From: Ilumatobacteraceae bacterium
Lineage (GTDB): Bacteria > Actinomycetota > Acidimicrobiia > Acidimicrobiales > Ilumatobacteraceae
NCBI GenBank assembly: GCA_017859395.1
Contig: JAFMNE010000005.1
Span: 44,376-85,312, forward strand
Direction: 5' to 3'
Length of the DNA: 40,937 bases
In this document: positions 1-40,937 of the stretch, in pieces
How positions within the stretch are numbered: position 1 is the first letter of the stretch
Layout of the letters: each line of letters begins with the position of its first letter
The notes under the pieces: generated by a model
Told to the model about the DNA's origin: nothing
Databases searched by the model: none
What the model saw: the letters and a program-made list of their open reading frames with translations, nothing else
Translations under genes and position numbers: made by a program

Positions 1-62
1 CTGCCGGTATCGGCCATCGACGTGCTGGACGCGTTGGTCGTTGCGGCATCCTCAGGATTCAT
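1..62 (-). CDS. Partial N-terminus of a possible ArsR-type regulator (runs off left edge)
   Basis: An ATG at 62 on the minus strand opens a frame (MNPEDAATTNASS...) that runs off the window. The same peptide, with one change (MNAEDAATT...), occurs in the C-terminal extension of the neighbouring arsI frame. There it continues to a Cys-Cys-Ser end, and a CCS(P) stretch is common near the N-terminus of actinobacterial ArsR repressors. Together with the arsI gene just upstream, this suggests the next gene is an arsR. The identification rests on context and a short peptide only. The helix-turn-helix domain would lie outside the window. Confidence 0.35.
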   Translation of the reverse strand, partial: MNPEDAATTNASSTSMADTG

Positions 63-92
63 GCCCACGGTTGTTCAACGGTGGGTGAGCAC
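1..92. repeat. Direct repeat copy A (arsI/arsR junction duplication)
   Basis: Positions 1-92 match 152-243 at a 151-nt offset. The first 55 nt are identical and the remaining 37 nt carry six substitutions. The repeat may continue to the left of the window. One substitution turns a TGA in this copy (minus strand) into TCA in the other copy, which changes where the arsI frame ends. Confidence 0.9.
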
Positions 93-105
93 ACCCCGTC
101 TGAAC

Positions 106-627
106 TCAGGAGCAGCAGCGGCCGCTGGGGGCTGCACCTTCGCCAGCCAAGCTGCCGGTATCGGCCATCGACGTGCTGGACGCGTTGGTCGTTGCGGCAT
201 CCTCAGCGTTCATGCCTGCGGTGGTTGAACGGTGGGTGAGCACCACGTTCTCGCGGGCGGTCGGATGATCGGCGGTCTTCACATAGACCTCCCAGCGATG
301 CCCGTTCGGGTCGGTCACCCAGGTCTCCACCTTTTCAGCAAAGCAGCACATCGTCTCGTCGATACCGGTGGTCATGAGTCCGGCACCGCGCAATCGCTCC
401 TCGGTGGCCACCACCTCATCGGCTGACTCGACCTCGAGGCCGAGGTGGTTGATCCCGCCGGCCGGGGCATCCGGGCGTTCGAACACCACGAACTTCAGCG
501 GTGGGTCGGTGAGTGCCCAGTTGGCGTAGCCGTCCTCCACCTTGTCGGGAGCGGTGCCGAATAGGCGGCCGTAGAAGTCGATGGCCTCAGCGAGGTCGGC
601 AACGTCGATGGCGAGTTGTAGGCGCAT
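106..627 (-). CDS. arsI: ArsI/CadI-family C-As lyase (VOC metalloenzyme)
   Basis: This is a vicinal-oxygen-chelate protein of the ArsI/CadI family, non-heme iron dioxygenases that cleave the carbon-arsenic bond of trivalent organoarsenicals. With a start at 627 (MRLQLAIDV), the expected metal ligands are Gln4, His61 (NHLGLEVES) and Glu113 (WEVYV). The vicinal cysteine pair that binds arsenic is Cys94-Cys95 (ETMCCFAEKV). This spacing matches the Gln/His/Cys-Cys/Glu pattern I recall for characterised ArsI. An in-frame ATG at 675 would add 16 residues unlike the family. The last 45 or so residues, past LTHR, are a non-VOC extension read through a duplicated junction, so the ancestral stop was probably near position 240. 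An arsenite permease lies nearby at 1998. Confidence 0.88.
   Translation of the reverse strand: MRLQLAIDVADLAEAIDFYGRLFGTAPDKVEDGYANWALTDPPLKFVVFERPDAPAGGINHLGLEVESADEVVATEERLRGAGLMTTGIDETMCCFAEKVETWVTDPNGHRWEVYVKTADHPTARENVVLTHRSTTAGMNAEDAATTNASSTSMADTGSLAGEGAAPSGRCCS
152..243. repeat. Direct repeat copy B (inside the 3' end of arsI)
   Basis: This is the partner of the repeat at 1-92. On the minus strand it encodes the arsI tail from about LTHRSTTAGMNAEDAATT onward. In copy A the same position reads LTHR followed by a TGA stop and then an ATG start. The arrangement looks like a short tandem duplication of an arsI-stop/next-gene-start junction followed by divergence. Confidence 0.9.
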
Positions 628-881
628 GCCATCACCGTGACCGATCGGGGTTGCTGTGTCAACCAAATACGACATGAACTAGTTACCGGCATCGACTGCC
701 ACCAGAACGATCAACCACCAGCAGGATCTGCCATCAACTAACCCGGCTCATCTTCAACGCCGTGATCCACGACGCTTCAGTCCGCGACACCACAAATCCG
801 CCACGACCCGAGGACACCACGACGTGAGAACACGGAGACCCGATAGGGCGCACCCGCTGCCGCGCCAGCCACACTGGGGAC

Positions 882-1838
882 ATGAGCAGCACTCACGCCC
901 ACCGCGTCGGCATCATCGGTTTAGGAACGGTCGGTCGTCGATTCGTTGATCTCTTCACAGCCGATGACCGCTTCGACCTGGTGGCCTGTTGGGACGCATC
1001 CGACGCCGCGCGTCGCGCATGTGAGGCACCGGTGGTTGCCGATGCCGATCAGGTGATCGCAGCCGCCGATCTCGTCTACATCGCGGTGCCACCGGCCGCC
1101 CATGGCGACTATGTTCGGCGCTGCGTAGCCGCGGGTCGGGCAATGCTGTGCGAGAAGCCCCTCGGTGTTGATGTGGCTGATTCGCGCGAGTTGACCGCAT
1201 TGGTCGACACCTCGGGGCTCGCGGCTGCGATCAACTTCGTGCACGGCTCTGCGCCCGCAGCCGTTGAACTCGGCCGTCGTCTGGCCAACGGCGACGCGGG
1301 CGATATCACGGTGGCCGATCTGCGGGTGCATATGCCGCTGTGGCCCCGCGCCTGGCAGGCCGAGGCCACCTGGTTGGGCGCCGCTGCCGAAGGAGGGTGG
1401 ACCCGGGAGATCGGGTCGCATTTCGTGTTCTGTGCACGCCGGGTGTTGGGCGGGGCGACCCTGGTTGCCGCCACGGTGCGCCGTCAGGACCCAACCCGCG
1501 CCGAGGATCTCGTCCATGCCCGACTCGACTGTGCGGGTGTGCCGATGCTGATCACCGGCACGAGCGGCGCAGCCGGATCCGAAATCGTCGAGTTCGTCGT
1601 GCGTGGTACTCAACGATCGTTCCGCATCGTGGACTGGTACCGACTCGAGGCCACCAATGACGACGATGTGTGGACAGCTGTTGACCTGCCCGCAGAACCG
1701 ACGCCGGCGGTGGCGGCCTACCGGGCGCAACTCGATCAGATCGCTGCCATGCTCAACGGCGCTGCGCACACGTTGCCCACGTTTTCTGATGCCCTGGCGG
1801 TGCAGGAGATCGTTGAGGGCATCTTGTCGGCCGGGTGA
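882..1838 (+). CDS. Gfo/Idh/MocA-family NAD(P)-dependent oxidoreductase
   Basis: This 318-residue protein has an N-terminal Rossmann fold with the dinucleotide motif GIIGLGTVG (about residues 10-18) and the family signature CEKPLGV near residue 90, where the lysine-proline pair sits by the nicotinamide. The C-terminal half (GGWTREIGSHFV and after) fits the substrate-binding alpha/beta domain. Members oxidise or reduce sugars, cyclitols or related carbonyl compounds, and the substrate cannot be read from sequence. It lies between arsI and the ACR3 permease, which could be chance. It has its own upstream gap of about 250 nt shared divergently with arsI. A second member of the family is at 34392. 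Confidence 0.85.
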   Translation: MSSTHAHRVGIIGLGTVGRRFVDLFTADDRFDLVACWDASDAARRACEAPVVADADQVIAAADLVYIAVPPAAHGDYVRRCVAAGRAMLCEKPLGVDVADSRELTALVDTSGLAAAINFVHGSAPAAVELGRRLANGDAGDITVADLRVHMPLWPRAWQAEATWLGAAAEGGWTREIGSHFVFCARRVLGGATLVAATVRRQDPTRAEDLVHARLDCAGVPMLITGTSGAAGSEIVEFVVRGTQRSFRIVDWYRLEATNDDDVWTAVDLPAEPTPAVAAYRAQLDQIAAMLNGAAHTLPTFSDALAVQEIVEGILSAG

Positions 1839-1997
1839 CCAACCGGGTAACCAATAGGTGAACCTCCGACACGTTGTGTCTGGCGGCAAGACTGCTCGTG
1901 TGAGGTGCAGCACCGACGACAACTCGACCATGTCGCACGGCGCGACGACGGGCGTGACGGTGAGCCGACAAACGATCTCTGAATGGGCTACATCGCA

Positions 1998-3101
1998 ATG
2001 AGCGACAACCTGAATGACAACGGCGCACTCTCCGACTGTCGCCCAGCCGACGCCGACCAGCACGGCGATGCGCTCGGTGTCTTCGGTCGTTACCTCTCGT
2101 TGTGGGTGGCCATCGCCATCGTCGTTGGAGTGGTGCTCGGTGAATTGATCCCATCGGTTCCCGACACCCTCGCCACGTGGGAGGTCGCCAGCGTCAACAT
2201 TCCGGTGGCCGTGTTGATCTGGGCGATGATCCTGCCGATGATGGTCAGCGTCGACTTCGGGTCAGTGCGCCGCGTCGGCCGCGAACCGGGTGGCCTCGCC
2301 GTGACCACCTCGGTGAACTGGTTGCTGAAGCCCTTCAGCATGTATCTGTTCGCATGGTTCTTCTTGACCGTGGTCTTCGACGCGTTCATCGATGACGCCA
2401 CCGCCGACGGCTACCTCGCCGGAGCGATCTTGCTCGGCGCGGCACCGTGCACGGCAATGGTGTTCGTATGGAGCCTGCTCGTGCGCGGCGACGCCGGGTA
2501 CACCTTGGTGCAGGTCGCGGTGAACGACCTGATCATGCTGGTGGCCTTCGCTCCGATCGTCGTGACCCTGCTCGGCATCTCCGACATCGACGTGCCGTGG
2601 TCCACGGTGGCGGTGTCGGTGCTGTTGTACATCGTGGTGCCGTTGGTATCAGGGCTGGTGCTGCGCCGCACCTTGGTGGCTCGTCGCGGTTCCACCTGGT
2701 TCGGCGAACAGTTCTTGCCGCGACTGTCGCCGGTGACACCCACCGGGCTCATCGTCACACTCGTTCTGCTCTTCGCCTTCCAGGGCGACACCGTGACCGA
2801 TTCGCCTGGCCACATCGTGTTGATCGCAGTGCCGCTGATCCTCCAGACGGTGTTCGTCTATGCCGTGGGATACCGCATCATGCGCTGGCGTCGTATCCGG
2901 CACGAGGTCGCTGCTCCCGGAGCACTGGTTGGTGCCAGCAATTTCTTCGAACTCGCCGTCGCCGCAGCGATTGCCCTGTTTGGGCTGGACTCTCCGGCCG
3001 CGCTTGCCACCGTTGTCGGTGTGCTGGTGGAGGTGCCGCTGATGCTGGCGTTGGTGGCGCACGCGAATCGGACTCGCGATCGTTTCGCTGTCGCCGCCTG
3101 A
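1998..3101 (+). CDS. acr3: ACR3-family arsenite efflux permease
   Basis: This 367-residue integral membrane protein, with about ten hydrophobic segments, exports arsenite using the membrane potential. It shows the family blocks VLIWAMILPMMVSVDF, NWLLKPFSMYLFAWFF and GAAPCTAMVFVWS. The last contains the conserved transport cysteine, and GASNFFELAVAAAIALFG lies near the C-terminus. The chosen start is the ATG at 1998 (MSDNLND). An in-frame ATG at 1983 would add only five residues, and neither has a clear Shine-Dalgarno. arsI and a probable arsR lie about 1.4 kb away on the other strand, so the left end of the window is an arsenic detoxification locus with a Gfo/Idh/MocA gene inside it. Confidence 0.92.
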   Translation: MSDNLNDNGALSDCRPADADQHGDALGVFGRYLSLWVAIAIVVGVVLGELIPSVPDTLATWEVASVNIPVAVLIWAMILPMMVSVDFGSVRRVGREPGGLAVTTSVNWLLKPFSMYLFAWFFLTVVFDAFIDDATADGYLAGAILLGAAPCTAMVFVWSLLVRGDAGYTLVQVAVNDLIMLVAFAPIVVTLLGISDIDVPWSTVAVSVLLYIVVPLVSGLVLRRTLVARRGSTWFGEQFLPRLSPVTPTGLIVTLVLLFAFQGDTVTDSPGHIVLIAVPLILQTVFVYAVGYRIMRWRRIRHEVAAPGALVGASNFFELAVAAAIALFGLDSPAALATVVGVLVEVPLMLALVAHANRTRDRFAVAA

Positions 3102-3122
3102 TCCGCGCGTCGCGTTGACTCG

Positions 3123-3139
3123 CTCAGACGAGATCTGAG
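3123..3139. terminator. Candidate hairpin between convergent acr3 and MOSC genes
   Basis: CTCAGA-N5-TCTGAG is a perfect 6-bp dyad in the 22-nt gap between two convergent genes. It includes the stop codon of the minus-strand gene. There is no clear U-tract, so termination is inferred from position and symmetry only. Confidence 0.35.
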
Positions 3140-3894
3140 TACAGGCGATCGGCATCCTCGCCGTGTTGCCCACCAGCGTCCACACGCGCCATCAGGGTGC
3201 GGCGAGTAGCGGACCCCAATTCGGAAATCGCCAGCAATCGGTGCGCGCCCTCCACATCGTGTCGGTCCACGTTCAGTATCCGCCCCGCGTCGGCAATGGT
3301 CACCACATCGTCTGCGGTGTTGCCCGCCACCACCACCGCATCACCGGCAGTGATCTGGCCGGGTTCGAGGACTCGCAGGAGAAAGCCGGTGTACCCGGTG
3401 GTCTGCATCTCCACCGGTAATGAACGTCGCCCGAACCGTGCCGCCAGTTTGTGGCAGGGGCTACGTGGCTGGGTGACCTGCACGGTTGCCGTGCCGATCG
3501 TGAACACGTCACCGATAGCCACCTCGGTTTCGACCAGGCCGGTGGTGGTCAGGTTCTCGGCCATCGCGGCAACCGCGGGCAGGTTGAGCCCGCACGCGCG
3601 CCAGTGGTCGTAGTGCTCGAACGGGTAGGCCAGCAGAGCCATATCGGGGCCGCCGTGGTGCTCGTACACATGTTCATCGCCGCCAATACCGAGGACGCCG
3701 ACATCGACGGGACCCGACAGTGGGCTCTTCACGAACGCAGTGGTGACTTCTCGTGTACCTCGCCGGATGGTGCTCGTGCGGCCTGCACTGATCGCCACGA
3801 CCGAGGGTGCGCGCTGTGCATCCGAGTTCTGTACCCGGCCCGACTGCGAGGTGTTGCTCACCGTGGCGACATTACCGATGATCGTGCGACTCAT
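3124..3894 (-). CDS. MOSC-domain protein (YiiM-like)
   Basis: This 256-residue protein has a MOSC (molybdenum cofactor sulfurase C-terminal) domain. The pattern is that of YiiM-type stand-alone proteins: GDEHVYEHHGGPDMALLAYP, then a GDVFTIGTATVQVTQPRSPC stretch holding the conserved cysteine, then the shared KLAARFG. Such proteins are linked to molybdenum-cofactor-dependent detoxification of N-hydroxylated bases in E. coli. Whether that applies here is inference. The start at 3894 (MSRTIIGNV) leaves a 47-nt gap to the divergent Nudix gene. The alternative ATG at 3924 would overlap the divergent promoter region. Confidence 0.82.
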   Translation of the reverse strand: MSRTIIGNVATVSNTSQSGRVQNSDAQRAPSVVAISAGRTSTIRRGTREVTTAFVKSPLSGPVDVGVLGIGGDEHVYEHHGGPDMALLAYPFEHYDHWRACGLNLPAVAAMAENLTTTGLVETEVAIGDVFTIGTATVQVTQPRSPCHKLAARFGRRSLPVEMQTTGYTGFLLRVLEPGQITAGDAVVVAGNTADDVVTIADAGRILNVDRHDVEGAHRLLAISELGSATRRTLMARVDAGGQHGEDADRLYSDLV

Positions 3895-3941
3895 CGGCCG
3901 GTTGTCGTATGCCGGCGACCACATGGCAGGCTCGGATCACT

Positions 3942-4670
3942 GTGATCACCTTCGACGACACCCTTCGTGCCCGGATCGACACCAACCTCTCGGGCCACGA
4001 CCGCCGAGTGCACCCGCTGGACGGTCGCCGTCACGCCGCCGTCGCGATCGTGCTGGTGGATTCCGATGCTGAACTTCACGACGGTGACCCGCAGTTTCCC
4101 GACGGCGTCGACATGTCGATGGTGCCCGGTGACACCCGCGGCCTCGATGGCCGCATGATCGGTGTGGCCGGTGGCGCCGCATTTCTGCTGTGTCGGCGAG
4201 CACCGCGATTGAACTCTCATTCGGGCCAGTGGGCATTGCCGGGTGGCCGCATCGATGACGGCGAAGATGCTGTGACGGCGGCCCTGCGCGAAACCGATGA
4301 GGAACTGGGCCTGCGCTTGGGAACCGACCGAGTGTTGGGACTGCTGGACGACTACCCAACCCGGTCGGGGTATGTGATCACACCCGTGGTGGTGTGGGGT
4401 GGCGCCGACCCAGAGATGTCACCATCGCCAGATGAGGTGCAGGCCGTCTACCGCATTGGCCTGCACGCCCTGTGCTGCGATGACTCGCCCCGCTTTATCG
4501 ACATTCCCGAAAGCGACCGTCCCGTGGTGCAATTGCCACTCGGCAACGATTTGATCCACGCCCCCACCGGCGCGGTGCTGGTGCAGTTCCGATGGGTTGG
4601 TATCGAAGGCCGTGCTGCTGATCAGTCGCGGGTTGACGAGTTCGAGCAACCGGTGTTCGCCTGGCGCTGA
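3942..4670 (+). CDS. Nudix hydrolase (possibly CoA pyrophosphatase-like)
   Basis: This protein of about 242 residues has a Nudix box that fits GX5EX7REUXEEXGU: GRIDDGEDAVTAAL followed by RETDEELGL. The box glutamates bind the metal that hydrolyses nucleoside diphosphates linked to another group. A stretch before the box (WALPGG) is typical. The length and the PLDGRRHAAVAI lead-in recall NUDT7/NudL-like CoA pyrophosphatases, but the substrate is unproven. A GTG start at 3942 (VITFDDTLRARID) avoids overlap with the divergent MOSC gene, and an upstream ATG at 3909 is possible. A 7-bp hairpin overlaps its stop codon. Confidence 0.85.
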   Translation: MITFDDTLRARIDTNLSGHDRRVHPLDGRRHAAVAIVLVDSDAELHDGDPQFPDGVDMSMVPGDTRGLDGRMIGVAGGAAFLLCRRAPRLNSHSGQWALPGGRIDDGEDAVTAALRETDEELGLRLGTDRVLGLLDDYPTRSGYVITPVVVWGGADPEMSPSPDEVQAVYRIGLHALCCDDSPRFIDIPESDRPVVQLPLGNDLIHAPTGAVLVQFRWVGIEGRAADQSRVDEFEQPVFAWR

Positions 4671-4680
4671 CGAAGCGCCA
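4662..4680. terminator. Candidate intrinsic terminator hairpin after the Nudix gene
   Basis: TGGCGCT-GACGA-AGCGCCA is a perfect 7-bp stem with a 5-nt loop that overlaps the Nudix stop codon (4668-4670). It lies just before the convergent S51-family gene ends at 4695. There is no strong U-tract, as is usual in high-GC actinobacteria. Confidence 0.5.
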
Positions 4681-4694
4681 TCACGGCGACAACG

Positions 4695-5330
4695 TCACGG
4701 CAGATCGCCATGGATGACAACCTCGCCAACCGTCTCCCAGCGATGATCGCCGCCCACACCATGGCGGATCAGCGCCGTGCCGGTGGGCATCTCCACGAAG
4801 GTGGCATCGCCAGCCAACTGGCGGGTGCGGACCAACTGCTCGGGCGACCAGTTCTCGGTTTCGGTCACCACGGCCATCGCGTCGACCAGGCCCAAGCCGA
4901 TAGTGAATGCTCCCCCTCGCGGATCGGTCATCGGGTCACACATTGCAGCCGCCGAGCCACCTACGCCAACCAGAAGACCGCCACGGTTGACCACCGCGCA
5001 TAACGCCGCCCACAACGGTGTGTTCTTCATCACCGTGCGTAAATGAATCGGGGAGTCGCCGACCAGCCACACCGCGTCGGCATCATTCGCCATCGCGACG
5101 AAATCATCGCGGCGTGCATCGGGCCGGGTGAGGGCCATCAGCGGCGACGTGGCAACACCCACCCGTTCCCCCCACGCAGCGGCGGCCTCCACCAGCAGGT
5201 GTGGCTCCTCGAACGCGTCGGCGGTCGGCACCACCAGCACCTTGCCCGATCGCCCCTCGAGCACGGCGCGCGCGATGTCGTCATTGGCGGTGAATGCACC
5301 GCCTCCCATCAGGGCAATCGTTGCGGACAT
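4695..5330 (-). CDS. Peptidase S51-like (dipeptidase E/cyanophycinase superfamily) protein
   Basis: This 211-residue protein resembles the class I glutamine-amidotransferase-like S51 fold. Near the N-terminus is MGGGAFT, then KVLVVPTADAF, DAVWLVGDS, and GGLLVGVGGSAAAMCDPMTD. In this last block the serine of GGSAAA sits where S51 enzymes carry the nucleophile (usually G-T/S-S-A-G-A). It is followed by the RGGAFTIGLGL block seen in cyanophycinase-type proteins. The start at 5330 (MSATIALMGGG) fits the fold, and an upstream extension would be non-homologous. No neighbour indicates a substrate. It could be a peptidase acting on a small acidic peptide, but that is inference. Confidence 0.72.
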   Translation of the reverse strand: MSATIALMGGGAFTANDDIARAVLEGRSGKVLVVPTADAFEEPHLLVEAAAAWGERVGVATSPLMALTRPDARRDDFVAMANDADAVWLVGDSPIHLRTVMKNTPLWAALCAVVNRGGLLVGVGGSAAAMCDPMTDPRGGAFTIGLGLVDAMAVVTETENWSPEQLVRTRQLAGDATFVEMPTGTALIRHGVGGDHRWETVGEVVIHGDLP

Positions 5331-5501
5331 GGCCCGACAGTAGTGCCGAGTTCGCCACTGGCACATCCAGCATCCATGCTGCGAACGGCAACGCCAGTCG
5401 GCCCGTGGGGCCGTACTTCGGTAAGCGATATCCACTGAATCCGACCCTGCAGTTGGGCGTCGGGCATGGTGCGACGCGGTGTGTCGTGCGACCATGGTGC
5501 C

Positions 5502-6221
5502 ATGGCGCGTGCACCGCACAGCGACGACGACCGCGGCACCGGGGGGCTACGAGCCATCTGGCCCGCAGTGCGCACACCGGTCGAACCGCCGATGAGCCAA
5601 TGGGTCATGCCCACATCGGGGCCGTCAGATGAATCGGACATGGTGGCTGTCGGTGCTGATCTGCATCCGGGCACCTTGCTGAGTGCCTACCGCAGCGGGC
5701 TGTTCCCCATCCCGGTGCGCCGTCGTCGTATCGGGTGGTTCTCCCCCGATCCGCGCGGCATCATCCCCCTCGATGGGCTCGTGATCAGCCGGTCGCTGCG
5801 TCGCAGCATGCGCCGATACGAGGTGCGCTTCGATACGTGCTTCACCGAGGTGGTGCGCCGATGTGGTGACCCGTCACGACCCAGCGGGTGGATTGACGAC
5901 GGAATCATCGAGGCGTACACCACCTTGCACACCTTGGGCTGGGCACACTCGGTGGAGGTGTTCGACGACGATGATCATCTCGTCGGCGGGCTGTATGGGG
6001 TGCGCGTCAATGGGCTGTTCGCCGGCGAATCGATGTTCCATTCCGCCACCGATGCATCGAAGGTGGCTCTGGTGCACCTGGTCGAGTGGCTGCGCCACAC
6101 CGGCGCCACCCTCCTCGATGTGCAATGGACAACCGACCATCTGCGCAGTCTTGGTGCCATCGATATTGCCCGCAGCAAGTACCTCACCCTGCTGGCCGAC
6201 GCGATCGGATCCGGCCGCTGA
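5502..6221 (+). CDS. aat: Leucyl/phenylalanyl-tRNA-protein transferase
   Basis: Aat attaches Leu or Phe from aminoacyl-tRNA to N-terminal Arg or Lys of proteins, marking them for ClpS/ClpAP degradation under the N-degron rule. Family blocks are present: VAVGADLHPGTLLSAYRSGL, GWFSPDPRGIIPLD, RSLRRSMRR and GGLYGVRVNGLFAGESMFH. With the ATG at 5502 the protein is 239 residues. A second ATG at 5592 (MSQWVMP) would remove a 30-residue N-terminal segment lacking family features and is also plausible. It is followed by a 151-nt gap before ecm. Confidence 0.93.
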   Translation: MARAPHSDDDRGTGGLRAIWPAVRTPVEPPMSQWVMPTSGPSDESDMVAVGADLHPGTLLSAYRSGLFPIPVRRRRIGWFSPDPRGIIPLDGLVISRSLRRSMRRYEVRFDTCFTEVVRRCGDPSRPSGWIDDGIIEAYTTLHTLGWAHSVEVFDDDDHLVGGLYGVRVNGLFAGESMFHSATDASKVALVHLVEWLRHTGATLLDVQWTTDHLRSLGAIDIARSKYLTLLADAIGSGR

Positions 6222-6259
6222 TCGTCCGGCGGGGCGGGCGTGCACGGGAATCACCCGGC

Positions 6260-6282
6260 TCCGCTGGAGGTTCGATAGCGGA
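6260..6282. promoter_or_regulatory. Imperfectly understood dyad upstream of ecm
   Basis: TCCGCT-N11-AGCGGA lies in the 151-nt gap before ecm, about 90 nt upstream of its start. It could be an operator or only a small hairpin. No protein family is suggested. Confidence 0.2.
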
Positions 6283-6372
6283 ACGGCCGCGTCAACAGCC
6301 GATACTGGTGGCACTGCCGACCGAATCGACGTCAGCATCCACCGCAGGACCACACAGAATCGGAGCACCGCG

Positions 6373-8352
6373 ATGACCGCTACCCCCGAGACCACCGACC
6401 GCACCCCGGATCGCCCATGGATGATGCGCACCTACTCAGGGCACTCCACGGCGGAGGCATCGAACCGTCTGTACCGCACCAACTTGGCGAAGGGACAGAC
6501 CGGTCTGTCGATCGCATTCGACCTGCCCACCCAAACCGGGTACGACCCGGATGCGCCGCAATGCACCGGTGAAGTCGGAAAAGTTGGGGTGCCCGTGGCC
6601 CACATCGGCCATTTCCGCACCTTGCTCGACCAGATTCCTCCGGGCGAGATGAACACCTCGATGACGATCAATGCCACCGCCGCCTGGCTGCTCGCGCTCC
6701 ACGTCGTCAATGCCGAGGAGCAGGGCGTGCCCTCGCAGCAGTTGCGTGGCACCACCCAGAACGACATCGTGAAGGAGTACCTGTCGCGCGGCACCTACAT
6801 CTTCCCGCCGGAGGAATCGCGCCGCCTCATCGTCGACATGGTCACGTGGTGCCATGCGAACGCACCGTTGTGGAACCCGATGAATGTGTGCTCGTATCAC
6901 CTTCAAGAGGCGGGTGCGACACCGGTGCAAGAGATCGCCTATGCGATGGCCACGGCCATCGACGTGCTCGATGCGGTACGCGACTCGGGCCGGGTGCCCG
7001 CAGATGAATTCTCACGGGTCTTCGGGTCCATCTCGTTCTTCGTGAACGCCGGTATCCGCTTCGTCGAGGAGATCGCCAAGTTGCGGGCGATGACCGCGAT
7101 GTGGGAACGCATCGGTCGGGAGCGCTACGGCGTCACCGATGAGCGCGCGCTGCGGTTCCGTTATGGCGTCCAGGTGAATTCGCTCGGTCTCACCGAATCG
7201 CAACCGGAGAACAACGTGCAGCGGATCATCTTGGAGATGTTGGCGGTGACGATGTCGCGCGACGCGCGTGCCCGTTCGGTGCAGTTACCGGCATGGAACG
7301 AAGCGCTCGGCCTGCCCACCCCATGGGATCAGCAGTGGTCGCTGCGTATGCAACAGGTGTTGGCCTACGAGACCGACCTGTTGGAGTACACCGACATCTT
7401 CACCGGATCACATGTGATGGAGGGGTTGACCAGTGATCTGATGTCCGCTGCCACCGCCGAACTCGACGATGTGCTATCCCTCGGTGGTGCCTTCGCCGCG
7501 ATCGACACGCTGAAGTCACGCCTGGTGTCGTCGATGGCAGAACGCACTCGGCGTATTGCCAGCGGTGACCAGACGGTGGTTGGGGTGAACCGGTTCACCG
7601 AATCCGAGCCGTCGCCCCTCGGCGGTGAGGGAGCGATCCAGCGCGTGGATCCCGAGGTGGAGGCGCGCACGATTGCCGAGGTGCACGAATGGCGTGCCGC
7701 CCGCGACGAGGACGCGGTGCAGACCGCGCTCACCGCGCTCCGCGATGCCGCCCTCGACGGTCACAACATCATGGAACCATCCATCACCCTCGCTCGTGCC
7801 GGTGGCACAACCGGCGAATGGGGCGCCACGCTGCGCGCGGTGTTCGGCGAATATCGCGCCCCCACCGGTGTGGCGGCGGCACGGGCAGATTCTGCGGGAC
7901 TGTCAACGGTGGCTGACCGGGTGCGCGCCCTGCCCGATGGTCCTCCGCGTCTACTCGTGGCCAAGCCCGGCCTCGATGGCCATTCGAACGGCGCCGAACA
8001 GATCGCTGTTGCGGCGCGCGATGCCGGCATGGAAGTGGTGTACGCGGGTATCCGTTCGACAATCGATCAAATCGTGGCGGCCGCGCGCGACGAAGACCCC
8101 GATGTGATCGGTGTGTCGATCCTGTCGGGCTCCCACCTGCAGCTGCTGCCTCGCCTCGTCGAGGAGTTGCGCGCAGTCGGTGTGGGCGCCCCGGTCGTGG
8201 TCGGCGGCATCATCCCCGATGAAGATCAGCCCGTGCTGCTCGCTGCGGGGGTGGCCGCCGTGTACACCCCGAAGGACTACGACCTGGTGGCGATCATGGA
8301 CGACATCTGTGACCTCGCCGTTGGTCACCGCGGCGAGCACGCAACCGTCTGA
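6373..8352 (+). CDS. ecm: Ethylmalonyl-CoA mutase (B12-dependent acyl-CoA mutase)
   Basis: This 659-residue single-chain coenzyme-B12 mutase has the catalytic TIM barrel and the B12-binding domain in one polypeptide. The N-terminal half carries RTYSGHSTAEASN, LAKGQTGLSIAFDLPTQTGY and NTSMTINATAAWLLAL. The early GHSTA and NLAKGQTGLS wording is the form I associate with Ecm rather than methylmalonyl-CoA mutase. The C-terminal domain has the B12 motif DxHxxG (LDGHSNG, His537 as lower cobalt ligand), SILSGSH and VVVGGIIP. Ecm turns (2R)-ethylmalonyl-CoA into (2S)-methylsuccinyl-CoA. ccr and the epimerase gene lie 14-16 kb downstream, which supports the call. The ATG at 6373 follows CGGAG. A specialised methylmalonyl- or isobutyryl-CoA mutase is the alternative. 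Confidence 0.87.
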   Translation: MTATPETTDRTPDRPWMMRTYSGHSTAEASNRLYRTNLAKGQTGLSIAFDLPTQTGYDPDAPQCTGEVGKVGVPVAHIGHFRTLLDQIPPGEMNTSMTINATAAWLLALHVVNAEEQGVPSQQLRGTTQNDIVKEYLSRGTYIFPPEESRRLIVDMVTWCHANAPLWNPMNVCSYHLQEAGATPVQEIAYAMATAIDVLDAVRDSGRVPADEFSRVFGSISFFVNAGIRFVEEIAKLRAMTAMWERIGRERYGVTDERALRFRYGVQVNSLGLTESQPENNVQRIILEMLAVTMSRDARARSVQLPAWNEALGLPTPWDQQWSLRMQQVLAYETDLLEYTDIFTGSHVMEGLTSDLMSAATAELDDVLSLGGAFAAIDTLKSRLVSSMAERTRRIASGDQTVVGVNRFTESEPSPLGGEGAIQRVDPEVEARTIAEVHEWRAARDEDAVQTALTALRDAALDGHNIMEPSITLARAGGTTGEWGATLRAVFGEYRAPTGVAAARADSAGLSTVADRVRALPDGPPRLLVAKPGLDGHSNGAEQIAVAARDAGMEVVYAGIRSTIDQIVAAARDEDPDVIGVSILSGSHLQLLPRLVEELRAVGVGAPVVVGGIIPDEDQPVLLAAGVAAVYTPKDYDLVAIMDDICDLAVGHRGEHATV

Positions 8353-8383
8353 TCACGCGTCGGCGCAGCGGCACCACCGAGGT

Positions 8384-9085
8384 TCAGCCGACGGGGACGC
8401 GACGCTCGCGCTCGATCCATGCATCGAGAGTCGGTGACGACTCGAACGAGGTGATCAAGGCATAGCGGGGTGCGGTTCCGGTGTGTACCACCACATGCCA
8501 GAGCCGCTGCGTGTCGACAACGAAGCGGGCGCCACGGCCAAGTGGAATGCGCTGCTCGGTCGCCGGGTCGGGCAGGCCCTCGGCGTCGTTGTCCATCACC
8601 AGCATGTAGCTGTCGGGATTGTCGGTGAGTTCCACCCAGGTGCGCACCACCCAACCCTCGTTGTCCGGGTTGAAGCGGTTGTTGTCATCACGATGGATCG
8701 ACCGGATGGCGGCCTCGCGGTCTTGGGGTTCGAGCTTGATGATCCGAACCCGTCCGAAGTTTGCTCCCACCGCCGTGACGTAGTCGCGCAGCGTGGGGGC
8801 CACATCGGCATTCGATGTCCACAGTGCGTCCTTGTCGGTTTTGCCCTTGTCCCAGAAACCACGACAGTCCAGTTGACCGTCGGCGGACGCGAGAGGCGCA
8901 AAGTTCGTGTCGCCGCCGCTCTTCCAGTCCATGTACTCGAGGTTTTCCCACTCCGCGGCCGGCACGTCGACGGGCATCGGGTGTAGTTCAACCACCCCGG
9001 TATCGGCAAGGGCAGGAACCCGCCAGTGCGGCGTGTGCAGTGGAATCGACACGCTCCAGTGTTCGGAGTTCGGCCAGAACGCCAT
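8384..9085 (-). CDS. Putative double-stranded beta-helix (2OG/Fe or cupin-like) oxygenase
   Basis: This 233-residue protein is not confidently recognised. Its second half resembles aspartyl/asparaginyl beta-hydroxylase-type folds. His131-Arg-Asp133 (SIHRDDNNRF) looks like an HxD metal facial triad, a distal histidine lies in RLWHVVVH (His197 or His201), and an arginine (TAPRYALI, Arg207) sits where 2-oxoglutarate would be bound. In between is GRGARFVVDTQ, a turn common in these barrels. No signal peptide is seen. It is convergent with ecm, and a LysM lipoprotein gene lies upstream on the same strand after a 166-nt gap. The enzymatic call is inference. Confidence 0.5.
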   Translation of the reverse strand: MAFWPNSEHWSVSIPLHTPHWRVPALADTGVVELHPMPVDVPAAEWENLEYMDWKSGGDTNFAPLASADGQLDCRGFWDKGKTDKDALWTSNADVAPTLRDYVTAVGANFGRVRIIKLEPQDREAAIRSIHRDDNNRFNPDNEGWVVRTWVELTDNPDSYMLVMDNDAEGLPDPATEQRIPLGRGARFVVDTQRLWHVVVHTGTAPRYALITSFESSPTLDAWIERERRVPVG

Positions 9086-9251
9086 GTGGGCAGTCTATGA
9101 ACCGCGATCACTGTCGAGAGGCCATCCCATCGGCATGGGCCAAAAGGACAACACAACACCGCCAATGCGACACCGCCGACGAGTCAACGCAGTAATGCGC
9201 GACCACCACTGAAGCGCGCACCGATCACTACCTGTACCGGCGTGATCGTGG

Positions 9252-9695
9252 TCAGCCGGTCGCGATGGTCTCGCGCGGCGGCAGCGTGACGATGACGAAC
9301 CCCTTTGGGATCTCGATGATCTGCCCGGCCCGGATGGCGCTGGCGTCCTCGAGGGCGTTCAACTCGACGAGATCGCTCACCCGCACAGAGAACTGCGCAG
9401 CGATATCACTCAGGGTGTCGCCCGGGCGCACCTCGAACAGGTACGTGTTGTCGTCGACCACCGTCGTCGTCGTCGACGTGGTCGTGGTGGTGCGGATCGG
9501 CGGCAGGGTCTCTATCGATGCGATGTCATCACCGCCACCACAGGCCGCCGCCACAGCACATGTCCCCACGATGACCAGCAATGCAGTGATGCGCCGCGAC
9601 GACACACGCAGCGTCGGCACATCTGATGTAGCCACACCCGATGACGCGACATCCACCGGTGCAGATAGTGGGGTGCCAGAACGCATCGCGGTCAT
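9252..9695 (-). CDS. LysM-domain lipoprotein
   Basis: This 147-residue exported protein has a hydrophobic segment (RRITALLVIVGTCAVAAAC) ending in a lipobox-like AAAC, with Cys52 as probable lipidation site. Next is a threonine-rich linker (about residues 68-78) encoded by short GTC/GTG repeats around 9460-9495, then one LysM domain at about 85-130 (FEVRPGDTLSDIAAQF ... IRAGQIIEIP). LysM domains bind N-acetylglucosamine polymers, so this protein is probably anchored at the outer membrane face and touches peptidoglycan. It has no catalytic domain and may be a scaffold. It is divergent from the alpha/beta hydrolase pair. Confidence 0.85.
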   Translation of the reverse strand: MTAMRSGTPLSAPVDVASSGVATSDVPTLRVSSRRITALLVIVGTCAVAAACGGGDDIASIETLPPIRTTTTTSTTTTVVDDNTYLFEVRPGDTLSDIAAQFSVRVSDLVELNALEDASAIRAGQIIEIPKGFVIVTLPPRETIATG

Positions 9696-9760
9696 AGTGC
9701 CACATCAACACCTGATGCACCGATCCGCTGCGCAGCGCGTTGCCTCCCTATCCTCGCCAT

Positions 9761-10735
9761 GTGAGCACCATGCACGACGCCACCCCCGGCGCCACCCCCG
9801 CGGACGCGATGGCCGCCGATGACACCCACCGCGAGTTCCCCGGTGCCCGCACACCCGACCGGTCATGGCGCCTCGATGCCAACGGTGTGGGTATTGCGAT
9901 CAATGAATGGGGCGACGCCGACGCGCCCGTGCTGATGTGTGTACACGGCGGTGCCGACTTCTCGCGCACCTTCGACGTGTTCGCCCCACTACTCGCCGCC
10001 GGCGGTTGGCGGGTGGTGGCATGGGATCACCGCGGCCATGGCGACAGCGACCACACCCACCTGTACTCATTCGATGCGGATCTGCGCGATGCGGTGTGCG
10101 TTTTCGACGCGGTGGCACCGAATCGGCCGGTGGCCGTGCTCGGGCATTCCAAGGGGGGCGCGATGATGACCACCTTGGCCGATGCCCAGCCCTACCGTTT
10201 CCAGCGGTTTGTGAATATCGATGGGGTGCCCTATCGACGACCAGGTCCCGACCTCGCCGAACACCAGCGCGCCACGACCTTGCGCGCCGATCTCGATGGA
10301 TGGCTGGCTCATCGTCGCCGCACCGCGGGCAATACGCGCAAACCGGGCACCATCGCCGAGCTGGCCCGGCGTCGCGGGGCGATGAACCCACGCCTGTCCA
10401 CCGAATGGCTCGAGTATCTGGTCACCGTCGGAGCACGACACGACGACGACGGGTGGCGCTGGAAGCTCGACCCATCGATGCGCATGGGCGGTTTTGGGCC
10501 GTGGCGTCCCGAGTGGGCTCTGTACCGGTTGGCCGGCGTGGATTTTCCATTTCTCGGTGTGCTCGTCGGGGCCGATGAACCGATGGGATGGGGCACCCGC
10601 CCACGACATGTGGAGCCCTACGTGCCCGCCACCGGTCGCCTCGAATACTTCGAGGACCTCGGGCATTTCATCCATATCGAAGCACCAGAGATGACCGCAG
10701 ACCTGGTGCTCGACTTCTTGGGAGATCCACGATGA
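9761..10735 (+). CDS. Alpha/beta-fold hydrolase
   Basis: This protein of about 324 residues has the alpha/beta hydrolase layout: oxyanion-hole HGGADFSRTF, then VAWDHRGHGDSD, nucleophile elbow GHSKGG, and the catalytic His near the C-terminus in DLGHFIHIEAPE. All triad elements appear to be present. The insertion with HRRRTAGNTRKPG is a lid or cap. The substrate is unknown. The start could be GTG 9761 or ATG 9770. The stop overlaps the next gene's ATG by 4 bp (ATGA), so the two are probably translated together. The partner is a shorter relative that lacks the nucleophile. Confidence 0.87.
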   Translation: MSTMHDATPGATPADAMAADDTHREFPGARTPDRSWRLDANGVGIAINEWGDADAPVLMCVHGGADFSRTFDVFAPLLAAGGWRVVAWDHRGHGDSDHTHLYSFDADLRDAVCVFDAVAPNRPVAVLGHSKGGAMMTTLADAQPYRFQRFVNIDGVPYRRPGPDLAEHQRATTLRADLDGWLAHRRRTAGNTRKPGTIAELARRRGAMNPRLSTEWLEYLVTVGARHDDDGWRWKLDPSMRMGGFGPWRPEWALYRLAGVDFPFLGVLVGADEPMGWGTRPRHVEPYVPATGRLEYFEDLGHFIHIEAPEMTADLVLDFLGDPR

Positions 10736-11409
10736 CCACGGCTGGTAACACCGCAGCGACAGAGCCCACCGTGACCCTGCGCCACAACCGTGTGGAACTT
10801 GCCCTGCACCGCATCCGTGAGGCCACCGGTGACGCTCATCCATTACTGCTCTTGCACGGGCTGGGCGAACGCACCCCGGACCACACTCCCGACGTTGTCG
10901 CCTCATGGGACGGCGAGATCTGGGGCCTTGACTTCACCGGTCATGGTGCGTCCACGCTGCCTGTCGGTGGTGGGTACACCGCAGAGATCCTGATGGGCGA
11001 CGCCGATCTCGCGGTCGACCATCTCGGCACCTGCACGGTGGTCGGCCGTGGCCTCGGGGGCTACGTGGCGTTGCTCATCGCGGGGGCACGCCCCGATGTG
11101 GTGCACGGCGCCGTAATCGCCGACGGCCCCGGGCTCACCGGCGGGGCGGTCTCACCCACGTCGCAGGCGGTGGTGCGCCTCGCCGATGTCGGGCGCACAC
11201 CCGACCCGTACGCGCTGCTGGAACTCGGTCGCGACCTGCGACCACCGGACTACGCCCTCGATTTCGTCCAGATGGCAACCTCGACCTCGCATCTCGATGA
11301 GCCTCTGTGTGTGGCCGCGGCGTTCCGGCCCACTTGGCTGGAGGCGGTGGCGGGCGCTCCGGGCGTGGCTCAGATGGGGCTTCCGGACGCTCTCGATCTG
11401 TATCGCTGA
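10732..11409 (+). CDS. Alpha/beta-hydrolase-fold protein lacking the nucleophilic serine
   Basis: This 225-residue homologue of the alpha/beta hydrolase fold has LLLLHGLGERTP and LDFTGHGAST. At the nucleophile elbow it has GRGLGG where GxSxG is expected, so the nucleophile is glycine. The C-terminal region also lacks the usual DxxGH histidine turn. It is short for the family. It overlaps the upstream hydrolase gene by ATGA and ends 24 nt before the convergent polyprenyl synthase gene. It may be a non-catalytic partner or allosteric subunit of the first hydrolase, or a decayed copy. The frame is intact, which argues against simple decay. Confidence 0.75.
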   Translation: MTTAGNTAATEPTVTLRHNRVELALHRIREATGDAHPLLLLHGLGERTPDHTPDVVASWDGEIWGLDFTGHGASTLPVGGGYTAEILMGDADLAVDHLGTCTVVGRGLGGYVALLIAGARPDVVHGAVIADGPGLTGGAVSPTSQAVVRLADVGRTPDPYALLELGRDLRPPDYALDFVQMATSTSHLDEPLCVAAAFRPTWLEAVAGAPGVAQMGLPDALDLYR

Positions 11410-11437
11410 GCCATCTGCGGCTCGAAGTACGGCTCAG
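11406..11437. terminator. Candidate bidirectional terminator dyad
   Basis: CTGAGCC-N18-GGCTCAG is a 7-bp perfect dyad that spans the stop codons of both convergent genes (TGA at 11407, TCA at 11434). Three of the base pairs are forced by the two TGA stops. The loop is long, so the call is weak. Confidence 0.35.
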
Positions 11438-12507
11438 GAGACGCGGTCGGTGACGTAGGCGGCCAGCGCCGTCAGTTCCTCAACCGCCGACCGATCGACG
11501 GCCGGCGCCCCCAACGCAGCCACCGCAGCGACGACGCGTCGGTCGATCTCGGCTTCGAGCGCGGTGAGCGCCCCGGTGTCCACGATCACCTGTTGAATCT
11601 GGGCCACTTCATCGTCGGTGATCTGTGGTGAACCGACGCGATCAAGGATCTCGCGTTGCGCGTCGTCGGCGGCGCCGTATGCGCGAGCCAACAGCGGTGT
11701 GGGCTTCCCTTCGCGCAGGTCACCACCCACCGGCTTCCCGGTCACTGCGGCGTCACCGAAGGCGCCCATCACGTCATCGCGCATCTGGAATGCCTCACCA
11801 AGGGGCAGTCCGTAGGCGCTGAGCGCCGCACCAAGGTCGGAGTCGGGCCGCACACCTGCGGCCGCGGCACCCATATGCAGTGGACGTTCCACGGTGTATT
11901 TCCCGCTCTTATAGCGACACACGCGTTCGGCCCGTTCAAGGCTGCGGTCGGCACGCACCGAGCCCACGATGTCGAGAAGTTGCCCGACGTTCAGTTCAAT
12001 GCGCAGTTCGTTCCACACGCCCCACACCTCGGCGGAGGCACCGGCGAGCAGCATGTCGGAGTACACGAACGCAAGATCGCCCACCAGAATCGCCACACCC
12101 TCGCCGAAGCGACGCGACTCGCCCGCCCAACCGCCGACGGCGTGGAGGTCGGCGAACAGGCGGTGTGTTGCAACCGCGCCACGTCGCTCGTCGGCATCGT
12201 CCATGACGTCATCGTGAAACAACGCGAAGGCATGCATCAGTTCGAATGCCGCACCGATGTCGACGATGGCCGGCACTGCCGAGGTTGGATCACCCGCACC
12301 GCCCGCGGCCACATACCCCCAGTGGCAAAACGCTGGCCGCAACCGCTTGCCGCCAGCACGTACCAGTTGACGAACCTGCCCCATCGGTTCGGCGAGATCC
12401 GCATCGAGTGCAGCCCAGCGCTCCAGTTCAGGCCCGAGCAGTGCCTCGAGTCGCTCGTCCACCTGCTGAGCGATCACAGCGACAGAGGCAGGGGTCGCGA
12501 CGCTCAC
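11434..12507 (-). CDS. Trans-type polyprenyl diphosphate synthase (FPP/GGPP synthase-like)
   Basis: This 357-residue head-to-tail prenyltransferase condenses isopentenyl diphosphate units. The first aspartate-rich motif is HDDVMDD (Asp99, Asp100, Asp103) and the second is RDDVMGAFGD (Asp244, Asp245, Asp252). GGKRLRPAF near residue 52 binds IPP. A phenylalanine five residues before the first motif (Phe94) suggests a short C15-C20 product rather than a long menaquinone chain, but this is a rule of thumb. The start is a GTG at 12507. The xseB stop is 75 nt upstream, so it may be the last gene of the pccB-accE-xseA-xseB run. Confidence 0.9.
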   Translation of the reverse strand: MSVATPASVAVIAQQVDERLEALLGPELERWAALDADLAEPMGQVRQLVRAGGKRLRPAFCHWGYVAAGGAGDPTSAVPAIVDIGAAFELMHAFALFHDDVMDDADERRGAVATHRLFADLHAVGGWAGESRRFGEGVAILVGDLAFVYSDMLLAGASAEVWGVWNELRIELNVGQLLDIVGSVRADRSLERAERVCRYKSGKYTVERPLHMGAAAAGVRPDSDLGAALSAYGLPLGEAFQMRDDVMGAFGDAAVTGKPVGGDLREGKPTPLLARAYGAADDAQREILDRVGSPQITDDEVAQIQQVIVDTGALTALEAEIDRRVVAAVAALGAPAVDRSAVEELTALAAYVTDRVS

Positions 12508-12582
12508 GCTTCTCAGGCTACGCCCGCAATGCGACGCTCACAGGCGGTCGGCCTGCGACGCCGTCACCCCTGGGTGGACCGG

Positions 12583-12810
12583 TCACGCACCGGTGTCGAG
12601 ATCGGCCACCACCGTGTCGATCCGCAGCCGTGCCGCATCCACACGTTCGCGACAGATCGCGATCAGTTCAGCGGCTCGGGCCACCCGATCGGCCAGACGG
12701 TCAACGTCCACATCAACCGATTCGAGTTCTCCAAGGATCTCATCGAGCTCGGCGAGTGCGGCCGCGTAGGTAATCCCGCTCGAATTCTCTGCATCGTGTT
12801 CGTTGGCCAT
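12583..12810 (-). CDS. xseB: Exodeoxyribonuclease VII small subunit
   Basis: This 75-residue XseB pairs with XseA to form the ssDNA-specific exonuclease VII. It shows the short helical bundle ITYAAALAELDEILGELES followed by the repetitive VDVDRLADRVARAAELIA. The start at 12810 (MANEHDAENS) is preceded by AGGAGC about 12 nt upstream. It is separated from xseA by 165 nt with no gene in it. Confidence 0.93.
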   Translation of the reverse strand: MANEHDAENSSGITYAAALAELDEILGELESVDVDVDRLADRVARAAELIAICRERVDAARLRIDTVVADLDTGA

Positions 12811-12975
12811 TAGGTGGTCAGCTCCTCGTGGTGGAAATGCCGCGGCTACTCGGCCGGGCGGGGATGCGGACGGTGGACGTGGAAGCGAGCGAGACCACAT
12901 CGGACATATACGTACCGACCGGACACGCCGGCACGGGTCGGCACCGCGGTACCCACCCGTGATGGTGGCCCCTGG

Positions 12976-14301
12976 TCATGATGCGGCATCTCCGGTGGCG
13001 CGGTCGTCGACGTCGGTCACCGTCGTCGTCACCGTGCCGTCGGCCACGGCGGTGGTCAGCACATCACCGAGCTGCACATCGTTGATCGAACGCACCACCG
13101 ACCCGGTTGATGTCGTGGTGATCGACCATCCACGCGCCAGCAAATTTGCCGGGTCGACTGCACGCCGACGACGCTCCATCGCCAAGACCTGTTCGTCGGC
13201 CAGCCGCAGCCGGGCCGGCACCAGTCGAGCCATGTCGGCGCCACGACGCACCAGGGCCTGATCAGCGCGCTCCAATGTGGCTCGCACCCCCACCAGACGT
13301 TCCCGGCGGGCCCGCAGGCGTTCATCGGATCGGCTCACCGCGGCATGGGTACGCCCTGCCACCCGATGTGCCCGAGTACCGAGATCCGCGGTCGCGGCCG
13401 TCATTGTGGAACTCGCAGTGGTGACAATGTCGCGCCATAACGACTCCGACGTGGCGACGGCAGCGCGCACCATGTCGATGAGCGCCCCGGCAACTGCCGT
13501 GGGTGTTTTGTAGGCGGCATAGGCCACATCATCGGCCACGGTGTGGTCGATCTCATGGCCGATACCGGTAAGTACCGGCACCGGGCACAGCGCGATCGCC
13601 CGGGCAACCTCGGCGGTGTCGAAAGCGGCGAGTTCGTTCCGTGCCCCGCCACCACGCACCACCGCGATCACGTCCACGTCGCGGCGCACCAGTTCGGCAA
13701 TGCCTGCAGCGATCATCGGTGGCGCATCGTCGCCCTGCACGCGGGCATCAACGGCAGTCACCGTGAATCCGATACCCGACGACGCCAACTGGTCGGTCAG
13801 GTCATGCCATGCCGCCGAACCGACACTGGTGACCACGCCGATATGCAGCGGTACCGGTGTCATGGACAGCGCGGCGTTGCGGTCCAAAAGCCCATCGGCA
13901 GCCAGTTGTCGCAACACTGCATCGCGGGCCGCCGAGATGTCACCAAGGGTGAACTCGGGATCGATATCTGCAAGTTTCAACCCGAGGCGGCCGGTGGGGG
14001 CATATACATCGAGGGTGCCGCGGATCCGGATGCGGGTGCCGTCGGTGAGTTCCAATCGATGCTGCGCCAGCAGCGGCCGGAGCGCCTTCTTGGCGTATGC
14101 GAAGAACTGCACGTTGAGCGAGGCCTTATCACCATCGACTTCCTCGACGAGCGAGAAGTAGGTGTGCGGGCCACGAACGGTGAGCCCACTGATCTCGCCA
14201 ACAACCCATACCCCCGCGCCGAAGGCGTCGCGCAGAGCGGAGTTGATCGCGCCGGTGAGTTCACCGACGGTGTAGGTGACGGCGCCGTCGCCGTCGGTCA
14301 T
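12976..14301 (-). CDS. xseA: Exodeoxyribonuclease VII large subunit
   Basis: This 441-residue large subunit of exonuclease VII degrades single-stranded DNA to oligonucleotides during repair. The N-terminal OB-fold contains WVVGEISGLTVRGPHTYFSL and RIRIRGTLDVYAPTGRL. The catalytic region carries PLHIGVVTSVGSAAWHD, DVDVIAVVRGGGARNELAAF and TGIGHEIDHTVADDVA. Next comes a long coiled-coil arm rich in Arg, then the C-terminal NLLARGWSITTT. The ATG at 14301 overlaps the stop of the upstream accE by ATGA, which decides the start over an ATG at 14358. Confidence 0.96.
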   Translation of the reverse strand: MTDGDGAVTYTVGELTGAINSALRDAFGAGVWVVGEISGLTVRGPHTYFSLVEEVDGDKASLNVQFFAYAKKALRPLLAQHRLELTDGTRIRIRGTLDVYAPTGRLGLKLADIDPEFTLGDISAARDAVLRQLAADGLLDRNAALSMTPVPLHIGVVTSVGSAAWHDLTDQLASSGIGFTVTAVDARVQGDDAPPMIAAGIAELVRRDVDVIAVVRGGGARNELAAFDTAEVARAIALCPVPVLTGIGHEIDHTVADDVAYAAYKTPTAVAGALIDMVRAAVATSESLWRDIVTTASSTMTAATADLGTRAHRVAGRTHAAVSRSDERLRARRERLVGVRATLERADQALVRRGADMARLVPARLRLADEQVLAMERRRRAVDPANLLARGWSITTTSTGSVVRSINDVQLGDVLTTAVADGTVTTTVTDVDDRATGDAAS

Positions 14302-14507
14302 CGCCACCAGGGTCGACGTGGGGCGCGGCGACCCGCACCCAGCGGGGTGGTCATCCACGAGCGACCGCTGACCTGCCAGGCCGATGCCGTGTCATCGGCC
14401 GGGGGGATCGCAACCGCGCGTGGCCACAGCGCGTCGACAGCCGCCGCGATGGCGGCCATCTCGGCCTCATCGGGTGTGGGCGTGACCTGCAGCGACGATG
14501 AACTCAC
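14298..14507 (-). CDS. accE: Acyl-CoA carboxylase epsilon subunit
   Basis: This 69-residue small protein resembles the actinobacterial acyl-CoA carboxylase epsilon subunit (AccE/PccE). It has an N-terminal [20 protein letters not shown] helix and the short [13 protein letters not shown] end that these subunits carry. In Streptomyces and Mycobacterium, epsilon binds the beta subunit and stimulates the holo-carboxylase. It starts with a GTG at 14507 that overlaps the pccB stop by 4 bp (GTGA), and its own stop overlaps xseA by ATGA. Translational coupling to pccB fits an obligate stoichiometric partner. The Arg-rich C-terminal tail is not conserved in the family. Confidence 0.8.
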
Positions 14508-16045
14508 AACGGCACGTTCCCGTGTTTGCGCTGGGGAAGCTCTTCGCGCTTGGTCTCGAGCACCCGCAGCGCCGCGACGACCTTGCGTCGCGTCTCCGAC
14601 GGGGCGATGACATCATCGATGAAGCCACGTTCGGCTGCGGCATACGGGTTGGCGTAACGCTCGGTGTAATCGGCGACCAGTTCGGCACGTCGGGCCACCG
14701 GGTCGGCGGCTTGTTGGAGTTCGCGACGGTAGATGATCTCGACAGCGCCCTGCGGCCCCATCACGGCAAGTTCTGCCGACGGCCAGGCGAAGGCCACATC
14801 GGCCCCGACCGACTTCGAGTTCATCACCACGTATGCACCGCCGTAGGCCTTGCGGGTGATGATCTGCACGCGCGGCACGGTCGCTTCGCAGAAGGCATAG
14901 AGCAACTTCGCGCCGTGGCGAATGATGCCCTCATGTTCCTGGTTCACACCGGGGAGGAAACCGGGAACATCCACAAAGGTGACGAGTGGGATGTTGAACG
15001 CATCGCAGGTACGCACGAACCGGGCAGCCTTCTCCGACGACTCGATGTCGAGTACCCCGGCGAGCACCATTGGCTGGTTGCCCACGATGCCCACCGTGCG
15101 GCCGTCGATCCGCGAAAAGCCACACAGCATCGACATCGCCCAGTGCGGGAAATACTCCATGAATTCGCCGTCATCGACCACCGATTCGATGACCTTGCGC
15201 ATGTCATAGGGCAGGTTCGCGCTATCGGGCAGGATCTCGTCGAGTTCGGGGCACAGGCGTTCCGGATCGTCATCGCAGTCGACCGAGGGAGGTGACTCGA
15301 GGTTGTTCTGCGGCAGGAACGACAGCAGGTACTTCACCTCATCAAGGCAGGCTTGCTCGTCGGAGGCAACGAAGGTGGCCACACCGCTCTTGGAGGCATG
15401 GCTCATGGCTCCGCCGAGTTCTTCGAGGGTGACGTCTTCGCCGGTCACGGTCTTCACCACGTCGGGTCCGGTGATGAACATGTGCGACGACTCGCGCACC
15501 ATGAAGATGAAGTCGGTCATCGCGGGTGAGTACACCGCACCCCCGGCGCACGGCCCGAGGATCACCGAGATCTGCGGGATGATCCCCGATGACTGCACAT
15601 TGCGGCGGAAGATGCCGCCATAGGAGGCAAGGCTGACCACGCCTTCTTGGATACGCGCGCCGGCGCCGTCGTTCAGACCGATCAGCGGAGCACCAGTTGA
15701 CGCCGCCAGGTCCATGACCTTGTGGATCTTCTCGGCGAACACCTCGCCGAGCGCTCCGCCGAACACGGTGAAGTCCTGGCTGAACACGAACACCTTGCGT
15801 CCATCGACGGTGCCCCACCCGGTGACCACACCATCGGTGTAGGGGTGATCTTCGAGGCCCGCCGCGTGCGCGCGGTGTCGAGCCAACATGTCGAGCTCGT
15901 GGAAGCTGCCCTCATCGAGCAGATAGTCGATGCGCTCACGCGCCAGCATCTTTCCTTTGGAGTGCTGACGTTCAACGGCGCGTTCGCTGCCAGCATGCAG
16001 GGCTTGTTCACGCCGTGCGTGGAGATCGTCGAGACGTTCGCTCAT
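14504..16045 (-). CDS. pccB: Acyl-CoA carboxylase beta subunit (propionyl-CoA carboxylase type)
   Basis: This 513-residue carboxyltransferase subunit transfers CO2 from carboxybiotin to an acyl-CoA, giving methylmalonyl-CoA from propionyl-CoA or malonyl-CoA from acetyl-CoA. Features include [17 protein letters not shown], the oxyanion-hole stretches [10 protein letters not shown] and [16 protein letters not shown], and the C-terminal [13 protein letters not shown]. The residue after GGAY (Val406) is the position where Streptomyces PccB has Asp and acetyl-preferring paralogues have Ile, so the substrate range is uncertain. A biotin-carrying alpha subunit is not in the window. The start is ATG 16045, with GTG 16054 as alternative. 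accE follows with a 4-bp overlap. Confidence 0.92.
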
Positions 16046-16192
16046 GGAGGTCACGGGAGGCGAGGCTAGTCGCCGGACCCCTCATCGCCTGATTTGTTCG
16101 CACGGGCCCCACGACGCGCCCATCGGCGCCTTCCAGCGGTGATCTGCAACGGATTCCGTACCAGCGATGAGCAGATGTCGACCCAGCAGATG

Positions 16193-18205
16193 TCAGCCGC
16201 CGGCCGACACCACCGGGGCGGTCGTCACGATGGTGGCCTCCGACCCCGCATCGCCCCCAATGGTGGTGGCCGTTGGGTCGACGATGGTGGTTGCTGTGGG
16301 GTCCACGATCGATGTCGGGACCACCACCGTGCTCGAGGTCGTTGCCGGCGCCGAACCGTCCTCGGCCGACACCACGAGATCCGCGGTCATGCGCACGGTG
16401 GCGCCCGTCACCAGATCGGCACTGAGCGTCAGCGTCCACTCTCCGGTCACATCGAGGGGCAGGCCGGCGTCAGGCGACAACCGCGCAATACCGATGCCAT
16501 CGAGTGGGATGTCCTGCACGACGCCGCGGCCATAACTCCCGATCCACGGGTCGAGCTCCAATGTGAGATCGCTGATCGGTGCCGGCGTCGATGTGACATG
16601 AACCTCGATTTCGTTGAGGCCGACCCGCAGCGGAGTGACCGACACCGTGGCGGCGAACCCGTTGGCACTGTCGAGTGGCACCACGACGTCGTAGGTGCGC
16701 TCAGGGATCTGCGAGACCTTCGGCGGGTTGAACGACAACAGCCACCCAGAGAACGCCAACGCCACAATGCCGAAGGTGGCTTCAAAGCCGAAGGCCCGCC
16801 GCAGGCGATCGGCGGGGCGCGCCGGCATCTCACGTAGTCGCCGCAGTTGCGCAATGGCCTGCTGGCGCAGCGCCAAGGTGACAAGCACCAGAATCACCAC
16901 CACCACGGTCTTCAGCACCAACACCTGACCGAACGACGAGGTGAGGATGGCCGAACCGGCCAGGCGATAGGTCTCGAGCAGGCCGGTGACGATGGTGACC
17001 AGCAGCGCCGGGGTGACATAGCGCGAATGTGCGCGCACCGCTTGCACCAGATCTTCGCCACCGGGGCCGGCGAGCACCACCCGGCTGATGAGCAAGGCGC
17101 CGCCGATCCACATGCCAACAGCGAGAACGTGGACCATATTGACCAGCACGCCGAGAGCGACCAGATCGCCCTCCACTCGCGACAGGCCGGTGGTGGCTGC
17201 CGTAGCGGTCACCAGACCCAGCGCGAGGCCGCGTGAGGTTTCGTCGTAGAGACGCTCGGGGTACCACGCCAACCAGCCACATGCCGCGATTAGGAAGAGG
17301 CGGATCACGGCTGCGGTTCCGGGCAGACCGGTGCTCGGCAGATCGAACCACGTCACCGGACTAAGAGCCGACCCGAACGACCGACCGGTGAGATCGGCGG
17401 TGAGTGCCACCACGTGGATGTACCCACCGAAGGTGCCCGCGCCCACCAACACCCACATGAACCTCTGAGTGACCTGATACAGCGGACCTTCTGGCCACCC
17501 GATGATGATCAGCATCACCGCTCCGAAGATGGCCAGCGCGGCAGTGCCTGCCACGTATCGACCGAACCACAGCGCACCACCGGTTGATCCCACCGGTTCC
17601 ACGTCGCTGGTTGCGCTTGGCAGGGCGGTGGCCGCCACGGTCACCGTCGTCACCTGGCTGTTGCCCGGAGATGTCACGGCCCCGGGGGTATCGGCGGCCA
17701 CTGAGAAGGCGATGAGATCGGTGGCGATTGGCTGTTCGAGTTCGTCGCGCAGCAGCCAGGTGATAGTGCATGCACCCTTCGGGAAGGGACTGAGCACCTC
17801 GACATTGAAGGTCAGATCATCATCGGCGAGCTGTGGAATGCCGGTGTTCTGCGGTTGGGCGGGCACACCGCAACCAACGGCAACGGTGAAGGTCTCGTCG
17901 GCGCGCACCGGCTGATTGAACGAGAACGTGAGAAATGACGGGGAGGTACCCAGGGTTGCGCCATCGGCCGGCGTTGATGCCACCAACTGGTTGTCACCGG
18001 TTTGGGCATGGGCCACGCCGTCGGCACCCACGCCAAGAAGACCCACGCCGATCACAGCAGCGAGGGTGAACAATGTGCGTCGCACAACAGCGCACAGTGA
18101 GCGCCGCACCGCACAGCGGTGTCGCGCCACACCGGTGCTGCCACGCGACGGGGTGGGCCGCCCGACGCGGGGCACATTTGTGACCACGGTGGACACGGTA
18201 GCCAT
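16193..18205 (-). CDS. CopC-CopD fusion membrane protein
   Basis: This protein of about 670 residues has a signal peptide ending near AHA (residues 65-67). A CopC-like beta-barrel follows (LVASTPADGATLGTSP ... FSFNQPVRADETF ... LLRDELEQPIATDLIAFSV), then a multi-pass CopD domain with HVLAVGMWIGGALL. The C-terminal extracellular domain ends in a VDPTATTI tandem repeat. CopCD proteins handle periplasmic or extracellular copper. Here the usual copper ligands of CopC look lost: Asn72 replaces the N-terminal His, and the later DGHP-type His is absent. The start at 18205 is one of several possible. pccB follows 147 nt downstream on the same strand. Confidence 0.85.
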   Translation of the reverse strand: MATVSTVVTNVPRVGRPTPSRGSTGVARHRCAVRRSLCAVVRRTLFTLAAVIGVGLLGVGADGVAHAQTGDNQLVASTPADGATLGTSPSFLTFSFNQPVRADETFTVAVGCGVPAQPQNTGIPQLADDDLTFNVEVLSPFPKGACTITWLLRDELEQPIATDLIAFSVAADTPGAVTSPGNSQVTTVTVAATALPSATSDVEPVGSTGGALWFGRYVAGTAALAIFGAVMLIIIGWPEGPLYQVTQRFMWVLVGAGTFGGYIHVVALTADLTGRSFGSALSPVTWFDLPSTGLPGTAAVIRLFLIAACGWLAWYPERLYDETSRGLALGLVTATAATTGLSRVEGDLVALGVLVNMVHVLAVGMWIGGALLISRVVLAGPGGEDLVQAVRAHSRYVTPALLVTIVTGLLETYRLAGSAILTSSFGQVLVLKTVVVVILVLVTLALRQQAIAQLRRLREMPARPADRLRRAFGFEATFGIVALAFSGWLLSFNPPKVSQIPERTYDVVVPLDSANGFAATVSVTPLRVGLNEIEVHVTSTPAPISDLTLELDPWIGSYGRGVVQDIPLDGIGIARLSPDAGLPLDVTGEWTLTLSADLVTGATVRMTADLVVSAEDGSAPATTSSTVVVPTSIVDPTATTIVDPTATTIGGDAGSEATIVTTAPVVSAGG

Positions 18206-18341
18206 CGCCCATGGGTCGGCTCTGTCATCCCCGCTGTCATCTTCGCGAACCGTCATCAAGCGATTCGTCGTCGTCGCGGTCTCGCGCGATGATATGCCAC
18301 ATCGTCGTCGCGATGCGATGCCCCATCACTAGTGTGAGCAC

Positions 18342-20141
18342 ATGGCCACCCAGTCGCTGTACCGCCGCTACCGGCCACGCCGTTTCAGCGAACTAAAGGG
18401 TCAAGACCACATCGTGCGGGCCCTGCGTGACGCAGTGCGCGCTGGCCGTGAAGGCCAGGCATACCTGTTCTCCGGACCGCGTGGTACCGGCAAGACCACG
18501 ACGGCGCGAATTCTGGCCAAGGTGCTGAACTGCACCGACCCCGTCGATGGGGAACCGTGCTGTGCGTGTGAGTCATGTCTGGCGGTGGAAGCGGGCAACT
18601 CCTACGACGTGTTCGAGCTCGATGCGGCGTCGAACAACTCGGTCGATGATGTGCGCTCTCTGATCGACAAGGTGTCGCTCGGCACGCCCGGTCGCCACAA
18701 GGTGTACATCCTCGACGAGGTCCACATGTTGGGCCCGGGGGCATCGGCGGCGCTGTTGAAAGTGCTCGAGGAGCCGCCATCTCACGTGGTGTTCGTTCTG
18801 GCCACAACCGATCCGCAACGGCTGAAAGACACGATTCGCTCACGCACTCAGCATTTGCAGTTCCATCTGCTGCCGTCGGACACCTTGGCTGATCATGTGC
18901 GTTGGGTCGCCGACGATGCCGGCATCGAACTCGACGAGGACATGTTGGATGCGGCTCTCGACCGTGGCGGTGGGTCGGCACGCGACACCTTGTCGGCGCT
19001 GGAGTTGCTGGCATCCACCGGTGGTGAGGACAGCGAGCGAATCGACCTCGGCGAGTTCACGACCTCGGTGGCGAACCGTGACGCCGGCCAAGCCCTCGCG
19101 GCGGTTGCCCACGCGGTGAATGCGGGTCATGACCCACGCACCCTGTGCGAGCACCTTCTGCGTCACCTCCGCGACCTGTTCTTGTCGTTGATGGCTCCAG
19201 AGCTGGTGCACGCCCGCGCCGACCGCATCGACGAACTCGCCACAACCGCACGGGAGATGGGCGCCGCCGATGTGGTGCGTACCATGGAGCGCCTCGGCAC
19301 GGCACTGGTCGAGATGCGCTTCGCCCCCGACCCGCGGATCATGCTCGAGGTGGCGCTGGTGCAATTGACCCATGACGCCACCGGCGACGACACCTCGGCT
19401 CTGGCGTCACGACTCGATCGCCTGGAGAAAGCCGTGGCGGCTGGCGCAACCGCAGCGGCCGCGCCGGCACCTGCACCACGTGATCCGGCTACCGGTCGCG
19501 CGGTGGTGGGTGGTCGTGCACGCCGCGGCGACGCCAGTGGGTCGATCCCTCGTCCCAACGCCGAGGCTGCGACACCCGCGGATGCACCGGCACCCGCCGC
19601 AGCACCATCGAGTGCCGCAGCGCCGGAACCGGCGACCGTGACCGACACACCAGCGCCCACTGCAGCCGTAGCAACAACCGCACCGGTGGGGCCGATCGAC
19701 ACACAGCGGTTCGCTCAGATCTGGGATGACGCTGTGAAGCCGGCCCTGCGGCCGATCGTTCGTGCGCTGTACTCGCCGTGCGATGTCGCGTCGATCAGCA
19801 CCGAGGGTGGCGCCGCCACGTTGGTGATGTCGGCACCCACACCGGCTCACGCCGATAAATGCACCCAGCACATCGACGCCGTCACCGCCGCTGTGTCCGC
19901 TGCACTGGGCATGCCGGCCACGGTGAGCATCACCGGTGCCGGCGCCGCCGCCTCACCCACGCCCTCTGCTTCCGGTGTGTCAACTGCCGGCGCAGCGGCC
20001 CCCGCCCCCGCCCCCGTCGTCGACGATGAGATCGTCGACCCTGATGAACTCACCAACGCACCCTCGGTGCCGGCCGCCTCGCCGGAGGAGGCAGTTGCTG
20101 ACATCTTCCCGAACACCCGCATCGTGACGAACGACGAGTGA
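18342..20141 (+). CDS. dnaX: DNA polymerase III subunits gamma/tau
   Basis: This 599-residue clamp-loader ATPase carries Walker [10 protein letters not shown] (residues 45-53), zinc-binding cysteines 64, 73, 76 and 79 ([16 protein letters not shown]), Walker [11 protein letters not shown] (121-130), and the SRT arginine finger region. The C-terminal half is a low-complexity Ala/Pro-rich linker followed by a domain ([20 protein letters not shown]) that likely binds the polymerase. It is 4 bp from recR. The ATG is separated from the divergent copCD start by 136 nt. Confidence 0.97.
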
Positions 20142-20145
20142 CACC

Positions 20146-20760
20146 ATGGCCAGCTTGTACACCCCTCCTGTCCAGACCCTGATCGATGAACTCGGTCGTC
20201 TGCCCGGTGTTGGCCCGAAGTCCGCTCAGCGCATCGCCTTTCATCTGCTGAAGCTGCCCGAAGCCGATGCCGAGCGGTTGGCTGCGGCCATCCGTGATGC
20301 CAAGGCCCGGGTGCGCTTTTGCGATCGGTGCTTCAATGTGGCCGAATCCACCCTGTGTCCGATCTGCGCCGATGACCGCCGTGATGCGTCAATGCTGTGC
20401 GTGGTGGAGGAGTCGCGTGACATCGTCGCGTTGGAACGCACCGGCGAGTTCAACGGCCGCTATCACGTGCTGATGGGGTGCATGAACCCGCTTGAAGGCA
20501 TCGGACCCGACCAGTTGAAGATGCGCGAATTGCTGCTGCGCCTCGAGCCCGAAGGTGTGCGCGAAGTCATCATCTGCACGAACCCGAACACCGAAGGTGA
20601 AGTCACCGCCATGTATCTGTCGAAGGTGCTCACACCCCTGGGCGTGACCGTGACCCGATTGGCGAGTGGCCTGCCCGTCGGCGGCGACTTGGAGTACGCC
20701 GATGAGTTGACGCTGGGGCGTGCCTTTGAGGGCCGCCGTGCCGTCGACAACACCGCCTAG
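20146..20760 (+). CDS. recR: Recombination mediator protein RecR
   Basis: This 204-residue protein has an N-terminal helix-hairpin-helix ([20 protein letters not shown]), a C4 zinc finger (CDRC ... CPIC), a TOPRIM domain ([20 protein letters not shown]), and the C-terminal [20 protein letters not shown]. RecR works with RecO and RecF to load RecA on gapped DNA. The usual neighbour ybaB/ebfC is missing between it and dnaX, which is 4 bp upstream. A VOC gene follows after only 5 nt. Confidence 0.97.
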
Positions 20761-20765
20761 ACCAG

Positions 20766-21140
20766 ATGCGATTCAGACATCGTCGGCGCCAACCGGTGCG
20801 ATTCATTCCCGTCCTCCACGTCAATGATCTCGCAACCGCAATTACTTTCTGGAAGTCCGTGGGCTGCACTGTCGAGCAGTTTGACCACATGTATGGCTTC
20901 GTGATCTGCGACGGTGACGAGGTTGTCCACCTCCGAGTCGATCCCACGGTGGGGCCCTCACCGAGGGTTCATGCAACTGGGGAGATCATGATCATCGTGA
21001 ACGACCCCGTGACGTGGTGGACGCGCTGTGAGTCGGCAGGGTTGGACCCGACTCGCCTAGTCGACGAGCCATGGGGTGTGACCGAGTTTCGCATCACGGA
21101 TCCGTGGGGAACGATGTTACGAATCGGGCATCCACACTGA
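20766..21140 (+). CDS. VOC-superfamily (glyoxalase/bleomycin-resistance-like) protein
   Basis: This 124-residue protein has one VOC fold: FIPVLHVNDLATAITFW at the start, VVHLRVD in the middle and TEFRITDPWGTMLRIG at the end. Ligand-type His and Glu residues for metal are not clear, so it may be a binding protein of the bleomycin-resistance kind rather than an enzyme. It starts 5 nt after recR and appears less GC-rich than its neighbours by eye, which may indicate recent gain. A hairpin follows before the convergent thiolase. Confidence 0.78.
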   Translation: MRFRHRRRQPVRFIPVLHVNDLATAITFWKSVGCTVEQFDHMYGFVICDGDEVVHLRVDPTVGPSPRVHATGEIMIIVNDPVTWWTRCESAGLDPTRLVDEPWGVTEFRITDPWGTMLRIGHPH

Positions 21141-21141
21141 T

Positions 21142-21180
21142 GCACGATCACCACCCAAACAGCTGTGGACGGTGTCGTGC
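21142..21180. terminator. Candidate bidirectional terminator
   Basis: GCACGA-(T)-CACC and GGTG-TCGTGC form a 10-bp stem with a single bulged base and an 18-nt loop. It sits exactly in the 40-nt gap between the convergent VOC and thiolase genes. No U-tract is evident on either side. Confidence 0.45.
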
Positions 21181-22362
21181 TCAGGCGACGCGCAGAATCA
21201 GAGCGTCGCCCTGGCCACCACCGCCACATAGAGCAGCCGCGCCGTAACCGCCACCACGACGGCGCAACTCATGGGCGAGGGTGAGCGCGAGCCGATTGCC
21301 GCTCATGCCGATGGGGTGACCCACAGCGATTGCTCCACCATTCACGTTGACGACGTCCGCGCTCACGCCGAGGTCGGCGACCGAGGCAATGCCAACCGCG
21401 GCGAATGCCTCGTTGATCTCGAACAGAGCCATGTCGTTCACTCCGAGATCGGTACGCGACAGTGCCGCGCGGATGGCGTTCGACGGCTGCAGGAGCAACG
21501 ACGGGTTGTCGGGGCCAGCCACCATGCCATACGACACGTACTCGGCCAGATGCTCCACACCGCGATCGGCTGCGGCGCGTTCGGACATCAACACGATCGC
21601 CGAGGCACCATCGGAGATCTGCGACGCATTGCCCGCTGTGATGGTGCCATGCCCGCCGAAGGCACCCCGCAGAACGCCGAGACTGTCGGCGGTGGTGTCG
21701 GCACGGATACCTTCATCGGTGGTGACACGCACCGGATCGCCGCGGCGTTGAGGCACGTCCACCGCAACGATTTCGTCGGCGAGTCGCCCGTTCTTGGTGG
21801 CATCGGCGGCGCGTTCGTGCGATGCGGCAGCGAACTCGTCCTGGGCGGCGCGGCTGATGCCGCCGTCGGCGTAGGTCTCCGTGCCCGCTCCCATCAAGCA
21901 GGCGTCGAAGGCACACCACAGGCCGTCGGCGACAATGGCATCCATCAGTTCGGTGTTGCCGTAGCGGAACCCACCGCGCGCCCCGGGCAGCAGGTGTGGC
22001 GCATTCGTCATCGATTCCATTCCACCGGCGACCACGATGTCGGCATCTCCGGCGGCGATCATCTGGTGTGCGAGGTAGATCGAGTTCAGACCTGACAGGC
22101 ACACCTTGTTCACGTTCACCGACGGCACACCCATGGGAATGCCCGCGCCCACCGCAGCTTGACGCGCCGGCACTTGACCCTGGCCAGCCATCAGCACCTG
22201 GCCCATGATCACGTGGTCCACCTCGTCGGGCGCCACTCCGGCGCGCTCGAGAGCCGCTCCGATGGCGACCGCGCCGAGCTGGGCGGCGCTCATCGAAGAA
22301 AATGCGCCCGACATCTTCCCGATCGGGGTGCGGGCTCCGGCGACGATGCGTGTGCTGCTCAT
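21181..22362 (-). CDS. Acetyl-CoA C-acetyltransferase (thiolase)
   Basis: This 393-residue thiolase II has the nucleophilic Cys88 in NVNKVCLSGLN, the NGGAIAVGHPIGMSG histidine region, and the second catalytic cysteine in ALCGGGGQGDA. A biosynthetic thiolase condenses two acetyl-CoA to acetoacetyl-CoA, and the same fold can run in reverse in beta-oxidation. It is divergent from ccr across a 114-nt shared promoter region with a 17-bp dyad. Making acetoacetyl-CoA would feed crotonyl-CoA to Ccr, so the pairing is meaningful. The start at 22362 (MSSTRIVAG) is preferred, because longer frames upstream would run through the divergent promoter. Confidence 0.93.
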   Translation of the reverse strand: MSSTRIVAGARTPIGKMSGAFSSMSAAQLGAVAIGAALERAGVAPDEVDHVIMGQVLMAGQGQVPARQAAVGAGIPMGVPSVNVNKVCLSGLNSIYLAHQMIAAGDADIVVAGGMESMTNAPHLLPGARGGFRYGNTELMDAIVADGLWCAFDACLMGAGTETYADGGISRAAQDEFAAASHERAADATKNGRLADEIVAVDVPQRRGDPVRVTTDEGIRADTTADSLGVLRGAFGGHGTITAGNASQISDGASAIVLMSERAAADRGVEHLAEYVSYGMVAGPDNPSLLLQPSNAIRAALSRTDLGVNDMALFEINEAFAAVGIASVADLGVSADVVNVNGGAIAVGHPIGMSGNRLALTLAHELRRRGGGYGAAALCGGGGQGDALILRVA

Positions 22363-22415
22363 GGTGCGCACCGTAGTCAATGTGCCCTCAGCAGCCGCAG
22401 TAGTCGTCAGGATCT

Positions 22416-22432
22416 GCCGATGTGGCATCGGC
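22416..22432. promoter_or_regulatory. 17-bp inverted repeat between thiolase and ccr
   Basis: GCCGATG-TGG-CATCGGC is a perfect 7-bp dyad with a 3-bp centre. It lies 53 nt from the thiolase start and 44 nt from the ccr start, in the only promoter space they share. It is a good candidate operator for joint control. No regulator is encoded beside it. Confidence 0.4.
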
Positions 22433-22476
22433 GCTCCGACTTCATCCCCGAAGTTACCTGTGAGTAGGTTTCTCCT

Positions 22477-23826
22477 ATGTCGACCACAGACGCCATCCGT
22501 GACGCCATCTTGGCCGGCGCCCCCGGCCCCGATCTCGCCGCACTTGCGATCCCCGAGTCGTATCGCGCCGCCTACGTCCGCCGTGACGAGGTGGACATGT
22601 TCGAAGGGGTCGAATCGGCCGATAAGGACCCCGCCCAGTCGTTGCACGTCGACGAGGTGACCACCCCCGAACTCGCACCCGATGAGGTGTACATCGCGGT
22701 CATGGCCTCGTCGATCAACTTCAACACCGTGTGGACCTCCATCTTCGAGCCGTTGCCCACCTTTGGTTTCCTCGACCGGCTCGCCCGCGAATCGGAATGG
22801 TCGGCGCGCCACGCCCGCGACGAACACATCATCGGTTCAGATGCCTCCGGTGTGGTGTTGCGCGTCGGCTCGGCCGTGCGTAACTGGGCACCCGGCGACC
22901 GGGTGACGGTGCATTGCAACCACGTTGACGACCAGGACCCGTCTGCCCACGACGATTCGATGCTGGCGTCAAATCAGCGCATCTGGGGTTTCGAGACAAA
23001 CTTCGGTGGCCTTGCCGACCTTGCCGTGGTGAAGGCCAACCAGTTGATGCCCAAACCCTCCCATCTCACCTGGGAAGAGGCAGCGGTGAACGCCCTGTGT
23101 AACTCGACCTCGTATCGCATGCTGGTCAGCGACAACGGCGCCCGCATGAAACAGGGCGACTCGGTGTTGATCTGGGGCGCCACCGGCGGCATCGGTGGCT
23201 ACGCCGTGCAGTACGTGTTGAATGGCGGCGGCACCCCGATCGGTGTGGTGTCGTCGCCTGAACGTGCGGCCCTGCTGAATGAGATGGGATGCGAGGCGGT
23301 GATCGATCGTCGCGCCGAGGGCTACAACTTCTGGTCCGACGACACCACCCAGGACGAATCCGAATGGCGACGCTTCGGCAAGAAGATCCGCGAGCTCACC
23401 GGCGAAGACCCCGACATCGTCTTCGAACATCCCGGCCGTTCCACCATGGGAGCATCCGTCTTCGCGGTGAAGCGTGGCGGCACGGTGGTGACCTGCGCGG
23501 CGACCAGTGGCTACATGGTTGAGTTCGACAACCGTCACTTCTGGATGAAGTTGAAGCGGCTGCTGTCGTCACACTTCGCGAACTACGCCGAATCATGGGC
23601 GGCGAACCGGCTCATCGACCAGGGCCGCATTCAGCCGCTGCTGTCCACCACCCACCCGCTCTCCGACGTGGGCGCCGCGGCGCGCAGCGTGCACCGCAAT
23701 GAGGTCGAAGGCAAGGTTGGAGTGCTGTGTATGTCGCCCGAGGCAGGCCTCGGTATCGACGACATGGAGAAGCGCGAACGCATCGGCGTGGACCGCATCA
23801 CCATGTTCCAACGCCACGCCGGCTGA
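22477..23826 (+). CDS. ccr: Crotonyl-CoA carboxylase/reductase
   Basis: This 449-residue medium-chain dehydrogenase/reductase catalyses NADPH-dependent reductive carboxylation of crotonyl-CoA to (2S)-ethylmalonyl-CoA. It has the Ccr-specific N-terminus (PESYRAAYVRRDEVDMFEGV), SSINFNTVWTSIFEPLPTF, HIIGSDASGVV, the NADPH-binding GATGGIGGYAVQY and the C-terminal FANYAESWAANRLI. It defines the entry step of the ethylmalonyl-CoA pathway and also makes ethylmalonyl-CoA for polyketides. The ecm mutase gene at 6373 and the epimerase gene immediately downstream favour the central pathway. The ATG at 22477 follows GGTTTCTCCT, which is a weak ribosome site. Confidence 0.96.
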   Translation: MSTTDAIRDAILAGAPGPDLAALAIPESYRAAYVRRDEVDMFEGVESADKDPAQSLHVDEVTTPELAPDEVYIAVMASSINFNTVWTSIFEPLPTFGFLDRLARESEWSARHARDEHIIGSDASGVVLRVGSAVRNWAPGDRVTVHCNHVDDQDPSAHDDSMLASNQRIWGFETNFGGLADLAVVKANQLMPKPSHLTWEEAAVNALCNSTSYRMLVSDNGARMKQGDSVLIWGATGGIGGYAVQYVLNGGGTPIGVVSSPERAALLNEMGCEAVIDRRAEGYNFWSDDTTQDESEWRRFGKKIRELTGEDPDIVFEHPGRSTMGASVFAVKRGGTVVTCAATSGYMVEFDNRHFWMKLKRLLSSHFANYAESWAANRLIDQGRIQPLLSTTHPLSDVGAAARSVHRNEVEGKVGVLCMSPEAGLGIDDMEKRERIGVDRITMFQRHAG

Positions 23827-23887
23827 GAACAACCCGCAGCGTCAACCCGGCTCATCACCACCGGTGCAGATGGGGCAGACTGTGCAG

Positions 23888-24289
23888 ATGCTGCTCACAG
23901 AGATCGACCACGTTGCTATTGCTGTCCGCGACCTCGAAGCGGCCATCGACTACTACCAGCGCGCCTTTGGCGCCACGGTCGACCATCGCGAGGTTGTCGA
24001 GTCCGACGGTGTGGAAGAGGCCTTGTTGAAGGTCGCCGAAAGCTACGTCCAGTTGCTCACCCCCACCCGCGACGACTCTCCGGTAGCCAAGGCCATCGAG
24101 AAGCGCGGTGAGGGTCTGCACCACATCGGCTACCGCGTGGCCGACTGCGCCGAGGCACTCGCGGCAATGGTGGCAGCTGGTGCCACACCCATCGATGCGG
24201 CACCACGCCCCGGCAGTCGCGGCACGACGGTCGCGTTCATGCATCCCAAGGGGTCGTTCGGCACGCTGATCGAACTGGTCCAGGAGTGA
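23888..24289 (+). CDS. mce: Ethylmalonyl-CoA/methylmalonyl-CoA epimerase
   Basis: This 133-residue VOC epimerase interconverts the (2R) and (2S) forms of ethylmalonyl- and methylmalonyl-CoA. Metal ligands expected in the family are present: His8 (EIDHVAIAV), Gln55 (YVQLLTP), a His in GLHHIGYRV (78 or 79) and Glu129 (TLIELVQE). Ccr, 61 nt upstream, makes the (2S) form while Ecm needs the (2R) form, so this enzyme links them. The start at 23888 (MLLTEIDHV) is typical; ATG 23870 adds six residues. Confidence 0.93.
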   Translation: MLLTEIDHVAIAVRDLEAAIDYYQRAFGATVDHREVVESDGVEEALLKVAESYVQLLTPTRDDSPVAKAIEKRGEGLHHIGYRVADCAEALAAMVAAGATPIDAAPRPGSRGTTVAFMHPKGSFGTLIELVQE

Positions 24290-24314
24290 CCCGCCGCGTC
24301 TGCGGTACACCACG

Positions 24315-24968
24315 ATGACCTCGTTGCCGGCAGCTGTCCTGTGGGACATGGACGGCACTCTGGTCGATACCGAGCCGTATTGGATCGCCTCTGAGCGATC
24401 GCTGGTGGCCCGCTACGGCGGTGAATGGCCCGACCACCACGCCCACCATCTGGTGGGCTTCGACCTGCTCGATGCGGGTGCGTACATTGCCGAACACGGT
24501 CCCGTGCCGCTGACACCGGCCGAGATCGTCGACGATCTTCTCGACGGGGTGACCGCACGGGTGCACGACGAGATCCCGTGGCGACCAGGCGCAAGAGAGT
24601 TGCTCGCCGACCTTGTGGCCCATGGTGTGCCGTGTGCACTGGTGACGATGTCGTGGCGCCGGGTGGCCGCTGCAGTGGTTGATGCGCTGCCTCCGGGTTC
24701 GTTTACCGCAGTGGTCTGTGGCGATGATGTCACCAACGGCAAACCGCATCCTGAGCCGTATCTCACCGCCGCACACCGCCTTGGTGTGGCCGTTGGTGAG
24801 TGTGTGGCGATTGAGGACTCGCCCACCGGTGCCCGATCGGCGGTCGCCGCCGGGTGCCGCACCCTCGGTGTGCCGAATGTGGCCGCCATTCCCGACGATG
24901 TCGGTGCTCACCTCATCGGGTCCCTCACCGGCGTTCGCGCCCACGACCTGATGGCGCTCACCACATGA
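24315..24968 (+). CDS. HAD-superfamily phosphatase (beta-phosphoglucomutase-like subgroup)
   Basis: This 217-residue HAD hydrolase has motif I DMDGTLVDTE (nucleophile Asp11, acid/base Asp13), motif II ALVTMSWRR, motif III GKPHPEPY with the conserved Lys, and motif IV AIEDSPTG. The helical cap between residues 20 and 85 places it with the beta-PGM/Gph-type phosphatases. The phosphate ester substrate is not predictable. It lies 25 nt after the epimerase gene and may be in the same transcript without functional relation. Confidence 0.9.
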   Translation: MTSLPAAVLWDMDGTLVDTEPYWIASERSLVARYGGEWPDHHAHHLVGFDLLDAGAYIAEHGPVPLTPAEIVDDLLDGVTARVHDEIPWRPGARELLADLVAHGVPCALVTMSWRRVAAAVVDALPPGSFTAVVCGDDVTNGKPHPEPYLTAAHRLGVAVGECVAIEDSPTGARSAVAAGCRTLGVPNVAAIPDDVGAHLIGSLTGVRAHDLMALTT

Positions 24969-24995
24969 CCACCGAGCCATGACGGCGCACCGCCG

Positions 24996-26417
24996 ATGAG
25001 CGACGAGCATCCTCCCGACGCGGGGGTGGCCGACGACCCATTGCCCGATGACCCGTTGACCCACGACGACTCGACAACGTCTGCGGAGCAATCGTTGTCG
25101 AGCAACGGCCTCACCCCGATAGCGCGATGGTGGGCAACGCCGCTGAATCGGGTGCTGGCCGTCACCGCGGCAGTACTCGTGGTAGTCGCTGCCCTGGTGG
25201 GTGCTCTCCGCGGCGGCGCTGACCCGGTCACCGACGATGTCGCAGACGATCGGACACAGACGGGGTCGGAGAGCGACGCCACCGGTGGCACCGTGGCCGT
25301 CACGTTGCCCCCACCGGAACCCTCCGGGCCGATCCCGGTCGATATCTGGACCCCGTACTGGACGCTGGCCGATCATCTCGGCGACCCGGCCCGTCTGGCA
25401 GCGCAACTAAATAGTGTGCGCGAGGCCTCACCGTTTTGGTTTGCAGCACCCGACACCGCGACGGACCCCACCGCAGATGTGGTCGTTGACCGCTACGCCG
25501 ATCCGTCACGCGCGGCCGATTTCATCGCCGCCATCAACGAGTCAACCGCCGTTGTGGTGCCGTCGATTCTGGATCTGCTGCCTGCGGGCACCATGGCCGG
25601 CATCCTCGCTGACGACGATCTGCGCCGCGCCCACATCGATGCGATTATCCGTTTTGCCGACGCGTACGACGTGGACGGGATCGACATCGATTACGAACAG
25701 TTCGCATTCGCTGATGACCGGTCGACGTGGCCGACCACAGCGGAGAACTGGGTGATGTTTCTCACCGAACTCGACGCCGCTCTCGCTGACGACGGCCGCA
25801 CACTGAGCGTCAGCATTCCAGCCGTGTACGACCCGGCCATCACCGGTGGCGACCGGGGCTACTGGGTGTACGAGCACGGCACGATCGCGGGCATCGTCGA
25901 CAACGTGCGCATCATGGCGTACGACTATTCGACCTCGGCGCCAGGGCCAATTGCGCCACTCGACTGGGTGCGTACTGCCGCCACCGGAGTGATGTCGGAG
26001 GTGCCGCCGGCCTATCGCGATCGGATCGTTCTCGGCATCCCGGCCTATGGCTACAACTGGGTGGTGTCGACGGCGGGTACCTGCGCCGATGATGCGCCGG
26101 CGCGTACCTCGGTGAATGCAGCCACGATCGACGATCTGATCGAACGTCGCGGAGGTGTTGCCGCCTACGACCCACTGAGCGCCGAGTGGGTGTATGAGTA
26201 CACGCTCGCAGTTGGTGGTGACGACGGTGTTGATGCGGTGAGTTGCCTGCAGACCCGGCGGGTGCACTGGGTGGATGCCGAGGGTGTGGCCGCGCGAGTG
26301 GACGTGGCCCGCGAATTCGGATTCGGCGGGGTGGCGCTATGGGCACACGGCTACGACGACCAGGAGGTCTGGTCCGCGCTTATCGACACCGCCCGTGCAC
26401 CCCTGGCCCCTGGCTGA
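24996..26417 (+). CDS. Membrane-anchored GH18-family glycoside hydrolase
   Basis: This 473-residue protein has a cytoplasmic acidic N-terminus, one transmembrane helix (VLAVTAAVLVVVAALVGAL, about 49-67), a linker, and a GH18 barrel. The catalytic motif is DGIDIDYE with Glu234 as the acid. RIMAYDYS, GIPAYGYNW and GFGGVALWAHGYDD are further GH18 landmarks. The likeliest targets are N-acetylglucosamine polymers: peptidoglycan (YaaH/SleL-like) or chitin. The lack of a LysM domain in the same chain is notable given the LysM lipoprotein at 9252. The start ATG is 27 nt after the HAD gene. Confidence 0.85.
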   Translation: MSDEHPPDAGVADDPLPDDPLTHDDSTTSAEQSLSSNGLTPIARWWATPLNRVLAVTAAVLVVVAALVGALRGGADPVTDDVADDRTQTGSESDATGGTVAVTLPPPEPSGPIPVDIWTPYWTLADHLGDPARLAAQLNSVREASPFWFAAPDTATDPTADVVVDRYADPSRAADFIAAINESTAVVVPSILDLLPAGTMAGILADDDLRRAHIDAIIRFADAYDVDGIDIDYEQFAFADDRSTWPTTAENWVMFLTELDAALADDGRTLSVSIPAVYDPAITGGDRGYWVYEHGTIAGIVDNVRIMAYDYSTSAPGPIAPLDWVRTAATGVMSEVPPAYRDRIVLGIPAYGYNWVVSTAGTCADDAPARTSVNAATIDDLIERRGGVAAYDPLSAEWVYEYTLAVGGDDGVDAVSCLQTRRVHWVDAEGVAARVDVAREFGFGGVALWAHGYDDQEVWSALIDTARAPLAPG

Positions 26418-26434
26418 CGTCTCCCGATGGCGAT

Positions 26435-26998
26435 TCAGTCGTCGATTGTGGCGGCATCGGGCACCAGGTTCACGATCAACATCGTGACGAACGCGATGAG
26501 TGCCATCGAGGCGAGCGTTGCGAAGCCGAGACTGCGGAACCACACATCGGTGCACGCCGGCCCTGACGCCGAGCACACACCGGCATCGAGGTCTGGCTGC
26601 CATTCGATGATGGTGTGATAACCCGCCACCACCGCACCCAGACCCGACAGCCATGCGACCGTCACCCGCGATTCGCTCTGTCGCCATAGCGCCACCGCCG
26701 CCACGACCACGATCGGGTACATCGCGATGCGCTGGTACCAGCACAGGGTGCACGGCACGTAGTTCGCTACCTCCGAAAAGTACAACGAACCGGCTGTGCT
26801 CACCGCCGCAATGCCGAGCGTGATGGTGCTCCGCCACGCAACGATGGTCGATCGCCACGCTGCAGCAGCGGGCACCACCATCGCCGCGAGCGTCACCAAC
26901 GCCACGCCCAAAGCCACGATGGCCAGCAATGCCGTGACGGTGTGCAGCACCTCGGTGAGTCGGTACGTCTCAAATGCGATCACGCCCACGCCCCGCAT
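26435..26998 (-). CDS. DsbB-family disulfide-bond formation membrane protein
   Basis: This 187-residue four-helix membrane protein resembles DsbB/BdbC. The first external loop has the redox pair in NYVPCTLCWYQRIAMYP, and a second cysteine pair is in GVCSASGPACT. The DsbB pathway oxidises exported thiol oxidases and passes electrons to quinones. A partner DsbA-like oxidase is not in the window. A short internal repeat (AWRSTIV then AWRSTIT) lies just before helix 2. The start at 26998 (MRGVGVIAF) is preferred over an upstream ATG at 27031. The gene is convergent with the GH18 gene. Confidence 0.85.
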   Translation of the reverse strand: MRGVGVIAFETYRLTEVLHTVTALLAIVALGVALVTLAAMVVPAAAAWRSTIVAWRSTITLGIAAVSTAGSLYFSEVANYVPCTLCWYQRIAMYPIVVVAAVALWRQSESRVTVAWLSGLGAVVAGYHTIIEWQPDLDAGVCSASGPACTDVWFRSLGFATLASMALIAFVTMLIVNLVPDAATIDD

Positions 26999-27159
26999 CC
27001 GTGATGGGCCGCACCCGGGGTCACATTCCACCTACAGGGCATCGATGTTGGCGGCACGTCGTGGGTCACGCCGCAAGTCTTGCCGCCCGAGTGGGGGTGA
27101 TGCCATCACGACATCCATCACGACATGAGGACACCGGCGCCGACCAGTAGGGTTCAGGC

Positions 27160-27585
27160 ATGCTTGAGTTCACATCTGTCAGCGTCTCGTCGTACGAGGC
27201 GGCGACCCTCAGCGACGCACTCAACGCGCACGCCGCCGACGGATGGTCGGTCGTGCAAATCGTTCCCGCGGGGACCGTGATCGTGGCCTACCTGTCGCGG
27301 CCCGCCACCAACGCACCATCTGACGCCGCCACCACGGCCACGGCCGCAACTGCTGCCGTTGCCGCAACGGCGGCCGCAACACCGGTGGTGGACGCTCCGG
27401 CACCCGAGCCCATGGCCGCTGCTGCACCAGCGCCCGCGCCTGCGCCGGCACCCGCTGATGCTGTGCCCGCTGGCTGGTACCCCGACCCGTCGAGTCGTTT
27501 CGAACTGCGGTACTGGGATGGCACCCGCTGGACCGAACATGTGTCGCGTGGTGGCCAGCAGTCCACCGATCCACCTGTGGCCTGA
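27160..27585 (+). CDS. DUF4177-like/DUF2510 protein
   Basis: This 141-residue protein has an N-terminal segment (about 1-48) resembling DUF4177: LEFTSVSVSS, DALNAHAADGWSVVQI. An Ala/Pro-rich low-complexity linker (about 50-105) follows, then a DUF2510 domain (AGWYPDPSSRFELRYWDGTRWTEHV). DUF2510 is common in actinobacterial proteins, often beside membrane domains, and its role is not known. No transmembrane helix is visible here. It ends 9 nt before the MBL/Rieske gene, so the two are very likely cotranscribed. Confidence 0.82.
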   Translation: MLEFTSVSVSSYEAATLSDALNAHAADGWSVVQIVPAGTVIVAYLSRPATNAPSDAATTATAATAAVAATAAATPVVDAPAPEPMAAAAPAPAPAPAPADAVPAGWYPDPSSRFELRYWDGTRWTEHVSRGGQQSTDPPVA

Positions 27586-27594
27586 TTCCTCGTC

Positions 27595-29196
27595 GTGCGC
27601 GCCACCTCCATCGGCCACGCCGGCATCTTGGTGGAGACCACCGGCGGATCGATTCTGTGCGACCCGTGGTTCCACCCGGCATTCTTCGGTTCGTGGTTCC
27701 CGTTCCCACGCAACGATCAACTCGATGACGATCTGATCGCGCGCATCGAATCAGCTGACCTGCTCTACGTCTCGCACCTGCACGGCGACCATCACGACGC
27801 CTCCTGGCTACGCCGACACCTGCGACGCGATATCGGCGTGCTGCTGCCCGACTACCCCACCGATGAACAGCGTCGCACCATGATCGAACTGGGGTTCACC
27901 GAGTTCATCCACACCCGCGATGGGGTCGAGTGTGAGGTCTTCGACGGGGTGCAGGTGGCCATCCACGTGGAGACCTCCATCACCGATGGGCCCGGTGGCG
28001 ACTCGGCCATCGTGATCGCCGATGCCACCGGCCGACTGGTCAACCAGAACGACTGTCGCACCACCGACCTCGGTGCGCTTGCCGGTCACGGGCCGGTGGA
28101 TCTGCACTGGCTGCAGTATTCCGGTGCGATCTGGTACCCCATGGTGTACGACTTCGACCCCGATGAGATGCAACGCCAATGCGCGGCCAAGGTCGACAGC
28201 CAGGGATCACGCGCGATGCGCTACGTCGAGGCCATCGACGCATCGGCGGTGGTGCCGAGCGCGGGGCCACCGGTATTCCTCGATCATGATCTCGCGCATC
28301 TCAACATGGTCACCGGTGATGAGGCGAGCATCTTCCCAGACCAGCGCTGGTTTCACGAACGTCTCGCCGCCGATGGGCGCAACGGCATCATCGCAGTGCC
28401 CGGCACCTGCATCGAGGTGATCAGCCCCGGTATGCCGGCAACAGTGACCCACCCGATGTCCAGCGACGACGTCGATGCGATCTTTACCGACAAGGCCGCC
28501 TACCTAGCGCAGTACCGGGCCGACTGGGAGGACTGGCTGGTGGCCGAACGCGCGGCATGGCCACGGCCGGGCACCGATCTGGTCGCCACCCTGGCCGACT
28601 GGTGGGAACCACTGATGCGGCGCGCGCCCACGGTGTGTGCCGGTATCGGGGCACCCATCGCGCTGCGTGCCATGGTGGGCCACGGCGCCGACGAACGAGC
28701 AGATGTCACGATCATCGTCGACCCCATGTCGGCTCGCGTGTTCGACGCCGATGACCCAGCCGCAGCCGACCTCACACCGGCGTTCCGTTTCGATATTCCC
28801 CGCGATCTCCTGGAGTGCGTGGTGGCTGATCGGGCGGTGGACTGGTCGAACTCGCTGCTGTTGTCGTGCCGCTTCCGCGCGTGGCGGGCAGGGCCATACA
28901 ACGAGTTCGTCTACAACTTCTTGAAGAGCCTGTCGATCGAGCGGATGGCCCGCACCGAGGCCGAAGCACGTCGCCGCGCCGCAGGCGCCGACAGTGACGG
29001 CGAAGAGATCGTGATCGGCCCGTACACGGTGCAGCGCCGCTGCCCACACCGCGACGCCGACCTGTCGATCTTTGGTGAAATCGATGGTGACGATCTGGTA
29101 TGCACCCTGCACGGGTGGCGATTCGACGTGAACACGGGTGCGTGTCGCACCTCAAAGGGCCATCAGGTGTCGATCCGACGTCACGATCCGTCGTAG
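27595..29196 (+). CDS. Metallo-beta-lactamase-fold/Rieske [2Fe-2S] fusion protein
   Basis: This 533-residue protein combines an N-terminal metallo-beta-lactamase fold (SIGHAGILVET, CDPWFHPAFF, YVSHLHGDHHDASWL with the HxHxDH metal motif) with a C-terminal Rieske cluster (CPHRDADL, then CTLHGW; Cys-x-His and Cys-x2-His with 17 residues between). The middle (about 300-470) has no clear domain. MBL plus Rieske is also the composition of CMP-sialic-acid hydroxylase, but there the Rieske domain comes first. The expected reaction is an oxygen- or electron-transfer chemistry on an unknown substrate. A GTG start at 27595 is used. The DUF2510 gene lies 9 nt upstream. Confidence 0.8.
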   Translation: MRATSIGHAGILVETTGGSILCDPWFHPAFFGSWFPFPRNDQLDDDLIARIESADLLYVSHLHGDHHDASWLRRHLRRDIGVLLPDYPTDEQRRTMIELGFTEFIHTRDGVECEVFDGVQVAIHVETSITDGPGGDSAIVIADATGRLVNQNDCRTTDLGALAGHGPVDLHWLQYSGAIWYPMVYDFDPDEMQRQCAAKVDSQGSRAMRYVEAIDASAVVPSAGPPVFLDHDLAHLNMVTGDEASIFPDQRWFHERLAADGRNGIIAVPGTCIEVISPGMPATVTHPMSSDDVDAIFTDKAAYLAQYRADWEDWLVAERAAWPRPGTDLVATLADWWEPLMRRAPTVCAGIGAPIALRAMVGHGADERADVTIIVDPMSARVFDADDPAAADLTPAFRFDIPRDLLECVVADRAVDWSNSLLLSCRFRAWRAGPYNEFVYNFLKSLSIERMARTEAEARRRAAGADSDGEEIVIGPYTVQRRCPHRDADLSIFGEIDGDDLVCTLHGWRFDVNTGACRTSKGHQVSIRRHDPS

Positions 29197-29208
29197 ACAA
29201 CACCGGTC

Positions 29209-29230
29209 ACGTCACCGACATCGGTGACGT
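29209..29230. terminator. 22-bp near-perfect palindrome between convergent genes
   Basis: ACGTCACCGA-CA-TCGGTGACGT is a 10-bp perfect inverted repeat with a 2-bp centre. It lies in the 102-nt gap between the MBL/Rieske gene and hspR, which face each other. It could be a bidirectional terminator or a protein-binding site. A second weaker dyad (CGACAC ... GTGTCG, about 29234-29259) and GCGCGACGCGC near 29277 add to the density of symmetry. Confidence 0.45.
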
Positions 29231-29298
29231 CAACGACACCGACCATCGGCATCGTGTCGACAGCGTCATGTCATGCGCGACGCGCCGACGCACGGGCG

Positions 29299-29691
29299 TC
29301 AGCGACCGGGAAACCGTGGACGCTCGCCGAAGATGGCCACCGTCTGGCGCAACGGCACAAGGTCGCGGCGCTGGCGCCGCTCGGCTTCGGTCTCGGCCTG
29401 ATCAGCACGTCGCTGCTCCACGGCCAGACGCGAACGCAGATCGGCCACCTCGGCTTCGAGTTCCATCACCCGACGAATTCCTTCGAGGTTCATTCCCTCG
29501 TCGGCGAGTTCGGCGATGCGACGCAGCAGGGCAATGTCGTGGTCGCTGTAGCGGCGGTTGCCGCCTTGAGTGCGTCCCGGATTCACCAAACCGCGGCGTT
29601 CGTAGATCCGCAGGGTCTGGGGATGCATACCCGCAAGTTCTGCAGCGACCGAGATGACATACACGGCCTGATGTGGGCTTCGAGAGTTCAT
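29299..29691 (-). CDS. hspR: MerR-family heat-shock repressor HspR
   Basis: This 130-residue MerR-type repressor binds the HAIR operator to repress the dnaK operon, using DnaK as co-repressor. The DNA-binding region is YVISVAAELAGMHPQTLRIY, followed by ERRGLVNPGRTQGGNRRYSD. A coiled-coil (ELEAEVADLRSRLAVEQRR) forms the dimer. It is the last gene of dnaK-grpE-dnaJ-hspR, 27 nt after dnaJ. A HAIR-like element is present upstream of dnaK at 33591-33623. Confidence 0.95.
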   Translation of the reverse strand: MNSRSPHQAVYVISVAAELAGMHPQTLRIYERRGLVNPGRTQGGNRRYSDHDIALLRRIAELADEGMNLEGIRRVMELEAEVADLRSRLAVEQRRADQAETEAERRQRRDLVPLRQTVAIFGERPRFPGR

Positions 29692-29718
29692 CGGGTGTCC
29701 TGTGATGGCATCGGGTGA

Positions 29719-30915
29719 TCAGTCGGTGGGTGATCCCTCATCAGGTGCCGCAGGGGCGGCATCGGTGTGAGGAGTCTCGTGCGCGGTGTCGGTTGGTGGC
29801 GTAGCGGGTTGATGCATCGCACCTCCCGTTCGTGGATTCACCGTAGTCGCTGCCGCCAAGGCCTCGATCGCCGCACGCTCGGCAGGTGTTGGATTGGATG
29901 GCACCTGCACCTGCACCTGCACGATCAGGTCGCCGGTGGCGGTGGCGCCGCGACGGCGCACGCTGACCCCGCGACCGGTCACACGATGTCGCGATCCGCT
30001 CTGGGTTCCGGGACGCAACCGCAACCGCACCGTGCCCCCTTCGAGCGTGGGCACTTCGATCTCTCCGCCGAGCACCGCCTCGGGGTAAGTGACCGGCACG
30101 CTGACCAACAAGTTGTCACCCGAGCGCGAGAACCGCTCGTGCGGTAACACGTTCACGTCCACCAACAGATCGCCTGCAGGGCCGCCATTGCGTCCCGGGG
30201 CCCCGCGGCCCTTCAGACGAATGGTCTGGCCGTCGGCAACGCCCGAGGGAATACGCACCTGCACATCGCGTTGGTGTGCCGCCACACCCGCACCATGGCA
30301 GGTGCCACATGGGGTGTCGATCAGACGGCCACGGCCGCCGCACGACCGGCACGGCGACGCGAACGAGAACGGACCCTGGTTGTCTTCGACCTGACCGCGA
30401 CCGCCGCATGTGCCGCAGGTACGGGGGCTGGTGCCCGGCGCTGCTCCGGTGCCCGAACACGCGGTGCAGGGGCCCTCCCCGCGCACACTGATGGTGGTGG
30501 TGACGCCATGCACGGCATCGGCGAAGGTCAAGGTGAGACGGGCCTGCTGGTCTGCACCGCGTCGCGGGCCCACACCGCCCCCTGAGCGGGAACGGCCACC
30601 GGGTGAGAACATCTGGCCGAATAGGTCGGCGAAGCCCGACATGTCGCCGGGATCAAAACTGAAGCCGGCGCCCCCGGGGCCGAGTCGGCGCACCTCGTCG
30701 TATTCGGCGCGCTTGGCCTCGTCACCGAGCACGTCGTAGGCCGATGACACCTCTTTGAACCGTGCCTCGGCCTCGGCATTACCGGGGTTCTTATCGGGGT
30801 GAAACTCGCGCGCGAGTTTGCGATAGGCCTTCGTGATGTCTTTGGCCGAGGCATCCGACGACACACCCAGCACCTTGTAGTAGTCGGTGTCGAACCACTC
30901 ACGCTGTGCTGTCAT
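29719..30915 (-). CDS. dnaJ: Chaperone protein DnaJ
   Basis: This 398-residue type I Hsp40 has a J domain (residues 10-75, HPD at 39-41 in [10 protein letters not shown]), a Gly/Phe-rich segment ([13 protein letters not shown]), and four zinc repeats ([32 protein letters not shown]). The peptide-binding C-terminal domain is followed by an unusual Pro/Thr/Ala tail. It stimulates DnaK's ATPase and delivers clients. The ATG at 30915 has a strong Shine-Dalgarno, AAGGAGGTGA, on the minus strand at 30922-30931. Confidence 0.97.
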
Positions 30916-30921
30916 CGTCGG

Positions 30922-30931
30922 TCACCTCCTT
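30922..30931 (-). promoter_or_regulatory. Strong Shine-Dalgarno of dnaJ
   Basis: AAGGAGGTGA lies 6 nt before the dnaJ ATG, an almost perfect complement to the 16S anti-SD end. It decides the start and suggests efficient independent initiation of dnaJ after the 113-nt gap from grpE. Confidence 0.85.
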
Positions 30932-31029
30932 CGCCTCGGTTCATATCGATTCTGGTCGTTATCGCCGGCCCCACTCGTGATGAATGCCATGCGCGTGGGT
31001 ATCGACGATGGCACCGTGGCCGTCATCGA

Positions 31030-31656
31030 TCAGTCGCGGGTGCGCACCATCGCCGGACGCAACGTGCGGCCCTTCCAGAGGTAGCCACTACGTAGGACCT
31101 CGGCCACAACTACCTCTCCACCGTCGCCGGGTTCGTGGGCAACGGCTTCAGCGGTGGTCGGGTCGAAGACCGACCCTGCAATGTCGAGGGATTCGAGACC
31201 GAGTTTCTTCAACTCGACGAGCAGCGCGTTCAGTAACGGGCCGACCTCGTCGGGGCTGCCCACATAGGCCGCCTCGGCTGCGTCGATGATCGGCAAGAAC
31301 GCCTCAGCCATGCGGCCGGTGGCCCGATCGACTTCTTCGGCGGTCTGCTGGGCTGCCCGCTTGCGAAAGTTCTCGAAATCGGCTTGGACCCGCATCGCCA
31401 TGTCCTTGAAACGCTCGACTTCGGCAACGAGTTCCTCGACGTCGTGCTCAACAGCGGATGCGCCATCGGCGGTGCCGATGGCATCGTCGCCGTCGATATC
31501 CACATCGGACACATCGACGGCATCGCCGGGCCCGAGGTCACCCATGTCCGCCGCGGCAGCCGCAGCGGGACGGGTGGTCTCGGTGGTGAAGTCCTCGGTT
31601 TCCGACTCCCGCTCGACGTCGGGGTTCATCACATCGTCGTCGTGTGCGTCGGCCAT
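31030..31656 (-). CDS. grpE: Nucleotide exchange factor GrpE
   Basis: This 208-residue GrpE has an acidic, disordered N-terminus (about 1-70), then the coiled-coil and head (ERFKDMAMRVQADFENFRKR, AEAFLPIIDAAEAAYV). The C-terminal beta-domain holds LESLDIAGSVFDPTTAEAV and GYLWKGRTLRPAMV. It releases ADP from DnaK. The ATG at 31656 is 4 nt after the dnaK stop, so the genes are translationally close. Confidence 0.96.
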   Translation of the reverse strand: MADAHDDDVMNPDVERESETEDFTTETTRPAAAAAADMGDLGPGDAVDVSDVDIDGDDAIGTADGASAVEHDVEELVAEVERFKDMAMRVQADFENFRKRAAQQTAEEVDRATGRMAEAFLPIIDAAEAAYVGSPDEVGPLLNALLVELKKLGLESLDIAGSVFDPTTAEAVAHEPGDGGEVVVAEVLRSGYLWKGRTLRPAMVRTRD

Positions 31657-31660
31657 GGGC

Positions 31661-33493
<1,833 letters not shown>

Positions 33494-33551
33494 GTGGATT
33501 CGCTCCTTGTAGATGGCGCTCGACGAGCGCTCGGTGGGGGTTGTGGAGCGA

Positions 33552-33580
33552 AGTGTACGGGTGTCCACCGCGAACACCAA
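33552..33580 (-). promoter_or_regulatory. Probable dnaK promoter (-35 TTGGTG, -10 TACACT)
   Basis: On the minus strand, TTGGTG (33580-33575) is followed after 17 nt by TACACT (33557-33552), each with four of six matches to the housekeeping consensus. The -10 is about 60 nt before the dnaK ATG. The HAIR operator ends 10 nt upstream of the -35. Confidence 0.45.
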
Positions 33581-33590
33581 CACCCATATC

Positions 33591-33623
33591 AGAAAACTTG
33601 AGTCATAATGACTTAGGTTTTCT
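33591..33623. promoter_or_regulatory. HAIR operator for HspR
   Basis: The element reads CTTGAGT-CATAATG-ACTTAGG on the plus strand; the family consensus is CTTGAGT-N7-ACTCAAG. On the minus strand the downstream half is a perfect ACTCAAG. Symmetry extends outward to AGAAAAC/GTTTTCT, so 11 of 13 arm positions pair. It lies about 98 nt upstream of dnaK, and its AT-rich flanks stand out in this GC-rich sequence. Confidence 0.88.
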
Positions 33624-33643
33624 CATGACCCTGACGCGGGAGG

Positions 33644-34060
33644 TCATTCGTCGGCGACCACGTCGAGATTCTCAGGCCCGAATGAATCGGGCAGTAACTC
33701 GTCCATGGTGTAGATCGCCATCAATCCATCGGCACAGGTGGAGATCACGCGAGTGTCGGCATCGGCAAACTCACGAATCTTCTGACGGCAGCCGCCACAG
33801 CAGGTCGCTAATTCGCGACCAGGTCCGATGGTCAACAGGGTCCGAATTCGGCGGTGGCCCGCCGAGGCCATCGCGGCGATCGCACTGGCTTCGGCACACC
33901 ACCCCTGCGGATACGCCGCATTTTCAATATTGGCTCCGGCGAACACCGAGCCGTCATCGGTGATCAGCGCGCACCCCACGTGGTACTTGGAATAGGGCAC
34001 ATGAGCATGGGCTTGCACCGCCACCGCAGCGTCGAACAACAGACGCTGTTCATCGTTCAT
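33644..34060 (-). CDS. cdd: Cytidine deaminase
   Basis: This 138-residue homotetramer-type cytidine deaminase has the zinc motif WCAEASAI (Cys ligand, catalytic Glu) and CCGGCRQ (two Cys ligands). The conserved VPYSKYHVGCALITDDG and GANIENAAYPQGWCAE are intact. It salvages pyrimidines by converting cytidine and deoxycytidine to uridine and deoxyuridine. The start at 34060 (MNDEQRLLF) gives the family's usual length. An ATG at 34108 would add 16 residues. It lies just upstream of the dnaK operator on the same strand. Confidence 0.95.
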   Translation of the reverse strand: MNDEQRLLFDAAVAVQAHAHVPYSKYHVGCALITDDGSVFAGANIENAAYPQGWCAEASAIAAMASAGHRRIRTLLTIGPGRELATCCGGCRQKIREFADADTRVISTCADGLMAIYTMDELLPDSFGPENLDVVADE

Positions 34061-34391
34061 GTCCGAACGTGGGCGTGGCGCATCAGGCAGCAGATGTGGA
34101 CTGGGCATCGCCCCACACTACGACGCGCCTCGTGGACGCTGGGGCGGCCACCACGCCAACAACCGGTGTCGCACCCACACCCGCGATCTGCCCGCACCCC
34201 GCGCGATGGCAACCCCGCCCCGCACTCAACCGCGAGGCGTGACCATCACTCATCACATTCACGCATCACTGCAGTCGCAACCACCGAGCCATTGGCCACT
34301 TCTGCCTCCGCCGCACCGAGGCTCGCGCACCGCGATGACCGAGAGCGGTGCTCACGTGTGGCGATCACGCCCGGTGATCTAGCGTGCGGCC
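34061..34391. other. Intergenic region between cdd and a Gfo/Idh/MocA gene
   Basis: This stretch is 331 nt, or 283 if cdd starts at 34108. I found no convincing gene or structured RNA. It holds both divergent promoters. One 17-bp dyad lies at 34363-34379 near the right end. Confidence 0.6.
34363..34379. promoter_or_regulatory. 17-bp dyad just upstream of a Gfo/Idh/MocA gene
   Basis: GATCAC-GCCCG-GTGATC is a perfect 6-bp inverted repeat that ends 12 nt before the ATG at 34392. It is placed like an operator or translation-control hairpin. No regulator is adjacent. Confidence 0.35.
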
Positions 34392-35405
34392 ATGACCACG
34401 CGACTGCGACTTGGCCTGGTCTCGGCCGCGCGCATCACCCCACCAGCCATCATCGAACCTCTCGCAACCGGGGATGACCGCCTCGCCGATGTGGCGGTGA
34501 CCGTGCTCGGCGCCCGCGATCGTGCCCGCGCCGAGGATGCTGCAACACGCTGGGGAGTGCCAACCGTGGTCGACGCCTACGACGATGTGTGGACCCACCC
34601 CGATGTGGACGCGGTCTACATCGCCACCCCTGCCGGCTATCACCACGAGCACACCCTGGCCGCACTAGCCGCGGGCCGCCACGTGCTGTGCGAGAAGCCG
34701 ATTGCGTCCAATGCCATTGAGGCCGCCGAGATGGTGGAGGCTGCACGCGATGCCAACCGTGTGCTGATGGAGGCCTTTCACTGGCGACATCATCCACTGG
34801 TCGCACAGATGCGCCGCATCATCGACAGCGGCGAACTCGGTGATGTGCACCATGCCGAGGCGCGTTTCGTGCTGCCTGAGGGCCACATCCCACGCACCGA
34901 TATTCGCTGGGATCATTCGATCGGCGGGGGGTCGCTGATGGACCTCGGCTGTTACCCCGTGCAGTGGGTGCGCTGGCTGTTCGGACCTGAACCCGCCGTG
35001 ACGCGCGCCGAGGCCACCGAGTCGATACCGGGAATCGATGGGCGGATCACCGCCGACTTGGCCTGGCCAGGTGGGCGCACCGCCCGTGTGGAATCGTCGA
35101 TGATTGGCCCCGATGCCGAGGGTGACTCACGGCTGGTGGTGCATGGCTCGGCCGGCACGATGACGGTACGCAATCCGCTTGCACCCCAGTTCGGTGGAGC
35201 GCTCAGCGTGTCGACCGCTGATGGTGAGCGCAGCGAGGACGTTGACCCGTCGGCCACATATCTGCATCAGCTGGTGCGTTTCCGTGCTGCCGTTGTCGAG
35301 GGGGCCGACCCGATCACGCACGGCGACGACAGCGTCAAGACCATGCAGGTGATCGATGAGATCTACACCCGTGCCGGCCTTGGCCCGCGACCGTCACGGC
35401 GCTGA
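34392..35405 (+). CDS. Gfo/Idh/MocA-family oxidoreductase (dihydrodiol-dehydrogenase-like)
   Basis: This 337-residue protein has a Rossmann N-terminus in which the usual GxGxxG is relaxed (GLVSAARITPPAI). VYIATPAGYHHEHTLAAL and CEKPIASN follow, then MEAFHWRHHPL. The C-terminal substrate region has the GGGSLMDLGCYPVQWVRWLF signature found in dimeric dihydrodiol dehydrogenase-like and 1,5-anhydro-fructose reductase-like members. The redox substrate is probably a sugar or cyclic diol and is not determinable here. It is the second family member in the window and is divergent from cdd. Confidence 0.9.
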   Translation: MTTRLRLGLVSAARITPPAIIEPLATGDDRLADVAVTVLGARDRARAEDAATRWGVPTVVDAYDDVWTHPDVDAVYIATPAGYHHEHTLAALAAGRHVLCEKPIASNAIEAAEMVEAARDANRVLMEAFHWRHHPLVAQMRRIIDSGELGDVHHAEARFVLPEGHIPRTDIRWDHSIGGGSLMDLGCYPVQWVRWLFGPEPAVTRAEATESIPGIDGRITADLAWPGGRTARVESSMIGPDAEGDSRLVVHGSAGTMTVRNPLAPQFGGALSVSTADGERSEDVDPSATYLHQLVRFRAAVVEGADPITHGDDSVKTMQVIDEIYTRAGLGPRPSRR

Positions 35406-35430
35406 GGTCGATGCGCCCTGCCACGCGCAG

Positions 35431-36327
35431 TCATCCAGCTCGACCCGCCCCCACCGTTTGAATCTCCACCACCGGATGCTCGATCACCGCCGAGGTCGAC
35501 AGCGCGTCAAGGGTGCCCAAACCCACACTGGTCACATAGGTGATCTCCCACACCACGGTGACCGTCACCCGGTAGGGCCGTGCCGGAGGAGAGGGCTCAC
35601 GGTAGTGATGACCGCAGGTACCAGCCGATGGATCCGCAGCTGCGAGCGTGGCCATTCCGTCGCCGAGATCACTGCAGTCGATGATCGCGCCATCGCCGGT
35701 GTGTACCCGCAGACGCGATGCCCGCGCCGTCACCGTTCCGTGGTGGGCGCCCACCTGTGCCGACACCACCACATCGGCGAGAGGTGCCACGCTGAAACGA
35801 GTGCCCACCCCCACCGTGCCGACACGCGCCGGGTTGGTGACCGGCACCGGTGGTGGCAACTGACGGGTCATCTCAGCCACCGCGCTGGCGATGATGTCAT
35901 CGGCGGTTCGTTCGGCCACATCAACCCACCCGTAGGCGACGAATGCTCCGTAACAGAACAACTGCACGGCGATCTGGCGCACTCCGGTGTCGGGGTGGGT
36001 GCGGTACACACCCCAGCCGCCCTCGCTGGCCGGGACCACCTGCCAGATGCAGCCCGGTGGCTGCTCCGAACCGCCATCGGTGCTGCCGTCATCACCATCG
36101 ATGACATCTGGGGGTGTGCCGATCTCCACCGAGATGCTGTCGCCATCGGCACCGACGTCGATGTCGGCATCGGAGGTGGCGACAGCGGTCCGCTGGGCGC
36201 CACCCCATGTCAGTGCCGTCACAAGTGCCATCGCCAGCATCGCGCTCGTCGACCATCGTGCCGGCCCTGTGATGCGGCGCTGCGCCCATCGTGATCGGGT
36301 TCTCACCAGCTGAACCTTGGGGCTCAT
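35431..36327 (-). CDS. Exported protein of unknown function
   Basis: I do not recognise this 298-residue protein. It begins with a basic N-terminus and a hydrophobic stretch (SAMLAMALVTALTWGGAQ) that looks like a signal peptide or anchor. An acidic, low-complexity segment (about 50-90) follows, then a folded part containing CIWQVVPASEGGWGVY, LFCYGAFVAYGWVDV and a late HHYREPSPPARPYRVTVTVVW beta-strand region. Four cysteines are scattered in the exported part and could form disulfides. Its ATG at 36327 overlaps the stop of the upstream lipoprotein (ATGA), so the two are coupled and may act together. Confidence 0.8.
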   Translation of the reverse strand: MSPKVQLVRTRSRWAQRRITGPARWSTSAMLAMALVTALTWGGAQRTAVATSDADIDVGADGDSISVEIGTPPDVIDGDDGSTDGGSEQPPGCIWQVVPASEGGWGVYRTHPDTGVRQIAVQLFCYGAFVAYGWVDVAERTADDIIASAVAEMTRQLPPPVPVTNPARVGTVGVGTRFSVAPLADVVVSAQVGAHHGTVTARASRLRVHTGDGAIIDCSDLGDGMATLAAADPSAGTCGHHYREPSPPARPYRVTVTVVWEITYVTSVGLGTLDALSTSAVIEHPVVEIQTVGAGRAG

Positions 36328-37538
36328 TGCGCACACCCCTGCGTGGCCGCTGCCACATCAACGATCTCGACCCAGTCGACCACCGCGTCGCTCAGCACCC
36401 ACACATCGCCCGCACGCTCCAACCCCCATCGCATCACGGACCGGGTCGCGGCAGTATTGATCGGCACGGCATCACCTGATGCGAGGTGATCACCATTTGA
36501 GTCACCAGCGACAGCGCCTGGCCCCCACAGTTGATCGGTCGTCATGATGCACACCGTGGCCACCACAAACCCGTCGGTCACGGTCGCCTCGTTCTCGTTG
36601 TCTGGAGGTGAGGCAACTTCCATCTGGATGACCTGCAGCACGTTCGGGTTCGTTGGGTCGGCGAGCGACCAGTAACCACGGGTGGCGAGGTCGGCGAGTT
36701 CGGACAGTGCGCGGCTGCGTTCCACTCCCGCTCTGCTCGCCGATACGGCGGCCCACAATGACACGTCATCGGGGGCTCGGCGGGCGGCGATCTCCGTCGA
36801 CCACGCCTGGTGCACTGCGGTCATTACGGCTGTGCGATCCGAATCGGTTGGTGCCCGTGGGAGCACCTCGGCAGCCGCCACCCACGCCGTTGCTTGATGC
36901 TCATCGGTGGCCTCATCAACTGCGTTGTGTGCCCCGTCAACACGACCACTCGCCGTCGCAGAACCGGAGTCGACAGTGGGTGATGCCAACCCCGCTGTGT
37001 CTGTCAGCACGACATCGGAGCCAGGCGCACGATCGATGGGTGCGCCATCACCGCGCGCACCATCACCACCCGCAGCATCGGCCATCGCGGACCCCGCACC
37101 GACGGTCGCTGCTGGGTCGTCGGAACTCGCGGACCCGGCCGGCGAGCGAACGTCCGTAGGGTCCTCGGGTCGCGATACCAGCGGCGCACCACTCGAGACC
37201 GCCACAACGGCGTCACCAGATTGAGCACTCACCGCCGGTTCGGCTGCGGCGATCGTGACAGCGTCACTCGCCTCTGGGGGCTGTGGATCGCGTGGCGTAG
37301 TGACGACGACATTGTCAGGATCGGCGTGATGCGGTGGTGTCGCGGCTGAGACGCCGAGTTGCCGATGCCCGTCAAGGGTCGGCGCGGTGATGCTGACCCG
37401 CACCTCATCGACACGGGGTTCCACGCCGCATGCAGCGAGCACGCACGACATCGCCAGCGTCGTCGTCACGGCTGCGCGACTCTGGCCGCGTCGCACATCG
37501 GTGATGCGACGGTGCTCGTGATGATGATCTGCCCCCAT
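36324..37538 (-). CDS. Lipoprotein of unknown function with long disordered linker
   Basis: I do not recognise this 404-residue protein. It has a lipobox (SCVLAACG, lipidated Cys37), a long Ala/Ser/Asp/Pro-rich disordered region (about 40-215), and a compact C-terminal domain (about 220-404). That domain has AVHQAWSTEIAARRAPDDV, VATVCIMTTDQLWGPGAV and WGLERAGDVWVLSDAVVDWV. The C-terminal part looks like the all-beta/alpha domains of other actinobacterial lipoproteins that bind partners. It overlaps the next exported gene by 4 bp. Divergent from the MazG-like gene. Confidence 0.8.
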   Translation of the reverse strand: MGADHHHEHRRITDVRRGQSRAAVTTTLAMSCVLAACGVEPRVDEVRVSITAPTLDGHRQLGVSAATPPHHADPDNVVVTTPRDPQPPEASDAVTIAAAEPAVSAQSGDAVVAVSSGAPLVSRPEDPTDVRSPAGSASSDDPAATVGAGSAMADAAGGDGARGDGAPIDRAPGSDVVLTDTAGLASPTVDSGSATASGRVDGAHNAVDEATDEHQATAWVAAAEVLPRAPTDSDRTAVMTAVHQAWSTEIAARRAPDDVSLWAAVSASRAGVERSRALSELADLATRGYWSLADPTNPNVLQVIQMEVASPPDNENEATVTDGFVVATVCIMTTDQLWGPGAVAGDSNGDHLASGDAVPINTAATRSVMRWGLERAGDVWVLSDAVVDWVEIVDVAAATQGCAQ

Positions 37539-37640
37539 GGGCGCGCGACGCTACGCAGATGACTCGTCGGCGTGCCGCCGAATTTCGCACTGTCGGGGCG
37601 ATGCGTCACCGAGCAACATGGGCAGGGGTACGGTCGGGGC

Positions 37641-37915
37641 GTGGATCTGCGCGAACTCCAACAGGTGATCGACGACACCTACGGTGACCGAGACCGCGAC
37701 CGAGGGGTGGCGCCCACTGTGGCGTGGCTGTGCGAAGAGATCGGCGAACTCGCCCAAGCGGTGCGTAAAGGCACACCGGATCAAATCGCTCACGAGTTCA
37801 GCGACGTTCTCGCCTGGCTGGCCACACTCGCCAACCAGGTCGGTGTCGACCTCACCGATGTGGTCAACCGATACCGCGACGGCTGCCCCAAATGTGCGGC
37901 CCTGCCGTGCGCCTG

Positions 37916-37919
<4 letters not shown>
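37641..37919 (+). CDS. MazG-like nucleotide pyrophosphohydrolase
   Basis: This 92-residue protein has the all-alpha NTP pyrophosphohydrolase motif EEIGELAQAV (EExxE) and, after a helix, EFSDVLAWL (ExxD). It would hydrolyse NTPs or dNTPs to monophosphate and PPi, usually as house-cleaning. The C-terminus ends in Cys-x2-Cys-x4-Cys-x-Cys (GCPKCAALPCAC), which might bind zinc and is not part of the catalytic motif. The start is a GTG at 37641. It is convergent with asd and separated by a hairpin. Confidence 0.83.
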
Positions 37920-38957
<1,038 letters not shown>

Positions 38958-39002
38958 CTAACGGTGCGCCGAGATGGGTCGCGCCTCAGCGCTGCGCGCC
39001 GG

Positions 39003-39830
39003 TCAGCCCACCACGGTGGCGACAAGCCACCAGTGCGAGGGGTTGATGCCGTCGAATTGGCGCCCGATGGCATCGCCCAGGGTGATCGCCGCCCCGGGCC
39101 GTGTCCACACCTGTGCATCGCCGATGGTGGCTTCTACCGCGGCCAGCACCTCGGCGGGCGACAAGCGACTGACCTGCCAGCCAAGTCGGGTGAGCCACCG
39201 TTGTTGCGACAGCCATTCACCCACCCGTGGCAAGCGGAAACCCGCGCGGATCACCGCCCCGACCGGCAACAGCAACGGGTCGAGCCGCGACGGCGCACGC
39301 AGGTTCAACACCACCGTGCCGCCAGGGCGCACCACACGAATCGCCTCGGTGATGAGATGCATCGCATCACTACGCACACAGTGCTGCAACGTGATGTAGC
39401 TGAAGGCCATATCGACACTGTCGTCACCGATCGCGAGGCTGCGGCCATCGGCGACCTCCAGGGTCTGCAGCCGATCCACATTGCCGTGAGCAGCGACTGT
39501 CTCGCGGCATCGTTCAAGAAAACCTATGTCGAGATCGGCCGCGATCACGGTGCCGTATTCACGGGTGAATGCAGCGGTCATCCGGCCGATGCCGGCACCG
39601 ATCTCCAACATGGTTTCGGTGGCGTTGTTCGCGCCGCGCAGACCGAACGCCTCGAGATAGGCCGGCACTTCGTCGTCGCCTGACGCCACGAACTCGGCAA
39701 GAGTCAGGTCATCACCGACTGCGTTGTTGAACACCCACCCGGTGGAACGCACCACGTCATCACCGCTGGAGTACCCCTCGGTGACCCGGCCAGCGACTTT
39801 CCAGGGGATGAGTTGGGAACGCCGGCGCAT
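39003..39830 (-). CDS. Class I SAM-dependent methyltransferase
   Basis: This 275-residue protein has the Rossmann-type SAM fold: motif I MLEIGAGIGRMTAAF, acidic loop AADLDIGFLERC, DMAFSYITLQHC and VRPGGTVVLNLR. The substrate is unknown. It sits between lysC and asd, which are usually adjacent in actinobacteria, so it may be an insertion in that operon. It could instead be co-opted to a metabolite of the pathway. Its start at 39830 is the first ATG. Confidence 0.87.
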   Translation of the reverse strand: MRRRSQLIPWKVAGRVTEGYSSGDDVVRSTGWVFNNAVGDDLTLAEFVASGDDEVPAYLEAFGLRGANNATETMLEIGAGIGRMTAAFTREYGTVIAADLDIGFLERCRETVAAHGNVDRLQTLEVADGRSLAIGDDSVDMAFSYITLQHCVRSDAMHLITEAIRVVRPGGTVVLNLRAPSRLDPLLLPVGAVIRAGFRLPRVGEWLSQQRWLTRLGWQVSRLSPAEVLAAVEATIGDAQVWTRPGAAITLGDAIGRQFDGINPSHWWLVATVVG

Positions 39831-39897
39831 GATCGGGTGATTCTGCCAGAACCGTCAGGTGAGTGTCGGTATCGCCGACGAACGACGAATGTGCCCC

Positions 39898-40937
39898 TCA
39901 GCGCCGTTCGGGCAGCGGTGCTGAATAGGCCTCGGCGGAGTCGAGATCGAATGCGGTGTGCAACACCCGAGCGGCGCGTTCCAGATCGTCGGCGGCTATC
40001 ACCACCGAGATGCGAATCGTCGATGTCGAGATCATCTCGATGTTCACACCTTCATCGGCCAGAACCCGGAACATGTTGGCAGCCACGCCCGGTGAGCTCT
40101 TCATGCCCGCACCCACCAACGACACCTTGGCGATGGCATCGTCGCGGCTGACACCGGCGGCACCCATCTGCTGGGCCACGTCGGCCACGATGCCTTCGGC
40201 AATGGTCATATCGGCCATAGGCACGGTGAACGAGATATCGGTGGTGCCCTCGGTGGAGGTGTTCTGCACGATCATGTCGACATTCACGTTGGCGCTGGCC
40301 AACGGCTCGAACAGGGCCGCGGAGATGCCGGGGCGGTCGGGCACACCCAGCACAGTGACCTTTGCTTCGCTCGCGTCGGTGACGACACCGGAGATGATCG
40401 GATCTTCCATGGGACGCTCCTCGGAGGTGACCCACGTGCCGGGCTGCCAGGTGAAACTGGACCGCACGTGGAGCGGGACGTTGTGGTTGCGGGCGAACTC
40501 GACCGAACGCAGGGCCAGCACTTTCGACCCGGCACCGGCCATCTCGAGCATCTCGTCGAACGAGATGTGGGCCAGTTTGCGGGCCAGTGGCACGATGCGC
40601 GGGTCGGCGGAGAACACGCCGGTGACATCGGTGTAGATCTCGCAGGCATCCGCATCGAGTGCGGCCGCGATGGCCACTGCGGTGGTGTCGGACCCGCCAC
40701 GGCCCAACGTAGTGATCTCTTTTGCGGTTGACACCCCTTGGAAACCGGCCACCACGCAGACCCGACCTTCGGCGAGAGCCTCACGCAACCGGTCGCCACG
40801 CACTTCAAGAATCTTGGCCTTGCCATGTGAGGTGTCGGTGATGATGCCCACCTGGCTGCCGGTGAAACTCATTGCGGGCACACCACGGTCGGCGAGTGCC
40901 ATGCACAGCAGCGACATCGACACGCGTTCACCGGTGG
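39898..40937 (-). CDS. lysC: Aspartate kinase, partial at the right edge
   Basis: This is the C-terminal part (about 345 residues visible) of aspartokinase, step 1 of the aspartate family. It shows the kinase region [39 protein letters not shown] and [15 protein letters not shown]. Two ACT domains follow ([20 protein letters not shown] and [20 protein letters not shown]) that bind feedback inhibitors. The N-terminus lies beyond 40937. An internal ATG at 40410 with a good ribosome site matches the beta-subunit start known in Corynebacterium. The frame is read up to the edge ([10 protein letters not shown]). Confidence 0.97.
40410..40422 (-). promoter_or_regulatory. Internal ribosome site and start for the LysC beta subunit
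   Basis: GAGGAG (minus strand, 40422-40417) is 6 nt before an in-frame ATG at 40408-40410 ([20 protein letters not shown]). It would give a 170-residue beta subunit with the two ACT domains, close to the size of the overlapping beta subunit in C. glutamicum. Confidence 0.65.

Follow-up and report, generated by a model that had tools for sequence, protein, structure and literature searches.

The second gene of an overlapping pair in the analysed window (the whole stretch of 40,937 nucleotides) encodes an alpha/beta-hydrolase-fold protein without the catalytic Ser and His, and this protein is probably an obligate non-catalytic partner, as a subunit or an activator, of the intact hydrolase encoded by the first gene. 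The two genes are called here gene 1 and gene 2. A regulatory subunit had already been proposed for gene 2 in the preliminary description of this DNA; the proposal is well supported by the co-occurrence and co-divergence of the two genes, and binding and regulation are what we infer from their sequences.

The alpha/beta hydrolases, which are among the commonest enzymes, are generally assumed to work on their own. A dead member that has stayed with its live partner in many families of a bacterial class would offer a test case for pseudoenzyme control of a hydrolase. If gene 2 is indeed such a partner, gene 1 proteins of the clade may look inactive when they are assayed alone, and annotation by fold only, which labels both genes as "alpha/beta hydrolase", hides the pairing. 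Dead alpha/beta hydrolases are already known; searches of open-licence literature listed no paper whose title or abstract beginning describes a live-dead pair of this kind that is fixed in an operon throughout a bacterial class.

Catalytic residues of the two proteins

The counts given below refer to two sets. Strong matches to gene 2 (E 1e-16 or better) were obtained in 85 genomes and 88 places of a family sample of 200 genomes, and these places together with the locus L039 make up the set of 89 loci. The set of 128 rows consists of these 89 loci, 38 loci of the class and one genome (G599). Two copies (L098 and L099, of L020 and L032) were removed before counting, and L100-L116, L118 and L130 are repeats of places already counted. 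The features of the window are collected in Table 1.

Table 1. Positions of the gene pair, its motifs and its neighbours in the window
Feature	Position	Strand	Basis or remark
Gene 1, alpha/beta hydrolase, 321 aa (P0001)	9770-10735	+	ORF, Pfam, conserved Ser/acid/His
ATGA, gene 2 start codon overlapping gene 1 stop codon	10732-10735	+	sequence
Gene 2, alpha/beta-hydrolase-fold protein without catalytic Ser and His, 225 aa (P0002)	10732-11409	+	
Gene 2 nucleophile elbow GRGLG, residues 105-109, Gly 107 replacing Ser	11044-11058	+	sequence, alignment
Polyprenyl synthetase, tail to tail with the pair	11434-12504	-	
XseB	12586-12900	-	after polyprenyl synthetase
XseA	12979-14358	-	after XseB

Gene 1 matched three alpha/beta hydrolase Pfam families above their cut-offs (Hydrolase_4 with 72.2 bits, cut-off 27), and its closest PDB match by sequence was 3qit, a thioesterase domain of the curacin pathway (E 6.9e-16). 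Its catalytic Ser 127 lies within the elbow motif GHSKGG and its His 299 within the C-terminal motif GHFIHIE, and Glu 270 is, from its position, the probable catalytic acid. Among the aligned loci covering these sites, the Ser was kept in 119/119, the acid in 121/121 (Glu in 112, Asp in 9) and the His in 121/121. In the set of 89 loci SKGG was found in 83/83 and GHF.H in 85/85 covering loci, and the first residue of the elbow motif was G in 65, A in 17 and cut in one. This arrangement of Ser, acid (placed by position) and His points to a catalytic serine hydrolase; GHSKG and a C-terminal His had already been read in the preliminary description. The same description had begun the first gene of the pair at the in-frame GTG 9761, which is an alternative to the start at 9770; a further in-frame alternative is TTG 9740. 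The structure model of gene 1 was poor (pLDDT 46.8) and was left unused.

The elbow of gene 2 reads GRGLGGY in the window. Gly was present at the elbow in all 125 covering rows of the 128-row set (window included) and in 86/86 covering loci of the 89-locus set, and no Ser, Cys or Asp was found there in any of the 125 rows. The residue preceding this Gly was R in 116 rows, H in 3, Y in 2, W in 2, A in 1 and F in 1 (n=125), and the residue following it was L, I, F or V throughout the 128-row set; the locus L154 carries ARGLGS. The last His of the protein in the window is residue 187 of 225, and no conserved His was found after beta-8, since the maximum in any column of residues 186-225 was 7 of 86. 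A GRGLGG elbow without nucleophile and a missing C-terminal His had both been described earlier from the window alone, and it had been asked whether Gly always stands at the elbow; the alignment answers that it does, with no Ser row.

Beyond that earlier account, the acid after beta-7 is also absent: no conserved acid was found there, and no column of residues 191-203 has more than 6 D/E. Immediately behind beta-6, 123/125 rows retain an Asp (D131). In some alpha/beta hydrolase families the catalytic acid has moved to after beta-6, as stated in section 2.7 of PMC11878206, and hence we do not claim the loss of all three residues. The conserved acid and His in triad places which characterise lyases with an acid-His dyad and no Ser were likewise not found in gene 2, as the His is missing.

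The remainder of the gene 2 protein is strongly conserved. In the 128-row set 40 positions show at least 97% conservation; fully or almost fully conserved residues include H42 (124/124), D67 (125/125), H71 (126/126), G107 (125/125), D158 (125/125) and R170 (125/125), and both the HGLG turn and a highly conserved lid, PDP.AL.EL.RD.RP.DY, are retained. In 21 hand-chosen close pairs dN/dS of gene 2 was 0.027-0.150, mostly slightly above that of gene 1. Judged from these substitution rates gene 2 is under purifying selection and its frame is kept for its protein, as had been suggested from the intact frame. Pfam matches of gene 2 were found below cut-off only (22.1 bits), and by sequence it gave weak esterase matches over its N-terminal half in the PDB (best E 6e-7). 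That its match is beyond chance follows from the family relatives at 48-71% identity and the invariant elbow Gly.

Distribution, separated copies and neighbours

The overlap of gene 1 and gene 2 by four bases, seen as ATGA in the preliminary description, was found in 82/85 pairs of the 89-locus set and in 35/36 further loci. The exceptions in the first set are L039 with a gap of 7 bases, L070 with an overlap of 1 base, and L041, in which gene 2 is broken by TAG. In the family sample of 200 genomes both genes were found in 84, gene 1 only in 2, gene 2 only in 1 and neither in 113, and in the three single-gene genomes the gene found is cut at a contig end where the partner is expected. In a class sample of 395 genomes the 56 with gene 1 are identical with the 56 that have gene 2, none holds only one and 339 hold neither, under cut-offs which differ for the two genes (E 1e-20 for gene 2, E 1e-60 for gene 1) and with only a few candidates scored per genome (7 and 5, respectively). 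The sampled genomes are related, and these co-occurrence counts are not independent trials. A missing or broken gene 2 in relatives had been named beforehand as an observation against a non-catalytic role; apart from the genomes cut by contig ends, a broken gene 2 was found in 2/128 loci (L041 with one TAG, L170 split across two frames).

The pair is patchy, and two genomes of the window's own genus (G122 and G142) are without both genes. A search of 396 genomes of the phylum gave strong gene 2 matches in 15, among which only G599 is outside the class, and it also gave weak matches to other hydrolases. The pair is also present, at about 55% identity, in L039 (JAFDDH010000290.1), a contig of 5 kb whose title assigns it to a deltaproteobacterial metagenome bin; this is either a transfer or a mis-binning.

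In a few places the two genes are separated. In the family f21 (G410, G455 and G513) gene 2 lies near xseA and gene 1, present in all three genomes, lies on another contig and keeps GHSKGG and GHFAH. Mean distances of the f21 genes to 14 other loci were 0.88 vs 0.55 for gene 1 and 0.75 vs 0.62 for gene 2; unlike both of these, xseA is not unusually diverged (0.88 vs 0.91). The partial correlation of gene 1 and gene 2 distances given xseA was 0.76 for the 17 loci with readable xseA and 0.51 for the 14 loci without f21, and 0/5000 permutations reached either value, with the qualification that xseA is a weak control for co-divergence because its distances are large and noisy and it evolves fast. 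In G599 (L171, G599:C90:2107-8742) gene 1 is separated from gene 2 by the genes of an ABC ATPase and an ABC-2 permease, all on one strand. The genome G011 has a second copy of the pair (L172, G011:C10:2620-19736), in which the two genes lie on opposite strands at a distance of about 6.6 kb; this stretch also holds genes of an aldehyde dehydrogenase, a CoA-transferase III, an acyl-CoA dehydrogenase and AAA/VWA-CoxE. These three arrangements indicate that strict translational coupling of the pair is dispensable. G011 also holds a gene-1-like paralogue (L173, G011:C103), 41% identical and with the elbow GHSKGA. Its neighbours are genes of an acyl-CoA dehydrogenase, a GntR/FCD regulator and a putative cyclase, and its stretch has no gene 2.

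Of 34 stretches, 11, 17 and 18 have the polyprenyl synthetase, XseB and XseA, respectively, in tail-to-tail orientation to the pair. The polyprenyl synthetase is probably outside the system of the pair, and a function drawn from these three neighbours was rejected, as their orientation is opposite and no substrate is indicated by them. A thiolase lies upstream of gene 1 in L180, and in L187 by cluster only. The acyl-CoA genes beside some unusual copies give no more than a hint of acyl-CoA metabolism, and of an acyl ester or thioester as substrate. A promoter scan found nothing.

Two other neighbours were observed on the upstream side. A Fur-family regulator (L177:7719-8159) belongs to a cluster which recurs upstream of the pair in 7/34 stretches, and the window is not in this cluster. 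In the window, a frame of 233 aa at 8384-9085 (minus strand) adjoins a LysM gene (9252-9695) and has no Pfam match at E 0.001; frames clustering with it lie on that flank of the pair in 7/34 stretches, and the member in L070 is also without a Pfam match.

Predicted fold and origin of gene 2

The structure of gene 2 was predicted from an alignment of two rows (the window protein and L039), with a mean pLDDT of 66.5 and a pTM of 0.72. All eight strands of the fold are present in the model in short form (residues 13-18, 21-29, 38-42, 63-67, 101-106, 124-130, 192-195 and 212-214), and the lid at 133-171 is uncertain (pLDDT <50). The predicted central sheet and the strand-turn-helix elbow after beta-5 are those of an alpha/beta hydrolase. 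In VIA-align 1000/1000 aligned chains were at Z >=8, and the top match was the esterase Est1E (2wtm_B; Z 17.1, rmsd 4.5, 183 aligned). Feruloyl esterases and dienelactone hydrolases rank next, and NDRG2, FrsA and the epimerase BotH (6t6h; Z 13.8, rmsd 4.3, 178 aligned), the chemistry of which is atypical, rank lower. The first Foldseek match was 3qit (E 9.2e-8). Such a common fold by itself indicates no function for gene 2.

A duplication of gene 1 was considered as the source of gene 2 and was rejected, as a quick tree (47 rows) does not show gene 2 as the sister of gene 1. The gene 2 sequences group together there (SH-aLRT 88, not starred) with L136/L138 nearest to them, and a branch of 97 (starred) separates them from gene 1, which falls among other hydrolases; with long branches and few cousins (13), the tree supports only that the two are not sisters. 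In profile comparison the gene 2 profile (A1) matched L138 with a probability of 98.4 and E 7.2e-15 over 104 columns, and its match to A2 was weaker (E 5.5e-8). As gene 2 is nearer to L136/L138 than to gene 1, the pair appears to be assembled from two lineages and not by a split of one gene in place. L138 and L136 are short hydrolases (about 226 aa) and are the nearest Ser-bearing relatives of gene 2 that were found; they carry a GHSLGG elbow and C-terminal segments of the GDH/GGHRFH type, whereas gene 2 has neither.

As a separate observation, hydrolases with GHAMGA, and therefore Ala at the elbow, were seen at L135:1104-2262 and L137:1305-2289 (minus strand, reverse-strand coordinates; G869 and G664). 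They belong to one genus outside the class, are not placed near gene 2 by the tree, and are possibly another nucleophile-less kind.

Role of gene 2 and known systems

In the mechanism which we favour, gene 1 and then gene 2 would be translated from one transcript by stop-start coupling, as the overlap suggests, and the two proteins would form a heteromer in which the chemistry is done by the Ser-Glu/Asp-His set of gene 1. Gene 2 keeps the fold, the HGLG turn, the Gly elbow and the lid but is unable to form an acyl-enzyme in the usual way; its most likely task is to stabilise gene 1, to shape or cover the entrance by which the substrate reaches gene 1, or to activate gene 1 as CGI-58/ABHD5 does with ATGL. 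Against this obligate partnership it can be held that co-occurrence and co-divergence are also expected from two steps of one pathway, that the pair is separated in G599, L172 and f21, and that the L173 paralogue stands without an adjoining gene 2. A wider form of the proposal is tentative: a widespread heteromeric bacterial hydrolase may have live and dead alpha/beta-hydrolase subunits of different ancestry, in which the conserved pocket and lid of the dead one sense a ligand or acyl group and switches the live one on. By analogy, such a heteromer could possibly be a bacterial counterpart of lipase activation of the CGI-58 type, fixed in one operon.

It is doubtful that gene 2 is a ligand-binding receptor, or a carrier of product or substrate, which acts in the pathway of gene 1 in the way of GID1 and without being a stable subunit. 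The pocket motifs and the lid are its best kept parts (H42, D67, H71, G107, D131, D158 and R170), and GID1 proteins have lost catalytic function with their His replaced, according to PMC10873640; yet the fixed overlap of four bases and the strict one-to-one co-occurrence exceed the needs of a free receptor. We also regard as unlikely an enzyme with a non-canonical site (an isomerase, lyase or cyclase) which would use the oxyanion pocket and the invariant Asp, His and Arg before or after gene 1. Strongly conserved polar residues speak for it, D131 among them, at a place open to a migrated acid (PMC11878206, section 2.7), as do the cyclases of alpha/beta-hydrolase fold with a broken triad which are described in PMC10873640 and the epimerase BotH (6t6h) among the fold matches. 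However, the elbow carries no Ser, Cys or Asp and no C-terminal His is conserved, so that the protein has neither a triad nor an acid-His dyad, and the residue before the elbow Gly varies (R, H, Y, W, A, F).

It is quite improbable that the two genes function independently and are simply inherited together as neighbours. Passive linkage is conceivable from their conserved place beside polyprenyl synthetase-xseB-xseA in many loci, but presence agrees in 56/56 genomes of the class in spite of the patchiness (339/395 without both), and f21 retains both genes unlinked while both diverge. A decaying relic or a sequence artefact, to which the broken frames in 2/128 loci (L041 and L170) might point, is hardly credible, being refuted by a dN/dS of 0.03-0.15, an open full-length frame and 40 positions at >=97%.

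Among known systems, the thioesterase domain 3qit is a common match to gene 1 by sequence and to gene 2 by its model, at low identity, and a polyketide substrate is not implied by it. A likeness in role is that to the cofactor of ATGL, which is a patatin-type lipase. This cofactor, CGI-58/ABHD5, has the alpha/beta-hydrolase fold without the catalytic Ser, as given in section 2.7 of PMC11878206. The likeness proposed between it and gene 2 is one of role only. GID1 and the carboxylesterase-like cyclases of plants, as PMC10873640 describes them, lose the His, whereas gene 2 is without both Ser and His and is paired with an intact hydrolase. CGI-58/ABHD5 is eukaryotic and has ATGL as its client, whereas the proposed client of gene 2 is an alpha/beta hydrolase in the same bacterial operon.
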